This document shows, in pieces, positions 1 to 64,000 of a stretch of DNA of 64,000 bases. Position 1 is the stretch's first letter, and each line of letters opens with the position of its first letter. Made by a program: the position numbers and the translations under genes. Origin of the DNA: a virus; IMG/VR virus record IMGVR_UViG_3300034068_000289, positions 1 through 64,000 of that record; one strand, 5' to 3'. The notes beneath the pieces were generated by a model that made no database searches, was not told where the DNA came from, and was given only the letters and a program-made list of their open reading frames with translations.

Positions 1-449
1 AACCAGGGTGACTTTTCAATCTTTGTTTTAAAACCTTTAAAGAAAACGTTCTTTGCCTGTTGTGCGTTAATAGCAACGTTGATTAAGTCAATAGCATCTC
101 CAGAAGGCTTGCCAAAGTATTTTGCTGGGTCTTTTAAGCATAGTAACTTATATACAATGTATGAACATGCTACTGTTGATGTGAAGTCTTTTCCAGATCC
201 CTTGCCAAGTTGCAGAATGATTTCGTTCTTTGTATACTTGTCGTAGTATTGGGATCCTTCTTCTTCCCCCATTAATTCTATCAAGTCTTCTTTTCTATAT
301 ATCTGACTCATTGCCTCAACAATGTCATACTGGATATCAGACAAGCCAGGCTGGCCAAGGAAGGCATCACCCTCAACAAATGTTTTGGCGTCTACTGGAA
401 TCTCTTCAAAGTTATTATCTTTGAGGGCTTCTAAAAATTCATCATACAT
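1..449 (-). CDS. terL: Terminase large subunit, N-terminal part (runs off the left edge)
   Basis: This is the ATPase part of the DNA-packaging motor, which pumps genome into the prohead through the portal. About 149 N-terminal residues are visible. They include a P-loop-like segment LGKGSGKD at residues 81-88, preceded by the strand EIILQ, and a following strand NVAINAQQAKNVF, the spacing usual for TerL ATPases. The rest, including Walker B and the RNase H-like nuclease, lies beyond the window. The ATG at 449 overlaps the end of the terminase small subunit gene by 8 bases, which supports both the start and the pairing. The loop ends in Asp where Ser/Thr is usual, a tolerated variation in phage terminases. 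Confidence 0.85.
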   Translation of the reverse strand, partial: MYDEFLEALKDNNFEEIPVDAKTFVEGDAFLGQPGLSDIQYDIVEAMSQIYRKEDLIELMGEEEGSQYYDKYTKNEIILQLGKGSGKDFTSTVACSYIVYKLLCLKDPAKYFGKPSGDAIDLINVAINAQQAKNVFFKGFKTKIEKSPW

Positions 450-975
450 CTTGAACCACAGTTATAACTTCATCTTTTTTAGCAATAGATGAAAGTCTTT
501 TCATAATCTCATCACGAACTTGTGGATACTCTGAAGCAATATCTTTTAGGATTGACATTAATACCATCTGTCTATTTTCAATCTCAATCATTTCATCAGC
601 AAGTTCTTTGTTCTCAAGAAGTCCTGCTTTCTGAAGCATATCAATTCTTTTTGATTCAATATCCATGACTAGTTTAATTGCCTGAGTCTTTGCTCCAAGG
701 TTATTTGTCATTGATGCCTCGTCAATTACTTCGTAAGACTTTGATATAAGTTTGCTGTAGTGTGTATCGGCAGCAGCAAGTGCTTCTTTAGCACGTGCTC
801 TAATTGCATCGTTTGCAGATGCCATAACTTTCCACTCATTAATTAATGTCACAACACGTGTGCGTGGAATATCCAGTTGTTTAGAAATTACTGTTGGATC
901 ATTCCCCTTTAGGTACTCTTCAACAACAAGGTTAACTTGATCAAGATGTTTAACTAGATCTTCTTCAGTCGACAT
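442..975 (-). CDS. terS: Terminase small subunit-like protein
   Basis: A 177-residue, mostly helical protein. Residues about 10-50 look like a helix-turn-helix (DPTVISKQLDIPRTRVVTLI), followed by long amphipathic helices at about 55-165. That order, DNA-binding head then oligomerisation helices, is typical of small terminase subunits that recognise the packaging site and load TerL. Its position immediately upstream of TerL, with an 8-base overlap, strongly supports the role. The start overlaps the end of the preceding gene by 11 bases. Assignment rests on context and architecture rather than a diagnostic motif. Confidence 0.7.
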   Translation of the reverse strand: MSTEEDLVKHLDQVNLVVEEYLKGNDPTVISKQLDIPRTRVVTLINEWKVMASANDAIRARAKEALAAADTHYSKLISKSYEVIDEASMTNNLGAKTQAIKLVMDIESKRIDMLQKAGLLENKELADEMIEIENRQMVLMSILKDIASEYPQVRDEIMKRLSSIAKKDEVITVVQDV

Positions 976-1237
976 GATTTAACTCCCTTGCTATCTTTAA
1001 TAGTATAAGGTAACCAATCAAATCATCAATATCGTTATCGCCAATGAATGCTCCGCCTCTGGTAATCCTAGAAAGTTTGTCATCAATTCGAACATGTAAC
1101 TGTTCAATATTATCAGAGATAGAAAAAATCCGAACTGGATTTAGCGCTGAGTCTCCGTAAGATTTATTTTTTGTAATAAGCATATCCTTGATCTCATCAC
1201 AAACCTGACCAATAGTAAACTGTGTTTCAGAACTCAT
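965..1237 (-). CDS. DUF1599/Nmad1-like small protein
   Basis: A 90-residue soluble protein. The sequence contains KNKSYGDSALNPVRIF, then VRIDDKLSRI, then DDIDDLIGYLILLKIA. This order (a K-x-Y-G-x-S segment, a D-K-x-S-R-I helix and a final D-D-x-x-D-L-x-G-Y helix) resembles the DUF1599 family, also called nucleotide modification associated domain 1, small all-alpha proteins related in style to MazG-type nucleotide pyrophosphatases. Family members are known mainly from phages, and their exact chemistry is not settled. It overlaps its neighbours on both sides, so it belongs to the small-gene operon that leads into the terminase. A role in nucleotide or DNA modification is inference from the family name. 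Confidence 0.5.
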   Translation of the reverse strand: MSSETQFTIGQVCDEIKDMLITKNKSYGDSALNPVRIFSISDNIEQLHVRIDDKLSRITRGGAFIGDNDIDDLIGYLILLKIARELNHVD

Positions 1238-1364
1238 CGTCTATCTCCTCTTCTAGATCCCAATCAAAAATTTCTGGTAGGTTCTTAAGTGTTAAAAGTG
1301 TATAGGCCAGTCCAGCAGACATGACTAATGATAAAATAACTAATGCCTTACTTGTATTTTTCAT
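1227..1364 (-). CDS. Small single-pass membrane protein
   Basis: A 45-residue protein starting MKNTSKALVILSLVMSAG. One hydrophobic helix spans about residues 7-27, followed by a short, strongly acidic tail (WDLEEEIDDEF). No family is recognised. The start at 1364 is chosen because it forms an ATGA overlap with the stop of the small helix-turn-helix gene upstream; a longer reading from 1430 would run through that gene. It overlaps the next gene by 11 bases. An inner-membrane location is likely. With a single helix and an acidic tail it could act in lysis or be an accessory protein, but nothing in the sequence decides this. Confidence 0.5.
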   Translation of the reverse strand: MKNTSKALVILSLVMSAGLAYTLLTLKNLPEIFDWDLEEEIDDEF

Positions 1365-1516
1365 CGTTTTGATTTCCTCAATCCAAATTTTGCAAGGTAG
1401 ACGTAGATAGTTTCTATGCTCACTCCACACTCCTTTGCAATCTCTTCTGGTGTCTTCTTATCCATAACATATCTCTTACGCATAAAAGACTCACTTGTAT
1501 ATAGTTTAGCAGCCAT
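1361..1516 (-). CDS. Small helix-turn-helix protein
   Basis: A 51-residue basic protein beginning MAAKLYTSESFMRKRYV. The segment KKTPEEIAKECGVSIETIYVYLAKFGL (about residues 20-46, written here with its key pattern: IAKECGVS turn IETIYVYL) is a textbook helix-turn-helix, so it probably binds DNA. It starts 4 bases after the stop of the gene at 1521 and ends in an ATGA overlap with the following membrane-protein gene. It may regulate late transcription or assist terminase site recognition; both are guesses from position. The family is not recognised more precisely. Confidence 0.6.
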   Translation of the reverse strand: MAAKLYTSESFMRKRYVMDKKTPEEIAKECGVSIETIYVYLAKFGLRKSKR

Positions 1517-1520
1517 AGCG

Positions 1521-1694
1521 TTATTTGTCAACCCTGCCAATTGGCTTCATCTTGTCCCAGTATCCCCCAGGATTTCCAACATACACCTGTCCAGTTTCAC
1601 GATCTACGAGTATCCATTTTTCTGGACACAGGGTTCTAACGGTAAGGATTACATCCTCTTCTTCTTGTTTAAAGTTAAATGGTTCCCGACTCAT
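1521..1694 (-). CDS. Small conserved-looking hypothetical protein
   Basis: A 57-residue protein, MSREPFNFKQEEED then a compact beta-rich part with CPEKWILVDRETGQVYVGNPGGYWDK. The sequence WILVDRETGQVYVG reads as a beta-hairpin. No known domain is recognised. The start at 1694 gives an ATGA overlap with the RuvC-like nuclease gene; a reading from 1715 would lie inside that gene. Translation is probably coupled to the nuclease gene. No function is proposed. Confidence 0.5.
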   Translation of the reverse strand: MSREPFNFKQEEEDVILTVRTLCPEKWILVDRETGQVYVGNPGGYWDKMKPIGRVDK

Positions 1695-2278
1695 AACTGT
1701 ACTGCTTTCTCCCAATTATTAATTGCCCAATGACCTATCCCGCAGGCATCTGCAACATCGTTATCTGTAATAGTTCTATCATACATTGTATTAATATATC
1801 GAATAGTCCTCTGTTTTCTTAAATCTCTTTCATAAGTCTTAAGCCATGACTCCGACTTGCCAGGATTTTGAGACTTAATGTATAACTTTTCATCAGTGGA
1901 TATTTTTTTATTACCTATAAAGTTTTGCCATGTAATTGGGGCAACCCTGCCTATTACTTTTGTACCAGTCAAACCTGCAGCGCCAAGGATTGACCCTTGG
2001 ACAAGTGCTAGGTCTGCTGCTGTTTTTGGACTATTCATAAACACAGTATGCTCAATCACTATTGCTTCAAAACCTCCATAGTAATCAAAGAATGCCTTTA
2101 CCTTTTTCCCAGCATCCATAACTTTTTCATAGGTATTATTGCCTTGAAATTTAATCTTTCCAACAGCGCCAAGAGTTTCCTGTTGCGTATCAAAAAGTGC
2201 AAACGCCAAACTATTGGTACTTGCGTCTATAGCACAAATACTTTTTGGAAGGTTCTGATCTATTAAGGACAATTTCAT
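1691..2278 (-). CDS. RuvC-like Holliday junction resolvase
   Basis: A 195-residue protein with the RuvC/RNase H fold acidic residues in order: D18 in the strand ICAIDASTNSLAFALF, E76 in AIVIEHTVF, and D174/D177 in the C-terminal helix DNDVADACGIGHWA. RuvC-type enzymes cut four-way junctions; in phages they resolve branched replication intermediates before packaging. The size is close to bacterial RuvC (about 170 residues). It lies among other nuclease genes and just before the terminase operon, consistent with genome processing. It overlaps the next gene by ATGA and the previous one by 4 bases. Confidence 0.75.
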   Translation of the reverse strand: MKLSLIDQNLPKSICAIDASTNSLAFALFDTQQETLGAVGKIKFQGNNTYEKVMDAGKKVKAFFDYYGGFEAIVIEHTVFMNSPKTAADLALVQGSILGAAGLTGTKVIGRVAPITWQNFIGNKKISTDEKLYIKSQNPGKSESWLKTYERDLRKQRTIRYINTMYDRTITDNDVADACGIGHWAINNWEKAVQL

Positions 2279-2553
2279 TCTTTTGCCATCCGCTTAATTT
2301 CTTTTAAAACCTTTTTTACATCTGATGGATTAATGTTACACTCAAAACAAATTTGCTCATCGTTGTATATCGATAATTCAAGTTGACAATTTTTACATAA
2401 ACGTTTTTTGCCTATGCGTTTTTGTCTTCTTGCATGAAGATATCTTGATGCAATCTTTTGCTTTGTTGCAGCCTCTCGACATATTGTAGAACAATATACC
2501 TGATAGGATACGGTAGCCTTAAATTGGTTGTCGCACCAATTACAATTCTTCAT
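2275..2553 (-). CDS. Two-zinc-ribbon small protein
   Basis: A 92-residue basic protein with two Cys-pair modules: CNWC and CSTIC in the first 25 residues, and CKNC with CFEC at about residues 55-72, separated by a very basic helix rich in Arg/Lys. This suggests two structural zinc sites with nucleic-acid binding between them. The start MKNCNWC at 2553 is chosen because it places the first Cys pair near the N-terminus and overlaps the upstream nuclease by only 14 bases; a reading from 2604 adds 17 unsupported residues. HNH-type or transcription-factor-like roles are possible, but no catalytic motif is visible. Confidence 0.5.
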   Translation of the reverse strand: MKNCNWCDNQFKATVSYQVYCSTICREAATKQKIASRYLHARRQKRIGKKRLCKNCQLELSIYNDEQICFECNINPSDVKKVLKEIKRMAKE

Positions 2554-3355
2554 CCAATGACTCCAAGGATTTGACTTTAAGATCCCCTTCGCCTGCTGAC
2601 GCACACGCCTTTTGTACTGGGCATGACTTGCATATCTTGGAATTTGCTCTATAGTTTTTCTTAGGAAGAGTTCTATCTACCCAAGCCCTACGAACTTCTC
2701 TCATCCAATCAAATGCCTGGTCTACCCACCGACGGTAATGATCGTTCACTGTTACGGGAAGAACTAGCAACTCGTGATTATTTTTATTTTCATAAATAAG
2801 AACACCCTTTGATTTCTTAAGGATCTTCATATAAATAAGTAATTGAATTAAGTGTCCAGTCTTTGGCTTTCGCTTTGCTTTGCGATATTCAAATCCCTCA
2901 CTCATCATTGTTTTAATTTCTCCAACAATTTGCTCATCGCCCCAGTTAAGCATGGCATCTCCATATCCAAAGATAGGAGGATCCTGATTAACAATCTTAA
3001 ACTCTGTTGTTGGATTATCATTTGCATCACGGAATATTTCCGCAATACCAGAAGCCATCATTGCATCTTGAATTCTATCATGAGACTTTGTACCAGCAGT
3101 CATGTTGGCAACACCATAAGCATCATTGTTATCTTCAAATGTTTGACCATCAAAGGCGAGATACCAGTATCTAGGACACTCTCCGTGCCCATAGGCAATC
3201 GTTGATGGAGCAAAGGTCTTCTTTTGTGTATGCTTAGGTCCACGTCCTTCAAGGTATCCAGACTGGATCTTTTGAACCATTTCCGTTGTATCAAAACTGT
3301 CCGCTGGAAGTGGTTCTGGTTTAACCATTATTGATTTTAGTAAATTTTTTGTCAT
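2540..3355 (-). CDS. Cas4/RecB-like PD-(D/E)XK exonuclease
   Basis: A 271-residue nuclease of the RecB/Cas4 kind. Cysteines C60 (GECPRYW) and C242, C245, C251 (CKSCPVQKAC) are placed as in the [4Fe-4S] clamp of Cas4 and AddB nucleases. The catalytic core is H92 (KSHDRI), D133 (GYGDAM), E146 and K148 (GEIKTM) and Q171 (HLIQLLIYM). The family degrades or trims DNA ends. In a phage with its own RecA-like protein this fits recombination-dependent replication or end processing. No cas1/cas2 or repeats are nearby, so a CRISPR role is not suggested. A promoter of the form TGC-TATACT lies at 3384-3392. Confidence 0.75.
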   Translation of the reverse strand: MTKNLLKSIMVKPEPLPADSFDTTEMVQKIQSGYLEGRGPKHTQKKTFAPSTIAYGHGECPRYWYLAFDGQTFEDNNDAYGVANMTAGTKSHDRIQDAMMASGIAEIFRDANDNPTTEFKIVNQDPPIFGYGDAMLNWGDEQIVGEIKTMMSEGFEYRKAKRKPKTGHLIQLLIYMKILKKSKGVLIYENKNNHELLVLPVTVNDHYRRWVDQAFDWMREVRRAWVDRTLPKKNYRANSKICKSCPVQKACASAGEGDLKVKSLESLDEEL

Positions 3356-3383
3356 TGTTTTTATTCTCGTTTCCGTTCATATA

Positions 3384-3392
3384 AGTATAGCA
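3384..3392 (-). promoter_or_regulatory. Extended -10 promoter of the Cas4/RecB-like nuclease
   Basis: TGC-TATACT on the minus strand, 28 bases before the ATG at 3355. The leader has only a weak ribosome site. Confidence 0.5.
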
Positions 3393-3396
3393 GAAA

Positions 3397-3702
3397 TTAT
3401 CTAGTTGTGTACTTTAATGCAGAAACAAGATTGTTAATTGCTTCGGCTGCGGTGTAGTATAAGTTTTTCTTTCCACGATCTGACTTATCTACATTGGCCA
3501 TCCATGTAGCCTTTAGTGCCATTTTTGCTGCGATTGCTTGAAGTCTAACTATCTCAACAGTCGCAACATTTAGTGGGATATCTGGTTTAAGGATAACCTT
3601 GGCAATAAAAGTTAAAGCAGTTGTAAGTTCTTCGTCATTCATGTAGTCTGCAATTTCTGACAGACCGTTTATCATATCTATTGTTGTATTGTTTTGTTCC
3701 AT
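3397..3702 (-). CDS. Small helical hypothetical protein
   Basis: A 101-residue predominantly alpha-helical protein, beginning MEQNNTTIDMI. It has an acidic first third and a middle helix rich in Ala, Ile and Leu (LQAIAAKMALKATWM). No domain recognised. The start at 3702 follows the stop of the upstream oxygenase by 2 bases and has a GGGAT-type ribosome site. A longer reading from 3756 overlaps the oxygenase gene by 52 bases and begins with an Arg-rich stretch, less likely. It is the last gene of the block that begins with the nuclease at 6040. Confidence 0.5.
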   Translation of the reverse strand: MEQNNTTIDMINGLSEIADYMNDEELTTALTFIAKVILKPDIPLNVATVEIVRLQAIAAKMALKATWMANVDKSDRGKKNLYYTAAEAINNLVSALKYTTR

Positions 3703-3704
3703 TT

Positions 3705-4493
3705 TTATCCCATCGATTTCTTTGATATTCCGTCTCTTAATCCTTCTTCTTCCCAAAGTTTAAACGCTGCCTGCATATCTGGTCTTGACTGAAGTTCATC
3801 AAGATATCTTTTTCTTACGTCTGGGCTATGCTCTGGGTCTATTGGATTTTGATCTCCAGTAAATCTATAACTATTTGTTGGACAATAGTCCATACTGATA
3901 ATCTCACAGAACTCTCCCTCTTTAAATTTACGCTTTGGTCTCCAGTGTATCTGATTCACTGCGCTAAAGACAATAGTCTGACCACCACTGAGTGAATACT
4001 TAGTGAAATTACTTGTATCATTCCAGTTGCTTACATATAGGTCCCACTCAATGTTTGTGTCTGGGCAATAGTTTATTGTTACAAGATTTTCATCTGCATC
4101 AAGATGTGGTGGTAGCGCTGGAGAATTATCTCCGTATCCATACTTTAAGTTATAGTCAATATAATTCCAATGGCATAAGGCTATGTCTCCATTATAAAGT
4201 GGCTTAGCAATTTCGTCCAAACGCTTTTCACAGTCTTCTGGCATATCAAACTCAATTAAAGTTCTTGACATATTTTTTGCTATCTTTGGCTGAAACCTAC
4301 TTCTAAATTCAGAAGTTCTAATATACCCATCTTCGATCCTGTCCCCAATAATAAATGGTTCAATTTCACGATTAGTTTCAATTAGATCTCTAATTTTTTT
4401 ATCTTGATCTGATGTAAAAAGGTTGTCTATATAAAAAGGAAGTGGCTGATTATATTTCTCAAACCCCGTAAGGTATTTGTGTAACTCAGCCAT
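3705..4493 (-). CDS. 2OG-Fe(II) oxygenase-like protein (HWR type), copy 1
   Basis: A 262-residue protein with the facial triad expected for a 2-oxoglutarate and Fe(II) dependent dioxygenase: H130-x-D132 in PPHLDAD and H183 in QIHWRPKRKF, with R185 as a candidate 2OG anchor two residues later. It aligns with the next two genes around the HxD and the shared HWR segment, so the three are paralogues. The family oxidises C-H bonds in proteins, nucleic acids or small molecules; the substrate is unknown. It overlaps the second copy by one base. It carries a C-terminal extension of about 60 residues absent from the other copies. Confidence 0.65.
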   Translation of the reverse strand: MAELHKYLTGFEKYNQPLPFYIDNLFTSDQDKKIRDLIETNREIEPFIIGDRIEDGYIRTSEFRSRFQPKIAKNMSRTLIEFDMPEDCEKRLDEIAKPLYNGDIALCHWNYIDYNLKYGYGDNSPALPPHLDADENLVTINYCPDTNIEWDLYVSNWNDTSNFTKYSLSGGQTIVFSAVNQIHWRPKRKFKEGEFCEIISMDYCPTNSYRFTGDQNPIDPEHSPDVRKRYLDELQSRPDMQAAFKLWEEEGLRDGISKKSMG

Positions 4494-5077
4494 TACTGTC
4501 CCTCATATATTTTAATAAAGTGCTTTGCCTTTTCGTTCATCTCGGCATTAACTTCTGCACCCTTTGGCTTTGCATCAGTTTTTCTTAAGTGAAAAAAGAT
4601 CATATCAACAAAGTCTTCGCTAGAGAATATTTTTTTAGTTCTCCAATGAATCTGGTGCGTTCCAGAAAATGTCAAAGCCTGATTATCCTCCAAGGCATAC
4701 TCACGCTCTTCAACTACTAATGGCCAAGAAGTATTGGATTTCATCTGGTAGTCAAATGTAAACCTAGGCTCTTTGAATGTTTCATCGTAGTGTGGGGAAA
4801 GAAATGGTGCGCCAATTGATCCATCTTCATTTACAATATTTGTATATCTTGCAAATTGATACTCAGATATCATCAAGCCAGTTTCTCCAGAAATGTTTTC
4901 ACAATACTTTATTACTTTTCTTTCAACTCCTTCTGGCAATTTAAAATCAGAAATTTTTTGATTAAATCTTTTCATTACATACTGTTGAGAGGGAGTCTCA
5001 AGCATTTTATATATTTCTTGAATTTCTTGCTCAGTTAAAACATTGTCAACTATCTCATTTGCTTCATCGTATTTCAT
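4493..5077 (-). CDS. 2OG-Fe(II) oxygenase-like protein (HWR type), copy 2
   Basis: A 194-residue paralogue of the flanking genes. The metal ligands are H96-x-D98 (SPHYDET) and H144 (QIHWRTKK), with R146 as possible 2OG ligand. Between them lies a beta-rich jelly-roll region that ends in the strand NQALTFSGTHQIHW. The three genes are head-to-tail with 1- to 4-base overlaps and so are almost certainly translated together. Divergence outside the core suggests different substrates or a heteromeric enzyme rather than simple gene dosage. Fe(II) and 2OG dependence is inferred from the motif only. Confidence 0.65.
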   Translation of the reverse strand: MKYDEANEIVDNVLTEQEIQEIYKMLETPSQQYVMKRFNQKISDFKLPEGVERKVIKYCENISGETGLMISEYQFARYTNIVNEDGSIGAPFLSPHYDETFKEPRFTFDYQMKSNTSWPLVVEEREYALEDNQALTFSGTHQIHWRTKKIFSSEDFVDMIFFHLRKTDAKPKGAEVNAEMNEKAKHFIKIYEGQ

Positions 5078-5724
5078 ATTTTTTCTCCTATGTCTCGTCT
5101 AAAATCTCTAATTTCTTGTTCAAGTTTTTTATCATCAATAACTTTTGGAGAATTTGGAGTAAACATTTCAAAGAATAAAACCTTTACAAAATCTCCTTCG
5201 TTCCATTTTCTAATTGTTCTCCAGTGATAATCCTGTCTTGGATAAAGCATTAAGATTCCATTATCTGGTATTGTGTAAAGGTCTTTATTGCTTCCGACCT
5301 GCCAAGAAATGTTTGAGTCGAGTTGATATGTTAAAACAACACCTGCTCCTCCTGTATGGGTTATCTCTCCGTTCCTGATTGGGTCCCGATCCTTATGTAC
5401 CTCAAGGATTGGCTGACCATACTTTAAATTATATTCTGCATATGTAACACTTATAAGTCTTTCAATTTTTAAATCTAATTGACAATTTTCTTTTGCTAAA
5501 CTTACAACCTTATTAACAATATGCGATGGCAGTTGAAGTTCATTTATGTCAAGTCTGCCAAGGTTATTTCTCTTTATTCTTATAATTTTTTTCTCATGCC
5601 AATTACTATCTACGGCGTCATCCCACTCAACAATCTCACGGGTAGCAAGTTCTTTATCTATTGCCTCTTGAATTTCTTTAATTTCATCTGAGGTAAATAC
5701 ATTATCGATCTGATTATTTCTCAT
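5074..5724 (-). CDS. 2OG-Fe(II) oxygenase-like protein (HWR type), copy 3
   Basis: A 216-residue member of the tandem trio, first in transcription order. The triad reads H110-x-D112 (EVHKDRD) and H167 (DYHWRTIRKW) with R169. The start MRNNQIDNVF at 5724 is preferred because it begins 7 bases after the upstream stop and aligns with the N-termini of the other copies, which share an ID/IV-D-N-V/L-F/L-T motif; a reading from 5748 overlaps the upstream gene. The region before the second His includes a Gly-rich loop (HTGGAGVVLTY) not present in the other two copies. Confidence 0.65.
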   Translation of the reverse strand: MRNNQIDNVFTSDEIKEIQEAIDKELATREIVEWDDAVDSNWHEKKIIRIKRNNLGRLDINELQLPSHIVNKVVSLAKENCQLDLKIERLISVTYAEYNLKYGQPILEVHKDRDPIRNGEITHTGGAGVVLTYQLDSNISWQVGSNKDLYTIPDNGILMLYPRQDYHWRTIRKWNEGDFVKVLFFEMFTPNSPKVIDDKKLEQEIRDFRRDIGEKI

Positions 5725-5731
5725 AATTATA

Positions 5732-6040
5732 TTATACACCATCCACAATCTGCTCTAATATACTCATCTCAATTACTGCAAGTCTTACTTTGGCATTGCC
5801 CTCTCCAATAATAACAATAATTGCTGGATCATTGCCATTCTTAATGGCATCTGTTGTTGCCTTTGCCCATACCGCTTTATTTAATGTAAAAGATTTTCCA
5901 ACCTCTTTAAAATCTACAGTAAAGTTTTCCCAGGAGGCATCACCTTTATGGGTTCCTCGACCAGAATTCTTGTGCTGCTTGGCACCTATTCTTTTACTTT
6001 CACTCTTCTCCGTCAAAGTCACTCTTCTTTCTTCTTCCAA
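5732..6040 (-). CDS. Putative PD-(D/E)XK endonuclease (Holliday-junction resolvase-like)
   Basis: A 102-residue protein. The pattern GRGTHKGDASWENFTVDFKEVGKSFTL, seen as D34 followed by a strand with D43-F-K45-E, resembles the D...(D/E)XK core of small PD-(D/E)XK nucleases, and the last third (PAIIVIIGEGNAKVRLAVIE) gives two beta strands. A catalytic Glu in the first helix is not obvious, so nuclease activity is tentative. The frame opens with TTG at 6040, inside the upstream zinc-protein gene; GTG at 6022 or TTG at 6016 are equally possible starts. It stands next to RecA and DnaE, which fits recombination or repair. Confidence 0.45.
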   Translation of the reverse strand: MEEERRVTLTEKSESKRIGAKQHKNSGRGTHKGDASWENFTVDFKEVGKSFTLNKAVWAKATTDAIKNGNDPAIIVIIGEGNAKVRLAVIEMSILEQIVDGV

Positions 6041-6176
6041 GATACACTGTTGTTAAGTGCTTATCTTTACACATCCAAGTTAATGTCTTTGTTTCAGCAT
6101 AACATCTTAGCGTTGGAACAATTACTTTGCAGGTATGGCAAACCCACTGTCCAGAATAAACTGTATACGAAGCCAT
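6000..6176 (-). CDS. Small Cys-rich (zinc-ribbon-like) protein
   Basis: A 58-residue protein starting MASYTVYSGQWVCHTC. It has one CxxC pair near residue 13 (C13, C16) and single cysteines C25 and C36, enough for one zinc site, with a basic/acidic tail GRRKKSDFDGEE. It sits 17 bases after the recA-like gene and overlaps the following nuclease gene by 41 bases. The ATG at 6176 is the only good start. Comparable short zinc-ribbon proteins are frequent near phage replication genes; function unknown. Confidence 0.5.
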   Translation of the reverse strand: MASYTVYSGQWVCHTCKVIVPTLRCYAETKTLTWMCKDKHLTTVYLGRRKKSDFDGEE

Positions 6177-6193
6177 TTATAACAATCTGCTCA

Positions 6194-7201
6194 TCAAGAC
6201 AACTTTTTCTTTAGATCATCCTGCAAGTCAAGATCTTCTCTAACACGATTGATAAAGCCATCTCTACCCTGAACCTTAGTTCCATCTGGAAGTAAATACC
6301 ACGCACCAGTTCTTTCAACTAAGCCTACTAGTTCTGCTGTATCAACAAGATCTCCAACTGCATCTAGGCCGATTGAGTCTCCTCTGAAATAGAAATCATA
6401 TTCTCCTGATTGAAAGCCTGGAGAAGTTTTTGAGAACTGAAGTTCCCACTTAATCTTTCTTCCAACTTTTTCCTCAATCAACTTATCTCCTACCTTAATC
6501 TTTCCTTTAATCGCCTGATTGTCGGACTCGGAACTAAATAACTTAATAATGCAAGAGGAATAAAACTTAGTAGCCTGACCACCAGAAGGCTGCTGACTAG
6601 TATACATAGCATTAATATTATTGCGAGACTGACTAATAAGCACAAGCAGAGTAGGCTTAACTTTATTATTAGCATAGTTAAGCATCTTCCATGCATTGCT
6701 AAAGTCACGGGATTCTGCTCCAATCTGTTTTGTATTTTCCAAGGCCTTCATCTCATCAGTATCTTTTTCAAAATAGATTGCTGGAAGCATTGATGTAATA
6801 GAGTCTACCACAATTAAGTCTACTCCAGCATTCATTAATCCAACGCCTACGTCTACCATATCACTGATAGTTCTTGCCTGTGAGTAGATTAATTTTTCTG
6901 GATCTACCCCGAGTTGTCTAGCCCAATCTTCTGAGTATGACATTTCTGAATCAATCCAAGCACATAACTTTCCTTCTGCCTGGGCCAGAGCAATCATCTG
7001 AAGACACATAGAAGACTTTGCAGAGGACTTTGATCCCCAAATAAGAACTTGTCTTCCGTATGGCAAGCCACCGCCAAGAGCCTTATTTAATCCAAAACTT
7101 GGCGTTGGCTGAAATTCATACGAAACTCCAACACCAGTGCCTAATTTCTTTCTCAACTTTGGATCTAGTTGTGCAAACGCTTCTTCTAAACTAACCGACA
7201 T
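6194..7201 (-). CDS. recA: RecA-like recombinase
   Basis: A 335-residue RecA/UvsX-type ATPase for strand exchange and recombination-dependent replication. Visible landmarks are the P-loop G56-S-K-S-S-A61-K62-S63, the catalytic Glu segment IDSEMSYS (E86), Walker B LIVVDSITS (D133), and the ISQSRNN segment near residue 205. The P-loop carries Ala where RecA has Gly (GxxxxGK), reminiscent of the altered P-loop of T4 UvsX. The start MSVSLEEAF at 7201 is preceded by GGAGG at a 5-base distance inside the end of dnaE, so a longer reading from 7243 is rejected. Overlap with dnaE is 11 bases. Confidence 0.85.
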   Translation of the reverse strand: MSVSLEEAFAQLDPKLRKKLGTGVGVSYEFQPTPSFGLNKALGGGLPYGRQVLIWGSKSSAKSSMCLQMIALAQAEGKLCAWIDSEMSYSEDWARQLGVDPEKLIYSQARTISDMVDVGVGLMNAGVDLIVVDSITSMLPAIYFEKDTDEMKALENTKQIGAESRDFSNAWKMLNYANNKVKPTLLVLISQSRNNINAMYTSQQPSGGQATKFYSSCIIKLFSSESDNQAIKGKIKVGDKLIEEKVGRKIKWELQFSKTSPGFQSGEYDFYFRGDSIGLDAVGDLVDTAELVGLVERTGAWYLLPDGTKVQGRDGFINRVREDLDLQDDLKKKLS

Positions 7202-10200
7202 GTATATCCTCCAATGTAACTGTCCCGTCTTTTGTCTTTCCAAAACTAAATTTATAAGACTTTCCTTCTTCTAGATTCATGTATGCCCTAGCAAAAGATG
7301 TAGGGAATACCGTGATAGAGTGAAGATCTCTAGATGTGTCAGCAAGTGTTAATGATGCCATCTTCTTTCCAGTTTTTGTAATCCTTGGTTTAAAGGATAC
7401 CACAAACATTTCCTCCTCTGTAAAAGGTAACTGCTTGTAACTAAGAAACTTTACCAGCGCATTGCTTGATGTTTTTATTTCATCAGCAGGAACTGCAGAT
7501 ACAATCCTATTATCGTTTGCAAGAATAAGATAAGTACGACCAGTCTCAATAGTGGTTGCTTCTTCATCAAATATACCAACACTCCCAGTCTTGTCCAAAA
7601 CTTCAACTCGTGACCATCCTGTTCCTCGCTTAATTGATTTTACCATACCTAGAAGGATATAAGATCCCTTCTCTTCAAAATCACACACGTCCTGAATAAA
7701 TGCGTAATAGTGTGAGGGAATAGTAATATTAAATTCTGGAAGGTTTAAATACTCGTAAAGGTTTTCTTTAATCTGAGTATCATTTCTTTCATTGTCTGGA
7801 AATGTTAGTGCGCCAATCATATTCATAGCCTGTAGTGCACGGCTATTAACTCCATTACCTTTTGTAAAAGTAAACTCTTCTACTTCCTTATAAGATTTAA
7901 AAGGTCTAGCAGCAATATATTTTTCAGCAATGTTATTAGAAATATACTTAATTGCAGTAAGTCCAAACCTAATACCCTTGCCTTCAATTTTAAAGTCAAA
8001 GTCGGAGTCGTTGATGTGTGGAAGTTTTACTGAAATACCCATACGCTTTGCCTCAATAAGATATCCAGTTCTATTGTCTTTGTCTTTCTCATTCTTTAGA
8101 AGAGCAAACATAAACTCAAGTGGATAATAATACTTTAGCCACGCCGTCCAATACGAGAGCGTAGAGTAAGCAACCGCATGAGACTTGTTGAACGAGTACC
8201 CAGCATGCGCTTCGAAGTCGTGCCATAGATCACGAGCCTGATTGGGACTAATAAAGGCAGAAGCACCCTCGACAAACCTTTCTTTGAACTCGTCAAAGTC
8301 TTTAGCATCTTTTTTCTTTCCAATGATTTTTCTAACTTTATCTGCTTCCGACATGGACATTTGTCCAAGGTGTACGCATGCTTGCATAACTTGCTCTTGG
8401 TATAGGATGCAGCCATAAGTGTCCTCCGTGAATGGTTTCATAATTTGGTGACTATAAGAAACGTTTTGCTTTCCATGCTTACGTGCAATATAGTCTTTGC
8501 CAATTGTATTCATTGCTCCTGGTCTAACTAGTGCGTTAGATGCAGCAAGTTCGTTAAAATTCTTTACCCCCATTTTTATAAGAAGGTTTGTATATGGAGT
8601 TGCTTCACACTGGAATACACCTTTAGTGTATCCATCAGAAAGCATTTCATAAACTTTTGGATCTGCAAGATCAAGAGAGTCTAAATTAATATCCTTATAG
8701 TGGTTTTCTTTAATCATTGCAACTGCATCCTGAATAACGCTTAGCGTCTTTAGTCCAAGTGCGTCAATCTTAATTAGTCCAATTCTTTCCGCTTCTTCCA
8801 TGTCGACTCCAACCACTGGAATCCTATCGTCAGATCCAGGAGAAGAACGAGTTTCCATCGGCGCATACCTAAAGATTGGATCTTTACTAGTAACAACTCC
8901 TGCAGCGTGAATACCAGTACCCCTAATTCGACCACGTAATTGCTCTCCATACATCTCCACCTCTGGATATTTTTCTCTAAACTCTCTAGTTGATTTTGAA
9001 GTACAGTATTCGTCCCAAGTGTCAACCATCTTTAAAACCTTGTTAACATCTGTTAGTGGAATATTTAATACTCTTGCAACATCTCGTACGACTCCTTTAT
9101 CTTTAAACTGTAAGAACGTAGCAATGGATGCAACGTGCCTATATTGTCTAACTAGATAGTCTTTAACCTCATCACGGCGAGAGTCTTGAATGTCCGTATC
9201 AATATCTGGAAAGTCATTACGATCTGGATTAATAAAACGAAAGAACAGCAGTCCATACTTTAATGGATCAACATCTGTTATTCCGAGTGTGTAGCATACT
9301 AAAGAACCTGCTGCAGATCCACGACCTGGACCAACCATAATGCCTTCCTTCTTTGCCCAAGCAATCATGCTCTGAACAACAAGGAAGTATGGAGCAAACT
9401 TTTTATTTTTAATAATCTCTAATTCTTCTTCAACTCTAGCAACATATTCTTCATTATCCGACAAACCCTTTAACTCTAAACCCTCAAATGCAATCTTTCG
9501 TAATTGTTTGTCTGGACTCTTATACTGTACTGGAAGTAAATTTAAGCCTTCTTCTATACCATAGTCTTCTACTGTATCTGCCAATAGTATTGTGTTTGAG
9601 TATATGTCTGCCCTATCTATCCCCTGCAATTCCATGGCAGCCTTAATCTCATCATAAGATAAAAGGTGGATATCAAATTTATTAAATGTTATTTGTCGAT
9701 CTTCTCCGTATAGGTAGTCAAGGCGCTCCATCATAGATTCGATCTTTGCTGACTTTGCATATGTTGTATCTTTACTTATTTTGCCGTGGGTGTTCATTAA
9801 TAATTTAAATTCTTGAATTTCTTTTTGTGATGGGTCAACGTGGTGACAGTCTGGAGTCACAACAACTTTAATATTAAATTCATCTGCTAAAGCAATAAGA
9901 TGCTTATTTATACTTGCTTCGTTGTGGGGCATTACCTCAATGTAGTAGTCATCTCCAAAACGATCTTTAAACCAGGAGATATACTTCTTGGCAAGTGCAA
10001 ACTCTTCTTCTTCTAATGCCTTGACCAAAACGCTACTTGGGCAGGCAGAGGTTACAATAATTCCCTCTTTGTATTTTTCTAATATTGTAAAGTCAAACCT
10101 TGGCTTTTTAAAGAATCCATCAGTCCAAGATAATTCGCTAATCTTATTTAAGTTTTCTAAACCAATTTTATTCTTGGCTAGAAGGATAATGTGATTATAG

Positions 10201-10466
10201 ACAAGATCTTGTTGACCTTCTCTTTCAGATTTATCTCGTGTATCAGATATATCTGCACACATGTATCCTTCTAGACCTAGAATCGGTTTAACGCCCTTTG
10301 CTTTTGCAACACGGTGCAGTTCCCTGTGCCCAGATAAAGTACCGTGGTCGGTGATAGCAATTGCTGGCATCCCCAACTCAACTGCACGGTCAACGTATTC
10401 TTCTGGAGTAGCAACACCATCAAATAATGAATAGTGTGTATGGACGTGTAAACCTACGTAGTTCAT
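7191..10466 (-). CDS. dnaE: DNA polymerase III alpha subunit (DnaE-type)
   Basis: A 1091-residue C-family replicative polymerase. It opens with a PHP domain (GLHVHTHYSLFDG, then ITDHGTLSGH), a metal-dependent phosphoesterase/proofreading-type module. The polymerase core shows GPGRGSAAGSLVCY and, near residue 415, the catalytic aspartates FPDIDTDIQD. A helix-hairpin-helix region (GNGVNSRALQAM) and a C-terminal OB-like fold (RITKTGKKMASLTL) follow. This matches the order in bacterial DnaE at slightly shorter length. It starts 2 bases after the stop of the putative ssDNA-binding protein gene and overlaps recA, forming one replication operon. No separate epsilon or beta-clamp gene was seen. Confidence 0.95.
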   Translation of the reverse strand: MNYVGLHVHTHYSLFDGVATPEEYVDRAVELGMPAIAITDHGTLSGHRELHRVAKAKGVKPILGLEGYMCADISDTRDKSEREGQQDLVYNHIILLAKNKIGLENLNKISELSWTDGFFKKPRFDFTILEKYKEGIIVTSACPSSVLVKALEEEEFALAKKYISWFKDRFGDDYYIEVMPHNEASINKHLIALADEFNIKVVVTPDCHHVDPSQKEIQEFKLLMNTHGKISKDTTYAKSAKIESMMERLDYLYGEDRQITFNKFDIHLLSYDEIKAAMELQGIDRADIYSNTILLADTVEDYGIEEGLNLLPVQYKSPDKQLRKIAFEGLELKGLSDNEEYVARVEEELEIIKNKKFAPYFLVVQSMIAWAKKEGIMVGPGRGSAAGSLVCYTLGITDVDPLKYGLLFFRFINPDRNDFPDIDTDIQDSRRDEVKDYLVRQYRHVASIATFLQFKDKGVVRDVARVLNIPLTDVNKVLKMVDTWDEYCTSKSTREFREKYPEVEMYGEQLRGRIRGTGIHAAGVVTSKDPIFRYAPMETRSSPGSDDRIPVVGVDMEEAERIGLIKIDALGLKTLSVIQDAVAMIKENHYKDINLDSLDLADPKVYEMLSDGYTKGVFQCEATPYTNLLIKMGVKNFNELAASNALVRPGAMNTIGKDYIARKHGKQNVSYSHQIMKPFTEDTYGCILYQEQVMQACVHLGQMSMSEADKVRKIIGKKKDAKDFDEFKERFVEGASAFISPNQARDLWHDFEAHAGYSFNKSHAVAYSTLSYWTAWLKYYYPLEFMFALLKNEKDKDNRTGYLIEAKRMGISVKLPHINDSDFDFKIEGKGIRFGLTAIKYISNNIAEKYIAARPFKSYKEVEEFTFTKGNGVNSRALQAMNMIGALTFPDNERNDTQIKENLYEYLNLPEFNITIPSHYYAFIQDVCDFEEKGSYILLGMVKSIKRGTGWSRVEVLDKTGSVGIFDEEATTIETGRTYLILANDNRIVSAVPADEIKTSSNALVKFLSYKQLPFTEEEMFVVSFKPRITKTGKKMASLTLADTSRDLHSITVFPTSFARAYMNLEEGKSYKFSFGKTKDGTVTLEDIHVG

Positions 10467-10468
10467 TC

Positions 10469-11125
10469 TTACCAGTCTGCGTTTGTTGCAGATGTGGTTG
10501 TTGGGCCATCAAAGCCCAAGTAGAATGCTTCTTGTTCTGCGTAAGGAATGTTACGAAGTGCAAGTTCAAGAGGGTATGGCTCTGTACCTTCCCAGTTGAA
10601 CGGTTCCTTATCTGGTGCAGATGGAATCAAAGTGTAACTTGTTTCAGTTCCCTGACCATTACGCTTTACCTTCCAAACAAGATTTGAGATGCTTCCTGTT
10701 TCTAGGGCATACTCACGAATTGTATTGAATGCTGATTGCTTACTAACACCCATTGACCAAATTGCAACATATGGCTTTTCAATTCCATCGTCAACGAGAA
10801 CGTTGCAATAGAAACGAAGACGTGCTCGCCATCCAGCCTTTGGATCTTTGCGGTGCATTTCTTCAGCCCAGTCACGGCCTTCTGATTCCATTGTGTCTAC
10901 AGCCTTGCGCTTATAGTCCTTTGGATTTGTGTGTTCTTTAACTACAAGTGCAAGTCCACGACCTTCGTTGTAGTTTGCAGATTCATCGTCTAATTCTTCA
11001 ATAAAACGAATCTTTACTGCTTGACCGTCAGCAAGTTTTAGCCACTTGACCTTCGGTGAGTTTTCATCATACTTTGGCTTATCGAGCAGGGCATTGATTG
11101 CTTTTAGTCCCTTTACTACGCTCAT
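10469..11125 (-). CDS. Putative single-stranded DNA-binding protein
   Basis: A 218-residue protein. The N-terminal part (VKWLKLADGQAVKIRFIEEL) and the following strand pairs read as an OB-type beta barrel. The middle (WRARLRFYCNVLVDDGIEKPYVAIWSMG) resembles phage ssDNA-binding proteins of the gp2.5/gp32 style that carry target sequences between primase and polymerase genes. The C-terminus is not strongly acidic, unlike most SSBs, so the call rests on fold impression and location. The ribosome site AAGGAG precedes the ATG, and a TGC-TAAACT promoter lies at 11152-11160. Confidence 0.5.
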   Translation of the reverse strand: MSVVKGLKAINALLDKPKYDENSPKVKWLKLADGQAVKIRFIEELDDESANYNEGRGLALVVKEHTNPKDYKRKAVDTMESEGRDWAEEMHRKDPKAGWRARLRFYCNVLVDDGIEKPYVAIWSMGVSKQSAFNTIREYALETGSISNLVWKVKRNGQGTETSYTLIPSAPDKEPFNWEGTEPYPLELALRNIPYAEQEAFYLGFDGPTTTSATNADW

Positions 11126-11149
11126 ATTATTCTCCTTTGTGTTGTTATC

Positions 11150-12094
11150 TTAGTTTAGCATAGACATGATAGATTTGTCAAACTGGAACTGTAACCCAGC
11201 AATTGAATCGTCATCCATGTCGCCTATGTCTTTATATTGTTTATCTAACTTTATAACGGAAACACGAGATCCAAGTTTTTCAATTATCCTGTCTTTCATA
11301 TTTCCTCCCGCTTCATCATTATCTGCAACAACTATAATGTTGTTGAAATATTTCTGAAGCAATTCTACTTGCGCCTTAGATACATTTGCCCCAAGGGTTG
11401 CTACTGATGGGATGCCAACTTGATCTAGCCTAATAGCGTCAAATGATGACTCAACTATATAGACATTATCAGATGTCTTTACTCTATGCAAATTAAATAA
11501 AGTCTTTGCTTTTGGTAGACCTGGAGTATTTTTAAACTCCTTGCCCTCAACAGATCTTCCAACAAAACCTATAGGAATTCCTTCTGGACTATGAACTGGG
11601 ACGGTAACCATGTCCTGCTTAATAGAGTATCCCAAAGAAAACTTTGACCAGGAATCTGTATTTATTTTCCTATACTTAAAATAGTTTTTTGCTCTATCGG
11701 AAACCAGTAAGCCGTTGTATAAGCGCTTTAAGACTACCTCGTCAAACGGAATGAATTCTGGCTTTGCGTATAGTTGTTTCTGTACTTCTGCTTCAAGGTT
11801 AGTTTCACCTTCTTTTGATTTTATAAATCTGGCTGCCTCAAAATATGATCTGCCAGACGAATGCATGACAACTTCAATAAGAGGTGCGGTCTTCTGACAA
11901 GAGAAACAGAAAAACAATCCATTCTCTTTGTGGACCTCTCCTGCTGGGGTGCGACTGTTATTATGGAAAGGGCAAAATATAATGTAGTTTAAATCTAAGT
12001 CAGATTCGACTTCAATGCCTGCGCCCGTGAGGACTCTTTTAATTTGTTCGGCGGTGTATAAATCACCTTGTGACCGTCTATTCCATCTATCCAT
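11150..12094 (-). CDS. DNA primase (DnaG-type, CHC2 zinc finger plus Toprim)
   Basis: A 314-residue primase that makes RNA primers for the phage replisome. The zinc-binding domain is at residues 41-66: C41-x2-H44 (FCPFHN) and C63-x2-C66 (CFSC). The Toprim domain shows E215 (YIVESSFDA) and D258-x-D260 (VVADNDEAGG). It lacks the DnaB-interacting C-terminal domain of bacterial DnaG, which shortens it to about half. The only in-frame ATG before the zinc finger is at 12094, which places 100 bases inside the preceding gene, an unusually long overlap in this genome. Confidence 0.9.
   Translation of the reverse strand: MDRWNRRSQGDLYTAEQIKRVLTGAGIEVESDLDLNYIIFCPFHNNSRTPAGEVHKENGLFFCFSCQKTAPLIEVVMHSSGRSYFEAARFIKSKEGETNLEAEVQKQLYAKPEFIPFDEVVLKRLYNGLLVSDRAKNYFKYRKINTDSWSKFSLGYSIKQDMVTVPVHSPEGIPIGFVGRSVEGKEFKNTPGLPKAKTLFNLHRVKTSDNVYIVESSFDAIRLDQVGIPSVATLGANVSKAQVELLQKYFNNIIVVADNDEAGGNMKDRIIEKLGSRVSVIKLDKQYKDIGDMDDDSIAGLQFQFDKSIMSMLN
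11152..11160 (-). promoter_or_regulatory. Extended -10 promoter of the SSB-like gene
   Basis: TGC-TAAACT on the minus strand, at the end of the primase gene, 26 bases before the ATG at 11125, with AAGGAG in the leader. Confidence 0.4.
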
Positions 12095-12339
12095 TCGCTC
12101 TGCTTTCTTCCTACGTATACTCCATGTACCGTGATTTCAAACTCAAAATACTTCTTCTTACTATTATAGTCTACCGTAAAATCTACTTCTATGTCAAGCC
12201 TTGGAACGTACCCTGTTAGTTTCATTTCTGATACCAGCAGTCTAACATACTCCTGTTTAAGTCTGGCTAGGGCTGACTCATCGTGAATAACCCCTGATAG
12301 GTTAAATCGCTTGATGGGTTTATGATGTACGTTTGCCAT
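11995..12339 (-). CDS. Hypothetical protein with a leaderless start
   Basis: A 114-residue protein, MANVHHKPIKRFNL, with alternating beta strands (LDIEVDFTVDY, YFEFEITVHGVYVG), a beta-sheet core and a hydrophilic tail. No family recognised. Its 3' third is read in another frame by the primase gene over 100 bases. The ATG at 12339 lies 6 bases after a TATAAT box (12346-12351) that has TTGAGG at 12369-12374 as a 17-base-spaced -35, so its mRNA should start at or next to the AUG. This promoter may drive the primase, SSB, polymerase and RecA genes. Confidence 0.6.
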   Translation of the reverse strand: MANVHHKPIKRFNLSGVIHDESALARLKQEYVRLLVSEMKLTGYVPRLDIEVDFTVDYNSKKKYFEFEITVHGVYVGRKQSEWIDGIDGHKVIYTPPNKLKESSRAQALKSNLT

Positions 12340-12345
12340 ACATTA

Positions 12346-12374
12346 ATTATACCCATATGTTTACTTATCCTCAA
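12346..12374 (-). promoter_or_regulatory. Promoter of the primase-side operon (leaderless)
   Basis: TATAAT (12346-12351) with TTGAGG (12369-12374) spaced by 17 bases on the minus strand. The ATG at 12339 follows after 6 bases. It has GGG before the box, not TGN, and is one of the few with a good -35. Confidence 0.65.
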
Positions 12375-13581
12375 AGTCTTTGTATCTGTAGTATCCCTTG
12401 TCAAAATCACACTGAACTAGGAAGTCCCCCATATATCCATTACGATTTTTACGAAAAGCACATTCAATAATGTCGCTGTTTGTAGCACGGCCAAGGGCAA
12501 GAACCCAGTCAGCATCGTAGGCAATTTGTCTAGACCAAGATGTTTGACCAAGTGTTGGAACGCTGTTTAGGTCGTTGGCATCATCAGGGGTAGCGGATGA
12601 AATTGCAATAATAGGAACTTCTTCTCCAATTGCCATTAGTTTAAGTTCTCGTGATAAGTTCTTCATTCTTACCGTTTCATTATCTGATTTCTGATTGGGA
12701 GCCATCAACTGAAGATAGTCAACAATTACAAAGTCTGGCTTGTATTGATCAATCTTTCCACGAAGAACTGATGGGTTAATTTCTCCACCACTATCATTTG
12801 ATATAATATGAAACTCTGGCTTTCCCTGAAGATTCTTTGCATGCCACTCTTTAAGCATTTCAATCTCAATTTCGCCATTACTAATTTTTCTGTGTGACCA
12901 ACGGCCCTCACCCATGATAGTAAACACACGGTTACGAACCTCTGTTTCACTCATTTCAAGACTGATGACCATTGGGCTACGACCCTGTTTCCAGGCCTGT
13001 ACGGCGAAGTAGAGAGCCAACCAGGACTTTCCAATACCTGGGTATGCAAGGAAGACTCCCAACTGCCCTGGCATGATTCCAGAAGGCAGGTAATTATCAA
13101 AACCTGGAAGACCAGTCTTAATGCCTACATGTCCTAAAGCCTGCATCTTCTTTACACTTTCAAAGTATGCGACTGCAGACTCTAGGTCAGTAACATCGAT
13201 ATCACGGATTGCGGATGTATTCTTTTTTAATGCTGATGTAGATGTGATCAAAGAGTCTAGAGCCTCTGGACCATTACCAGACTGAACATCCGATGCTGCT
13301 GATCTTATTATATCTTTAAGGCTATCTGTTAAATATTCTGCACGTAACTCTTCTAGGTGGTGCTTTGTTGCACCAATCTCTTCTGTGGGGGAGAAGTCTC
13401 TAAATTTCTCAACAACCAAACTAACTGGAGGGGTAGAACCATTAGCCTCAAAGTACTTTCGGATAAATGTCCAAATGTCTCCGTGGGTTCTGAGAATTGA
13501 ATCAATGTTGGCTTGAAGTAGAACATGGGCTTGTTTGTCTTTCAATACTGCAGAAATCAATTTTGACTCTGTATTACTCAC
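12361..13581 (-). CDS. dnaB: Replicative DNA helicase (DnaB-type)
   Basis: A 406-residue hexameric helicase of the RecA-fold SF4 group that unwinds the fork and recruits primase. A DnaB-like N-terminal helical domain spans about residues 1-100 and a linker leads to the motor. The P-loop AYPGIGKSW has K185, Walker B FVIVDYLQLM has D288, and the DnaB-typical LEMSETEVRNR segment (about 208-218) and an arginine-finger region near the C-terminus are present. It overlaps the next upstream gene by 8 bases. The neighbouring 102-residue protein may be its loader. Confidence 0.9.
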   Translation of the reverse strand: MSNTESKLISAVLKDKQAHVLLQANIDSILRTHGDIWTFIRKYFEANGSTPPVSLVVEKFRDFSPTEEIGATKHHLEELRAEYLTDSLKDIIRSAASDVQSGNGPEALDSLITSTSALKKNTSAIRDIDVTDLESAVAYFESVKKMQALGHVGIKTGLPGFDNYLPSGIMPGQLGVFLAYPGIGKSWLALYFAVQAWKQGRSPMVISLEMSETEVRNRVFTIMGEGRWSHRKISNGEIEIEMLKEWHAKNLQGKPEFHIISNDSGGEINPSVLRGKIDQYKPDFVIVDYLQLMAPNQKSDNETVRMKNLSRELKLMAIGEEVPIIAISSATPDDANDLNSVPTLGQTSWSRQIAYDADWVLALGRATNSDIIECAFRKNRNGYMGDFLVQCDFDKGYYRYKDFEDK

Positions 13582-13882
13582 TTAGCCACTCCTTTGCTTT
13601 TGCCCTGCGCTCTAGTCGTTCCTTGTCGTCTTTTTTCTTATCTAGTCTTGCTTGTAATATTTTCTCTGCATTGTATGCAAAGTAATTCCAAGAAGGAGAG
13701 GAAGCAACACTAAAATAGTACTCAAGTAAATCATAGCATTCCCCTATTCCGTAGGACTCTACGAGTGCGTCGGAAGCCCATTGTTCAACGTTTAAATTCA
13801 GTGATGGCTTTGACTCGTACCTTGCTGTGTGATACTTACTGTATCTTGAAAGCAAAGCCATTCGGTCTTTGCGTTCGGCCAT
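13574..13882 (-). CDS. Hypothetical protein next to helicase (possible helicase loader)
   Basis: A 102-residue alpha-helical protein. The core LLEYYFSVASSPSWNYFAYNAEKIL has the aromatic spacing of the C-terminal DnaD/DnaB-II module found in phage replication initiators, followed by a highly charged helix (RLDKKKDDKERLERRAKAKEW). It overlaps the DnaB-type helicase gene by 8 bases and is joined to the preceding gene by TAATG. A helicase-loading role is inferred from this pairing; no ATPase motif is present, so it is not a DnaC-type loader. Confidence 0.45.
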   Translation of the reverse strand: MAERKDRMALLSRYSKYHTARYESKPSLNLNVEQWASDALVESYGIGECYDLLEYYFSVASSPSWNYFAYNAEKILQARLDKKKDDKERLERRAKAKEWLSE

Positions 13883-14088
13883 TACTCGTTTATTTCAGAC
13901 TTTGCTTCGTTAATTTTAGTAGTCAGTTTGTCTTCAACAAACTTATAAACACGCTCAAAGGCTTGGTCAACTGTTTCTCCATTTTTGCGATTGTCAACAA
14001 CCCCAAGATCCAGTCTAAGCGACTGAAAATTTCCCAGGTTAAGCGTGTATCCTAATGTTACAGATACCTTAGTTTCTTCGTTATTCAT
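13882..14088 (-). CDS. Small conserved-looking beta protein
   Basis: A 68-residue protein beginning MNNEETKVSVTLGYTLNLGNFQSLRLDLGVVD and ending in a charged helix. The run of alternating hydrophobic residues makes three beta strands, followed by an amphipathic helix with FERVYKFVEDKL. The start at 14088 has AAGGGG and TAGG upstream and lies 10 bases after the preceding stop; a longer frame from 14169 would overlap that gene by 71 bases. Similar short proteins are common beside phage replication genes, without known function. Confidence 0.5.
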   Translation of the reverse strand: MNNEETKVSVTLGYTLNLGNFQSLRLDLGVVDNRKNGETVDQAFERVYKFVEDKLTTKINEAKSEINE

Positions 14089-14098
14089 CCTATACCCC

Positions 14099-14644
14099 TT
14101 AATTAATTGATTCGTTCCAAATTGGAATAAATCGTCCATCTTCAGTTTTCGTATATTTAAGTATACCATCCCCCATTCGCCTTGTCAATTCAGCCTTTGT
14201 GGGTGTTATATCGTTTGTTATTAAATTATCTTTTCTTGGTCTACCAATGTGGTGTGTAGCAAGTATATCACGAATCTCTCTTACTTGGGATTCTGAGTAA
14301 TAGGATCTTACTTGCCATCCCCTGTCCCCGCCTTTCTGTGACCCCGTAGGGAATGGAATGACTCCTCGTTTCATTAATGATGGCATATATTTTTTATGAC
14401 GATTAACTAAATCAGCAGTCTGGCCTACAGTATATGCTCGTTCTCTTTTATTTTTAAAATCACTAATTAAACAACTTTCGATTTGATCTTTTGTAATATT
14501 ATAAACAGACATAATGCCATTGGATTGGTTGTAATGATATATGCGAACAAGGTCTTTATTTAAAAACCAAACTTTTTTATTGCCAGGAATCACAGGGAGG
14601 AGATTGTAGCCTTCGACCTCTGTAGTTCCTTTTTTAGTAGCCAT
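14099..14644 (-). CDS. Putative DNA-binding protein
   Basis: A 181-residue basic protein. The N-terminal half is beta-rich (VWFLNKDLVRIYHYNQ); the second half has RAYTVGQTADLVNRHKKYMPSLMKRGVI, which looks like a MerR-type winged helix-turn-helix with an aromatic recognition helix, then a GRPRK-type basic segment (HIGRPRKDNL) like an AT-hook. Both suggest DNA contact, perhaps regulation at the junction of replication and structural genes. It overlaps the zinc-ribbon gene upstream by 55 bases. The regulatory function is inference. Confidence 0.45.
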   Translation of the reverse strand: MATKKGTTEVEGYNLLPVIPGNKKVWFLNKDLVRIYHYNQSNGIMSVYNITKDQIESCLISDFKNKRERAYTVGQTADLVNRHKKYMPSLMKRGVIPFPTGSQKGGDRGWQVRSYYSESQVREIRDILATHHIGRPRKDNLITNDITPTKAELTRRMGDGILKYTKTEDGRFIPIWNESIN

Positions 14645-14781
14645 CTTCCCTCTTCCGAACTATTAGGTGGATTAAAAAACCTTCTAGATCCACAGAGCAT
14701 GCAATATGATTCGAGATGCATTGGAGATGAATATATCCTGTCTAAGAACATTCTTCCTTTGCATTTTAAGCATCTCAGCAT
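14590..14781 (-). CDS. Small zinc-ribbon protein
   Basis: A 63-residue protein with paired CxxC motifs, CLKC at residues 4-7 and CMLC at 27-30, a compact zinc ribbon, followed by a basic tail. The start is fixed by a TAATG overlap with the preceding virion gene at 14781, and its 3' end overlaps the following gene by 55 bases in another frame. It marks the switch between the tail module and the replication module. Function unknown; DNA, RNA or protein binding are all possible. Confidence 0.5.
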   Translation of the reverse strand: MLRCLKCKGRMFLDRIYSSPMHLESYCMLCGSRRFFNPPNSSEEGRWLLKKELQRSKATISSL

Positions 14782-15224
14782 TAATTTGGTATGCCGATGA
14801 TAATAAGATTAACTCCAGCAGTTACAATACCGCCTTTGTTAAATCGGACAGATCCCTCAACCTTGTTTGTAGATGGTGGTTTAATAACTACCGACATATC
14901 ACGACCAGCATCGGTTCCTCCTGCATTCACAACAGTTGCAACAACTATTGGAGCATATTTAAAATCTGTTGAAAAGTCATATGAAAAATCTTTTTCTTCT
15001 GAAGCGGTTACAGATGTATTATTATTAATTGATACATATCCACCAATCATTCTTGCCTCTGAAGTTCTTACACTCTGTTTGCCAGCAGAGCCAGCATCAA
15101 CAGTTACATACTTGTATGTTGAAGGAGAAATTGCAGATGCAAGATCATTAATAGCATTAGCCATCTGGTATACATATGTAACATCTAGCGGTTGACCACG
15201 CTCAGGTAGGGGTATTTTTGCCAT
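14781..15224 (-). CDS. Putative virion protein with a leaderless start
   Basis: A 147-residue protein. The N-terminal helix is followed by a beta-sandwich-like region (YKYVTVDAGSAGKQSV, then FSYDFSTDFKYAPIVVATVVNAGG). The last part resembles the H-type lectin-like domains of tail-fibre tips, in which a D-F-x-x-A-P-x-V strand is typical. The ATG at 15224 lies 5 bases after TGG-TATAAT (15230-15238), so the transcript should begin at the start codon. It is the last gene of the tail block and has no visible ribosome site, in agreement. Confidence 0.5.
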   Translation of the reverse strand: MAKIPLPERGQPLDVTYVYQMANAINDLASAISPSTYKYVTVDAGSAGKQSVRTSEARMIGGYVSINNNTSVTASEEKDFSYDFSTDFKYAPIVVATVVNAGGTDAGRDMSVVIKPPSTNKVEGSVRFNKGGIVTAGVNLIIIGIPN

Positions 15225-15229
15225 ACTTA

Positions 15230-15238
15230 ATTATACCA
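15230..15238 (-). promoter_or_regulatory. Extended -10 promoter at the end of the tail block (leaderless)
   Basis: TGG-TATAAT, 5 bases before the ATG at 15224 on the minus strand. It lies right after the stop codon of the preceding gene. Confidence 0.65.
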
Positions 15239-15685
15239 CTAGGCCAGTGATATAACTCCGCTTTCCCATAAAGTTGAATTTTCGAATCTTTGTTTTTGAT
15301 AAGTCTCTTGCTGTACTGCAACCTGTACGGTAGTTTTTGCCTGTTTCTTTAAAGTTGCAAAATAAGATGATGACACAGTTGTAACAAAAGACCAGTCTGT
15401 ATCTCCAGACCACTTGACATAAACATCAAACTTATCAGAAATTTTTCCACTTGAGTGGTCCCAAACCGCTATAACATTTGGACCAGAAACGGCAACATTA
15501 AAGTTCATGTTTGCTGGTTTTGCAACTATCATACTTCTTTGTGGAGACCAGTGCGATGATCTATTTCCATCAGAAGAAACTACTTTATATCTTATTGTAT
15601 AAGAACTATTCTTTCCATCATATGCTGGTAGATCTTTTTTTTGGATTATAATATTCTTAATGCCTGAATCTGGATTTGCCATCAT
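15239..15685 (-). CDS. Minor tail protein, fibronectin-like
   Basis: A 148-residue beta-rich protein. Segments SYTIRYKVVSSDGNRSSHWSP and FDVYVKWSGDTDWSFVTTVS have the Trp/Tyr strand pattern of fibronectin type III or related Ig-like modules of tail proteins. The ATGA overlap with the preceding 400-residue gene fixes the start. Its product probably decorates the tail tip. The family is not recognised with certainty. Confidence 0.45.
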   Translation of the reverse strand: MMANPDSGIKNIIIQKKDLPAYDGKNSSYTIRYKVVSSDGNRSSHWSPQRSMIVAKPANMNFNVAVSGPNVIAVWDHSSGKISDKFDVYVKWSGDTDWSFVTTVSSSYFATLKKQAKTTVQVAVQQETYQKQRFENSTLWESGVISLA

Positions 15686-16884
15686 TGCACCTCTATAGCA
15701 AATCTAAATTCTATATACCCAGAGTAAGATGTCTGCTTTACGATTGGCTTTGAATCTACATTTTTAACAACAGAGTATCCAGTCAGTCCGTATAATGGAT
15801 TAGATGTTGATTTATTATCTAAACGAAGACCGTCAAAAGATACGTAGTAGTCTGATGAAACAACGTAAACATTCTCTGAATTTTTTCTAAATACTGAGGC
15901 ATAAGCCTTTACTAAGTTTACAGAGTTCCAAGAGAATGGGGTTAGACCAGAGTTATAGAATAGTTCTTGTAGTTGTTTTGTTACAACAAAATATCTATTT
16001 GAAGAAAGATCTATAGACATATCATCCGAGTCTATCTCCATTCTTGCTGTTTGTGTTCCATCTGTTGATGCAAACTCTAGAATAATTTTAAACTTTTCTG
16101 GATCTAATCCAGTTTCATTTTTATTGACAATTGAAAAGGCAAGTTTTAATTCATCAACTGGCGAGTTTCTTGTAAGATCAATAGAGACTCCAGTGTATAT
16201 CAAACACTTTGATGTTGCTGAGGCTGATAGCCTTGTACCAGTCTTTGTTATTGTTGCTGAATCTCCCCGCACCAAAACCGTTTCATTTAAAAATCTAGAT
16301 CTTTCATTTCTTGCAATTCTAACGCTTGAGTTGAAAATAGTATTCTCTGCACTTGTTTTTATGACTGGACACTCAACAAGTGCTCCATTTGTGCCAACAT
16401 TATAAGAACCTAAAATATTATTTGTTACAGCAGTTGTGGCTGTGTTTGTACTAAGTGGATCTAGAATTTGTGGAATTTCCGTAATCAGCCCAGAGCCAGT
16501 TCCTGGGGTATACAGTTTCCAATTTTCATTATTAGAAAATGAAAATAAAGACTTGCTGTCATAGGCTCCGTTTGCAGTGTTTGATCCAACAGAGAAAACT
16601 CCAACTTCTGATATCTCGTATCGTGGAGTAGAGTCTAGTTCTGCAGTAAATACAATCTTAGAGACACCATTCTCTTTTACATATCCTCTTGATGTAATTG
16701 GAACTCTTTGCATTTCAAAGTCAAGGCTAGTTTTATTGCTCATATTAGAGACCTCTTGATTTGTAAATGCGTGACCCGAATCAACTGGTCTTGGTCCACA
16801 GCCTATAGCAATATATGAGGCATAGGCTGGTGCCTGCCCTATAAGGTATTTTGCTAGTATGCTTTTGCCTGTGTTAGTTATCAT
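15682..16884 (-). CDS. Minor tail protein
   Basis: A 400-residue beta-rich protein beginning MITNTGKSILAKYLIGQ. The opening (TGKSILAKYLIGQAPAYASYIAIG) is the kind seen in tail-tip proteins carrying a small alpha-helical cap before a beta domain, and the rest alternates short strands and polar loops. It forms ATGA overlap with the following FN3-like gene and starts 2 bases after the 163-residue gene. A position in the baseplate or adsorption apparatus is inferred from the gene order after tape measure and tail hub. Confidence 0.5.
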   Translation of the reverse strand: MITNTGKSILAKYLIGQAPAYASYIAIGCGPRPVDSGHAFTNQEVSNMSNKTSLDFEMQRVPITSRGYVKENGVSKIVFTAELDSTPRYEISEVGVFSVGSNTANGAYDSKSLFSFSNNENWKLYTPGTGSGLITEIPQILDPLSTNTATTAVTNNILGSYNVGTNGALVECPVIKTSAENTIFNSSVRIARNERSRFLNETVLVRGDSATITKTGTRLSASATSKCLIYTGVSIDLTRNSPVDELKLAFSIVNKNETGLDPEKFKIILEFASTDGTQTARMEIDSDDMSIDLSSNRYFVVTKQLQELFYNSGLTPFSWNSVNLVKAYASVFRKNSENVYVVSSDYYVSFDGLRLDNKSTSNPLYGLTGYSVVKNVDSKPIVKQTSYSGYIEFRFAIEVQ

Positions 16885-16886
16885 AT

Positions 16887-17378
16887 TTATCCCGCCCCAT
16901 ATATTGTAGCATTATACTTGGTCCCATTTACCTGAATTTCAACACGTACATTTTCGTCACTACCCAAATTGACAACATTGATGACTAGGTCTCCCGTAGC
17001 GCTATCAATATAGACAATGGCCCCATCTGGACCATTTCCGTTTTCTGGAACGTATTTTTCAAACTTTAAGGGGAAAGCATCAAATGTTGATTGAATTGTT
17101 CCTTGCATCGCAATCAGGTTTAGTGGGTTGTACTGAAAGAATATGCTACTTAAGTTCCTGATTGGAGAGTACAGGATATCTTGTCCATTTACCATGTCTG
17201 ATCTTGATAGGCTTAGTAACTCTATCCCACCGATATCTTCAAATATTAGATCACTCATTACCTCAATTGGCATTGGGGCAGTGCCAAAAAGAACTAGGTC
17301 TGGCGTTGGTATCTTGACAGCACTTTGAGATGCTGCGCTGCTGGATGCAGGTGTAGTTGGTGTTGCTTCTACTGCCAT
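16887..17378 (-). CDS. Minor tail protein
   Basis: A 163-residue protein with an Ala/Ser/Thr/Pro-rich leader (residues 1-22) and a beta-rich body (SIFFQYNPLNLIAMQG, then VRIEVQVNG-type strands). It lies 2 bases after the end of the large tail-hub gene and 2 bases before the next tail gene, so it is part of the tail-tip operon. The N-terminal linker suggests a flexible attachment. No family is recognised. Confidence 0.45.
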   Translation of the reverse strand: MAVEATPTTPASSSAASQSAVKIPTPDLVLFGTAPMPIEVMSDLIFEDIGGIELLSLSRSDMVNGQDILYSPIRNLSSIFFQYNPLNLIAMQGTIQSTFDAFPLKFEKYVPENGNGPDGAIVYIDSATGDLVINVVNLGSDENVRVEIQVNGTKYNATIYGAG

Positions 17379-17379
17379 T

Positions 17380-20300
17380 TTATATTTCCCCCAAGTATAC
17401 TGTCATGTCTGGACCTGATACAGATCTAGTGTAGTCTATGCTATATACAACGTATCTTTTATTTTTTGAGTCTAAGACATCAATATCGTTATCTAAGTAA
17501 TCGATCTTTACAATATCTCCTAGTTGCATTGTTGGTAATGAAAAGATCTTAAGTCCAATAGAGTTTCTGGGCTTCATAATTCTTTGCGTTAGCCAAGACA
17601 TAAGAGAGTTTGCTTCGTCTGAAGATTGAACATATGGAACATCTAAAGAAAAATCTTTATTACCATGAAGCATTCTGCTTAACTTGATTCCTTCATATTG
17701 CTTCTTTACTTTAAACGGAGATGACACAAGACTTGAGCCAGTAAACTGTGGATCAGAAAAATCACTGCCCTTATTAAAAAATTCATCGACTGTCAACTTG
17801 TTAGCACTTTGCTGCGTAAAGGTTACGCCCTGTATTCTTAAATAATTTCCACTTGATGAGTCCAAACTGATTGCGGTATCTGTTGCATTAAATACCATAA
17901 ACTCTGCCCCATATGACCCAGCCCTAAATCCAGATACTGAATATGTTTTTAGTGAGTTAAAAGTTGGAGATAGTTTTGCGTATAGCGCTGGATAGGCCTT
18001 GTCATACTTAACATTAAATGTTGCACACTCTCTCATAATTGTTCCAAACTCTTCAAAATATATATTATACTTTGGTGGCTGTGATGGATCAATGCCTGAA
18101 AGGTATGTGTTTTGAATCATACCGCTTAGAGCATATTTTTTAAATGATTCATGAACATCTACAGAGTCGTCTCCATATACAGACTGAACTGGTGTTTCAA
18201 GAATGTTGGAAGTGTTTTGACTATAGTTTGTTGTTAACGCATATATATTTTCAAACATTATCTTTGATGAACCACGGGTAAATAAAGCCATGTTGTTGTA
18301 TGTTGGTAGTGGAGATGCATCATCAACAGTCTTTATTAGTACTCCGTTTATGTATAGGTAGAATCTTCTAATATTGCCAATATCAATATATTCGACTGCA
18401 AGATCATAGACTGTTGGGTTTTGTTCAGATGCCATTCTGTATTGGCCAGTAAACAATCCATTGTCTACAATTATGCTGCCCAAGCCTTCCCAAAGTTTGA
18501 TCGGAACCGCTTTGTTGCTAGAAGAATCTTTTTTTATCTTATAAAACATAATGTTGTTTACATTTGCTTTTGAATTAGAACTGATATTGTTTGATCCTAG
18601 TGCTATGATTTCAAAATAATATCCTACATTAGTTTCTGGGTTTAGCAAAACTGCAAGCCCTCCAGATCCTCCTGACACATTGATATTTTTATCTGGTGTA
18701 GTTCCTGGAACAACGTAGTATGTTGTATTTCCAACTGCTGACTGTGAGTTAGATAGACCGCTTTCAACCTTTCCAATAATTCTCATTCTTGTTCCAAAGT
18801 GTTTGAACTTATCTGTTAGTGGTTTTTTAACATAAGATAAAAAGTTAATTGGTGATTCTTGTGCAGAAAAACTTGGGCCAGATAGGACAAAAGCAGAAGA
18901 CTGAACAGTTCCAGTCTGAGTTGCTCGTATTGAGTTGATTGTTTTTTCATCTACAAATGTTGTTGATAAGAAGTTTTTAATTATATTAGTTCTTCCACTT
19001 TTCTGAGCAGTGGCAGAGTTAACTCCTGCTGCTGCAATTACTCCCGTTGCTGTTCCATAATTAGTTTTAAATAGATAGTCTGAATTCATGTCGCAACCTC
19101 TTACGTTGCTACTATTTAGCCAATGATCTGATATGGCTGCTTTATGCGAAACGACCTCAGTTCCAAACTGTCCACGTCCATGTTCTTCAACTTCGCCATT
19201 CTGTAATCTAAGAACACCCTGAAAAGTTTCATATTTTGGAATAGAGTAAATCCTTACTCTTCCTGTTGGATAAAGTTTTCCATTAAATGATATTTTAGAA
19301 AAGTAATTAGCGTATTCTTGTGTGCTAGATATCCAAACATTTCCTTGTCCCGATATGCTGTACTCTACAGCATCATACTTAATGATTTCTCCATTAGAGT
19401 AAAAATATCCATTGTACCTAGATATCCAGTAAACCCCTTCTCCAAAGTCAATAACATTATCAACAACTATATTATTTTTTACATACGGAACGGTGGCGGA
19501 CAGGTTTGAATTTAAAGGTATTGCGCTAAGTGTATAGTCTGACTGGTTTGTTATTTGACCAGTAGATGTTTTTGTATTTTCTGTTCCAGTTACTTCCCAC
19601 AAAAGAACGGGCTTGTATATCCACGTTTTATCAGAATCAATTAGGCTTGCCTGCTTAATTGAGCCGTAGGTTTTTTGTATTGATCTTGTCTCGTAATTAA
19701 GAGATCCGTTATTATAAACTAAATTATTCTTTGAAGATACATCAATGATGTTTAGGTCTTTTGATAAAGTAAAATCAGAAACTCTTTCTGTTTCTGTTGG
19801 CATCATATAAGATTTACTCATACAGATAAAATTATTGTATTCATCAAAAAACATTGCTGTCTGTGTAGATCTTGCAAGATCTTGTAAAATTTCTGCAATA
19901 TTTTTATCTGGTGGAATAAAGAAGAATGGGATTATGAGATCTACCTCTCCAGGAACTCTCTTGAATGCATAGTTTGAAAATCCAATGGCGTCTAGTAAAA
20001 ATGATACTGCAGAACTAAGGCTGGCATCCCTAAATAGTGTTTGTGGCGCAGTGAGTGATTCAAAGTAAAAGAATAGGTCTCTAAGTTCTACAGTAAGTTT
20101 CTTGTTAGCAATTTCATATTTTGGGAAACCTTCACAATACATTGTCTTAATTGGCACCATGTAATCATAGCCATTCAAATTTACAGTTACATCATAAATC
20201 TTAAATTGTATATGGTTGGTAATATATTTAGAAATAATGCTGCTTGTATTGTTAGCACTAAAAGCATCATCAAAATCAAATAAGGCCAGTGTGCCTGTTG

Positions 20301-21600
20301 AGGCTAACAGTTGACCAACTGGCAATCCACTTGACCCTAAATCTGAGGCACTCTTCTTTAAGTTTAGAGTAGTAACCTTGTCTGAAACATTTACAGATAG
20401 TCTTGGAGATAATTCAATAAGATCTAGTGTTGCTCCAACTTTATTCATTGTTTGTGCAACAATCCTTAGTCCACCAATGTAGTCAAACTCACGGTACTTA
20501 TATCCGCTATTTGTTGTGGTTGTAAATTTGATTGGAGAAGTAGTATCTGTAACAAAGTTTGTAAGCCTATCAACAGAGTCTTCCTCTAGGTACCAACCAT
20601 ACTCTGGAACAAATGTCTCTCTGTTTCCATTAATAAATATAACGTAATAGCCAATATCAGTATCTGACTGCTTTATAAAATAAGAATATCCATTTACTGA
20701 CTCGTCTGGCAAGAAGTCTTCAGAGGTATACGTTTCTGCATAAATAAAGATATCTCTATATTTCTTAGGTATCTTTAATCCATAGGCTAACTCAACGTAA
20801 CCGTCTGTCTTTATTACTGGGGTTCCGTCTTGTCTTAAAGATGTTTCTGTAAATGATACTAGGTCTATCCAGGTATTATTTTTTAGCCCCTGAATTTTCC
20901 ACCTCAGTGGAACGCTTTTATTAGCATCACCGTATAATGGATCAGAATATGTTCCTGTTGAATTTGAAAATGGCCCAAGGTCAACGTTGCCAGAGTGCGT
21001 TTGTAATTTAACGACTACACGGTTTGCTGGAACCTCTTCTTCATAAACAATATATGGTGCTGAATCATTAATTGCATACTGTCCACCAGATGACAGAAAA
21101 GAAATTCCGTGCTCAGCATTTCCTTCGGTCCTTAAAGAAGTCCAGTATTTGAATTTATCATTTTTATCAGGCATATAATATCTTGGTCTACGTGCCATGT
21201 TTATATTTTGGCTATGAAGATATCTCCCAGGTAGGTATGACGCTTTGTTAATCCCAGATCGTGGCCTAAACTGTTGGAAGCAAGACTCTAAAGAGTAGAT
21301 CATTTTTAATTTATCTTTTGCTCTTGTTAGTGTAGTTGGAAGATTGTTATCCGTGTACCCACCATCAACAGTTATGTCTGAATCTGTTGCGCCTGTATAA
21401 TGATTGCCAGCGTCGTTAATGTCAAAAGAAGATACAATGTTGTTATATGTAGATGTTTGATCAGTTGGTCTGTATCTGTAGTTTCCTATTTGCTTAATGT
21501 TTGTTGGAATGTTAAGGTTCCACTCTGCAATAACTAAAGAGTTTGTTTGAACTACAGAAGAAGACAGTAGATGCTGGTTTAGTTCTGCATTGTTAAACAT
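17380..21600 (-). CDS. Large tail-hub/minor tail protein with a lectin-like insertion
   Basis: A 1406-residue protein. The C-terminal 110 residues (LGDIVKIDYL, YVVYSIDYTRS, MTVYLGEI) match the end of gp27/Tal-type tail-hub proteins. A region near residues 960-1130 with FYLYINGVLIKTVDD has the strand pattern of LamG/concanavalin A-like lectins, so the hub may bind glycans. The start at 21600 is chosen for its TAATG overlap with the preceding gene; a reading from 21633 adds 11 residues. It follows the tape measure and distal-tail-like genes, the usual order. Hub and lectin roles are inferred from these segments. Confidence 0.6.
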   Translation of the reverse strand: MFNNAELNQHLLSSSVVQTNSLVIAEWNLNIPTNIKQIGNYRYRPTDQTSTYNNIVSSFDINDAGNHYTGATDSDITVDGGYTDNNLPTTLTRAKDKLKMIYSLESCFQQFRPRSGINKASYLPGRYLHSQNINMARRPRYYMPDKNDKFKYWTSLRTEGNAEHGISFLSSGGQYAINDSAPYIVYEEEVPANRVVVKLQTHSGNVDLGPFSNSTGTYSDPLYGDANKSVPLRWKIQGLKNNTWIDLVSFTETSLRQDGTPVIKTDGYVELAYGLKIPKKYRDIFIYAETYTSEDFLPDESVNGYSYFIKQSDTDIGYYVIFINGNRETFVPEYGWYLEEDSVDRLTNFVTDTTSPIKFTTTTNSGYKYREFDYIGGLRIVAQTMNKVGATLDLIELSPRLSVNVSDKVTTLNLKKSASDLGSSGLPVGQLLASTGTLALFDFDDAFSANNTSSIISKYITNHIQFKIYDVTVNLNGYDYMVPIKTMYCEGFPKYEIANKKLTVELRDLFFYFESLTAPQTLFRDASLSSAVSFLLDAIGFSNYAFKRVPGEVDLIIPFFFIPPDKNIAEILQDLARSTQTAMFFDEYNNFICMSKSYMMPTETERVSDFTLSKDLNIIDVSSKNNLVYNNGSLNYETRSIQKTYGSIKQASLIDSDKTWIYKPVLLWEVTGTENTKTSTGQITNQSDYTLSAIPLNSNLSATVPYVKNNIVVDNVIDFGEGVYWISRYNGYFYSNGEIIKYDAVEYSISGQGNVWISSTQEYANYFSKISFNGKLYPTGRVRIYSIPKYETFQGVLRLQNGEVEEHGRGQFGTEVVSHKAAISDHWLNSSNVRGCDMNSDYLFKTNYGTATGVIAAAGVNSATAQKSGRTNIIKNFLSTTFVDEKTINSIRATQTGTVQSSAFVLSGPSFSAQESPINFLSYVKKPLTDKFKHFGTRMRIIGKVESGLSNSQSAVGNTTYYVVPGTTPDKNINVSGGSGGLAVLLNPETNVGYYFEIIALGSNNISSNSKANVNNIMFYKIKKDSSSNKAVPIKLWEGLGSIIVDNGLFTGQYRMASEQNPTVYDLAVEYIDIGNIRRFYLYINGVLIKTVDDASPLPTYNNMALFTRGSSKIMFENIYALTTNYSQNTSNILETPVQSVYGDDSVDVHESFKKYALSGMIQNTYLSGIDPSQPPKYNIYFEEFGTIMRECATFNVKYDKAYPALYAKLSPTFNSLKTYSVSGFRAGSYGAEFMVFNATDTAISLDSSSGNYLRIQGVTFTQQSANKLTVDEFFNKGSDFSDPQFTGSSLVSSPFKVKKQYEGIKLSRMLHGNKDFSLDVPYVQSSDEANSLMSWLTQRIMKPRNSIGLKIFSLPTMQLGDIVKIDYLDNDIDVLDSKNKRYVVYSIDYTRSVSGPDMTVYLGEI

Positions 21601-22220
21601 TACGCCTCTTCCAGGGTTACCGTAATATCCCAAAAATCATGTAGTGTTTGTCCACGTTTTCCAACCTTATAATTAAAGTTTGAGATATACACTTCAACGA
21701 TATCGTTGTATTGCTGCAAGTGCATTTTAGCCTCTGAGTCAGATCCAAACGTATTGTATTTGTCGTAAGACAAAAACATCCAAAAAGAACCTTTATGGTT
21801 TTCATACCAGTCTAACAGTTCTACTCCACCTGCTCCACCATCTACAGTAAACCCAATGCCAGCGCTAGTCTTTTTTCCCATTACGGAAAACTCTGGGGCA
21901 TCTGAAAATGCTCTTGATGGAAGTCCTGTCCACGAGACAGTAAACTTATTCTTGTCTGCAATATGATAAGATCTTGATTTACCATTTACAGTTCTTTCAC
22001 GCTTCTCAATTCTTTCTGTTGATATATCAATAGGGGCTCTTCCGTGATCTGATAGCACAATGAATTGATTGACTAAGGTATCTGTTGTTGCTGTTGCACC
22101 CTTTTCTAATCCGTTTGGCACGTACAGTCCATTGTCTAACTTCCCCGAATTTTCAGACCAAAGCAACGCTTGGGGCCTTCCCCACTTTTTGCGTCCTGAC
22201 ATATACGATGCGGTTGCCAT
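21600..22220 (-). CDS. Distal tail/minor tail protein
   Basis: A 206-residue protein with an N-terminal basic segment (GRKKWGRPQALLWSENSGKL) and a beta-rich body with GKSRSYHIADKNKFTVSW and a C-terminal strand VEVYISNFNYKVGKR. Between tape measure and tail hub the usual product is the distal tail (Dit) ring protein, which this could be by position and size, although a Dit signature is not visible. It is joined to the tape measure gene by a TAATG junction at 22220 and to the hub gene by TAATG at 21600. Confidence 0.5.
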   Translation of the reverse strand: MATASYMSGRKKWGRPQALLWSENSGKLDNGLYVPNGLEKGATATTDTLVNQFIVLSDHGRAPIDISTERIEKRERTVNGKSRSYHIADKNKFTVSWTGLPSRAFSDAPEFSVMGKKTSAGIGFTVDGGAGGVELLDWYENHKGSFWMFLSYDKYNTFGSDSEAKMHLQQYNDIVEVYISNFNYKVGKRGQTLHDFWDITVTLEEA

Positions 22221-25200
22221 TATAGTCTGTTGCTCCTAATTCGTTGATTGTCTACTTGCCTAATTTGTTCAATGATTGTCTGGGCTATATCGTTTGGATT
22301 TGCATCAGACTTAACATTAACGCTTAGGTTATAATTATACACTGAGCCAAGGTCTGTATTGCCAGTATTTATAGACCTAAGTTTATCTACTCCAAAGTTA
22401 TCTACCGCAAACTTACTTACAACAAACTCTCCAGGACTTAACATTGCAGGAATTGTATCAGTTCCAATTGGAATCATATTAAATCCACCCTGTGCAAAGT
22501 ATCTTGGAACCATTCCGCCCGAAGCCATAGCATATGGAGCCCACTTTCCTCCTGCTGTCTTGCTTGTATTTGCACTTCCTGTATTTGAGTCTGCAGTTCC
22601 TCCATCTGACTTACCACCAGTCTTTGCAGCAACTGCAACAGTTGTTACATAGTTGGTGATATAGTTTGTAATATTGTGAATTTCGTCATACACATGCTTT
22701 GTGTATAGACTCTTAGGAATCTTATTCATAGTGTCAAGAACTGAAGCCCAACTATTTTTATTGCTTAGCGCTGAATCTGCTGCTGCCTCCATAGCAACTG
22801 CATAGGCTTCGGATAGTGGCTCGCCTTCTTCCATCTTTGCAACTATCTCTTCCCACATTTCAAGTGTGTGCCCAGAACTATCATCTAAAGCCATGATCTG
22901 ATCTACAACTGCTTGAGCAGATATTTCCTCTAAAGCAAGTTGTGCATCCTGTTGCATTAATGTATCAAGAATAGTTTTTTGATCAGCAAGTTGAGTTTGT
23001 ATTGTTGCGTTTATTGTATCAAAGTCAGATTGTAGTTTTTCGGCTGCTGCGACTTGGGCTTCTTGATATACGACTATCTGAGCCTGCGCTTCTTCTATTG
23101 CCTTCTCTGCAGCAAGCCTTGCTGGATCTGTTTCTAACTTGAAGAGTTCTTGAGAAATTTGGTACTGTCTTTCTTGTAACTGCTCTTGACTTTGTCCAGA
23201 ATCATTTTTTAGATTTTTTATCTCATTGTTGCGTGACTGATCCATTGCAGATGAAACTCCGCCTGCGTAATTGGACGCATCTGCTGCTCTCATATCCTGA
23301 GCAGCCTTTGCTGCTGCTGCTATATCTCCAGATGACAATGCGTCTGCTAAGCCCAACTGTTGCTGTTGTTGGCGAATAATATTTTCATTAATACGCTGTA
23401 CGTTTGCAAGGGCTTCGGCTTGAGCGTCATACTTCTTATTAATCTCATCAGCAGAGTGAGCCATAATCGATAAGTCGTTTGAAATTTTATTAGACTCGAC
23501 ACCAAGAGCCTTTGCTGGATCTTCAAAATTCTTCTTAATGAAATCTTGCTTTGTTTTAATGATTGACTCTTGTGACTTAATTAGACTTTCATACTTTTTA
23601 GCGTTTGTCTCTAAGTCTTTAGAAAGTTTATTTTGGGCAGTTGTAAGTTGTGATTCAAGGGCTGTAGTCTTTGCTGTTGCAACGCCAATTGCTTGTGCTA
23701 GTGATGCACGTTGCTTTTGAATACTTGCCAATGACTTGCCCATCATTCCTGCAGATGGGTCTACACCATTCTTTACCGCTGCCTGGTATCCTGCTTCTCC
23801 AACATTCCAAGAAGCCTTTCCACCAAGAGCAGTGTTGTCTGATGTCTGAGCCTTGCGTAATTCGTTTATTGACATGTTAGAGTATGCAGTTTTTCTAACA
23901 TTCATAATCTTTTGTGCAGCCTCAAGACCCTTTGTAGCCTTGCCCTTTAAATCAGAATTTGCATATTCAAGTGCAATCTTAATTGTTGAATTTGCTTGAA
24001 CTGCCTCTAAGCCCTTCGCAATGGCCTCAACTTGCTCCTTGGCTTTTTCTGCATCTGTTCCATAAGTTTCCATTGCTGCGATGGCGCCTGCAAGAGATTT
24101 TGGATCTGAGATTAATGAGTTTAATGCCTTTGGAGACATGGCTGGGCCATTCTTAGCAAAGAATTCTAGTACTGCTGGAATCTTTGTATTATTACTTTGT
24201 TCTTCAATAGCAGTCTTTCCAACATTAATTAATTCATTAATCTTTTCTCGTGCAACTCTTTGCTTTTCTAGTGCAATGTTTGTTGCTAACTCTTTGTCTG
24301 TAATCTTGCCTGTGGCAATAACTGTTGTCATTGCTTCATCTGAAAGTACCTGCTGAATTTCAGAGTTAGACATTCCAAGCGCAGCCAACTTCTTTGTTAC
24401 AATTTCTTGTTCATTTAAATTCTTAAGAACTGCTTTTTGTGCAACAATAAAATCTCCAGTAATTGCTTTATTAAGTCCAGCCTCTACCTGTTGTGCATTC
24501 TTGCTAAATACAACATCTCCAACTTTTCCATCCTTAATGACCTTACCAGTAAATGGATCAATAGCCTTGCCTTTATTTTTCCCAGTTCCAGCCTTGGCGG
24601 TACGCATAAACTTTGCTTGCTCTTTTGGATCAAGACCCATAATGAAGTCCATGTACTGAGAGTTCTTGCCCTTATCCTGCATTTGTTCTTTAATGCCCTT
24701 GTATGCATCTCCAATCCCGCCCTTCTTTGCTGCTAGAAGTGCTTTATTTAAAGCCTTAATTCCACCCTCTGCATTTATAGATGCAAGGCGAACCTCTTTA
24801 AGTCTCTTTAGTAAATCTGCATATGGGTCTGCTGGCTTTGTGCCTGATCCAGTGTCTGTAGTCTTGCCTGCTGCCTTTGATGCAACAACTGGATCTACTC
24901 CATATTTTGCTACGACCATTGCGTTTGCAGTCTTTGCTGCTGCTGCTGGATCATTAAGTGTTCCCGATGTAAGGGTATTAAATTTTGTAGTATAGGCTGT
25001 TGTATATTCTTTTGAACCTTTTGCTCCAAAGCCAAGTGCTTCTTGTTCTGCAAGTTTTGCAGCCCATGCTCTGCGAGCATCTTCGTTTTCAAAACTAATT
25101 AGAGTATTGTGTAATGCTGTATAGGTCTGTATTGCTTCTTTTTGAACTGGATCTTTAAGATTACTAAAGTATGTCCAGTTATCAATAATTCCCTGCATAT

Positions 25201-28200
25201 TTGTACCAGTGTCTTTGCCAAAATCAATAATGGCTTGCTTTTCAATTGGACTCTTCATTGCTTCAATTAGATCAAGTTTTGCAGCAAGTTTTTCTAATCC
25301 TGGAAGACCTACTGTATCAATGTAGGCACTCATGTCTATTTCTAATCCATCTGATGCGCTAAGAAGTGCCAAAGCCTTACCAACTCTATCAAACTCTGCT
25401 GGACTCTTTCTGACCATATTAACAACAATGTTTTGTGCTGTTGTCTTGTTTTTCATTCCAGAAAGAAGTGATGTTAGTTCTGCTACCTTTGTAGCACCTT
25501 GTTTTTTAATTCCCACATTTAAAGCAACATCCATACTTGCAAGGTTGCCATTAAATATCTTCATCATTGTTTCCACTTGTTGAGGATTCATTTGACCAGA
25601 AGCCATAAGCATTTGAATCTTTCCTTCAAACACCCTTCCTGCTGCAACGCTTCCAAATGATTTGTCTTCATCGGCACGTGCGCCAAGATTAAGAACTCTT
25701 TGTGCAGATGCCTCATATGCTGTTCCTTTGTACTTAGCCTTTACATCAGCCTTGCTAGCATCAAAGAATGCATCTTCTTTTGCAGTGCCTGTATAATCTC
25801 CAATTATTTCATCTCTTAAATATCCTTCTTGTCTTAATACCTGGGCAGCAACAAGCCTGTTCATCTTTTCCATTCCAGCAATCTGCTGATCTTGAACTGC
25901 CTTAATCTGATTATCTAATTCTAATTGTCTTTCTTTGTTGGTTGTTGCAGCACGTTGTGCTGTCAAAGACTTTACCTGGTCTTCATAGTATCTTGCCATT
26001 CCGTCGGCTTGCATCTGTGCCATTTCAATCGCATTAGCACCAGAGGCAGCAAGTTGTGCTGCTTCAGTTCTACCGCTATTGCCTTTTGCTAAAGCCTCAT
26101 TTAGTCCTTGGACTACCTGGTCTGATCTTCCTCCAGCAACTACTGCAAGTCTTGTTCTTACTGTTAATGGATCTCTTGTTAAGTCTTCTCCATTTGCACC
26201 GATAAGATTTCTTAGTTGTCCATCAACCTTCATAGATATGCTAGAGTCTTTTAGGTTAACTCCAAGTTGGTAGGCTGTTTGACTTGCAAGGTCTGCGCTC
26301 ATAGTTCCATCAGCAACTGCTGCTGCTAATTGCATTGCAAACTGCTGGGCTGCTACTTCAGAACCATTCTCATTTGCGTTCTTTGTGTATGTTGCTGTCA
26401 ACTCTTTACCAGTTGCGGACCCCATAAACTTCTCGCCTTCCATGGTTCCCTTACGTGCTGCCTCATTATATCCAGAAAGAAGTCCATCGCCTCTTCTCTT
26501 GTTCATAATTTCAGATGCACCAACAAGACCAGTTTCTTGGCCAATCTTTTTCATTAGATCAGATGTAGCAGATGTTGCTGTTACAAATTTTGCAGTTGCT
26601 ATTGCTGCGCCTTCAAAATGTTTATTAAGTAAGTATGCTCCGCCACCAACGGCTGCAAGACCTGCAACAGCCCAACCTACTGGACCCATTCCTGCTAGTG
26701 CTGGGGCAATAGATGCAACTGTAGATGCTGCTCCAAGTGCTCCTGTTACTGCTGGTGGTGCCCCCATGGTGCCTGCGACCATAGTAGCCATTCCTAGGCC
26801 TCCAGCAGCCTTGCCAGAGAACTTTCCAACCTTTTCTCTACGCATGCCACGCTTCATCTTATTGTATGTCTTCTTGTCCATTGGGTCGCCTGTACCTGGA
26901 TCAATAAATACTTTTCCATCTTCACGAGCATATCCAGAGGCTTCTTTGAGCGCTTGTTCTTTTGTAAGTCTGTTATCAAGATTTTGTGACTGTGAAGCAG
27001 AAGAACTAATCTTTGCACGAAGTGCAGCAAGTTCTCTTTCTTTCTCTGCAAGAATTTCACGATCTTTCTTTGAAATTTGATCTGCAAGCATAGAAGATGT
27101 TTGCTGTGCATTTGCTGTTTGATCTGCTGCATTTGCAATTTGTTGTGAACTATTTGCTGTTGCTTCAGCAAGATCTGACGCTGTTACTATGTTATCTTGA
27201 TGTCTTCTCTGTGCCTCTAGTGAATCCCCAGTTGCCTTAGATAGTTTATCTACCTCTAGTGTTAGCGTTGCAGATGATTTATCAATTCTGTCAGAACTGG
27301 ATCCAGAGGATATTGAACCCTTACCTGATCTTCTTCTCCTATCAAGAGATTTAAGAACCTGTCTTTGGTCTCTCATATCTGGGGTATCTATATCATCATA
27401 AAATTCTTTATTATCAGTGTCAATCTTGGCAGCATTCTTTAGTTTATCTGACTGTGCTGATACATCCTTAGTTTTTGATGCTAGCCCTTGACTTAGTCCA
27501 TCTCCAATATCTTGTCCAAGTTTTTTAGTTCTCTTTGATGGCGATGCTGTCTTTGCAATCTCTTTTTCTGCTCTTGTCAAATCTTTATCTAATGCATCGC
27601 TAATTTCTGTTGAAGCCTTTACAAATTCTGGATTTCTTTTCCTGTATGGCTTTACACTTGATGAAGCACCAAGTTCTGATCTTAGGGCTGTTTCTTTGGC
27701 TGCTAAAGATATTCTTTGACCTTCTGAGCCACGATTCTCTGCACCGCCAAAAGTACCAACAACTGAAGTTGATTTGGCATCAGCAATTGCCTGCTTCATC
27801 ATTCCACTGACGGAATCCCCAAGTTGAGATTGTGCTTGCTCTACTGCTGCGTAAAATTCTGGATCATTAACAAACTCTGTTGGAATCTTTGAAACTTCGC
27901 TTGAAATTCTGCCTGCAAACACCTGCATATCTGCATGCATTTGAGATGCAATTGCAGGATCATTAAGTGCTTCTTGCAATGACATCCCCATAGACCTTGC
28001 ATACTGATCATACATCGGGGCCATTGTAATTGACATATCTTCGCCACTAAACCTAGAGGCAAGATCTGTAGGAGACATCTGTCCCTTATTTGCTTTTTCT
28101 GGAAGCATGAATCCAAAATTGCTAAACTGTCTAACATATCCATTTGGATCTCCTGCTCTAGCAGCATCTGCTGAAGACTGTAGGTGCTTTCCAACTCCAG

Positions 28201-30799
28201 ATGTTTTTGATGTTGCTAAGTCTGCAAGCCTTTGCAGTTCTTGTGGATCTCTTATTGGGGCGCCTGGCGCCTGACCATGAGCAAATACAAGATTCTCTCC
28301 GTTGAACGTTGTTGCAGAGGTTCCCTTTGGTCTATTTCTTGCTACGCCTTCTTGTTCAAGAATGTTTTTTAATGTTTCCCCAGATAACTTTTTAAATCCA
28401 TCTCCTGCTGCTCTTGCTTCATCTTCAAGTCTTTGCAATACACGAGATACTCCTTCAATGTCTTTGCTGAACTTAGATAGTTCTGAAATTAATGCAAGAT
28501 TTGCGCTTTGTGGTGTTGCTCTATTTGGTATTGCATAACTTCTGCCACCAAAAGAAATATTTGATCCATCTGCACCAATACCATCTCTACCAGTTGCATA
28601 TCCTGGAACAGAATCATTTCCAATTGCTCTTAGTAGTGGTCCATACTTATCAGTGTTTTCTTTTGATACAACAGTCTCTCCTGGTTCAAGCATGGCTGGG
28701 ACTTTATCGCCAGTACCAGTACCTGGAACGCTGAATACACCCTCTGCATACTTTCTTGGAGCAAGACCTGATGTTGCGCCCATCGCACCAGGGGCTGCAT
28801 TAAATAATCCTGGGGATGACATTGCAAGTGCTCTTGCCTGTGATGCTGCATTTCCATATGCTGCTGCCAAGGCATTTGCTGCTCCTGCTTCAACATTAAA
28901 TGTTTCAATTAATTTTTGATGTGATGTATGAAGTGCGTTAGACTGTGCAAGGCTTTCAATCTGTTGCTGAGTCATATAGTCAAAGCCTGCACCAAGGACG
29001 TTGCTTTGTCCATTAAGTTTTGCCATTCCTCCACGGAGCATTGCAAAGAACTTGATTACGTTTGCAGTTCCGTTAGCAAGCAAACCAAAAGCCATGAGTG
29101 CAACTGGTGCCAAACCTCCAACCACTCCAACAATAGTTGTTATGATTTTCTTTGTTCCATCACTTAGGTTATTAAACTTTGCTAATATATCTCCAACAAA
29201 TTTTACAATAGGTGTTGCAGCCTCAAGGAATGCCTTACCCAAAGGCATCAATTGAACCTTCATATCTTCAATTGCCTTTTGGAATTTCTTTCCAGTTGCA
29301 TTTTCAATCTTTGATGTTTCTCGCTCTGCCAGGATTGCTAACTCTTCCATAGAGGCGCCTGCCAAACCTAGTGCTCTAGAAGCCTGACTACCATCTTTTG
29401 TTATGTTCTGGAATAATGTTGATAGACGGGCAAACTGGAACTTACCAAACATCTGCTCAATTGCTCTAGCACGGTTGAGTGGATCTAGTGTATCTAATGC
29501 TCTTGCAAATCCTACTACGGTTCCCTTTATGTCCCCCGCATTATTATTTACAATTCCCTTGATATTAATACCAAGCCCAGCGAGCATCTCTGCTGCTTTC
29601 TTGGAAGGGTTAATCATAGATGCAAGACCAGATTTAAGTGCGTTAGCACCTTCTGATGCGTTGATGCCACCTTCCTTCATTGCTGTTAGGAAGAACGCAA
29701 GATCTTCAACAGATCCTCCAAGTTGCTTGATTACTGGGGCTGCTTTTGGAATTGCAATTGTTAAATCTTCAATAGATAGAACAGTTTGGTTTTCTACAGC
29801 GTTGAGAAAGTTAATCTTGGTTGCTAATTGTTCAGAAGATATTCCAAAAGCATTTTGCAAAGATATAGTAGTCTCTAGGGCTTGTTGCTGATCAACCTGA
29901 CCAAGAACAGCAAGCCTAGTTGCCTGTGTTACTTGAGCGGTAAGTGCTGCGCCAGCATAGCCTGCTGCTGCTGCATCTGCAGCCATGTTCATTGTATCTT
30001 TTACTGCAACACCATACTTGGTAAACTCACCAGCGAGTCTTTTAATTCCATCAACAGCCTTATCTGTTTCTGCAACGCTAGTTGCCATATCCCCGTATAC
30101 ACGCTGGAATTTTACAGTTGCTTCTTCCATTTCTCTAAATGTTTTAGCAGCAAAGGATCCAAGCATTGTAAGAGGAATTGTTAAACCAACCATTAACTGA
30201 CGGCCTGCCCACTGAGTATTCTTACCAAAATTTAATAGTTGTGTTGAACCCTGCTTGAGTAGTTGGTTGAGGAACTGCTGTCTTTGTGCAGCCATCTGAA
30301 CACGTGTTGCATAATCCGTATAAGCGCCATTGGTCATTTGCAGATGCTTTGGCATGACCTGAAGTGTCTTTACTAATTGACCATTAGCATTTGTTAATTG
30401 GACATATTGACTTTGAAGTGTCTTTACTCTATCCTTGCTTGCACGTTGAAGGATTTCCTTCTCTTGAGCAAAGAAGTTTTTTAAGACATTGCTGTTTAAT
30501 GATGTGGCTGCTGCGGTGTATCTAAAATATTGTTTAAGGCTTAACTGGTTTTTTTCTAGCGCACTGGTGAAGGCTGCAGTGGAAGTGTGGACATCCTTTT
30601 GGCTAGCAATGAACTTTCCAGTTTGATTAATCGACTGGATGAGTTGGCTGTTTAAACCCTTTTGTGCATTTTCAGCAGCAATGTTTCCTTGTGTTAAGGA
30701 TTGGTTAAACTTGCTTAGACCAGCCTGAAGCCTTCTTAATTCTGAAAGAGCCGTGGCCGTATCAAAATGTATGCCTATATTAGCATTTACATCAGACAC
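22220..30799 (-). CDS. Tape measure protein
   Basis: A 2859-residue protein that sets tail length and is ejected with the DNA. Residues about 180-480 carry the phage tail tape-measure core (AAAAGYAGAALTAQVTQAT, SLQNAFGISSEQL). Two copies of the typical VPAMLEPGETVVSK motif occur, near residue 700 and near 2786 (IPAMLSPGEFVVSK). A long Ala/Gly-rich hydrophobic stretch lies at about 1325-1393 and coiled coils at about 2380-2630. At roughly 0.15 nm per residue this predicts a tail near 430 nm. The start codon is GTG, preceded by AGAGGTGG; no in-frame ATG fits. Confidence 0.95.
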   Translation of the reverse strand: MSDVNANIGIHFDTATALSELRRLQAGLSKFNQSLTQGNIAAENAQKGLNSQLIQSINQTGKFIASQKDVHTSTAAFTSALEKNQLSLKQYFRYTAAATSLNSNVLKNFFAQEKEILQRASKDRVKTLQSQYVQLTNANGQLVKTLQVMPKHLQMTNGAYTDYATRVQMAAQRQQFLNQLLKQGSTQLLNFGKNTQWAGRQLMVGLTIPLTMLGSFAAKTFREMEEATVKFQRVYGDMATSVAETDKAVDGIKRLAGEFTKYGVAVKDTMNMAADAAAAGYAGAALTAQVTQATRLAVLGQVDQQQALETTISLQNAFGISSEQLATKINFLNAVENQTVLSIEDLTIAIPKAAPVIKQLGGSVEDLAFFLTAMKEGGINASEGANALKSGLASMINPSKKAAEMLAGLGINIKGIVNNNAGDIKGTVVGFARALDTLDPLNRARAIEQMFGKFQFARLSTLFQNITKDGSQASRALGLAGASMEELAILAERETSKIENATGKKFQKAIEDMKVQLMPLGKAFLEAATPIVKFVGDILAKFNNLSDGTKKIITTIVGVVGGLAPVALMAFGLLANGTANVIKFFAMLRGGMAKLNGQSNVLGAGFDYMTQQQIESLAQSNALHTSHQKLIETFNVEAGAANALAAAYGNAASQARALAMSSPGLFNAAPGAMGATSGLAPRKYAEGVFSVPGTGTGDKVPAMLEPGETVVSKENTDKYGPLLRAIGNDSVPGYATGRDGIGADGSNISFGGRSYAIPNRATPQSANLALISELSKFSKDIEGVSRVLQRLEDEARAAGDGFKKLSGETLKNILEQEGVARNRPKGTSATTFNGENLVFAHGQAPGAPIRDPQELQRLADLATSKTSGVGKHLQSSADAARAGDPNGYVRQFSNFGFMLPEKANKGQMSPTDLASRFSGEDMSITMAPMYDQYARSMGMSLQEALNDPAIASQMHADMQVFAGRISSEVSKIPTEFVNDPEFYAAVEQAQSQLGDSVSGMMKQAIADAKSTSVVGTFGGAENRGSEGQRISLAAKETALRSELGASSSVKPYRKRNPEFVKASTEISDALDKDLTRAEKEIAKTASPSKRTKKLGQDIGDGLSQGLASKTKDVSAQSDKLKNAAKIDTDNKEFYDDIDTPDMRDQRQVLKSLDRRRRSGKGSISSGSSSDRIDKSSATLTLEVDKLSKATGDSLEAQRRHQDNIVTASDLAEATANSSQQIANAADQTANAQQTSSMLADQISKKDREILAEKERELAALRAKISSSASQSQNLDNRLTKEQALKEASGYAREDGKVFIDPGTGDPMDKKTYNKMKRGMRREKVGKFSGKAAGGLGMATMVAGTMGAPPAVTGALGAASTVASIAPALAGMGPVGWAVAGLAAVGGGAYLLNKHFEGAAIATAKFVTATSATSDLMKKIGQETGLVGASEIMNKRRGDGLLSGYNEAARKGTMEGEKFMGSATGKELTATYTKNANENGSEVAAQQFAMQLAAAVADGTMSADLASQTAYQLGVNLKDSSISMKVDGQLRNLIGANGEDLTRDPLTVRTRLAVVAGGRSDQVVQGLNEALAKGNSGRTEAAQLAASGANAIEMAQMQADGMARYYEDQVKSLTAQRAATTNKERQLELDNQIKAVQDQQIAGMEKMNRLVAAQVLRQEGYLRDEIIGDYTGTAKEDAFFDASKADVKAKYKGTAYEASAQRVLNLGARADEDKSFGSVAAGRVFEGKIQMLMASGQMNPQQVETMMKIFNGNLASMDVALNVGIKKQGATKVAELTSLLSGMKNKTTAQNIVVNMVRKSPAEFDRVGKALALLSASDGLEIDMSAYIDTVGLPGLEKLAAKLDLIEAMKSPIEKQAIIDFGKDTGTNMQGIIDNWTYFSNLKDPVQKEAIQTYTALHNTLISFENEDARRAWAAKLAEQEALGFGAKGSKEYTTAYTTKFNTLTSGTLNDPAAAAKTANAMVVAKYGVDPVVASKAAGKTTDTGSGTKPADPYADLLKRLKEVRLASINAEGGIKALNKALLAAKKGGIGDAYKGIKEQMQDKGKNSQYMDFIMGLDPKEQAKFMRTAKAGTGKNKGKAIDPFTGKVIKDGKVGDVVFSKNAQQVEAGLNKAITGDFIVAQKAVLKNLNEQEIVTKKLAALGMSNSEIQQVLSDEAMTTVIATGKITDKELATNIALEKQRVAREKINELINVGKTAIEEQSNNTKIPAVLEFFAKNGPAMSPKALNSLISDPKSLAGAIAAMETYGTDAEKAKEQVEAIAKGLEAVQANSTIKIALEYANSDLKGKATKGLEAAQKIMNVRKTAYSNMSINELRKAQTSDNTALGGKASWNVGEAGYQAAVKNGVDPSAGMMGKSLASIQKQRASLAQAIGVATAKTTALESQLTTAQNKLSKDLETNAKKYESLIKSQESIIKTKQDFIKKNFEDPAKALGVESNKISNDLSIMAHSADEINKKYDAQAEALANVQRINENIIRQQQQQLGLADALSSGDIAAAAKAAQDMRAADASNYAGGVSSAMDQSRNNEIKNLKNDSGQSQEQLQERQYQISQELFKLETDPARLAAEKAIEEAQAQIVVYQEAQVAAAEKLQSDFDTINATIQTQLADQKTILDTLMQQDAQLALEEISAQAVVDQIMALDDSSGHTLEMWEEIVAKMEEGEPLSEAYAVAMEAAADSALSNKNSWASVLDTMNKIPKSLYTKHVYDEIHNITNYITNYVTTVAVAAKTGGKSDGGTADSNTGSANTSKTAGGKWAPYAMASGGMVPRYFAQGGFNMIPIGTDTIPAMLSPGEFVVSKFAVDNFGVDKLRSINTGNTDLGSVYNYNLSVNVKSDANPNDIAQTIIEQIRQVDNQRIRSNRL

Positions 30800-30826
30800 G
30801 TTTCATTCCACCTCTTTACATTATTT

Positions 30827-31156
30827 TTACTTAGTTAAAGAATTAACTAATGCAGTTGGATCAGCAAGTTGGATTCCAGAGGCTGCATCTACTACTTCAT
30901 ATACTGTAGGTAGGTCGATGTTTTCTTCTAGTGCTGCTCTATCTTCTGCGAGTTCTGGACTGTACTGCTTGAATGCGATCTGTACGCAATCAAGAAGAAT
31001 GTCCATAGACTTTTCATTATTGTCTGCCACTGTGCTTAGTTCTTGGAACTTTTGCATGAATGGCTTAAGTAGTGAAATCTTTAGTGGTTGTACTGTTACC
31101 TTTGTACCGTCGATTAAAACTACGTGCTTTTTATCTGTTGTGGCTTTGTCTGCCAT
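30827..31156 (-). CDS. Tail assembly chaperone-like protein, short copy
   Basis: A 109-residue protein upstream of the tape measure. It is a clear paralogue of the N-terminal part of the next gene upstream: both have V-x-PLKI-x-x-L, a C-x-x-IA-x-KQY-x-PE helix and P-x-VY. Proteins at this place guide tape-measure folding and tail-tube polymerisation. A leadered promoter TGG-TATAAT (31186-31194) and AGGAGG precede it. Unlike the usual gpG/gpGT arrangement there is no long overlapping frame after it, so a frameshift product is not expected from this copy. Confidence 0.65.
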   Translation of the reverse strand: MADKATTDKKHVVLIDGTKVTVQPLKISLLKPFMQKFQELSTVADNNEKSMDILLDCVQIAFKQYSPELAEDRAALEENIDLPTVYEVVDAASGIQLADPTALVNSLTK

Positions 31157-31185
31157 AGTATTTCCTCCTGTGGATTGTTAAATTA

Positions 31186-31194
31186 ATTATACCA
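31186..31194 (-). promoter_or_regulatory. Extended -10 promoter of the short tail chaperone
   Basis: TGG-TATAAT on the minus strand, about 29 bases before the ATG at 31156, with AGGAGG in the leader. It may add transcription for the tape measure gene. Confidence 0.6.
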
Positions 31195-31210
31195 CAGCAA
31201 GCGTGTTTTT

Positions 31211-31891
31211 TTAACCCTCTACAATTTCGTAGTCTATACCCATACCTACACCAAACCCTGCCTTTGATGCTGTTGCACCTTGATAGGCAAGAATGTCATT
31301 TCCATCAACTGCTTGACCTTTACTGAATACCCTGGCCTTCATGTCTTCCCATTCTTGCTGACCGCCACCAGAACCAGCATCTAAATCTACTCCTTGCATT
31401 GCTGCTATAAATTTCTTTTCGTTATGATCCAATTCTCTTTTAACACTGAGGGTTGCAAGTATCTCTGGCATAGACATTGACTTTTCTAGTTCTAGATAAT
31501 CTTTCCAGATCCCAAGCAAAAATACTTCTGATTCTATCTTTGCTAAATCTAATTCTTCCCAGGAAGATCCACTGTCTACTGCCTGCTTTTTTACAGACTC
31601 TTCTGAATCTTTATTTACTTTAATACCTGCAGCATAGTTGAGGAGTTTGTATACAATTGGCATGTTACATATGTCTTCTGCTTCTGGATAAAACTCTGGG
31701 CAGTATTGCTTTAATGCTATAGAGGCACACAAAGCAAGGTTAGTCATTGCTTCATCATCACCATCAGAGTTTTTAACAAGTTCAAAGGCATCCATTAATT
31801 CTCTTAAATATTTTATCTTTAATGGTACTGCTTCAACTATAACTCCATTTAGTAATTCTACTTGTCCTGATTCATATATTTTTGTTGCCAT
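31211..31891 (-). CDS. Tail assembly chaperone, long copy with fused C-terminal domain
   Basis: A 226-residue protein. Residues 1-92 are homologous to the short chaperone; residues 110-226 form a second domain (SWEELDLAKIESEVFLLGIWKDYL, then QQEWEDMKARVF) resembling the T part of gpGT-type products, here encoded in one frame without frameshift. At the domain junction (31586-31592) a slippery A-AAA-AAG occurs in frame. The ATG at 31891 lies 6 bases after TGG-TATACT (31898-31906), directly downstream of the tail-tube terminator, and there is no ribosome site, so it should be leaderless. Confidence 0.7.
   Translation of the reverse strand: MATKIYESGQVELLNGVIVEAVPLKIKYLRELMDAFELVKNSDGDDEAMTNLALCASIALKQYCPEFYPEAEDICNMPIVYKLLNYAAGIKVNKDSEESVKKQAVDSGSSWEELDLAKIESEVFLLGIWKDYLELEKSMSMPEILATLSVKRELDHNEKKFIAAMQGVDLDAGSGGGQQEWEDMKARVFSKGQAVDGNDILAYQGATASKAGFGVGMGIDYEIVEG
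31586..31592 (-). other. Slippery heptamer A-AAA-AAG in the tail chaperone gene
   Basis: It is in frame (gtA AAA AAG) at codons 100-102, exactly between the two domains. A -1 shift would open 47 further codons with a different, basic sequence before a stop. Confidence 0.4.
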
Positions 31892-31897
31892 TATATA

Positions 31898-31906
31898 AGT
31901 ATACCA
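31898..31906 (-). promoter_or_regulatory. Extended -10 promoter of the long tail chaperone (leaderless)
   Basis: TGG-TATACT on the minus strand with six bases between the box and the ATG at 31891. It overlaps the T-tract of the preceding terminator. No clear -35 is visible. Confidence 0.65.
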
Positions 31907-31938
31907 AAAGAAAAAGCCCCATCCGTTAGGATGAGGCC
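31906..31938 (-). terminator. Intrinsic terminator after the tail tube gene
   Basis: On the minus strand a 9-bp stem (GCCTCATCC paired with GGATGGGGC, one G-T pair) with loop TAAC is followed by TTTTTCTTTT. It lies 30 bases after the major tail protein stop and ends exactly where the TGG-TATACT promoter of the next gene begins. It should limit read-through from the abundant structural genes. Confidence 0.85.
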
Positions 31939-31967
31939 AATTCTATTATTAAGTTGTGGTTTAAAGA

Positions 31968-32612
31968 TTAAGCGCCTCCGCCAGCAGTGCCAACGGTACG
32001 GTCAACGATCTTTCCGTATGAACCAGATGAGTCATCTGGAAGTAGACGGAATGAAACTTCAAACATAGAAGCAGCATCACGCTTTGCAGATACTGTTACG
32101 CTTTCGATTGAAAGTGCACGGTATGCAGTGTAGATACGCTCCTTTGCAACTGCTGCGTCGCCAGATCCTGGACCTACAGCAATTAGACCTGCTTCAACTG
32201 GGACATCGCCCAAGTCTCCTGCAGATAGGTTAAGTGTTGGGTTTCCCGCAACTGTAGACAAGTTAGAATCCTTTGCTGCTAATGCAACTAGAAGGTTTTC
32301 CATTGTTGCTTCAGCGAATGATGTCTTTAGATTGACCTTCATACCTTGCTTGAACAACTTTGCTACGTCAAGAACCTGATCAACAGCAACTTCACCGAAA
32401 TCTGGCTGGAACTGTAGTTCTAGACCATTGCTGGTATAGCCTACGTTACGCCACTTTGCAGTGTTGGCTGATGCTGAAAGGGTCTCTGTGTACTTTGTAC
32501 CAGACACGAATGCTGGAACTGAAGTAGATGGTGTAAGGGCACCGTCTTCGTATGTGAAGAGCGCTGCTGCGCCAACGATTATGTTAGCGTTACTTCCTCT
32601 TGAATATGCCAT
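31968..32612 (-). CDS. Major tail (tube) protein
   Basis: A 214-residue beta-rich protein of the size of siphovirus tail tube proteins, starting MAYSRGSNANIIVG. The body shows tube-type strands (GYTSNGLELQFQPDFGEVAVDQ, then IESVTVSAKRDAASMFEVSFRLLP) and a Gly-rich end. It sits between neck genes and tail chaperones, is followed by a strong terminator, and has two TGN-TATAAT promoters before it with AAGGTG as ribosome site. These features fit a highly expressed structural gene. Assignment is from position, size and strand pattern. Confidence 0.75.
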   Translation of the reverse strand: MAYSRGSNANIIVGAAALFTYEDGALTPSTSVPAFVSGTKYTETLSASANTAKWRNVGYTSNGLELQFQPDFGEVAVDQVLDVAKLFKQGMKVNLKTSFAEATMENLLVALAAKDSNLSTVAGNPTLNLSAGDLGDVPVEAGLIAVGPGSGDAAVAKERIYTAYRALSIESVTVSAKRDAASMFEVSFRLLPDDSSGSYGKIVDRTVGTAGGGA

Positions 32613-32664
32613 ATTTTTTCACCTTTTCCTTTATATGAAATAAAGGGCTTGTTTCCTCGTATTA

Positions 32665-32673
32665 ATTATAACA
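32665..32673 (-). promoter_or_regulatory. Extended -10 promoter of the tail tube gene
   Basis: TGT-TATAAT on the minus strand, about 52 bases before the ATG at 32612. A second box, TGG-TATAAT at 32686-32694, overlaps the stop codon of the preceding neck gene. Two promoters before the tail tube gene would suit strong late expression. Confidence 0.6.
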
Positions 32674-32686
32674 GCGTTTTTACTGA

Positions 32687-33199
32687 TTATACCAGTGGGG
32701 TTGAGGGGTCTTTGTAGTGATAATCGTACTCAATAATTATTTTATTACCCGCCCAGGTTCTGGCTGTTCCAAAGTCGATGATATCTCGGCTTTCATTAAG
32801 TTGATAAATCTTAAAAGTATGGAAGAATATATCTGTGCGGTACTCTTCTGGAACTAAAGTTTTATTTGAAGCATACCAATTATTAATATCTTGTCCTGAT
32901 TCATCAGAACGATCAAAGTGCTCAAGGAATCTCTCTTGGATTCCGTATAAATCTACAATATCTCTTGCATAAAAATAATACAACAATTGCTCACACCTTA
33001 TGTGTGGAAATGGTCCACGCCTCATTCTAAACATTCTGTCATAAACTCCAAGAAGATTTACTGGTCCTCCTGGAAATTGCTCAGTAAATGCGTCAATGTC
33101 TGTTGGCATAGTTGGAACAATAGCGCCAGCCAAACTATCGGCAAAGACCTTGTCTTTAATGTAAGCATTAATGATTGCTGGTGGCATGTTTGTTTTCAT
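32687..33199 (-). CDS. Tail terminator/neck protein
   Basis: A 170-residue protein, MKTNMPPAIINAYIKDKVFADSL. Its size and order (after two neck genes, before the tail tube) match tail terminator or completion proteins of siphoviruses. The C-terminal part has strand-rich segments (AGNKIIIEYDYHYKD). It is joined to the preceding gene by TAATG at 33199. No diagnostic motif is visible, so the assignment is positional. Confidence 0.5.
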   Translation of the reverse strand: MKTNMPPAIINAYIKDKVFADSLAGAIVPTMPTDIDAFTEQFPGGPVNLLGVYDRMFRMRRGPFPHIRCEQLLYYFYARDIVDLYGIQERFLEHFDRSDESGQDINNWYASNKTLVPEEYRTDIFFHTFKIYQLNESRDIIDFGTARTWAGNKIIIEYDYHYKDPSTPLV

Positions 33200-33879
33200 T
33201 ATGATACCCTCCCAAGTGATGCAGTTGCTACCCAGCGAGATCCAGTTGATACTCCAACAGACCTTCCGCCTCTTGCTCCTGCACGAATGTTTTCCTTAAA
33301 TACTTTAGCATTCTTAAAATGATCTGATAAACCACTTGCCTTTAAAAATGATTGCCTAAAATAAACACTAAAAAATGAATCTAAAACTTTTGCAAATTGA
33401 CCTTGTGACTGACCTCCAGGGTTATCAATAGTAACTGAATTTGGAGTAAATATTGTCTGTCCATCAATATCGAATGCTAAGACCTTTGCTTTCCTAGGTG
33501 CTATGGTAACGGGTGTTCCGCTTTCCATAATCTGCGCCTTGCTGTAGAAGGGTACTTTAGATCCATCTTTTATAGTAGTTGATTGTTTAAAACTGCTAGA
33601 GAATTTTAAACCTGTTGATGTTATTGAGTAATTTATATCGTACAGTCGTGACTCTGGGCTTCCTATCTGATACCACTCATATATATGATGAAGTGTTTGT
33701 GGGCTTACCCTCGCATTTGAGTCTATATATCTATATACAATTTCTGTAATCTCTGGTCCTAAATTTCTGTACATCTCTGCTTTACCGTATTCAAGTCCTT
33801 CAAGAAATCCAAATGAGTAGTCCATTATGTTTTTCATTTCTTTATTAAATGCTGCTGTATTAAATCTAAGACTTATCAT
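33199..33879 (-). CDS. Neck protein (HK97 gp10-like)
   Basis: A 226-residue protein. Residues 1-60 are helical (FNKEMKNIMDYSFGFLEGLEYGKAEMYRN); residues 60-150 have a beta region (SITSTGLKFSSSF, KVPFYSKAQIMESGTPVTIAPRKAKVLAFD). The phrase MESGTPVTIAPRKAKVLAF is the type found in HK97-gp10-family tail completion proteins, where a hydrophobic strand follows I-x-P-x-x-x-K-x-L-x-F. It overlaps its neighbours by 4 and 1 bases. A position between head and tail is therefore likely. Confidence 0.6.
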   Translation of the reverse strand: MISLRFNTAAFNKEMKNIMDYSFGFLEGLEYGKAEMYRNLGPEITEIVYRYIDSNARVSPQTLHHIYEWYQIGSPESRLYDINYSITSTGLKFSSSFKQSTTIKDGSKVPFYSKAQIMESGTPVTIAPRKAKVLAFDIDGQTIFTPNSVTIDNPGGQSQGQFAKVLDSFFSVYFRQSFLKASGLSDHFKNAKVFKENIRAGARGGRSVGVSTGSRWVATASLGRVS

Positions 33880-34316
33880 ATTGTTGACACCTGGTTTTCA
33901 GATCTTCTAACAACTAGTTTGTAGTATTCAATTCCTCCGAATGGGCCAACGTATGGTTCATTGGTTGCAATTTCAAATATTGTTGACTTGCCTGCTCTAA
34001 CTCCTGCTGTCTCTGTATATATTGGTGTCCCAGATGAGTCTCTTATGTTTGTTAGTACAATGTTTGTAATAGAGGTGGCTTCTTGTCGTTCTGAGATTCG
34101 AATGTCATTCTTTGTTCTTCCGTATAGAACTGAACTGTGTGTTATATTTACGTTGGGTGCTACTTCTTCTTTAAGTCCCGCAGAAGATAGGCTACAAGCA
34201 ATTGTCTTGTCTATTAGCCACTGCTTTTTTACTTCTCCAAGATCCCCTTGTGTAACGATTGGGTAATAAACATCAGCCAATAGTGGGAAGGTAAAATCTG
34301 AAATTTCGCATAACAT
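33876..34316 (-). CDS. Head closure/neck protein
   Basis: A 146-residue beta-rich protein, MLCEISDFTFPLLADVYYPIVTQGDLGEVKKQW. The pattern of an N-terminal strand pair, a G-D-L-G-x-V-x-K-x-W segment and later a strand with TNIVLTNIRDSSG resembles small head-tail joining proteins. It is linked to neighbours by TAATG (34316) and a 4-base overlap (33876-33879). The role is inferred from the order adaptor, closure, gp10-like, terminator. Confidence 0.5.
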   Translation of the reverse strand: MLCEISDFTFPLLADVYYPIVTQGDLGEVKKQWLIDKTIACSLSSAGLKEEVAPNVNITHSSVLYGRTKNDIRISERQEATSITNIVLTNIRDSSGTPIYTETAGVRAGKSTIFEIATNEPYVGPFGGIEYYKLVVRRSENQVSTI

Positions 34317-35224
34317 TAGATTATCCCTGGTTTTAGAATAGTATTTGAATACTTATCTAAGATCTTATCTACCAACATATTACCAGTTCCGTTAAATACA
34401 GCCTTGTCAAATTGGATTGTAAACTGATCTGTGTTGTATGATGTTACATATCTCTTGTAATAATCTAACTTACCACATTTAATGTCTTCAATAAGTGCTC
34501 TTGTTGCAATTTCTACATCTGATGGGATAGTCTTATATCCTGCATCAACAACAAATGTGTAGTCACAGCCTGCTGGAAATGCTACTGACTCATATCCAAA
34601 ATAACCAAGATCTCCTCTTGAAATTGGAAGACTTGGCATTGCATTTTCTGAACGATTCCATGCCCCACTTACAACTCTCTGCACTGCCGAGTTGTCCATT
34701 GTAATCATATAGTCATGCAGGTTGGTCAATGGAGTGTCTACGTTATAAACTAAAACGTTGTCCTCGTATACCTTTAAAATTTTATTTGTTTCATTCCATA
34801 GTGGGAAGTAATCTGTTCCTTGACCCACTGCCTGTATTACCTTCTTGTGATTGTAAAATCCATTTGGAATAATTGTATCAATAATTGCTCTAGCAAGAAG
34901 TTCGTGCATTCTGTATTCCGCAACTTCTGAAGCAGTGTCGCCAATCTTATTTGCATTAACGTAAGGCCTAATGATATCTAAGTTTTCTTCATGTAAGATA
35001 TTTACACGTGCTGTATCATAAAATTTAATATAAAACTTTCTGTCAAAACTTACTTTGTCTGCTGGCAGAACATATGTAACAATGCCGTTAGCGTTTGACT
35101 GAACTGTAGTTTCTACTACTGAGTGGTCCACCAAATCCTCAACCGACTGAACGTACGTATAGTTGGCTATAGGTAGTGTCCAGGTAGTTGTAATAGGATA
35201 AGGTGGAACTCTCATTACCTCCAT
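34316..35224 (-). CDS. Head-tail adaptor-like protein
   Basis: A 302-residue protein. The N-terminal third is beta-rich (TTTWTLPIANYTYVQSVEDL) and the C-terminal part is helical (EIATRALIEDIKCGKLDYYKRYVTSY, MLVDKILDKYS), the latter reminiscent of gp6-type connector proteins that bind under the portal. It is larger than typical adaptors (about 100-150 residues), so an extra beta domain may be fused at the N-terminus. The start could be the ATG at 35224 or 35215; 35224 is listed because it leaves the shorter gap. Confidence 0.5.
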   Translation of the reverse strand: MEVMRVPPYPITTTWTLPIANYTYVQSVEDLVDHSVVETTVQSNANGIVTYVLPADKVSFDRKFYIKFYDTARVNILHEENLDIIRPYVNANKIGDTASEVAEYRMHELLARAIIDTIIPNGFYNHKKVIQAVGQGTDYFPLWNETNKILKVYEDNVLVYNVDTPLTNLHDYMITMDNSAVQRVVSGAWNRSENAMPSLPISRGDLGYFGYESVAFPAGCDYTFVVDAGYKTIPSDVEIATRALIEDIKCGKLDYYKRYVTSYNTDQFTIQFDKAVFNGTGNMLVDKILDKYSNTILKPGII

Positions 35225-35227
35225 GAA

Positions 35228-35782
35228 TTAGTTACCGAATTCCTTCGCAACTTCTTCTGGTGTAGCAATTCTGCAGTGATCCCTTGTTAACCAAGCCTCT
35301 GCTGCCTTTGGAGAAAGAATGTTGTATCCATTATAGACTTTGCCAAATTCTCCCCATGATGCGTTTCTTGTAGAAAATACTGCAACTTTGTCTGATGACA
35401 ATGGTGCTGATGGTGCAGCAGGTGCTGCGTGAACTTCTTGCTCAACAGGTGCAGTTGATCCTAAAACTCCATTATTGTCATAGCCTAGTGATGGCTGTAG
35501 AGCAACTTCTGGTGCCTCTGGTGAATCGATAACATCGTTGTCTGATCCTGGCTCTCCTGGATGAATATAAACAAAAGGTTCTGGATCTTTCCACTGTGGT
35601 GCGTCTTCAAGTTCAAGTATTTCTACATCGTTGATTTCATCAGCAAATGCCTGATCTTCTTCGGTCATTGCTGGTTCTGGTGGTTCTGGTACTTCTAAAA
35701 CTTCTGGGTTTTCTTCAACAATAGAAGATAGTTCTTCTTCTGAAAATGTTCCAGCAATTTCGTTATTTAGTTCTTCTGACAT
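35228..35782 (-). CDS. Acidic head-associated protein
   Basis: A 184-residue protein with a long, very acidic, proline-rich N-terminal part (residues 1-120, many E, D and P) and a compact C-terminal domain (VAVFSTRNASWGEFGKVYNGYNIL, AAEAWLTRDHCRIATPEEVAKEFGN). Comparable proteins lie just after capsid genes in many phages and may be decoration or head-completion factors. It has an extended -10 box (TGA-TATAAT, 35812-35820), AGGAGG, and a hairpin upstream. Function is not established. Confidence 0.5.
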   Translation of the reverse strand: MSEELNNEIAGTFSEEELSSIVEENPEVLEVPEPPEPAMTEEDQAFADEINDVEILELEDAPQWKDPEPFVYIHPGEPGSDNDVIDSPEAPEVALQPSLGYDNNGVLGSTAPVEQEVHAAPAAPSAPLSSDKVAVFSTRNASWGEFGKVYNGYNILSPKAAEAWLTRDHCRIATPEEVAKEFGN

Positions 35783-35811
35783 AAGTATGTCCTCCTTGTA
35801 GTGTTAATTGT

Positions 35812-35820
35812 ATTATATCA
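35812..35820 (-). promoter_or_regulatory. Extended -10 promoter after the capsid gene
   Basis: TGA-TATAAT on the minus strand, with a second overlapping TATAAT at 35820-35825. The ATG follows about 30 bases later with AGGAGG. It would restart transcription after the hairpin behind the capsid gene. Confidence 0.55.
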
Positions 35821-35835
35821 TTATAAAGTTAATAA

Positions 35836-35865
35836 GGGGGACAGGAGAGTGAACTCCCGCCCCCC
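35836..35865 (-). terminator. GC-rich hairpin after the major capsid gene
   Basis: Arms GGGGG and CCCCC enclose an inner GGAG/CTCC stem. On the minus strand it is followed by TTATTAACTTTATAA, which is T-rich but not a clean T-tract. It starts 22 bases after the capsid stop. It could be a weak terminator or an mRNA 3' stabiliser. Confidence 0.5.
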
Positions 35866-35886
35866 ATTAAAGGTACTGTTTACAGA

Positions 35887-37026
35887 TTATGCGTCTGCAG
35901 CAGCGTCAGCGAATGCAATTGCATCCTCTTCTTCCCATTGAATACCAAAGCGGACGAATACTGTGTATTCAATTGTGTCCTTCTTTGCTACGTATTCACG
36001 GTTTACAGTGATGTCACGTTGCATACCCCATACACGGTTGGCAGGGAATGTCAAATCGATATATCCTGCTGGGTAGTAAGGGACTTCCTGAACTTCAATT
36101 CCAAGAACACGAGTTGTACGTGCTCCACCGAATGTCTGTCCAAGTCCGTCTAGATAGTTCTGACGGTTTGCTTGTGTGCTTCCTGGCATACGACCAGAGA
36201 ATGCTTCTGCAACTGCATCTGCAAGGGTACCGTTATTCTTAACGATTCCTCCGAATGCATCTGTACCTGCGTAGAACTTAAGATTGTTCTTAAGTGCACG
36301 GTACTTACGTGGCATTGCATTGATGATTCCCTGCATAACTTCAGGTGTCCAAGCATTATCTGCTACGGTTACAACTGATTCATGTGCGAATCCATTAGTC
36401 TTGGTCTTCTTTACGAAACCAGTCATGATGTTAAGGAATGGGGATGTTGAACCATCACCATTAATAGCCAAGTCTTCGATATCATTTGCAAACGCATTTG
36501 TCATCAAACGTACTAGGTGATCCTCAAGAGCATCTCCTTCTACGCCATCTTCAAGTGCTTCAGCAGAAACTTCCCAGTCAAGACGAATCTTCTTTGTAGT
36601 TAATTCGACCTTTGAGAATGTTGCTCCTGTGTTTGTATATGTGCCGTCTGCTTGTGCTGCTGAACGAATTACACGCTCTCCTACGTTTACTTTTTCAAGT
36701 TCCATAGTATTTGCTCGCATTGTGACCTTACGGCCATCATTTGCAAGTACAGTTGCATCCCAAACATAGTCAATAAAACGACGTGCCTGTTCAGGGCGCA
36801 AAATTCCAGATGCTGCAGTAGTCCCAGAAGGGTTTACGGCATTGGAACCAGATGATGAACCGATGGTTGCTACTGGGGTATTACCCAATGTGCTTGCACC
36901 TGGGTTAGAAACTCCACCAATACCACCTGACGCAAATGCGCCTTGGCCTTGATAAAGTCCTGGGGCAGTTCCGCCCACGTTACCAGATGTACCTGGTTGA
37001 TTCTTTTCTATATTTTGTTCCGACAT
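35887..37026 (-). CDS. Major capsid protein (HK97 fold)
   Basis: A 379-residue shell protein. The first 70 residues are Gly/Ser/Asn-rich and low-complexity. The body carries typical HK97-fold features: an N-arm helix (PEQARRFIDYVWDATVL), a long spine helix (GDALEDHLVRLMTNAFANDIEDLAINGDG) and a conserved C-terminal beta part (RDITVNREYVAKKDTIEYTVFVRFG), which closely resembles capsids in the phage gp5 family. It lies directly after the protease-scaffold gene, has GGAGGTGA upstream of the ATG and ends before a GC-rich hairpin. The flexible N-terminal region could be surface-exposed or removed. Confidence 0.9.
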   Translation of the reverse strand: MSEQNIEKNQPGTSGNVGGTAPGLYQGQGAFASGGIGGVSNPGASTLGNTPVATIGSSSGSNAVNPSGTTAASGILRPEQARRFIDYVWDATVLANDGRKVTMRANTMELEKVNVGERVIRSAAQADGTYTNTGATFSKVELTTKKIRLDWEVSAEALEDGVEGDALEDHLVRLMTNAFANDIEDLAINGDGSTSPFLNIMTGFVKKTKTNGFAHESVVTVADNAWTPEVMQGIINAMPRKYRALKNNLKFYAGTDAFGGIVKNNGTLADAVAEAFSGRMPGSTQANRQNYLDGLGQTFGGARTTRVLGIEVQEVPYYPAGYIDLTFPANRVWGMQRDITVNREYVAKKDTIEYTVFVRFGIQWEEEDAIAFADAAADA

Positions 37027-37050
37027 AATATTTCACCTCCAAGTGACTTT

Positions 37051-38394
37051 TTACTTAAATAGATCGGTTGTTTTGAGGAAACTCCCGCCCCATAGGGATT
37101 TTTCAACCATTTCAGGCTGATCCTGTACAATCTCTCCGAGATCGCCAGACTTTCGGAAAGCAGTATCTTGCTCTACAAGTTCTACACGCTTACCAAATTC
37201 ATTAAATACATTTGTTGCTGATGCAATATCTTTTGCAACTGCTTCAAATGAGTTTTGCGCTACTTCAATATCAACCTTTGTAGACTTTAAAAGTTCTACT
37301 TCTGATTGTAATGATTTAACTATTTCTACTAGATCGCTAAAGGCTTTTTCAAGACCGTCATTGGTTTCTGTAACTGCTTCTGCGATTGCTTCTGCAACTA
37401 CATCATCTGACTTAGATACATCTGCGTCTGTGTCTGCTACCTTTTCAATTTCTTCTACAACTGCTTCGTCTGACTTAACAACATCTGCTGTTTCTGTCTC
37501 TTCTGCCTTTGCAATTACTTCGGTAACTTCTTCAACCACGGCATCTGCCTCTGGAGCGACCTCTGACTTTGTTACTTCTACTAGTGCTTCTGTTTCAATA
37601 ACTTCTGCAACTGTTTCTGTCTTTTTTGTCATAGGTTGTACCTCCTTGTTAATCTTAGAAGTATTAATGCCTTTAGCACTATCAACTAAGAATTTTATCA
37701 TTGTTACTTTTTCGTTATCCGTTTTTTCAACGAATCCTATGTTTTCCATCTGGCTTCCTGTTGTTGGGCTTAACTCATTTTCATTTTCAGAAACCATAAC
37801 GATACCAGATTCTTTATCATAAAAAACATTCTCTAATACTGTTTCATCTGCTTTAATAACATCTAGTCCGTCAACTTTTTCTACAGACATAATGTTTGCA
37901 AACTGATTTGCTGGTGAATCAACAAGACTCAACTCTACCAAATCATATTGCTTAATAATTCTAATTGCTTTATCTGACTTCTCGTCATAACCATCATCCC
38001 ACTTGTTCATTCTTCCGCCAATTGAAAAACCTTGAAGTGTCCCATCAAGTACCTTTTCCCAAGTATCTTGTGCACCCTTTGAAACATATGCAGATACATA
38101 TACTCCATTATAAAATTTCTTTGTTTCTGGATCAAAATACTTATCTGCTTTAAATGAAATCATTTTTCCTACTGCTAGTGGCTGATGCATTTCTCTAATG
38201 TTCCCACGGAATTTTGCAAATGCCTCCATTGATGCTTCTGCTGTTACAATGTCGTCTTGCTTGTCAATATTATCAAGTGATGCAAACCCAGAAACGGTTC
38301 TTCTATTCTCATCAACTTTTGAGAATGGCATCGAGAGACGCAAATTTTCCCCATCTGAATTCCAATGGGCTTTGGATATATTGTTCACCATCAT
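37051..38394 (-). CDS. Capsid maturation protease fused to scaffold
   Basis: A 447-residue protein. Residues 20-170 look like a prohead protease (S78 group): H70 in REMHQPLAVGK, S124 in GFSIGGR, and the segment LVELSLVDSPAN (about 152-163). Residues 250-340 are a low-complexity V/E/A/T/D stretch and 345-410 a coiled coil, as in scaffolding proteins, so protease and scaffold are one chain. The ATG at 38394 is preceded by AAGGGG at 8 bases. It stands between portal and capsid genes, the normal order. Confidence 0.8.
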   Translation of the reverse strand: MMVNNISKAHWNSDGENLRLSMPFSKVDENRRTVSGFASLDNIDKQDDIVTAEASMEAFAKFRGNIREMHQPLAVGKMISFKADKYFDPETKKFYNGVYVSAYVSKGAQDTWEKVLDGTLQGFSIGGRMNKWDDGYDEKSDKAIRIIKQYDLVELSLVDSPANQFANIMSVEKVDGLDVIKADETVLENVFYDKESGIVMVSENENELSPTTGSQMENIGFVEKTDNEKVTMIKFLVDSAKGINTSKINKEVQPMTKKTETVAEVIETEALVEVTKSEVAPEADAVVEEVTEVIAKAEETETADVVKSDEAVVEEIEKVADTDADVSKSDDVVAEAIAEAVTETNDGLEKAFSDLVEIVKSLQSEVELLKSTKVDIEVAQNSFEAVAKDIASATNVFNEFGKRVELVEQDTAFRKSGDLGEIVQDQPEMVEKSLWGGSFLKTTDLFK

Positions 38395-38422
38395 ATTATA
38401 AACCCCTTTTATTCATATCTCA

Positions 38423-40039
38423 CTATTCGGACAATTCAGACAGTTCAACTAAATCATCAAACTTTCTTCCTTGTCCTTTCGGGTTACGACCAGCAACCGT
38501 AGTAGTGCTATCAGAATTATTGTTTACTCTTTCAGCATCTCTAGCCCTATTGGCTGTTGCATCTGCTGCTTGCTGAGGTTTTAGATCTAATGGCTCATCG
38601 CCACCTTCTCTTTGTGGCATGCCCAGAATAGAACGTGCTTCGTTTGGCGTCATGACCTGATTTTTTACATATCTTTCAAGGATTTGAGACTGAGTGATCT
38701 CATCAGTAAGCGTCAACTCATTAAATTTAAACTCAAGAATATCTGTTTTTTCTCTAACTACCTTATTAATCATCTTTTCAAGTTGTGCTTGTGCTGGTCT
38801 TGCAACTTGTTCTTTAAATGTTCTATCTTGTGCTAGCGCTGCTGCGATTGCTGACGAGTCTGACCCGCCCAACTTAGAAAGTGGAACCTGGTGTGCAACA
38901 AGGATGTCATCACGGTTTTGCTTGCGATACTCTTTAAATGATCCTTCTTGAATTCCAGCCTCAATTGGCTCCATCTTGAATTCAACCTTATTTGTATCGG
39001 AATCTGGAGGAAGTGGGATATATAGAGTTCTATGAGACTGCCCCTTAAGGCCTGTCTGTAAGAATCTAAACATCTTATCTTCTGCATCTGCAGACAACTT
39101 TGCACCCTTTAATGTTACAACATATCTAGGAACAGCCTTGTTTGAGAAGTAATCAATATTGTATTGTGAAGCCAACTGATCACCAATAAGTGATGAGATT
39201 GCTGACATAATATCTGGAACCCCATAGAATGTGTTTAATGGGGAGTATTGCTTGAAGTGTATAATTTCGTTTGGTCTTGGATCATCAGTTACCATGTTTT
39301 GATTTTTTGCCCCAAAGTTTTTAAAATAAACTGTTTTATTTCCAATGATCTGGATGTATCCATCTTTCAGCCTTCTTACTCTAATTGTAGTTGCTGGTAT
39401 GTGACCTACGTACCCAATATCTCCACGTGTTGTTCTTCCAATTTCAAGATATCCATTTCCAATTGACTGAACATCTGTGTAAACCTTTTCCATTGTTCCT
39501 GTAAAAGAGTCATCATCGTTTAAAGATTCTAGCCAATCTCTCATTTCAATTTTTGCTCTTTCAATTCTCTTTCTTGCACGACCAGTTGCTTCTGAATCTG
39601 TTGATGCTTCAAGTTTTAACATTGTTCTTGGAGAAACCTTAAAGTCATACCCAAGCCCTACAATATTTTCAACCTTTGCATCGATTGCTGCATGGTTTGC
39701 AAAAGATGTGTCGTAATAGTTTGCTAACTCGTAAACGTTCCATGGTGGAGTGATAACGTCAAAAAGTCCATAGGCATTTCTAAATACGTGCCCTGGGTTT
39801 ATCTCTTTTGACTTAGCGCCATTAACGCCAACTTTTCCAGAACCAGAATCTTCTAAATAAGAATCTGTAACTTCTGTTTTTGATAGTCTGGCTGCTCTTC
39901 GTTTAAAATTATTTGATAGACCCGACAATGTTTTAAGATCATCCCATGATTTATTAAATGGATCACTTGCCACAAAAGCATTTCTTTCATCTTGAATTTG
40001 GTCAATTCTTGCACCAACTAGAATATCGTCGTTATCCAT
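38423..40039 (-). CDS. Portal protein
   Basis: A 538-residue dodecameric ring protein of the capsid vertex through which DNA enters. It shows portal-family segments: YELANYYDTSFANHAAIDAKV, a wing region (GNGYLEIGRTTRGDIGYVGHI), DDPRPNEIIHFKQYSPLNTFYGVPD and the stem/crown helices AARSIL-type (TPNEARSILGMPQ). It starts in a TAATG overlap with the gene upstream and is followed by the protease-scaffold gene. The C-terminal tail is polar and rich in Ser/Glu. Homology to HK97/SPP1-type portals is inferred from these segments. Confidence 0.9.
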   Translation of the reverse strand: MDNDDILVGARIDQIQDERNAFVASDPFNKSWDDLKTLSGLSNNFKRRAARLSKTEVTDSYLEDSGSGKVGVNGAKSKEINPGHVFRNAYGLFDVITPPWNVYELANYYDTSFANHAAIDAKVENIVGLGYDFKVSPRTMLKLEASTDSEATGRARKRIERAKIEMRDWLESLNDDDSFTGTMEKVYTDVQSIGNGYLEIGRTTRGDIGYVGHIPATTIRVRRLKDGYIQIIGNKTVYFKNFGAKNQNMVTDDPRPNEIIHFKQYSPLNTFYGVPDIMSAISSLIGDQLASQYNIDYFSNKAVPRYVVTLKGAKLSADAEDKMFRFLQTGLKGQSHRTLYIPLPPDSDTNKVEFKMEPIEAGIQEGSFKEYRKQNRDDILVAHQVPLSKLGGSDSSAIAAALAQDRTFKEQVARPAQAQLEKMINKVVREKTDILEFKFNELTLTDEITQSQILERYVKNQVMTPNEARSILGMPQREGGDEPLDLKPQQAADATANRARDAERVNNNSDSTTTVAGRNPKGQGRKFDDLVELSELSE

Positions 40040-40425
40040 TATTCCTCATCCCCATAGAGAGCAATTGTATCTTTTGCTGCTTGGACTGCGCCAAGGTCAT
40101 TCATTGATGGAATAAGTCCAGACTTAAAGCGATCAACTTGTTCTGAATATTCTTCTTCTGAAACTCTTGTTAAACCTGGAACAAATACTGCTGTTCCTTG
40201 TCCGTCATCCCCATAGTGCATTGCTGCTTTCTTTAACTCGGAGATTCTGCCTATGTCGTTTTTCATTGCTGGTATGTTTAGAACAGAGCCAGTGCCATCT
40301 GTAAACCACTTACCATCAGACTTTTTATATACGTATAGACCCCAGTCATACATCTTATCAATGACTTGTCGTCTTACATTCTTTACTATTGGCTCGCCAG
40401 TTTCGGGGTTAATTAATGAATCCAT
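40039..40425 (-). CDS. Hypothetical protein before the portal gene, leaderless
   Basis: A 128-residue protein, MDSLINPETGEPIVKNVRRQVIDKMYDWGLYVY. The body is mixed alpha/beta with DGKWFTDGTGSVLNIPAMKND and a charged C-terminus. TGG-TATACT at 40433-40441 lies 7 bases before the ATG at 40425 and only 1 base before an upstream in-frame ATG at 40431, so the 40425 start fits leaderless translation best. It overlaps the portal gene by TAATG. A head or neck function is likely from position only. Confidence 0.5.
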   Translation of the reverse strand: MDSLINPETGEPIVKNVRRQVIDKMYDWGLYVYKKSDGKWFTDGTGSVLNIPAMKNDIGRISELKKAAMHYGDDGQGTAVFVPGLTRVSEEEYSEQVDRFKSGLIPSMNDLGAVQAAKDTIALYGDEE

Positions 40426-40432
40426 AACCATT

Positions 40433-40441
40433 AGTATACCA
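40433..40441 (-). promoter_or_regulatory. Extended -10 promoter before the portal operon
   Basis: TGG-TATACT on the minus strand. It is placed 7 bases before the ATG at 40425, so the transcript should start at the codon. It probably serves the portal, protease-scaffold and capsid genes. Confidence 0.6.
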
Positions 40442-40443
40442 TA

Positions 40444-43400
40444 TTACGTAGAAGTCTGTACTCCTTGTTGCCATCTAACGTCCGAGTTTACAGAATATTG
40501 ATATTTTCCTACAATTAATGGCAAAGAGTCATCAATAACAAACCTATTTGTACCGATAAATGTCTTATAGAGTGTTTCTGGGTCTACACCGTAAAGGCTT
40601 GTCGTAGCAACAACCAAGACTTCATCCCAATTAAAATCTAGGTCCCAGAAGGTCCACTCGTAAAGATCTTCTGGATCATTAGTAACCTTGACTCTAAACC
40701 AGGGTCTGGTCTGCAAGTCTCTAACTTCTGAAAGCCTACTTGCATCGTACAGGGATATATTGTTAATTGTTACTGGACCAGATACTGAAAACTTTCCATT
40801 TATGCTGTTTAAATTTAAAAGGTCTGAAAAATAAATCCCCAGCATGTCCCAGTGTCCAGCCTGAATTACTGGTTCACGACTAACTGTTCCGTTAACATAA
40901 AAAGCAATTCCACTTTCTACAATTCCTGTAGCAGCATTTACTGCATAAAGTTTTGCACGTTTCCCATCTGAAGTATTTGCAACTAAGAATATATCTATAA
41001 ACCTAGTACCATTGTCAAAACTTAAGATCTTGACTGGAGAAAATGGGAAAAATTCATAGTCATATCTTAGTGAAAATTGTGCTGCCATTAGGTTATATGT
41101 AGATGATTTAGATGCATTAATTGGTATTGCAATTCCTCTGTCAACCCCGCTTTTAAAATCACCCTTTATAGAGATTCCGCTATCTCTTGTTAAGTATAAG
41201 TATGGGGTGCTCTTTTTATAAATGCTATACGGGTTTGCAGTTTTGTAATCATAATAAAGTCCAGATTTGGCGTATGGGTATATATCTACTCCAAATTTAG
41301 TTCCAACGGGATTAAATCCATCCTCGCTAAAAGATTGTGATGAAAGTTGTAATTGCTTTATTGACATAGGAAGAGAAAGCATTGACCTTGTAATCATGTC
41401 AACTGAAATCGATATGGACATATCTTCAAAATTTACATCTGATGGAGGATAAATAATCATACCGTCAACTACTTCGTAGGCCGTGTTTATCCAGTTTGGC
41501 CCTGCAATAACTGTTCCATTTTTATTTGGTGCAACCTGAAGGTTATACGCAGAGTCTGGAGTCTGCCCAGCACTCTCTGTATATTCAAAGGTCACTCTAG
41601 TTCTTATAGGATTTTCTGATGTGTCATACGAATATGTTTTCTCAGATCTGTTTTTTAGGTCTAAATAATCATTATAGTTAGTATAAAGTTGATTATTTAA
41701 ATAAGCATAACTGTTAAATTCTTCGCTACTATATGCCTGCTTTAAGTCCTCATACTTCCAAGACCCAAGGCTTTCTACTGTAACAAATTTGCTTGGAGAA
41801 GGAACGGAAATATTAAACTGTAAAAAATCAAGGTCATAATATGAATCACCGTATGAGTCGTTTACGTATTTGCCAAAATAAGTTAGTGGCAAGGTGGTCT
41901 TCCAATATCCGTGGCACCCAATATCAATTTTAAAAAGACCCATGAAATATTGCGGAAGCAAAGAATATGAACTTACTACTGACCCAATTCTTGAAGATAC
42001 ATAAGAAGATACATTTCCTCCATCTACCAGATTTGCCCAGAAAGCAGTGTTATAAAATTCTGCGTCATAGTCAGTCTCGCCCACATAGGGCCCTGATGTG
42101 TAGTCTGCAAAAACGTTTTCGTAATCTAGTGGAACACCCTTGTCTGAAAATCCATAAGATACTAGGTCTAGAGTATCTTTGTTTGCAAAATGAATTCCAA
42201 AGATTTTTCCACTAAAAGTATTTGTAAACTCTTTTGTTCCACCAACATACACTGACAGTGAAGCCCTGTTGCCAAATAATGTTGCTGCATCGCTTCCAAA
42301 AGCATCTCTAAATTTATCAATACTTATTCCAGCAATAAAGGGGGATCCAACAAGGACTCCTTCTGCAGAATAGGCTACTGAAATGTTTCCTCCATTTTTA
42401 AACTTATACTTTAACGACTCTCCAACTAACTCTAAAGAAAAATAATTACCGCTAGACGAGTCTTCAATCCTAATTAAAACCTGAGCCTGAGTTTTGTGTT
42501 CTGCAATCTTGAATACCCCATACACGGCCTCTGTTCTATCTGTTAAAATGTTTAGTTTGTCAAAATGAATATATCCATTAGTGGATGCCCAATCAACTGA
42601 AGGCCTAATCGTTAAAAAATTTCCATCGTTGTCATTTTGGATTGTAGAGTTGGCAAGATAGAAATCATCATAACTTTTATTAGAAAAAACAAAATCTGGC
42701 AACCTATAGTTTGGCGTTGAAAGAGTGTTGTTTGTTATTGACAGGTTTGTAAAATATCCACTTGCCCAAGAGCCTTGATCTGGGTAAGAATAGTTATTTG
42801 TATATTTAGAAAATGGATAGTCAATTACGGTTGAAGTTCCTCCATATGAAGAATTTAAAATTTCTGGGTACTCCACTCCTTGACCATAAACGAATCTTCT
42901 TTTTGCAACTAGTGCTGGAACCTTATATGGATATATAGCAATTGCGTCAATATCAAACTGAGTTATCTCGCTGTATGAATAAAACCCAATCCAGTCATTA
43001 TCAAAATAAGCGCTACCTATTTTTGAGGTTTTATCTGGAAAAGTAATTGTGTCAATGTCGATAGATATTGAAATAACCTCATCTCCATTAATTAACAAAC
43101 TTGCATTATTTACGCCTACCCTTAAATCAATAAGCATAGGCCTGTACCACTCGTCTATTGCGTATGCCTGAGTGTAGTTGCCGACCCTTAAAATTAGATT
43201 ATTTTTGTAGGAGTATAGGCCATCAGTTGAGGCTACTGGACCGACAAGTCTTTTAGGTGTTGACGTATTGGCAAAAATTCTTAGCCAGAACTCTAAAGTT
43301 TTTTCTTCGTATTTGCCAGACTCGTTTAAAAATCCATATCCTGGGAATATAAAAGAGGGCAGAGTATTGTCATTTGTAATGAGATGAGTCACATTTGATG

Positions 43401-44151
43401 ATCCAAAAACTAGAGGAATTCCAGAATTTTGTGCAAGCAACCTGTTGTTATTTACAAGATAGTACCCTGGAGAATTTTGTAATCCATATGACGGCGCTGC
43501 AATTGCATCGTGACCTGCTAACAATCTAACGGTTGATGGCACCTGAATCTTATTAACCCCTAAAGATTTTGCGCTAAACTCTTCATTCCATTGACCGACA
43601 GTTAAACCATTAACTAAAAACTTATAATCATTTGCTACTCCACCAGGAATATATGATACCTTTATGAATGGCCTAAAGTAGACATCTTGTCTTGGAATAA
43701 TAAATGTGTCAGAAACATTTAGCCACTTTTTGCCTATGTTAACATTAAATACTTTAGAGACAGACTCCGTTGTTCCAGATGTAGAATCATAATACTCATA
43801 ACCAATTTCAACGCTACTTAAATATGTGCTTGGAGAATAAACGTATGCGCCAATTGAGAATACTCTTAAATCTTGATCAAAATCTGTGAATTTAGCAAAG
43901 TCTGGGCTAACTGCTTTTATGTATGTCTTATCTGTTTGGCCATTTAAACTTGAAACAACACTGCTCTGAAATGGTTCATTTTCTGATGTACCCGCAGACC
44001 CTAGTCCATTTTCAATAGTCCAAAGATGAACAGACCTCTTTAATTCTGAATCAACAAAAGAAATATAGTCTGCTGTATCATCAAGCGACCACATTGCTGT
44101 TGGTTGCTCAGAATAAATTTTTTCTGCATAGATGTTTGATGGGTTAGACAT
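40444..44151 (-). CDS. Large virion protein with LamG/concanavalin-like domains
   Basis: A 1235-residue, mostly beta protein. The opening YSEQPTAMWSLDD is the typical first strand of LamG-like jelly-rolls (Y-x-x-x-x-P-x-A-x-W-x-L-D/E). Further lectin-type strands appear around residues 280-430 (LEFWLRIFANTST, PMLIDLRVGVNNASLLING) and in the last third (WDMLGIYFSDLL). Such modules bind glycans or act as virion adhesins. It stands between the ribonucleotide reductase block and the portal gene. No enzymatic motif is seen. Transcription can start at TGA-TAAAAT (44167-44175). Confidence 0.6.
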   Translation of the reverse strand: MSNPSNIYAEKIYSEQPTAMWSLDDTADYISFVDSELKRSVHLWTIENGLGSAGTSENEPFQSSVVSSLNGQTDKTYIKAVSPDFAKFTDFDQDLRVFSIGAYVYSPSTYLSSVEIGYEYYDSTSGTTESVSKVFNVNIGKKWLNVSDTFIIPRQDVYFRPFIKVSYIPGGVANDYKFLVNGLTVGQWNEEFSAKSLGVNKIQVPSTVRLLAGHDAIAAPSYGLQNSPGYYLVNNNRLLAQNSGIPLVFGSSNVTHLITNDNTLPSFIFPGYGFLNESGKYEEKTLEFWLRIFANTSTPKRLVGPVASTDGLYSYKNNLILRVGNYTQAYAIDEWYRPMLIDLRVGVNNASLLINGDEVISISIDIDTITFPDKTSKIGSAYFDNDWIGFYSYSEITQFDIDAIAIYPYKVPALVAKRRFVYGQGVEYPEILNSSYGGTSTVIDYPFSKYTNNYSYPDQGSWASGYFTNLSITNNTLSTPNYRLPDFVFSNKSYDDFYLANSTIQNDNDGNFLTIRPSVDWASTNGYIHFDKLNILTDRTEAVYGVFKIAEHKTQAQVLIRIEDSSSGNYFSLELVGESLKYKFKNGGNISVAYSAEGVLVGSPFIAGISIDKFRDAFGSDAATLFGNRASLSVYVGGTKEFTNTFSGKIFGIHFANKDTLDLVSYGFSDKGVPLDYENVFADYTSGPYVGETDYDAEFYNTAFWANLVDGGNVSSYVSSRIGSVVSSYSLLPQYFMGLFKIDIGCHGYWKTTLPLTYFGKYVNDSYGDSYYDLDFLQFNISVPSPSKFVTVESLGSWKYEDLKQAYSSEEFNSYAYLNNQLYTNYNDYLDLKNRSEKTYSYDTSENPIRTRVTFEYTESAGQTPDSAYNLQVAPNKNGTVIAGPNWINTAYEVVDGMIIYPPSDVNFEDMSISISVDMITRSMLSLPMSIKQLQLSSQSFSEDGFNPVGTKFGVDIYPYAKSGLYYDYKTANPYSIYKKSTPYLYLTRDSGISIKGDFKSGVDRGIAIPINASKSSTYNLMAAQFSLRYDYEFFPFSPVKILSFDNGTRFIDIFLVANTSDGKRAKLYAVNAATGIVESGIAFYVNGTVSREPVIQAGHWDMLGIYFSDLLNLNSINGKFSVSGPVTINNISLYDASRLSEVRDLQTRPWFRVKVTNDPEDLYEWTFWDLDFNWDEVLVVATTSLYGVDPETLYKTFIGTNRFVIDDSLPLIVGKYQYSVNSDVRWQQGVQTST

Positions 44152-44166
44152 AGGTTCTCCTAGTCT

Positions 44167-44175
44167 ATTTTATCA
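44167..44175 (-). promoter_or_regulatory. Extended -10 promoter of the large lectin-like protein
   Basis: TGA-TAAAAT on the minus strand; the TGA is also the stop codon of oxygenase copy 4. AGGAGA and the ATG at 44151 follow. Confidence 0.45.
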
Positions 44176-44703
44176 CACAATGCGGGTAAACCAGCGTGGT
44201 GTTGTGAACCTTGTTCCAGAAATAATTTCTTTTACTCCGTGAACATATCTAGGCTGATCTGGGAAACAGAGTAGATCTCCTGGTTCTGGCTTAATGGAGA
44301 TTTGATAATCTGGAAAATAGATCTCTCCGCCTTCATAATCATCATTTAAATATACAAGAGTTGCTATGTCGTTTGGTCTTGAAGAGTCAAAATGCTCATG
44401 CATTCCATGTCCTTCTTCAAATTTTGCAATATGTGTCTTGTGAGGATTGAAGGGTTCAAAAGATTCTCCATAGGTGCTCAATACATGACCATAAACCTTT
44501 AAAGCATAGTCTTGCATTAGTTCTAGGATTGACGCATCATTTTCTTCAATTTCATGATATGTATAAACCTTAAATTCTTTCTCATTATTTCCATGCATTC
44601 TAAACCCATCAGGGAAAGTCTTTGCATGACTATAAATTTTTGCAGCATCATCTGCATTCATAAAACCTTTAACGTGATGTATCTGTGACACGTAGTCCTC
44701 CAT
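44173..44703 (-). CDS. 2OG-Fe(II) oxygenase (prolyl-4-hydroxylase-like), copy 4
   Basis: A 176-residue enzyme of the prolyl 4-hydroxylase-like group. The triad is H104-x-D106 (HEHFDSS) and H155 (RYVHGVKEI), with R165 (SGTRFTTP) as the 2OG anchor. Between them is the P4H-type block LVYLNDDYEGGEIYFPD and a PGDLLCFP loop. P4H-like proteins hydroxylate prolyl or other residues in proteins. It is coupled to the ribonucleotide reductase gene by TAATG at 44703. Substrate unknown. Confidence 0.8.
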   Translation of the reverse strand: MEDYVSQIHHVKGFMNADDAAKIYSHAKTFPDGFRMHGNNEKEFKVYTYHEIEENDASILELMQDYALKVYGHVLSTYGESFEPFNPHKTHIAKFEEGHGMHEHFDSSRPNDIATLVYLNDDYEGGEIYFPDYQISIKPEPGDLLCFPDQPRYVHGVKEIISGTRFTTPRWFTRIV

Positions 44704-46733
44704 TATTTCACCTTTATCTCGCAGTAGTCTGTTGTACAGTATGCTTCACCCATTGCTTCTAGGTTATCCACACCGTCGTAAATTGCCCCAAAGTCAATAT
44801 GTTTTAACTTACCTACATAACTATTATACTCCTCTTCAGAGATCTGAGTATATGGTTGTTGCGGGTATGTGTGATTTCCCATAGGAAGGAATGAAACTGC
44901 CTTTAATTGTCCCTCGTACATATTTAGTGCTGGAACAATATGCTTTGACTCTGTTTCTTTATCAAATGACAGGGTTACAGAAACACCATTATCAGACCAG
45001 TACTTTTGAGCGGTTGCAGCAAGAGCAATCTTTTCAAATAGTGTTACCTCCTTTTCAGATCTTGGATGACCTGATTTAATTGGGAAATACACTACTGATG
45101 TATTTGCTGATACGACGTCGTCTTCAATATTATATCCCGCTGCTTTAAACAAATGAACCATTGGATCTGTATTACCAAAACGAATAGCACGAAGAAAGAA
45201 TTCTCCTCCAGGACCCCAGTGAACTCCAGGAGTTGCACCAGAAAGAATTGAAACTGATCCTGATGGTTTAACTGTTGTTACACGAATTGATTCACGAACA
45301 CATAGCCATTCAGAGTACTGATGATCATAATGACGTATCTTGTTGTATCCTTCATCCATCCATTCACGAACAGTTGGCAAACCCTTTTGATCTGCAAATG
45401 ATGCAATACCTGTTAGTGATGTACCAATGCGACGGTTGCGTTGCATGATACCGTTTGTCTGTGGCCAGTGTGTTGGAACAAGTGTTACAGTCTTTCCATA
45501 TAGGTATGCAAACTTCAGGGTACGCAGGAAGTCCTCCTTAGATTCATGACGATTCAAGTGCACTTCTACAAGTGTACATAATTCATATGATTCTAATGGC
45601 TGCTCCGCACAGGGATTAAAGCCCATCACACGATAGTCTTTTCCATCTGGCGCATCCTTTAGCCTGCCATAATTACGAGCAACATCAAGCCAGATAAAAC
45701 CTGGTTCTCCGTTTTCTGTAATTAAATCTACATAGTCTTCGTACTTTGTTCCTACTTCTGCTGAAATAGAATTATTAGACATCCAAGCCCAACCTGGATT
45801 CTCTGGATCAAATGAGTTACGCTCTGGGAATAGTTCTGAATTCTTTAGATTCATAAATGTTTCATCCCCCGCATTTCCCAAAGCAAGAGTTGCTGAGCGT
45901 CTTACGTTACCTGATACCACACAGGTACCAATAAGGTTTACAAGGTCTACGATAGCACGAGAGTCTAGTGTTTCACCTGCTCTGGAGCCGATTACACGGT
46001 CTATATGGTCGTGCAACTTGATAAGAGGTGCAGGACCTGATGCAACGCCTCCAAAGCCCTTAATGGGGGCTCCAAGAGGTCTGATCAAATCATAGTTAAA
46101 CTTCTGAATGCTCTGGTTTGCTCTAAGATATGAGTTAATTAGAAGTCGAACTGACTCTACCCATCCTTCACGAGTGTCTGGGATTTCGAACACCTGTTCA
46201 GGTTCTGTTGGGGCATAGATTGCAAAATGCTTATCCTGTCCCACTGTATCAAACCCTACACCAATGCCAAGCATAAGAGCATCCATAACCCAAGCAAACA
46301 ACGCTCCTGGATCATTCTTGTCAAGGTCTTTTGTAGATACCATTGCACAGTTTTGTAGGGCTGCTGAGTTCTTCTTCTCCATAGTCATAGGAGTTCCAAA
46401 TGCCCACATGCCTCGTCCTGGTGGTGTCCACTTTAATTCAAACATTCTTTGGAATGCTTCTTGTGCAGACTTCTGAGCCTTGTAGTCATTCCATGGTAGA
46501 CGGTTTTCTTTAGCATGGTTCTTTTGAACTGAATACATACCCTCGATTACACGACGACAAACTTCGTGCCATCTTTCCTTAGTTCCATCTTCTTTCATGC
46601 GAGAATACGTACGAATAAAAGTAATTTCTCCAAGTGAATTTTCTGCTGCATCTTTAAACCCAAATGGGCTTTCTTGGTTTTTATATTTTTCTACGAAGTC
46701 CTCTGGAAGTTTAAAACTAAAAAAATCTGACAT
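44703..46733 (-). CDS. nrdJ: Ribonucleotide reductase, class II (adenosylcobalamin-dependent)
   Basis: A 676-residue enzyme that makes deoxyribonucleotides for phage replication. The active-site region shows FNPCAEQPLESYELC (about residues 370-385) with the radical and disulfide cysteines, a partner Cys near residue 128 (ALQNCAMVS), TVKPSGSVSILSG near 490, and a redox pair C666 and C671 (CTTDYC) at the C-terminus. No small subunit or activase is encoded nearby, so it is most like the monomeric B12-dependent reductase. Host-derived cobalamin would be needed. A TGC-TATACT promoter (46771-46779) and AAAGGA precede the ATG. Confidence 0.85.
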   Translation of the reverse strand: MSDFFSFKLPEDFVEKYKNQESPFGFKDAAENSLGEITFIRTYSRMKEDGTKERWHEVCRRVIEGMYSVQKNHAKENRLPWNDYKAQKSAQEAFQRMFELKWTPPGRGMWAFGTPMTMEKKNSAALQNCAMVSTKDLDKNDPGALFAWVMDALMLGIGVGFDTVGQDKHFAIYAPTEPEQVFEIPDTREGWVESVRLLINSYLRANQSIQKFNYDLIRPLGAPIKGFGGVASGPAPLIKLHDHIDRVIGSRAGETLDSRAIVDLVNLIGTCVVSGNVRRSATLALGNAGDETFMNLKNSELFPERNSFDPENPGWAWMSNNSISAEVGTKYEDYVDLITENGEPGFIWLDVARNYGRLKDAPDGKDYRVMGFNPCAEQPLESYELCTLVEVHLNRHESKEDFLRTLKFAYLYGKTVTLVPTHWPQTNGIMQRNRRIGTSLTGIASFADQKGLPTVREWMDEGYNKIRHYDHQYSEWLCVRESIRVTTVKPSGSVSILSGATPGVHWGPGGEFFLRAIRFGNTDPMVHLFKAAGYNIEDDVVSANTSVVYFPIKSGHPRSEKEVTLFEKIALAATAQKYWSDNGVSVTLSFDKETESKHIVPALNMYEGQLKAVSFLPMGNHTYPQQPYTQISEEEYNSYVGKLKHIDFGAIYDGVDNLEAMGEAYCTTDYCEIKVK

Positions 46734-46770
46734 AATGTGTATCGTCCTTTCAAAAACGGATTAAGTGTTA

Positions 46771-46779
46771 AGTATAGCA
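46771..46779 (-). promoter_or_regulatory. Extended -10 promoter of the ribonucleotide reductase gene
   Basis: TGC-TATACT on the minus strand, 38 bases before the ATG at 46733. A perfect 8-bp inverted repeat (AGAGTTTT/AAAACTCT, 46780-46803) lies directly upstream and could affect transcription from the preceding gene. Confidence 0.55.
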
Positions 46780-46803
46780 GAGTTTTCAAAAAAACAAAAC
46801 TCT
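46780..46803. repeat. 8-bp inverted repeat upstream of nrdJ
   Basis: AGAGTTTT and AAAACTCT are separated by 8 bases of A/C. No T-tract follows on the minus strand, so it is not a typical terminator. It adjoins the nrdJ -10 box and might be an operator or a weak attenuator. Confidence 0.4.
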
Positions 46804-46824
46804 ACCTAAAGGTGTTATTGAGAG

Positions 46825-46968
46825 TTAGTTAAAACTCATACCTCTGTGAGCATCTTTTGTTTTTTTAGTAAGTTTATTAAATGTAACAGTTTGTTCTATT
46901 CCAGTTACTGGACATTTTTGAATTGATGTTCGATACCCAAGAATGTGCAAGAAAAACTTCTTTATCAT
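46825..46968 (-). CDS. Small basic hypothetical protein
   Basis: A 47-residue protein, MIKKFFLHILGYRTSIQKCP, with the continuation VTGIEQTVTFNKL and a basic C-terminus. The start forms an ATGA overlap with the oxygenase gene upstream, which is good evidence that it is translated although it is very short. The sequence is amphipathic and basic; no domain is recognised. It precedes the nrdJ promoter region. Confidence 0.45.
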   Translation of the reverse strand: MIKKFFLHILGYRTSIQKCPVTGIEQTVTFNKLTKKTKDAHRGMSFN

Positions 46969-47600
46969 ATGATAGGAACCCAATGCTGCTCTGGAGATCC
47001 TTGCATATTCTTTAGTGGAGATATATCGTAGGCAATAGTAATTCTATCTTTTTCAAATGGCCAGTTACTTATTCCGTGTGCATGCCCAGTTTCTGAAATA
47101 ATTGCACGATTATTAACATTTACATTCAAGAATTCTGTTTCACCAGATATAAGATACTTAGTATATGAAGGCTCTGCATTGACACAGTAGTATCCATGAA
47201 AATCAGGTGCTCCTTGACCATTTAGGTGGTCATGTAAGTAGTTGTTTGGGAGTGGCTCTGGCTTGCTATTCTTATCAGAATTAAACCATCCCTGAATCAT
47301 ATAGTTTTGCTCTTCAGCATTAATACCATAGTGTTCGCATGCCTCTAGGACCATGTCCCTGATAGCCTTGTAAAGTTCTCTAATGTTCTCATTGTGGAAC
47401 TGAAAGATATTATACTTTTCCCCCAACTGAGTGGTGAATGAAGATCTATCAACTAACTCATAGTCAGAATTAGTTACCCCTGGCACATTTTCAGATGAGA
47501 GTCTTTGCTTAAGATCAAGCAAGTATGTCTCAAAGTTTCCAAGATCTAAGTCTAGGTGTCTTTCAAAAAACTTATGCTGAGGCTTCGACATCGCTATCAT
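46965..47600 (-). CDS. 2OG-Fe(II) oxygenase-like protein (HDH type), copy 5
   Basis: A 211-residue protein. The metal-binding motif appears as H123-D-H125 (LHDHLNGQG), with GHAH near residues 172-175 as the distal histidine(s) and R186 in DRITIAYD. GAPDFHGYYCVNAEPSYTKY forms the strand after the first ligands. This resembles the 2OG-Fe(II) oxygenase group in which HxH replaces HxD. It is paralogous to the next gene over most of its length. The start at 47600 gives an ATGA overlap; longer and shorter alternatives at 47615 and 47591 exist. Confidence 0.6.
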   Translation of the reverse strand: MIAMSKPQHKFFERHLDLDLGNFETYLLDLKQRLSSENVPGVTNSDYELVDRSSFTTQLGEKYNIFQFHNENIRELYKAIRDMVLEACEHYGINAEEQNYMIQGWFNSDKNSKPEPLPNNYLHDHLNGQGAPDFHGYYCVNAEPSYTKYLISGETEFLNVNVNNRAIISETGHAHGISNWPFEKDRITIAYDISPLKNMQGSPEQHWVPII

Positions 47601-48256
47601 GCAAGAGGAATCCAATGCTGTTCTTGATCCATTCCAAACCTTTGAATATCTCTTAGCGGAATAACGTCATATGCAACCGTAATTCTTGGACCTTCCCAAT
47701 CCCAGTCTGCCATAGAGTGTGGGTGACCCATCTCCGAAAGTATTGCACGATCATTCTTGTTGTGATTCTCAATTTCTTTATCAAAAACCTTGTAGTATGT
47801 AATTGAAGGCTCTGCGCTTACAGAGTAATATCCGTGGAAGTTTGGAGCACCTGTTGGACCATGATCATGCCAGTCTAGTTTTCCTTTGCCTGCATGCGTA
47901 ATGTTAAACCATCCCTGTAACATAAACTTTTCTTTTTCAAAGTCAACTCCGTAGTAATCACAAGCCTCAATAGTCATGTCTTTAACAGCCTTGTATAAAT
48001 TATAAATACCAGTTGAGTGGAATTGGAAAACATTATACTGTCTCCACTTCATTGTTGACACACTATTAGATTGCTTCCATGCTTCGTTAGCCCCTACTGG
48101 AGTTACACCTACAACCTTTGCTTTTTCAATCTTTTCGTATCTGTCCTGTAGTTCTGATGCTAGGACTGATAGATTATTATCAAGGTATCTTTCAAAAAAC
48201 TTATGTGGTTGAGTGGACTTGCTCACACTCTGAATATCCGTTGGATAGTTGTTCAT
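47597..48256 (-). CDS. 2OG-Fe(II) oxygenase-like protein (HDH type), copy 6
   Basis: A 219-residue paralogue of copy 5. It shares H130-D-H132 (DWHDHGPTG), GAPNFHGYYSVSAEPS, GHPH at 177-180 and R191 (PRITVAYD). The N-terminal helical part with PHKFFERYLD is also shared. A TGG-TATACT box (48282-48290) and an AGGGAG ribosome site precede it. The pair follows the sulfotransferase gene, so the three probably act on related substrates. Confidence 0.6.
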   Translation of the reverse strand: MNNYPTDIQSVSKSTQPHKFFERYLDNNLSVLASELQDRYEKIEKAKVVGVTPVGANEAWKQSNSVSTMKWRQYNVFQFHSTGIYNLYKAVKDMTIEACDYYGVDFEKEKFMLQGWFNITHAGKGKLDWHDHGPTGAPNFHGYYSVSAEPSITYYKVFDKEIENHNKNDRAILSEMGHPHSMADWDWEGPRITVAYDVIPLRDIQRFGMDQEQHWIPLA

Positions 48257-48281
48257 TATTACTCCCTTTGCTATTTATACT

Positions 48282-48290
48282 AGTATACCA
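48282..48290 (-). promoter_or_regulatory. Extended -10 promoter of oxygenase copies 5 and 6
   Basis: TGG-TATACT on the minus strand, 25 bases before the ATG at 48256, with AGGGAG in the leader. It separates the sulfotransferase gene from the oxygenase pair. Confidence 0.55.
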
Positions 48291-48296
48291 TATTGG

Positions 48297-49013
48297 TTAA
48301 AGTGGCTTTGGATTAGACCTTTTTACCATCTCATATAAAATTATATCATGCTGGTTTAGTTCTTTAATCCTGTTAATCATTTTATCAGTTATGTCAAACC
48401 TTTTAGAGGTGCTTGAGTTAAACTTAGCATCCCTATTATCAAAATTGGGAACAAACCCATAGTTATTGCTCATATATCTTGTAATGTCGTCAAGAAGAAT
48501 ATCCCTAGTCTCTACGGTGTAACAACTAACAGAGTTAACCTTATCCTGCATAACTGATTCATCAAAGGAATAGTCTTTAAGCAGCCACCCATTCATGGTC
48601 TTGTCCATTACACTTCTAGTGTTATTAAATCTTTCTTCATCGACTGTCCCCGTTAAAAATTTTGTTTGCATATCTGAAAGGTGTGGATATATTTCTGGGT
48701 TGTATAACCACTCGTCAAATATCTTTTCAAGTTCCTCAAAACTTTTAGAGTTTTCATACATAAAGAAAAACCAACTAATGAATCTGTCAACTGGATCTCT
48801 AAAGATAGAAAAAGATTTTAAATTTTTAATAAATAGACTAGGATAGTTTCCTAAGTGCCCAGAAATAAACTCAACATCTTTAAACATATCTTGACTGATT
48901 GGTTTATTATGATATACAACTGCCGACCTTAAACCATTAGTTTGAAAAGCCAAATGGACCCCAGATCTAATAAATAGACCTGAAGTCCTTGGCAAGTGCT
49001 GATGATAAAGGAT
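48297..49013 (-). CDS. Sulfotransferase-like protein; start codon apparently ATC in a TAATC junction
   Basis: A 238-residue protein of the carbohydrate (heparan 2-O-type) sulfotransferase style. The 5'-phosphosulfate loop is HLPRTSGLFIRS near the N-terminus, the 3'-phosphate motif is FRDPVDRFISW (about residues 71-81 in this numbering), and a GH pair follows the second strand (SGHLGNY). These enzymes move sulfate from PAPS to sugars or proteins. No ATG or GTG exists between the upstream in-frame stop and the PAPS loop. The frame opens with ATC at 49011-49013 in a TAATC overlap and AAGG 7 bases upstream, whereas the alternative TTG at 48995 cuts off the first strand. Confidence 0.6.
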   Translation of the reverse strand: MLYHQHLPRTSGLFIRSGVHLAFQTNGLRSAVVYHNKPISQDMFKDVEFISGHLGNYPSLFIKNLKSFSIFRDPVDRFISWFFFMYENSKSFEELEKIFDEWLYNPEIYPHLSDMQTKFLTGTVDEERFNNTRSVMDKTMNGWLLKDYSFDESVMQDKVNSVSCYTVETRDILLDDITRYMSNNYGFVPNFDNRDAKFNSSTSKRFDITDKMINRIKELNQHDIILYEMVKRSNPKPL

Positions 49014-50374
49014 TAAACTGCCTTGTAATTGTGAACTAGCATATTTCCAGCAATGAATGTGTCAACTGGTTCCATATCAAATTTGTAAACTGTTGATGGA
49101 GTTTCATCAATTTCAATTGATGCTACTGTAATTTCATTGAACGAGTGGAAGTTATAGTCATATTCCATAACAATATCTCCTACTTCAAGAAGTCCTGTAG
49201 TTATGTATCCATAGATACCGTTGCGCTTATACAAAATTCCCTGTACTGTTGAATACTTCTTTGTGCTGTCTCCATTAATTGTCAACGTTGCTGGCATTTC
49301 TTTTTCAACTACTGAAGCAACTGTTGTTTTAACAATTTTTTGGTTATGCAATCCTGGAAGTGCCATAGTGTATGGATCAACTTCGCCTTCGTCATCCATT
49401 TCATCGAATGAGTGTGCCCAGACTTCTTGTCCAGTAACAACATCCTTTGCAGGAATTTGGATATATGAGTCTTCTGGACCAACAACTGATACTAAAGTAT
49501 CAGGAGCAATACATCCTCCTCTTCCTGGTGAGAAGCCGAATACACCAAATGGTGAGAATCCGAATACTCCAAACGGAGAGAAACCAAATGGTGAGAATCC
49601 GAATACACCGAACGGAGAGAATCCGAACACACCGAACGGAGAGAATCCAAATGGTGAGAAGCCGAACACGCCGAATGGTGAGAATCCAAATACTCCGAAT
49701 GGTGAGAAGCCGAACACTGAGAACGGTACGAATGAGAACGTTGTAACAGATGCTGAGAATGCTGACCATTCTGACCAACCATGCTCATTGTATGCTCTTA
49801 CACGATATGTCTGTGCTGTTCCTGCTTCTTGTGAAATGTTTGTTGTAAGAGCGTTAATTGTTGCAGTCTTTCCATCAGATGATTCCACCTGATAGTTAGT
49901 AATTGCTGCTCCTCCATTATCTGCTGGTGCTGACCATGAAACTGTGTCATAGGTTGCACTAGTTGGTGAAGATGCTGTAACTCCTGTTGGAGCATCTGGA
50001 ACACCTGCAACACTTGCATTGGTCTGTGAAGACGATACAGATGTCGTATCCTGTGTCTCTTGTGCAAGTCTTGCTACTGCAATAATTGTGAAAGCATAAG
50101 ACGCTCCCGCTCTAAGACCTGTCACTGTGTATGGTGATGAGGTTACTCCTGTAAATGTCTTTGTGCCATATATTGAGTTAGCGAAAATTGTATAAGAAGA
50201 AGGAGTGGAACCCATAGCGTTCTTATTAAATGCAACGCTGGCTGTTGAAGACATGTATGCCCCACCAAAGCCTGGTGTTACGCTTGTAATAAACGGCTGC
50301 CCTGGGGCTACACCCCAAAAACTTACTGCTGACTTGGCACGTTTTCCGCCCTTGCCACCTTTACGAATTGCCAT
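49013..50374 (-). CDS. FN3 - Phe/Gly/Ser/Pro repeat - Hint domain protein
   Basis: A 453-residue protein. Residues 1-25 are basic and Gly-rich, then come two fibronectin type III-like domains (about 26-117 and 122-215), a striking repeat region (about 215-284) of units FGFSPFGV or FGFSP, and a Hint domain from C288 (GCIAPDTLV) to H448-N449 (MLVHN). The C-terminal tail is YKAV, without Ser/Thr/Cys at +1. Block B reads TVQG at 376-379, so the usual His is Gly. Hint domains self-cleave or splice; with the altered block B activity is uncertain. Sulfotransferase and oxygenase genes follow directly. Confidence 0.7.
   Translation of the reverse strand: MAIRKGGKGGKRAKSAVSFWGVAPGQPFITSVTPGFGGAYMSSTASVAFNKNAMGSTPSSYTIFANSIYGTKTFTGVTSSPYTVTGLRAGASYAFTIIAVARLAQETQDTTSVSSSQTNASVAGVPDAPTGVTASSPTSATYDTVSWSAPADNGGAAITNYQVESSDGKTATINALTTNISQEAGTAQTYRVRAYNEHGWSEWSAFSASVTTFSFVPFSVFGFSPFGVFGFSPFGVFGFSPFGFSPFGVFGFSPFGVFGFSPFGFSPFGVFGFSPFGVFGFSPGRGGCIAPDTLVSVVGPEDSYIQIPAKDVVTGQEVWAHSFDEMDDEGEVDPYTMALPGLHNQKIVKTTVASVVEKEMPATLTINGDSTKKYSTVQGILYKRNGIYGYITTGLLEVGDIVMEYDYNFHSFNEITVASIEIDETPSTVYKFDMEPVDTFIAGNMLVHNYKAV
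49520..49740 (-). repeat. 24-bp/15-bp tandem repeats encoding FGFSPFGV and FGFSP
   Basis: Imperfect tandem repeats inside the FN3-Hint gene. The encoded units alternate between FGFSPFGV and FGFSP. Such arrays can change length by slippage or unequal recombination. The codon variation (for example TTC/TTT and GGA/GGT) shows that the amino acid sequence, not only the DNA, is maintained. Confidence 0.85.
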
Positions 50375-50406
50375 ATGTTTCTCCTTTTTTTCCTATTAAA
50401 TTTGTA

Positions 50407-51819
50407 TTACGCTGTCAAGTCGCCAGAAACGATCCAAGTATCTGTATCACGCTTGATCAATGTTGCCATTGAGTAACGATCACGGAACTTGAGTCCTGGT
50501 GTTTTGAGAATTGTAACTCCTGAAGCAGCAACGATTGTTGTCTGCCCTGTGCCCTTTTGGAATACATCGATTGATGAACCAATATTGAAGGCAACTGAAG
50601 CATTTGTAGGAACTGTAACAGTGTTTGCTGATGCTGATTCCATTTCTACTACATTTCCTTCGTCTGCAAGAACTAAAGTGTAAGAAGTTGTCTTGTTATT
50701 GAATGATGCCAATGTTGCTGCTGTTAGTTCAGCCTTGCTTGCCTTTAGAGCAAGAGCATTTGTCATTGTTGTTGAGAAGTTTGCATCGCTACCAAGCGCT
50801 GCTGCCAACTCATTAAGTGTATCAAGTGCTGCTGGAGCAGATGCTACAAGTGCTGAAACTGCTGTTCCTACGAACGCTGTTGTTGCTACCTGTGTAGTAT
50901 TTGTTCCTGCTGCTGCTGTTGGAGCAGTTGGTGTACCAGTGAAATCTGGTGATGCAAGTGCTGCCTTAAGATTATCTGCTGTATCTACGTATGACTTAGT
51001 TGCAAGAAGTGCTGTGTCAGCAATTCCGTGTACGTTTGTTGTGTCTGCCTCATGCGCTGCAACAGCGTCATCTGCATATGTCTTTGTAGCAAGAGCAGTT
51101 GTATCGGTAATTCCGTGTACGTTTGCTGTTGCTGAATTATGTGTTGAGATTGCTGTTCCACGGCTTGTGGCTTCAGTTGTTCCTACTGCATCAGCATAAA
51201 CCTTTGTAGCAAGAAGTGCTGTGTCAGCAATTCCGTGAACATTAGTTTGATCTGCATTGTGAGTATTAACTTCTGCAAGTGCTGCTGCATCTGCCTTAGC
51301 CTGTGCTCCAGTTGTTGTTTCTAGAAGTGCAGTATTTGCAATTCCGTGTACATCTGTTGTGTCTGTTGAGTGAGTTCCAATCAATGTGTTAACACTTGCT
51401 GTTGTAGCAAGAAGTCCTGTATCTGCAATACCATGGACATCAGTTGTATCTGAATTGTGTGCTGCTACCTGGGACGAAACAAAAGTAACTGCATCTGCAA
51501 GTTCCTTAAGTGTGTCAAGTGCTTCTGGTGCTGATGCGATAAGGTGTGTAAGATATCCAAGTGGAATCTTTCCTCCGCCATCAAGTGGGGCTACGCCGTT
51601 ATTTGCGCCCTTTGATGTTAGTGGGACGTAATCATCAAGAGTACCGCCCAAGTCTTCTAAGTTCTTAAAGTAGGAGAGATCTGACCATGCATTAACGCCA
51701 TCACCAATTTTGAACTGGTTGGTGTCTGTCTCGTATCCAATTTCTCCTGCTGCCAAAATTGGATCTGCTGCCGTCCATTGGGCTGCAGTTCCTCTGCGCT
51801 GTTGCATTCTAGTTGCCAT
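50407..51819 (-). CDS. Tail fibre protein with VHGIADTALLATK repeats
   Basis: A 470-residue fibre. The N-terminal QRRGTAAQWTAADPILAAGEIGYETDTNQFKIGDGVNAW segment is the tail-attachment motif widely seen in phage fibres. Then come five HN-x-D-T-T-D-VHGIADTALLATK-type repeats (about 115-285), an Ala-rich stalk, and a C-terminal beta domain (YTLVLADEGNVVEME, MATLIKRDTDTWIVSGDLTA) shared with the protein at 59484. Receptor binding is inferred. A TGT-TATAAT promoter (51863-51871), a leader hairpin and AAAGGAGA precede it. Confidence 0.75.
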   Translation of the reverse strand: MATRMQQRRGTAAQWTAADPILAAGEIGYETDTNQFKIGDGVNAWSDLSYFKNLEDLGGTLDDYVPLTSKGANNGVAPLDGGGKIPLGYLTHLIASAPEALDTLKELADAVTFVSSQVAAHNSDTTDVHGIADTGLLATTASVNTLIGTHSTDTTDVHGIANTALLETTTGAQAKADAAALAEVNTHNADQTNVHGIADTALLATKVYADAVGTTEATSRGTAISTHNSATANVHGITDTTALATKTYADDAVAAHEADTTNVHGIADTALLATKSYVDTADNLKAALASPDFTGTPTAPTAAAGTNTTQVATTAFVGTAVSALVASAPAALDTLNELAAALGSDANFSTTMTNALALKASKAELTAATLASFNNKTTSYTLVLADEGNVVEMESASANTVTVPTNASVAFNIGSSIDVFQKGTGQTTIVAASGVTILKTPGLKFRDRYSMATLIKRDTDTWIVSGDLTA

Positions 51820-51834
51820 TTATATTCTCCTTTT

Positions 51835-51849
51835 ATCCGTTCTGCGGAT
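51835..51849 (-). promoter_or_regulatory. Hairpin in the leader of the fibre gene
   Basis: ATCCG and CGGAT are arms with a 5-base loop, in the 5' untranslated leader between the TGT-TATAAT box and AAAGGAGA. It may stabilise the mRNA 5' end. Confidence 0.35.
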
Positions 51850-51862
51850 GTCTTTCTGTACT

Positions 51863-51871
51863 ATTATAACA
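51863..51871 (-). promoter_or_regulatory. Extended -10 promoter of the fibre gene
   Basis: TGT-TATAAT on the minus strand, about 44 bases before the ATG at 51819. The transcript leader contains the small hairpin and a strong ribosome site. Confidence 0.55.
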
Positions 51872-51878
51872 TCAATTT

Positions 51879-52334
51879 TTAATTGAAGTTATCTACTGCT
51901 GAACCACCATCGAATGAATATTCCCAAGTAGTTGAACTTGGAGATCCTCCATCGAGACCTGTTCCTTGCGGACTATTGAAACTTCCACCCTCACGGAATG
52001 TTGTAACAATAAATCCTGTTCCATCGATTGCTGTATCGTGGATATGCTCTGGTAGATTTAGTGTGTCATCTATTGCAGCAAGTGTTACCCATCCTGCTGA
52101 AGAATAAACATTAACTCTATTAGTTAAAGAGTCTAGCCAAAGTGCACCCACGATTGGGTTAGAAGGAGCGGTTGCACCTGAAGCCATTTGACTTGCTTTT
52201 GAATCTACATATGCCTTTGTTGCTGCATCAGTTTCAGATACTGGTGTTGCCACCTGTACTGTTCCCCCGAAAACCGCAGTTCCTGCGACCTGTAGTCCAT
52301 TTTTTACTTTGAAGTCTTTATTGACTGTAGCCAA
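51879..52334 (-). CDS. Short tail fibre/tip protein
   Basis: A 151-residue protein, MATVNKDFKVKNGLQVAGTAVFGG. The first 15 residues match the start of the large Ala-rich fibre upstream (ASTVNKDFKIKNGL), a shared anchor. The following strand, the ATKAYVDSKA motif and the block GALWLDSLTNRVNVYSSAGWV are common in fibre tips. The TTG at 52334 is taken as start because it aligns with that paralogue and lies 10 bases after AAGGGG; the GTG at 52343 is too close to the ribosome site. Confidence 0.6.
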   Translation of the reverse strand: MATVNKDFKVKNGLQVAGTAVFGGTVQVATPVSETDAATKAYVDSKASQMASGATAPSNPIVGALWLDSLTNRVNVYSSAGWVTLAAIDDTLNLPEHIHDTAIDGTGFIVTTFREGGSFNSPQGTGLDGGSPSSTTWEYSFDGGSAVDNFN

Positions 52335-52366
52335 AGTGATCACGCCCCTTTATTATTTTAATTTTG

Positions 52367-54460
52367 TTAAGCAATAAGAGTTCCAGCAACGAATACATCT
52401 GATGATGCGTTAATTGTTGTTACCCGAATTCTTGCGTTAGCACCATCTACGTCTGCTGTAACTGTGGCAAGTGTGCCATTTGTTCCAACAAGTGCGTATT
52501 CTGTGATAGCAATGTTATTTGAAGTATCAAGTGTTAGAAGCAACTCTGAGATTTCAGTGTGTGTTCCATTCTTGATTTTTACAAGGACCTTAGCAGATCT
52601 GAAATCTGCATGTGCCCAAGAGAACGCTGTTGCTGTTGATGCTGTTGGAACTGCAACTGTTGCTGCGAATTCCTTTGCAATTGTACCCAACTTAACTGCT
52701 AGGTATGTTGGTGATGCTGTTGCATCTCCGTTTGCGATTGCTGTTGTTACAGATCCGCCAACTGCTGTTAATGCACGAGCATTTGTGAAGTAGAGGTTTG
52801 AAGTTCCTTCTTCAATTGCATCTGTGTCGATTGCATTAATTGCTGAAGTAAGTGCTCCTGCTGTTGCTGCAATTGCTCTAGCATCTGTGAAGTACTTGTT
52901 TGTTCCTTCTTCAATGTCTGAAGTTGAAAGAGCATCTACGGCTGTAGTAATTGCTGAGTTACGTGCTGATACTTCAGTTGAGATAAGTCCATCAGCATAA
53001 GTCTTTGCTGCATCACGCTTAGTTGATGCATCAGTCGCTGCTGCAGAGATTGCTTCTGACTTTGCAGTTGCAATTTCAGATGTTACTGCTGTACGAACTG
53101 CTGTATCTGCTGATGTTGCAAATGATTCTGCTGCAGATTGTGCAGCATTTGCCTTAGATGTTGCGTCAGTGGCTGCTGCTGACTGAGCAGCATTTGCCTT
53201 AGTAGTAGCATCTGTTGCTGCTGCTGACTGTGCTGCGTTAGCCTTATTTGTAGCATCTGTTGCTGCGGTTGCTTCTGCTGCAGACTGTGCAGCATTTGCT
53301 TTTGAAGTAGCATCTGCTGAAGCAGTTGATACTGAAGTAGTTGCTGCATCATCCACATACTTCTTTGTTGCTGCTTGTAGGTCTACTGTTGGTGCACCTG
53401 AAAGAGTAAGTGCTCCAGTTAATGTTCCGCCAGCAAGTGGAAGTTTAGTTCCAACAAGATTTGTAAGGTTTGAAACTGTGTCTGGTGAATCAGCAAGTGC
53501 TGCTGCTAACTCGTTAAGAGTATCAAGTGCTGCAGGTGCTGAGTCAACAACGGCTGCGACTGCAGTTGAAATTGCTGAGTTACGGTTAGTAACTTCTGTA
53601 GCAATTGCTGATGAGATTGCAGAGTTACGATCAGTAACTTCTGTTGCAATCTTTCCATCTGTGTATGTGTTAGCATCTGAAAGTGCTGCGTTAGCCTTTG
53701 AAGTTGCATCTGCTGAGGCGACTCCTTCTGCTGCAGTCTTTGCTGTTGCAATTGCTGTTGTACGAGCACTTGCTTCTGCTGAAACCTTTGAAGTAGCATC
53801 TGCTGAGGCAGTTGCTTCTGCTGCTGCTTGAGCAGCGTTAGCCTTTGAAGTAGCATCTGATGCTGCAGCGGTTGTTGCTGCTGTCTGTGCATCTGAAGCC
53901 TTTCCATCAGCGTAAGACTTTGTTGCAAGAAGTGCAGTGTCTGCAATTCCATGCACGTCTGTTGTATCTGAATTATGTGTTGAAAGTGCTGATGCTGCTG
54001 TTGCTTCCGCACCAGACTTTGCTGCATCTGCCTTTGTAGTTGCATCTGTTGCTGCAGAAGAAATAGCCTGTGACTTTGCTGTAGCAACTTCTGCGTCTGT
54101 TGCAAAATCTGCATTGAGAGTTGTTGTGATTGTGATTCCTGCTGAACCATCAAAGTTTGCAGTACCTGAAACATCTCCAGATAAAGCAATTGCTCTTGGT
54201 GTAGCCAATGTTGATGCTGTTGATGCGTTACCAGTTAATGCTGCAGTGATTGTTCCTGCTGCGAAGTTACCTGATGCATCACGCTTTACTACCTTGTTTG
54301 CAACGTTAGCAGAATCTGCTCCGCCACCAGCAAGTGCGACGATGTAATCAAGGTCTGCTTGCTTCTTTGTTAATACGTCTGAGCCACCGACTGTTGCGGA
54401 TGCGCCTTCAACGATAAGACCATTCTTGATCTTAAAATCTTTATTTACTGTAGATGCCAT
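52367..54460 (-). CDS. Large Ala-rich tail fibre protein
   Basis: A 697-residue fibre. After the MASTVNKDFKIKNG anchor and a beta segment (LSGDVSGTANFDGSAGITITT), residues about 130-500 are a heptad-like stalk of SADATSKANAAQSAAEATA repeats, in three or more blocks, with a VHGIADTALLATKSYAD module shared with the fibre at 50407 and an APAALDTLNELAAAL module. The C-terminal 150 residues are beta-rich (DIEEGTNKYFTDARA, TEISELLLTLDTSNNIAITEYA). These are typical of trimeric coiled-coil fibres. Receptor specificity cannot be read. Confidence 0.75.
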   Translation of the reverse strand: MASTVNKDFKIKNGLIVEGASATVGGSDVLTKKQADLDYIVALAGGGADSANVANKVVKRDASGNFAAGTITAALTGNASTASTLATPRAIALSGDVSGTANFDGSAGITITTTLNADFATDAEVATAKSQAISSAATDATTKADAAKSGAEATAASALSTHNSDTTDVHGIADTALLATKSYADGKASDAQTAATTAAASDATSKANAAQAAAEATASADATSKVSAEASARTTAIATAKTAAEGVASADATSKANAALSDANTYTDGKIATEVTDRNSAISSAIATEVTNRNSAISTAVAAVVDSAPAALDTLNELAAALADSPDTVSNLTNLVGTKLPLAGGTLTGALTLSGAPTVDLQAATKKYVDDAATTSVSTASADATSKANAAQSAAEATAATDATNKANAAQSAAATDATTKANAAQSAAATDATSKANAAQSAAESFATSADTAVRTAVTSEIATAKSEAISAAATDASTKRDAAKTYADGLISTEVSARNSAITTAVDALSTSDIEEGTNKYFTDARAIAATAGALTSAINAIDTDAIEEGTSNLYFTNARALTAVGGSVTTAIANGDATASPTYLAVKLGTIAKEFAATVAVPTASTATAFSWAHADFRSAKVLVKIKNGTHTEISELLLTLDTSNNIAITEYALVGTNGTLATVTADVDGANARIRVTTINASSDVFVAGTLIA
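52990..53880 (-). repeat. Ala-rich heptad-like repeats in the large fibre gene
   Basis: Repeated blocks encoding A-D-A-T-S-K-A-N-A-A-Q-S-A-A-E. Several nearly identical copies occur near 53140-53300 and again near 53680-53860. They explain long open readings on the other strands, which are shadows, and could recombine. Confidence 0.7.
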
Positions 54461-54476
54461 TTTTTATATCTCCTTA

Positions 54477-54923
54477 TTATGCCTTTAATCCCATACGTGC
54501 ATAACGTACAGTGATTGGCTTGATCGCAGGGTCTGGAGTAACTGTTAAAGTTACGGTATTTCCAGTGCGAGAGACAGTAATGGTTCCCATATTCCCATCG
54601 TTGTCGATAGTTCCAAATTCGTTAACAGATACATTTACTCCGTCAACCAAGATGGTCATTTCAGTAGCATAGTATTTATTTACGCCACCAGAATTCTTAG
54701 ATATAGAGATAAGGTACTTGACCATTCTCCATTCAGTTGCATCAAAGTTATCAATTACTGATGCATTTTCAATACCAGTAACGGTATTGTCGTTATTGCC
54801 AAATACGCCTGCACGTGTTGCTTGTGCTGCTGTAGTGTCAATTAGATCTTCGTAATCTGCCTGTGATGGGCGATCACCAGTCTGGAATTTTTCTTTAAGT
54901 GCTGCGAGTGATATTTGGGCCAT
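54477..54923 (-). CDS. Structural protein of the fibre region, leaderless
   Basis: A 148-residue protein, MAQISLAALKEKFQTGDRPSQADYEDLIDTT, beginning with a helix followed by a beta sandwich (GTITVSRTGNTVTLTVTPD). TGC-TATAAT at 54930-54938 lies 6 bases before the ATG at 54923 and there is no ribosome site, a leaderless start. The N-terminal helix with an F-x-T-G-x-x-P-x-x-x-D-Y-x-D-L-I-D motif is common among phage tail-tip proteins. Function unknown. Confidence 0.5.
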   Translation of the reverse strand: MAQISLAALKEKFQTGDRPSQADYEDLIDTTAAQATRAGVFGNNDNTVTGIENASVIDNFDATEWRMVKYLISISKNSGGVNKYYATEMTILVDGVNVSVNEFGTIDNDGNMGTITVSRTGNTVTLTVTPDPAIKPITVRYARMGLKA

Positions 54924-54929
54924 GTTGTT

Positions 54930-54938
54930 ATTATAGCA
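54930..54938 (-). promoter_or_regulatory. Extended -10 promoter of the gene at 54923 (leaderless)
   Basis: TGC-TATAAT, 6 bases before the ATG on the minus strand. Confidence 0.6.
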
Positions 54939-54945
54939 TTATTTT

Positions 54946-55203
54946 TTACAGAATATAGTTGCTGTATCCAATAATGGCTACTCCTATCGGTGCTGGATTC
55001 TGCCTTGTATATCCATCTAAACCTATGTTAGATATACGCAGTCTGAAAGGCAAACTTTCATTTGCCAATACTTTTTTTGGTACTGATATTATTTCAAAGG
55101 CAATTGTATTTGCCTGATTGATTGTTAAGTCTGCAACTGGATTAAGATTTATTAGCCCAACAGCAACTGCTGGAATAATTGTAGAAACCAGTCTACTCGC
55201 CAT
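54946..55203 (-). CDS. Small beta-rich structural protein
   Basis: An 85-residue protein with Ile/Val-rich strands (TIIPAVAVGLINLNPV, FRLRISNIGLDGY). It starts with the same base group that ends the preceding gene (TAATG at 55203), so it is translationally coupled. No domain is recognised. Position among beta-sandwich virion proteins suggests a tail-tip role. Confidence 0.45.
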   Translation of the reverse strand: MASRLVSTIIPAVAVGLINLNPVADLTINQANTIAFEIISVPKKVLANESLPFRLRISNIGLDGYTRQNPAPIGVAIIGYSNYIL

Positions 55204-55610
55204 TAAACCGTTCTATCAGTTACTTCTGCAATGACGTTCATAACGCCTCTGCAAACAGTCCAAACCACTACTGGGTCTGATAACTGTACGTCAAAGATAT
55301 CTCCTGTTGCTAAAAGTTTACATTGTCCTGGTGTTAAGTATACTGTAAATTCCCCTGAAAGATCAAACGCTGTTTTTGTTGGAACGGTTGAAAATAATAA
55401 AGATGCTCCACGTCTAAAATCTGCCTTAATTGAATAGTCGTTTGGATTAATGGCAACCTGTTTATCATCTTCAACATAGATTCTAAATGATGCGCTATCG
55501 CCTTTTACAACAGTCCACCTTACAATTGGAGGTGCTGCTCCAATTTCAATCTCGCCATTAGCATTAGTTGCCTGAGATGATGTAACTGTAGTTGTTCTTA
55601 AAGTTGGCAT
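55203..55610 (-). CDS. Beta-sandwich virion protein (WTVVKGD family), copy 1
   Basis: A 135-residue beta protein with VRWTVVKGDSASFRIYVEDD. The segment W-x-V-V-x-G-D-x-A-S-x-x-x-x-x-x-x-D-D is shared with the proteins at 62355 and, more distantly, at 61185, making a family of three paralogues in the host-contact region. BppU-like baseplate proteins have a similar N-terminal beta fold. TGG-TATAAT (55617-55625) lies 6 bases before the ATG, so it should be leaderless. Confidence 0.5.
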   Translation of the reverse strand: MPTLRTTTVTSSQATNANGEIEIGAAPPIVRWTVVKGDSASFRIYVEDDKQVAINPNDYSIKADFRRGASLLFSTVPTKTAFDLSGEFTVYLTPGQCKLLATGDIFDVQLSDPVVVWTVCRGVMNVIAEVTDRTV

Positions 55611-55616
55611 GTTTAG

Positions 55617-55625
55617 ATTATACCA
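55617..55625 (-). promoter_or_regulatory. Extended -10 promoter of the gene at 55610 (leaderless)
   Basis: TGG-TATAAT, 6 bases before the ATG on the minus strand; no ribosome site between. Confidence 0.6.
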
Positions 55626-55628
55626 CGA

Positions 55629-56159
55629 TTACGAGAGGCCAGCAGCGAGTGCGCCCCAAGTACCATTTCCTTTTGCCTGAACTATTACTACTCCTGTAGT
55701 TGCAGCGTGTCCAACAATTCCTACTGCTGCTCCACCAGAATCAGGACGAGTCTTTGTTAGTCCCCCGCCAGTTGCAACATATAGAACATCTCCTGCTAAA
55801 AATGAACTTGTATTTACTCCTTCAACAACTCCAGCAACTACAACAACTCCATTAGAGTTATTTCCTAAAGATGTTTTCGTCAAACCTAAAATTGGTTTTG
55901 TAATTATTGGCGTAGAAAGATCAATCTTAGTTCTAACCGTACCGTTTGCATCTACATTTGATCCTACAGCATAAACTGGATACCCTGCAGGAATCGTACT
56001 ACCTGTTTCATTTCTTACAAGAATCTCAAAATATGAGACGCCAAGGGGTGGAAGAATTGTCTCTAGTCTATCAACAATAACTTTAATATCATTAGTTATA
56101 TCAACAGGATCCGAGTCTTCTGGATAAGGTATTGAGTACTTAATCGAGTCTTTTGCCAT
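55629..56159 (-). CDS. Beta-rich virion protein
   Basis: A 176-residue protein with repeated short strands (YFEILVRNETGSTIPAGYPVYAVG, GVVVVAGVVEGVNTSS, GDVLYVATGGGLT, VGIVGHAATTGVVIVQ). This pattern is frequent in proteins of phage fibres and capsid fibres in which A/G-rich strands form a sandwich. TGG-TATAAT at 56168-56176 is 8 bases before the ATG; a short or absent leader is expected. Confidence 0.5.
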   Translation of the reverse strand: MAKDSIKYSIPYPEDSDPVDITNDIKVIVDRLETILPPLGVSYFEILVRNETGSTIPAGYPVYAVGSNVDANGTVRTKIDLSTPIITKPILGLTKTSLGNNSNGVVVVAGVVEGVNTSSFLAGDVLYVATGGGLTKTRPDSGGAAVGIVGHAATTGVVIVQAKGNGTWGALAAGLS

Positions 56160-56167
56160 GATAATTA

Positions 56168-56176
56168 ATTATACCA
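56168..56176 (-). promoter_or_regulatory. Extended -10 promoter, near-leaderless, of the gene at 56159
   Basis: TGG-TATAAT on the minus strand; the ATG at 56159 follows after 8 bases. It lies back to back with the plus-strand endolysin promoter, so this 110-base space is a divergent control region. Confidence 0.6.
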
Positions 56177-56185
56177 CGCCTAAAC

Positions 56186-56225
56186 TTGACTTTTGGCACC
56201 AAACCCAGTAAAATTATGTTATACT
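56186..56225 (+). promoter_or_regulatory. Promoter(s) of the plus-strand endolysin gene
   Basis: TTGACT (56186-56191) and TAAAAT (56209-56214) are 17 bases apart, close to consensus. A second possible box, TGT-TATACT (56217-56225), follows. A hairpin ACACC/GGTGT (56235-56250) and AAGGAGG come before the ATG at 56274. Confidence 0.65.
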
Positions 56226-56273
56226 TATCAGTAGACACCTAACAAGGTGTTATTGTTTTCTAAGGAGGAAACT

Positions 56274-56828
56274 ATGATTAAATGGATCGAAAGAAACAAG
56301 GAAATCATCAGCATACTCAGTATTAGTCTGTTGATTGGAACATCAATAAACTCTGCTAATGCTAATAATACGAAAAATAATTTAAGCCTGGAACAGGCTC
56401 AAGAAGCATCAAACGCCTCGAAAGAGGTTTTTTTGGTTTCTAAAGCAAATAAACTAGAGAGTTTTGAGAATAAGACATCTCTAACAGATTTAGAACTAAA
56501 AGAACTTCTAGGCCTGGTTGGCTTCAAGGGCAAAGACCTAGTTGTTGCTTGGGCTATTGCAAAAAAGGAATCCAATGGTCGTCCACTAGCCTTTAATGGT
56601 AACCATAAAACTGGAGACTCTTCATATGGTATGTTTCAAATCAACATGATTGATTCTCTTGGTCCTGACCGCAGAGACAAGTTTGATCTTGAGTCTAATG
56701 CCGAACTCTTCAACCCCGTAAAAAATGCAGAAATTGCATACTATATGTCTAGGGGTGGGGAAAACTGGTCTTCTTGGAAGGGTATTACCCCTAAAACTAA
56801 AGAGTGGATGCTTAAGTTCCCTAAGTAG
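56274..56828 (+). CDS. Endolysin: lysozyme-like/transglycosylase with N-terminal signal
   Basis: A 184-residue protein. Residues 9-30 are a hydrophobic helix ending in NSANA, so it looks like a signal peptide or signal anchor. The catalytic domain (about 78-180) contains AWAIAKKESNGRP with the likely catalytic E99, and GDSSYGMFQINM, the goose-lysozyme/SLT-type signature. It cuts peptidoglycan at lysis or during entry. It is the only plus-strand gene in the structural region and has its own promoter and AAGGAGG. The start ATG at 56274 is used rather than an upstream TTG at 56247. Confidence 0.75.
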   Translation: MIKWIERNKEIISILSISLLIGTSINSANANNTKNNLSLEQAQEASNASKEVFLVSKANKLESFENKTSLTDLELKELLGLVGFKGKDLVVAWAIAKKESNGRPLAFNGNHKTGDSSYGMFQINMIDSLGPDRRDKFDLESNAELFNPVKNAEIAYYMSRGGENWSSWKGITPKTKEWMLKFPK

Positions 56829-56830
56829 TT

Positions 56831-57424
56831 TTACTTACAAAAGGAAATAGCAGCATACTTTCTTCCACTTGTTATTGGAAGAACTCTATGAACATAATCT
56901 ACCGATGAAGGGAAGATCAACAGATCTCCTGCAGACGGCTTAAAGGGTGTGCCAATATGATCCCTAAACTCTACCTCTCCGCCCTCATAGTCGTCGTTTA
57001 GGTAATAAACCATTGATACTAAGCATGGGTGAGGGGCTCCATTGTCTGAATGCCATGTAAGTTTTTGAGTTTCTTCATACGACAGCAACTCCCAGGCTTC
57101 TCTTTCTACAATCTTAAATCCGTATTCTTTAATAAAATCAATCAATGCAAGAGACGTCTGGCTAATTATTTTTTGATTAAGTTTTACCTTTTCTAGTCTT
57201 AGATCTATCCCAGCAATCGACTTATCTGCTTTGCCTGTGAATAAACTAAAAACGGTACAAGATCTTAGATTTGTATCGTACTGATGGTTATTAATTGTGG
57301 CATTTCTAAATCCAGCATCTGGATGCTTGACAGTAATTTCATTGGCTGCCTCAATAATTGACATTGGAGTTTCAGATATATTGTGGTATACCACTATCTT
57401 GTCCCCTAGTATTGTTTTTTTCAT
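56831..57424 (-). CDS. 2OG-Fe(II) oxygenase (prolyl-4-hydroxylase-like), copy 7
   Basis: A 197-residue P4H-like enzyme. The triad is H125-x-D127 (TWHSDNG) and H179 (YVHRVLP), with R188 (SGRKYA) for 2OG; the YYLNDDYEGGEVEF strand and AGDLLIFP loop are present. It ends 2 bases from the endolysin gene on the other strand. It is one gene away from the (INT)n/Hint gene and may act on that protein or a neighbour. The substrate is unknown. Confidence 0.75.
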   Translation of the reverse strand: MKKTILGDKIVVYHNISETPMSIIEAANEITVKHPDAGFRNATINNHQYDTNLRSCTVFSLFTGKADKSIAGIDLRLEKVKLNQKIISQTSLALIDFIKEYGFKIVEREAWELLSYEETQKLTWHSDNGAPHPCLVSMVYYLNDDYEGGEVEFRDHIGTPFKPSAGDLLIFPSSVDYVHRVLPITSGRKYAAISFCK

Positions 57425-57432
57425 TTTGATCC

Positions 57433-58020
57433 TTATCTAAACCAGTTTGGCATTGAATATTTTGTACCCGCTATTACTTCTTTTGCATAATGAGAAAATA
57501 GATTTGTTGATGGAAAAACTAAAAACTCATCTTTTTTTGGCTTTAATTCTAAGTCTATATATTTAAAATTTATTTCTCCCCCAAGGTAATCATCATTAAT
57601 ATAGTATACCGTAGACACTTGTCTTGGATATGCCCTGGAGGCATCTGTATGCAATTTAAAAAAATCCCCAACCTCATACTTTAATAAGGCCCAGCCTTCT
57701 CCCTCTAAATCAAAATATCCATAACTATTTTGATAGTCATTAAGGCATTGTTTGACTGCAGCATCTACCGTATTTTTTAAATTGGATACCGCCAAAGATA
57801 CATCTTCTTCTTTGTAAATTCCATTGAGTCCAAAAACTGATCCTTGGCGCAATTCTGGTATTACTGTTGCAATATTGCCATTGCCTCGACCAGTTGTTGT
57901 TTTGCTCCAAGAAATTTTGCCATCTGTTACAAGTTTAGCAAGGGCATTAACATAATCAATAGATCCTGGAATCAAACCAGTGTAGCCTACAACTCCTGGA
58001 AAGTATTCAACCTTGTTCAT
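57433..58020 (-). CDS. 2OG-Fe(II) oxygenase (prolyl-4-hydroxylase-like), copy 8
   Basis: A 195-residue enzyme. H124-x-D126 (KLHTDASR) and H177 (FSHYAKEV) are the metal ligands; Lys187 stands where Arg is usual (AGTKYS), a known alternative for 2OG binding in this superfamily. YYINDDYLGGEINF and DEFLVFP match copies 4 and 7. It starts at the stop of the Hint gene (TAATG at 58020). Coupled translation with the Hint protein is likely. Confidence 0.7.
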   Translation of the reverse strand: MNKVEYFPGVVGYTGLIPGSIDYVNALAKLVTDGKISWSKTTTGRGNGNIATVIPELRQGSVFGLNGIYKEEDVSLAVSNLKNTVDAAVKQCLNDYQNSYGYFDLEGEGWALLKYEVGDFFKLHTDASRAYPRQVSTVYYINDDYLGGEINFKYIDLELKPKKDEFLVFPSTNLFSHYAKEVIAGTKYSMPNWFR

Positions 58021-59474
58021 TATTTTGCCATATACATGTTGTGTACCAGAATATCTGATGCAAAATACATATCCTTCACTTCAGTATCAATTGAAACAAC
58101 ATTAATTAAATCGCTTATATACTCAATGGATTCAACCAGGACAGTATCTCCTTCACTATCAACTATGTAGTCTCCAACGACAACGCCTTCCATTGGAGAG
58201 AATCTCCAGAAGCCGCCTCTCTTAATAAACATTATGTGCTCATATGTTACATTTAATTTATTATTAAGGACATAGTGCCCTGGGTTAGTTAACTTCTTAA
58301 TGTCTGTAACAGTTGTTGTTGTAAATGTTGAATCATCAATATTATTAGAAGTCCATGAATCTAGAATTGTAGGATATTCCTCATCTGGCAATGACGAAAC
58401 GCTCAGAGATAGCAATTCGTCTCCAATAACCAAATCTTCGATGTTCTTGTATGTTCTATCTGAAAGAAGAATAGGAGTTCCATAAGCCAAGCATCCATAA
58501 CCGCCATAACCGCCCGTATTAATAGTATTAATAGTATTAATAGTATTAATTGTATTGATCGTGTTAATTGTGTTAATAGTATTAATTGTATTAATAGTAT
58601 TGATAGTATTAATAGTATTGATGGTGTTAATTGTGTTAATTGTGTTAATGCTGTTATTACATGAATCTATACACTCATATCTTGTTCCAATTTGCTGTCC
58701 TGAACAGTTTAAGACCTTAAGTCTCATTGCTACACCACAGCACTCTGCTCGAAAAACAGTTCCTGATGGGATCTCATCGTCATTACATACGTTAATTGTG
58801 TTAATAGTGTTAATAGTGTTAATCGTGTTAATTGTATTAATTGTGTTGATTGTATTAATTGTGTCTGGACAGTTACAGGAAACACAATTTGTAGTGTATG
58901 TCGTAGTTGGTGTTCCAACCCATCTAATCTGGCTTGCATCTGCTGGACATCCTGCTGGGCAGAATGGAAAACTTGGGCACATTAAGAATCTTGCTTCTGC
59001 TTGACCGCTTATAGTCTTTAGTGTTCCATCAGTTCCTTCACAGTAGTATTCTGTTCTAGTTCCAAGAGACATCCAGGGTCCATATTCGTAAGGGCATGTA
59101 TTGGTGTTGATTGTGTTGATTGTGTTGATTGTGTCAATTGTGTTAATTGTGTTAATCGTATTAATTGTGTCAATTGTGTTAATTGTGTTAATTGTTGCAA
59201 TTGTATTAATCGTGTTAATGGTGTTAATTACAGGAACATAAGAATAGTAGGAAATAGATATAGTTGTTTCATAATCTACTGCAGTTCCACCAGGGATTGA
59301 CTGTGAAGCAACCTTTTGATCTAGGCTAGCAGTTGGAGTTGTTACTGGGGTGCTAATAAGTGCAACACCTAGTCCAAGATTTTGTAAAGATGTCATTGCA
59401 TCTCCATATATGAAAGTCGATAAATCTGGTACGACCACCATACCTTTTCCAAAAAGCCCCAGTGTGGTTAACAT
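58020..59474 (-). CDS. PASTA - (Ile-Asn-Thr)n - Cys-rich - Hint domain protein
   Basis: A 484-residue protein. Residues 11-77 read as a PASTA domain (MVVVPDLS, AMTSLQNLGLGV, VASQSIPGGTAV), a peptidoglycan- or wall-binding fold. Three arrays of Ile-Asn-Thr follow (about residues 83-124, 206-228 and 276-320), separated by Cys-rich segments with at least 14 cysteines. A Hint domain starts at C328 (GCLAYGTPILL) and ends in H478-N479; block B has T410 and H413 (TYEH). After Asn comes MYMAK, so no splicing nucleophile is seen; N-terminal thioester chemistry could still occur. Two oxygenase genes follow. Confidence 0.7.
   Translation of the reverse strand: MLTTLGLFGKGMVVVPDLSTFIYGDAMTSLQNLGLGVALISTPVTTPTASLDQKVASQSIPGGTAVDYETTISISYYSYVPVINTINTINTIATINTINTIDTINTINTINTIDTINTINTINTNTCPYEYGPWMSLGTRTEYYCEGTDGTLKTISGQAEARFLMCPSFPFCPAGCPADASQIRWVGTPTTTYTTNCVSCNCPDTINTINTINTINTINTINTINTINVCNDDEIPSGTVFRAECCGVAMRLKVLNCSGQQIGTRYECIDSCNNSINTINTINTINTINTINTINTINTINTINTINTINTINTINTINTGGYGGYGCLAYGTPILLSDRTYKNIEDLVIGDELLSLSVSSLPDEEYPTILDSWTSNNIDDSTFTTTTVTDIKKLTNPGHYVLNNKLNVTYEHIMFIKRGGFWRFSPMEGVVVGDYIVDSEGDTVLVESIEYISDLINVVSIDTEVKDMYFASDILVHNMYMAK
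58515..58649 (-). repeat. Ile-Asn-Thr codon array, 15 units
   Basis: Fifteen uninterrupted units of 9 bases that encode INT. Codons vary (ATT/ATC, AAT/AAC, ACT/ACA/ACG), so it is not a perfect DNA repeat; selection on the peptide is likely. It lies just before the Hint domain. Confidence 0.9.
58791..58859 (-). repeat. Ile-Asn-Thr codon array, middle block
   Basis: Seven INT units plus a final Ile-Asn-Val, between two Cys-rich segments. Confidence 0.85.
59103..59228 (-). repeat. Ile-Asn-Thr codon array, first block
   Basis: About 14 units with single variants (IAT, IDT). It follows the PASTA-like domain directly. Confidence 0.85.
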
Positions 59475-59483
59475 CTATAAGGC

Positions 59484-60134
59484 CTACGCTATCAAATCGC
59501 CAACAAGGATCCAGGTGTTCTCTTCTATTTTAATAAGTGTTGCTCCTGAGTATCTTGCTGCAATCTTCTTATTAGAATTCTTGCTCTGAATAGTTACTCC
59601 ATTGGCTCCTGAAATAGATGTAAGGCCAACTCCATAACGAATAATATCAAGTCTTTGGCCAATTGCAAATGGAGTTGTGCTATTTGCTGGAACAACAACT
59701 TCATTAAGTGTATCTGAGTTAGCAATAATTGTTCGGCCAGCATCTTCTAGTGTAATAGTGTATGTTGCTGTATTTGTTTTTGAAAGAAGCAGGGTTGAGT
59801 CTGAGTGTGATCTCCAATTAGTTCCATCAAAATACTGAATTTGGTTTATTGGTAATCCCGCTGCATCGTTTCTAACAAAACAAACAATTCCTTTTTTGTT
59901 TTCTGATGAAACACCAGTAAATGCCAAATCTCTTGCTGCTGGATTTAAGAAATTATTTACTCCTGCTTTTGCTTTAACTACAGACTCAAATGTTACTGTA
60001 GTTGAAAATTGTTGATCTGCTGACCAAGTATATGCTGCACCAGTATTAACTGCACCAGCAATTGGGTGCCATTTATCTGTGGCTGAACTATATATGTATG
60101 CTACTTTAGATTCTGAATCAATAACTTTTGGCAT
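59484..60134 (-). CDS. Tail fibre protein sharing the C-terminal domain of the fibre at 50407
   Basis: A 216-residue protein, MPKVIDSESKVAYIYSSATDKWHPIAG. The C-terminal half (TYTITLEDAGRTIIANSDT, ATLIKIEENTWILVGDLIA) aligns with that of the 470-residue fibre. The start at 60134 is fixed by TAATG; a reading from 60182 would overlap the upstream gene. The N-terminal part has repeating D-K-W and D-G-T-N-W motifs typical of tip proteins. Confidence 0.6.
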   Translation of the reverse strand: MPKVIDSESKVAYIYSSATDKWHPIAGAVNTGAAYTWSADQQFSTTVTFESVVKAKAGVNNFLNPAARDLAFTGVSSENKKGIVCFVRNDAAGLPINQIQYFDGTNWRSHSDSTLLLSKTNTATYTITLEDAGRTIIANSDTLNEVVVPANSTTPFAIGQRLDIIRYGVGLTSISGANGVTIQSKNSNKKIAARYSGATLIKIEENTWILVGDLIA

Positions 60135-60586
60135 TAGGCACCAACCTTTACAAACGAAGTAGTAGAAGAATCGTAAACCCACATCTCAAGTGGAGACGTT
60201 CCCTTTTTAATCCAAATTAAACCATTAACAAGTCCAGTAGTTGGGGTTGCTGACTGATACTGAGAGGTTGCAAATTGAATTCCGCTTCCACCAGTAAGAT
60301 CTGAGTCTACCCAAATCATTCCATCAACAATAGAAGATGGTTCATTTGCTGTATAGGTGCTTCCAATTCCTTTTGCATTAATTGCTGCAATGTCAGTTTT
60401 AATATCTTTAATGTGACCTACAAGAGATGGCCTAACAATGTCTGCCTCTGTTGATGGGGGAGTCTTTGATCCATAGTGATAAATTCGGAGGGCTTCCTGA
60501 ATGTCTGCAGCCTCGTCCATTCCAGGAACCTTTGTATTAAATACGCCTGTTCCGTTATCTGTGTTGTCTATGTTTTTATTTGCCAT
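60134..60586 (-). CDS. Fibre/tip structural protein
   Basis: A 150-residue protein. The N-terminal part (MDEAADIQEALRIYHYGS) is helical and polar; the second half has two repeats of the block G-L-V-N-G-L-I-W-I/SI-VDGMIWVDS, which is a short beta motif (MIWVDSDLTGG and LIWIKKGTSP) seen in fibres. TGG-TATAAT (60604-60612) overlaps the preceding stop codon, and AAGGTG gives a short leader. Confidence 0.5.
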   Translation of the reverse strand: MANKNIDNTDNGTGVFNTKVPGMDEAADIQEALRIYHYGSKTPPSTEADIVRPSLVGHIKDIKTDIAAINAKGIGSTYTANEPSSIVDGMIWVDSDLTGGSGIQFATSQYQSATPTTGLVNGLIWIKKGTSPLEMWVYDSSTTSFVKVGA

Positions 60587-60603
60587 TTATTTTCACCTTT
60601 TCG

Positions 60604-60612
60604 ATTATACCA
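60604..60612 (-). promoter_or_regulatory. Extended -10 promoter of the gene at 60586
   Basis: TGG-TATAAT on the minus strand, 17 bases before the ATG, with AAGGTG inside the short leader. It overlaps the stop codon of the preceding gene. Confidence 0.55.
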
Positions 60613-61183
60613 CAGTAATCAGAATATGAACCTTGCGGGTATCGGCTATCTGAGACCATGTCCCTCCTGAAAATTCTGCAGCCTTAATCGTAATAGGCAG
60701 AGTAAGTGTGTCATTTGTAACCGTAACCGCACCAACCGAAATAGATGAAGCGATTGGGTTAGTTCCAACAATGCTATGCTGAATGTTAAAGTTTGCAGCA
60801 GTTAGGTTTTGATTGTTTGTTAAAGATGCAATCTTTTGAACATTGAAGGTGATTGTTCTTGATCCTTCAGAAAAAACAACGTCTAGATTTTCTGAATAAA
60901 TTGCGGGATTAACTTTAAGTCTTGAAGTCCACTTGTTTCCCCCAGGCTCAGAAATATATTCATACATGTAGGTATATTCTGAATCAGCCTTAGATACATT
61001 TATTGCCCAGTCCCCAATATTTGGAACTTGACTTCCTAAAGCGCCAGAGTTGTTTGGATTCTGGTTTGAAGAAAAAATTTTGCTTCCTCTTGTGCCTGAT
61101 GGACCAAAGTCAACATCTAGGTTTACAATATCTGGACCACCAATTACAGTGATAGTGTCTGTAGATAAAAGTAGTTCTGCCAT
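60605..61183 (-). CDS. Beta-rich virion protein
   Basis: A 192-residue protein of alternating strands, with DTITVIGGPDIVNLDVDFGPSGTRG at the start and a long strand pair (SRTITFNVQKIASLTNNQ). It begins 1 base after the stop of the 115-residue protein. Nothing in it is diagnostic. The setting among fibre and beta-sandwich genes suggests a tail-tip or fibre component. Confidence 0.45.
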   Translation of the reverse strand: MAELLLSTDTITVIGGPDIVNLDVDFGPSGTRGSKIFSSNQNPNNSGALGSQVPNIGDWAINVSKADSEYTYMYEYISEPGGNKWTSRLKVNPAIYSENLDVVFSEGSRTITFNVQKIASLTNNQNLTAANFNIQHSIVGTNPIASSISVGAVTVTNDTLTLPITIKAAEFSGGTWSQIADTRKVHILITVV

Positions 61184-61184
61184 A

Positions 61185-61532
61185 TTACGCTCCAGTTACG
61201 TCTGCTGTTACAGTGACTGTTCCAGTTAGAAGTGTATAAATTTTTGTTGCGCCTTGAGTAATTTGAACATCATACACATACTCTGTTCCAGCAGTCAATG
61301 TTCTTCCAGTGGCAGGTAAAATTGAACAAGTAATATAACTGTTGTTTGAAGCAATGCTGGCAGTTGCTGCGACGGTAAAAGATGGATTTTCTCCACGGGA
61401 TGTACTTATAGTAAAAGTTGCACCGTAGTTTAAAAGTGAGAAAATGGCACCAGAAGAATCTTTAGGGTATATGTTGAACTCATAGGTGTCACCCTTATAA
61501 TAGTTAATATTGTATGTGCCTGGAAATGCCAT
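61185..61532 (-). CDS. Beta-sandwich virion protein, distant copy of the WTVVKGD family
   Basis: A 115-residue beta protein, MAFPGTYNINYYKGDTYEFNIYPKDSSG. The KGD-x-x-x-F-x-I-Y-x-x-D segment corresponds to that of the proteins at 55203 and 62355. The rest resembles small baseplate upper-protein N-terminal folds. TGG-TATAAT (61548-61556) and AGGAGG precede the ATG. Confidence 0.5.
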   Translation of the reverse strand: MAFPGTYNINYYKGDTYEFNIYPKDSSGAIFSLLNYGATFTISTSRGENPSFTVAATASIASNNSYITCSILPATGRTLTAGTEYVYDVQITQGATKIYTLLTGTVTVTADVTGA

Positions 61533-61547
61533 TATTCCTCCTGCTTA

Positions 61548-61556
61548 ATTATACCA
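61548..61556 (-). promoter_or_regulatory. Extended -10 promoter of the gene at 61532
   Basis: TGG-TATAAT on the minus strand, 15 bases before the ATG, with AGGAGG between them. It overlaps the preceding gene's end region. Confidence 0.55.
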
Positions 61557-61558
61557 TG

Positions 61559-62254
61559 TTAGAACGTTGAAATATAGATTGATTTTAAAACTGCCATGGA
61601 GTCTAGGTCTGCCCTTAGTTGTGGAACTATGCCACTTGACTTGTCTACGCTATCGTCTAGATATAGTAAGTGGGTTGTTGATAGTTCGTAGTCATATTGG
61701 TATTTAAGGTTTGCAACAAAACTTGTAACAGCCTTACCAGTGTCTGGAAAATAGGATCTTGCCCAAACCTCAGTATTATTACCATATGTCGCTAAATCAA
61801 AAGTGTATGTAATTCTAAGTTGTGACCCAATGTCTAAATGCTTTAGGTTGACTCTACGAGTTTCAGGATTATATAGACTTATATTGTCTTTAGGTAAATA
61901 TTTTTCATTTGTTCCCTTGCCAAGAGCATCTACATAAACGTCTACCCAGCCATCGTCTCCACGTGTTGCTCCAAGTGAAAAATTTACAGGGTTTCTATTG
62001 TCGTAATTAGCCCATCCATCGGCAAATAAAGACTTTCCATCCTTGCCTGCTGGTCCACGTTCGCCTTGTACTCCTGCGGGCCCCTGCGGGCCTGTCTGGC
62101 CATCTAATCCCCTAGGTCCTGCTGGCCCCTGTGGACCTTGAACTGGTATATAAAGACTGCTGTCTATAGATCCTATTTCTTGTGATTGCTGAACTTGATC
62201 AGCGTAATTTGTTTTTCTGCTACCTGGAAAATCTGTGCTTTTGCTTAATGACAT
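61559..62254 (-). CDS. Collagen-like fibre protein
   Basis: A 231-residue protein with 12 uninterrupted Gly-X-Y triplets at residues 40-75 ([12 protein letters not shown] and so on) between a polar N-terminal part and a beta-rich C-terminal domain ([31 protein letters not shown]). Collagen-like stretches trimerise phage fibres. Proline stands only in X positions, not in the Y position preferred by classical prolyl-4-hydroxylases. It is coupled to the 33-residue gene by TAATG. Confidence 0.75.
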
Positions 62255-62355
62255 TACTTCTTAACCTTGAAGGTTTGTGACTTGCCAGACTGATATGTTA
62301 TCTTGATAATTGATGGCAGGTTGTTTTTATTTTCAGAAACCTTAATAACTGGCAT
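62254..62355 (-). CDS. Tiny 33-residue protein
   Basis: A 33-residue reading, MPVIKVSENKNNLPSIIKI then TYQSGKSQTFKVKK. Both ends sit in TAATG junctions (62355 and 62254) with genuine neighbours, which strongly suggests translation. It is basic at the end and looks like two short beta strands. No family is recognised. Confidence 0.6.
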   Translation of the reverse strand: MPVIKVSENKNNLPSIIKITYQSGKSQTFKVKK

Positions 62356-62768
62356 TAGAGTGCTCCTCCAAGAAATGTAACATCACCAAGAACTGATATG
62401 GTTCCAATGATAGGGGTCCATATAACGTCTAGTGCATCGGTTTCCCCATTAATAGTTACCTGTACGTCAAACATTAATTCGGTAACTTTTGATCTATACC
62501 CAGTGCCCCAGTCTTTTGTGATAGAGGCTGGTGCCTTTATAATAATAGTTCCTGCGGATGGTTTTGTGACTGTTAAAATATCAACCACGTCTGATTGCTT
62601 ATCGTAGGCTGTAGCAATAAAGTCCCAGGTGGTTATGTTGTACGGAGTTACTTCATCATCATCTAAAAAATTAACAGTTATAGAGGCTGTATCGCCACGG
62701 ACTACAGACCATTTGATATTTACAGGGTCTGCTCCAAAAATTTCAGGGCCATAAGAAGATGAACTCAT
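62355..62768 (-). CDS. Beta-sandwich virion protein (WTVVKGD family), copy 2
   Basis: A 137-residue beta protein with VNIKWSVVRGDTASITVNFLDDDEVTPYNITTWDF. It is paralogous to the protein at 55203. It is the first gene of the host-contact operon and has TTGGTA (62800-62805) and TGG-TATAAT (62777-62785) with 17 bases between them; the ATG follows 8 bases after the box, so the leader is 1-3 bases at most. Confidence 0.55.
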   Translation of the reverse strand: MSSSSYGPEIFGADPVNIKWSVVRGDTASITVNFLDDDEVTPYNITTWDFIATAYDKQSDVVDILTVTKPSAGTIIIKAPASITKDWGTGYRSKVTELMFDVQVTINGETDALDVIWTPIIGTISVLGDVTFLGGAL

Positions 62769-62776
62769 AATACTTG

Positions 62777-62805
62777 ATTATACCATAAAAAATGACTAAT
62801 ACCAA
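62777..62805 (-). promoter_or_regulatory. Promoter of the host-contact operon
   Basis: TGG-TATAAT (62777-62785) and TTGGTA (62800-62805) are spaced 17 bases apart on the minus strand. The -35 overlaps the 3' arm of the hairpin described below, so the two control signals are physically nested. Confidence 0.65.
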
Positions 62806-62838
62806 GGTGGTGGGTATAAGACAACCAAGGTATTAGTC
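62787..62838 (-). ncRNA. Probable 52-nt hairpin RNA ending in its own terminator
   Basis: Perfect 10-bp arms (GACTAATACC at 62794-62803 and its complement at 62829-62838) enclose a 25-base loop, and six T follow on the minus strand. TGG-TATAAT at 62845-62853 places +1 on the first base of the stem. The transcript would therefore be a short hairpin that ends at the T-tract, just before the promoter of the next gene. It may be a regulatory RNA or a transcriptional insulator. No protein can be encoded in it. Confidence 0.5.
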
Positions 62839-62844
62839 TTTAAA

Positions 62845-62853
62845 ATTATACCA
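62845..62853 (-). promoter_or_regulatory. Extended -10 promoter of the hairpin RNA
   Basis: TGG-TATAAT on the minus strand; seven bases lie between the box and the start of the hairpin. A copy of AAAACGGACA (62855-62864) adjoins it upstream and may be an operator. Confidence 0.55.
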
Positions 62854-62854
62854 T

Positions 62855-62919
62855 AAAACGGACAATACAGACATGATATTAAAGTTTACCAGATTGTTAC
62901 AATTGAGAATGTCCGTTTT
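62855..62919. repeat. AAAACGGACA inverted pair
   Basis: AAAACGGACA (62855-62864) and its exact reverse complement TGTCCGTTTT (62910-62919) are 45 bases apart. A third copy in the first orientation lies at 63325-63334, in codons 2-5 of the plus-strand gene. The three sites flank three predicted promoters. Confidence 0.6.
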
Positions 62920-63035
62920 GTTACCATAAGTCTTTTATGCCAGGATTGCGATAGTGTATACTTAAATATATATAAGAGAAAAGAACTATCTTTAAGGTTT
63001 GTATATAGAAGATATCTTATATATAGTATATAGAG

Positions 63036-63287
63036 TTACTTTGATTTTGAAATATACTCAATTAGAGTATCATACATATGGTCCAATTTTCTTTCCATAT
63101 CTTGTCTTCGGTTATCTGCTTCGTTAATTCTAATTTCTAATCTCGAAACCTGGTCTTTTAAACTTGATCCAGAATTCGGTTTAAGTTCGACGAGATAATG
63201 TTTTACCAACCACTTGATTCCAAATGCGATTGATGATACAATTGTTAGGATGGCTACGATTAGCGAAGCCCAGTCTTGTACTGTCAT
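63036..63287 (-). CDS. Small membrane protein with coiled coil (holin-like)
   Basis: An 83-residue protein, MTVQDWASLIVAILTIVSS. A single hydrophobic helix spans about 6-28, followed by a basic stretch and a heptad-patterned coiled coil (LKDQVSRLEIRINEADNRRQDM). Many phage holins and holin-like proteins in actinophages have this shape, but it could equally be another membrane anchor. The start at 63287 is chosen because TATAAT at 63297-63302 lies 9 bases upstream and no ribosome site exists; a reading from 63335 crosses the promoter and the divergent gene. Confidence 0.5.
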   Translation of the reverse strand: MTVQDWASLIVAILTIVSSIAFGIKWLVKHYLVELKPNSGSSLKDQVSRLEIRINEADNRRQDMERKLDHMYDTLIEYISKSK

Positions 63288-63296
63288 AATAGTATT

Positions 63297-63313
63297 ATTA
63301 TAAGGGGTATATT
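63297..63313. promoter_or_regulatory. Divergent promoter pair
   Basis: TATAAT (63297-63302, minus strand) serves the membrane protein, and TATATT at about 63308-63313 (plus strand) lies 8 bases before the plus-strand ATG at 63322. Only 34 bases separate the two starts, so both transcripts should have little or no leader. Confidence 0.5.
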
Positions 63314-63321
63314 TTACAAAA

Positions 63322-64000
63322 ATGAAAACGGACATACTTGATACACTGGAGCATTCTCAAAATTTAATTATATCTCCTGATATGGATGGTTTGGTGTCGG
63401 CGCAGTTATTAAATCGTTTTAACGGTTCGAAAATAGTTGGCACGTATGACAAGAACATTCTTTGTTTAGCAGATGGCGCAAATCCAGATGAATGCTTGTT
63501 CGTCGATTGCGATATGAATCGTCAAAATTATGTGTCACTCGGAAACCATATGCGACTGTTAGATGATTCTATGTCGGTTGAGTCTTTCAATCCGAATGTT
63601 CACTTCGGCGTCTCGACATATAGCGACAAGTTTCCATATGCAACTGCGTTTTTAATTTCGTTCGCAACAGAGGTTCAAACCTCCGCCTCTGACCTTATCC
63701 GCATGGCATACGCTGATTCAACTCTTAAGAATATGGAGTCTTACAGCGCTAACATGATCAATTGGTCAAAACGGATGGAACATCCTGCAGTAAAGTATAT
63801 TACAGACAATTCGGACATTGCAAGAGAGAATGATGTGCAAGCAAGGTTTGACTATATTCAGCAATCTTTTACATCTAAGAGATATGGCAAAGATCGATAT
63901 ATACAAACCCTAAATACGGCATTTGAAGAGCAAGGGGTAGCATTTGAACCGCTTGTAACTGGTAAGAAATATATGTGTGACAAAGTTGGTATTAACACTG
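63322..64000 (+). CDS. Plus-strand gene, DHH-phosphoesterase-like N-terminus (runs off the right edge)
   Basis: At least 226 residues, MKTDILDTLEHSQNLIISPDMDGLVSAQLL. The segment LIISPDMDGLVSAQLL and the later LFVDCDMNR resemble the first two metal-binding motifs of DHH-family phosphoesterases (x-D-x-DG-x-x-SA and V-D-x-D), although the first position is unusual (P-D-M-D). DHH proteins include RecJ, oligoribonucleases and cyclic dinucleotide hydrolases. It starts a plus-strand unit beyond the window. Codons such as TCG and CGT are more frequent than in the minus-strand genes, so it may have a different history. The call is tentative. Confidence 0.4.
   Translation, partial: MKTDILDTLEHSQNLIISPDMDGLVSAQLLNRFNGSKIVGTYDKNILCLADGANPDECLFVDCDMNRQNYVSLGNHMRLLDDSMSVESFNPNVHFGVSTYSDKFPYATAFLISFATEVQTSASDLIRMAYADSTLKNMESYSANMINWSKRMEHPAVKYITDNSDIARENDVQARFDYIQQSFTSKRYGKDRYIQTLNTAFEEQGVAFEPLVTGKKYMCDKVGINT

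Follow-up and report, generated by a model that had tools for sequence, protein, structure and literature searches.

The window analyzed here, 64,000 nucleotides of viral DNA covering positions 1 to 64,000 of the IMG/VR record IMGVR_UViG_3300034068_000289, encodes a protein of 484 amino acids (58020..59474, minus strand) which joins a PASTA domain, three arrays of the triplet Ile-Asn-Thr (INT) and a C-terminal Hint domain, and which is directly followed by two genes for 2OG-Fe(II) oxygenases. These linked oxygenases represent the main new point of our analysis; they are located outside 58020-59474 and were absent from an earlier annotation of this DNA made from its letters alone (referred to as the sequence-only reading). 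We propose a tail adhesin with a Thr-rich stalk, which cognate phage-encoded enzymes would hydroxylate and, in a subset of phages, glycosylate as well, and which would mature by self-cleavage of the Hint domain; we give this interpretation an even chance of being correct.

Analysis of the open reading frame with Pfam and PHROG profiles, together with unit counts and TRF, yielded the order PASTA-(INT)n-Cys-(INT)n-Cys-(INT)n-Hint, with all parts on the minus strand. The PASTA-like domain of the sequence-only reading was recovered at residues 13-74 (59253..59438) by Pfam PF03793, with a score just above the cut-off (E=4.8e-5; 23.7 vs. 23.2 bits). Relatives in which PASTA likewise occurs together with an array and Hint (L098, L105 and L118) gave stronger matches, and a BFVD entry named as PASTA protein shows the same Hint fold. 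TRF located three 9-bp arrays within the gene, and the three arrays claimed earlier, with 15 units in the last, were counted as 14 units of INT, IDT or IAT (residues 83-124; 59103..59228), 7 units of INT (residues 206-226; 58797..58859) and 15 units of INT (residues 276-320; 58515..58649). Likewise, the former estimate of at least 14 cysteines could be fixed at exactly 14 before residue 328, eight of them in a first Cys-rich region differing between relatives (residues 127-202; 58869..59096) and six in the module C..(D/E).IPSG..(Y/F)R.ECCG...C...C...C (residues 230-272; 58659..58787), which is kept in relatives with INT, PT and QNT arrays. The Gly-rich linker GGYGGYG (58494..58514) leads up to the predicted N-terminal cleavage site Gly327/Cys328. 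It is followed by the BIL-like Hint domain from Cys328 to Asn479 (58038..58493), delimited by profiles, model and relatives, and by the five-residue tail MYMAK (58023..58037), in which a +1 nucleophile is absent. Since the same protein with identical array lengths was found in two more metagenome contigs (L003, L004), the reading frame is not an assembly artefact.

The neighborhood, as judged from PHROG and Pfam matches, includes proteins resembling tail-fibre PHROGs and Mtd_N, e.g., a collagen-like gene (61559-62254) and an Mtd_N protein (50407-51819). This position among tail-fibre-like genes makes a role of the 484-residue protein as tail adhesin likely. A search for (INT)n-Hint proteins, which had been suggested with the first description, was run in IMG/VR with Hint and INT pattern queries and returned many array-Hint contigs. 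The accompanying claim that this architecture is undescribed in phages consequently stands only in part: openly accessible papers on Hint- or intein-containing tail fibres, PASTA-Hint proteins and BUBL did not contain the PASTA-array-Hint arrangement, but array-Hint proteins as such are frequent in viral contigs. A nucleotide search with 24 kb of the window against named phages gave no match. Bacterial genomes contained only distant Hints (best about 32% identity), so that the array-Hint family looks viral.

We assign the C-terminal domain to the A-type BIL domains and predict from its sequence and model that it cleaves itself rather than splices. It matches PHROG 38766 (E=1.3e-13), and an AlphaFold model built from 24 sequences (pLDDT 91.7) found its Foldseek matches among BIL, intein and hedgehog structures, the best in the PDB being BIL2 of Tetrahymena BUBL1 (6y75, E=1.7e-10) and a Clostridium BIL (2lwy, E=3e-8); the sequence profiles agree with this assignment. 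The residues named in the sequence-only reading, block A Cys328, block B Thr410/His413 and the terminal His478-Asn479, are all present. Cys1, TxxH, the block F Asp, the penultimate His and the Asn are invariant in 24 relatives, with catalytic residues constant down to about 35% identity. Gly at position -1 of Cys1 is nearly invariant as well, which makes the suggested thioester chemistry at Cys328 plausible. Splicing, in turn, had been considered unlikely on the basis of Met480; in the relatives this position is taken by Phe, Leu, Asn, Tyr, Ile, Val-type residues or Ala, and none of the 24 carries Cys, Ser or Thr there. A splicing intein was rejected for this lack of a +1 nucleophile and for a tail of five residues as the sole C-extein. 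Domains of this BIL type have no nucleophile at +1 and give mostly cleaved products (PMC7664689; PMC5874633), and self-cleavage would therefore be expected here, too. Fold, Cys1, TxxH, the terminal His-Asn and the missing Cys/Ser/Thr at +1 are thus shared with the A-type domains of 2lwy and 6y75, whereas the Hint of the window forms the C-terminal part of a tail-region protein of a phage, preceded by a repeat stalk and with few residues past the Asn. A C-terminal Hint in a tail-region protein is likewise found in Phage NCTB and in Erwinia/Dickeya jumbo phages (PHROG 38766; 27-34% identity), but the loci of these phages that we read contain no [IVQ]NT arrays and showed no 2OG gene behind the Hint, whether by annotation or by match. 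Two tandem Hint-like ORFs were seen in L118 (4141-5480), L122 (4101-5565) and L001 (Phage NCTB); in L118 and L122 a short second Hint-like ORF separates the array-Hint gene from the 2OG gene.

Two other roles of the Hint domain have to be weighed. It could act as a ligation device, in which the Gly327 thioester couples the stalk by a covalent bond to a hydroxyl or amine on virion or host surfaces, a transfer of the hedgehog or BUBL kind. The nearest solved fold, stemming from a ciliate ubiquitin-like locus, the Gly-rich stretch ahead of the invariant Cys and the absent +1 nucleophile would fit such a function. However, only 4-9 residues remain past the Hint in most relatives, leaving no acceptor-binding region, and hydrolysis alone would be sufficient, so that we regard ligation as unlikely. 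Inteins are common in phages (PMC7468147), and the domain might also be a degenerate intein or a mobile element that serves no purpose within the adhesin. This appears very improbable, as every arrayed relative has the Hint at its C-terminus, past a Gly-rich linker, a homing endonuclease domain was not seen in it, and its catalytic residues remain invariant down to the identity level given above.

Across 18 families (320 units), position 1 of the triplet is Ile in 75%, Gln in 16% and Val in 9%, position 2 is Asn in 72%, Ala in 14% and Asp in 14%, and position 3 is Thr in 98.8% of units. Between neighboring units, 83% of codon differences are synonymous compared to 22.5% expected under uniform mutation, and the array is therefore a feature of the protein rather than chance or a mere DNA microsatellite. 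All these figures are somewhat flattered, since units were chosen to carry Ile, Val or Gln first and, for the most part, Thr last. The number of units varies in frame, e.g., 23 vs. 31 in two contigs whose proteins are identical outside the array. The sequence-only reading had suggested a narrow beta-solenoid or fibre stalk, considered here as a rigid structure built on Ile stacking. The strict triplet register and the strong selection at the protein level would be in line with it, but the strand period is two residues, into which a triplet does not fit. Orthologues moreover carry (PT)n or FSVFSF.. and other relatives the non-hydrophobic (QNT)n at the array positions, hence an Ile core is not required. 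A full-length AlphaFold model from six sequences was uninformative on the array (pLDDT 30.2), also with respect to a left-handed beta-helix, whose hexapeptide pattern [LIV]-G-x-x-[STAV]-x has a small residue where INTINT has Asn. The solenoid thus found no support and is, in our view, decidedly unlikely. N-glycosylation was rejected as well, since Thr follows Asn directly and the order is N-T-x instead of the sequon N-x-T. A control scan of 2.9 million viral contigs for any (XNT)8 array showed that arrays with X = G, A, N or D are numerous in long phage proteins but never occur with this Hint or a 2OG gene. In long ORFs, arrays of the I and Q types were accompanied by the Hint, and by 2OG too where flanking sequence was available; the contigs L037 and L012 end at or shortly past the array, and short ORFs (e.g., L022, L025) had neither. 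In L020, L023, L050 and L051, a (PPFFPYF)n repeat stands immediately ahead of the INT array of the array-Hint protein, and proline-aromatic repeats are also present in L076 and L114.

The stop of the Hint gene and the start of the first oxygenase gene (57433..58020, minus strand; PF13640, E=4e-13) overlap; in this oxygenase, the HxD...H motif is kept. The second (56831..57424, minus strand; PF13640, E=3e-14) follows in a row, has orthologues behind other array-Hint genes and features the iron triad H125, D127 and H179 as well as the basic 2OG ligand K189, all kept in relatives. The [I/V/Q]-[N/D/A]-T array-Hint gene is followed by a 2OG gene in all 18 distinct families (18/18), at a distance of -66 to +35 bp relative to the Hint stop codon; this count covers the loci with flank available and includes loci found by a 2OG query. 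Among loci found without such a query, linkage amounts to 12 of 12 triplet-array families vs. one of nine families whose arrays are of another kind (Fisher p=4e-5, without correction for ancestry). Triplet arrays are not the sole partners of the oxygenase, as it also occurs with a GGSTNS array (L110) and with FGFTP arrays (L118, L122). In the Hint tree, array and 2OG change jointly in two well-supported and, in total, four independent pairs, all in the predicted direction and too few for significance; ancestry, with its 2-4 independent contrasts, is consequently the weakest point of a modification of the array by these enzymes.

At this point, the main rival has to be considered, namely that the oxygenases are ordinary cargo of the tail region, that they act on other targets such as another fibre protein, host molecules or nucleic acid, and that their linkage is simply inherited. 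Genes for 2OG oxygenases are common in phages (182 named records hold distant relatives), a third one adjoins the ribonucleotide reductase gene in the window itself (44173-44703, minus strand; PF13640, E=6e-11), and the independent contrasts are few. However, the Hint-2OG pair survives where other neighbors have become unrecognizable: in distant loci, e.g., L013, L017, L019 and L035, matches to the 12 queries from the window are confined to the Hint and 2OG genes. A prolyl hydroxylase for the collagen-like neighbor was rejected, since this neighbor is 96-97% kept in L007 and L008, where the 2OG genes are missing, and hence is not a required substrate.

Further arguments against ordinary cargo come from natural replacements. 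In the close relatives L006, L007 and L008, the DNA flanking the locus on either side is 84-88% identical to the window and the Hint is 72-73% identical, but (PT)n, (VSP)n and FSVFSF repeats stand in place of the INT arrays, and both 2OG genes are absent from the locus together with the oxygenase segment. Arrays and oxygenases were thus exchanged jointly, and in L007 the slot is alternatively occupied by a GlcNAc-transferase of polypeptide type (PF11397, E=8e-19). We therefore consider ordinary cargo somewhat unlikely, and modification of the array by the adjoining enzymes the simplest account of linkage and joint replacement. Other loci combine several enzymes, such as 2OG and GlcNAc-transferase (E=2e-39) in L088, two 2OG genes and a GT61-cupin protein in L024, a 2OG gene followed farther along by GT25 and methyltransferase genes at the PASTA-(FGFTP)n-Hint locus L118, or a sulfotransferase at the array-Hint locus L076. 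The GT61 glycosyltransferase of L024 (3173-4816, minus strand) is fused to a cupin-like C-terminal domain and lies near the two 2OG genes. The window itself encodes a second array-Hint protein (49013-50374, minus strand) with FN3 domains, (SPFGVFGF)n, GRGGC and a Hint ending in HNYKAV (profile E=3.5e-13); behind it are a sulfotransferase-like gene (48297-48995; PF03567, E=4e-4) and two ORFs which, judged by eye from His-Asp-His motifs, look oxygenase-like (46965-48256).

In the proposed mechanism, the N-terminal PASTA domain would probably touch the host wall, and the Cys-rich modules would be spaced by extended arrays presenting Thr at every third residue. Binding of peptidoglycan or muropeptides is not a property of all PASTA domains. 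The Hint would cut itself off at Gly327/Cys328 via a thioester and may additionally cleave behind Asn479, leaving a stalk with the end ...GGYGGYG, either free or coupled to an outside nucleophile. The adjoining oxygenases could serve as dedicated enzymes hydroxylating the array, most likely at Asn/Asp or Thr side chains, with glycosyltransferases or sulfotransferases adding to this in some relatives; the array-Hint gene and its enzymes would be swapped as one cassette. Thr is the most constant residue of the array, Asn/Asp hydroxylation has the better precedent, and Asn could not be the target in every unit, given the Ala found at position 2. The presence of an oxygenase gene behind the array gene in every sampled phage with such triplet runs suggests that these phages modify the proteins of their own stalks chemically.

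Several known systems offer parallels. The 2OG-FeII_Oxy_3 hydroxylases of the prolyl hydroxylase type (PKHD/PiuC) share HxD...H and the basic 2OG-binding residue, but the presumed substrate array contains no proline. In Dictyostelium, Skp1 is subject to a system of hydroxylation plus GlcNAc addition. Its combination of 2OG oxygenase and PF11397-type GlcNAc-transferase is paralleled by L088, while enzymes of the L088 type are phage-encoded, stand beside a repetitive stalk lacking a Pro acceptor and have a predicted function. Phage receptor-binding genes are described as flexible, exchangeable modules (PMC7468147), and cassette exchange between otherwise similar genomes is common to both; here, however, the enzyme gene is swapped along with the stalk array.

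Tentatively, and with somewhat less confidence than for the single protein, we suggest that aquatic phages carry swappable cassettes which combine a low-complexity array and a self-cleaving Hint with a cognate set of protein-modifying enzymes (2OG hydroxylase, GlcNAc-transferase, sulfotransferase), that stalk chemistry is exchangeable in this way and that [IVQ]-N-T represents a new hydroxylation motif. In the openly accessible literature searched, no modification of tail proteins by a phage-encoded hydroxylase or glycosyltransferase was described. A single simple triplet and one or two oxygenase genes form a compact candidate pair of enzyme and substrate. If true, one class of the 2OG oxygenases common in aquatic phages would gain a function, the C-terminal Hint domains of tail genes a role, and stalk chemistry would join the traits exchanged by phages. 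Regarding the host, the DNA polymerase of the window (7191-10466, minus strand) has its closest counterparts in Streptomyces phages, with 55% identity, and may thus point to an actinobacterial host. Between the portal and oxygenase genes lies an ORF of 1235 amino acids (40444-44151, minus strand) without a Pfam or PHROG match.
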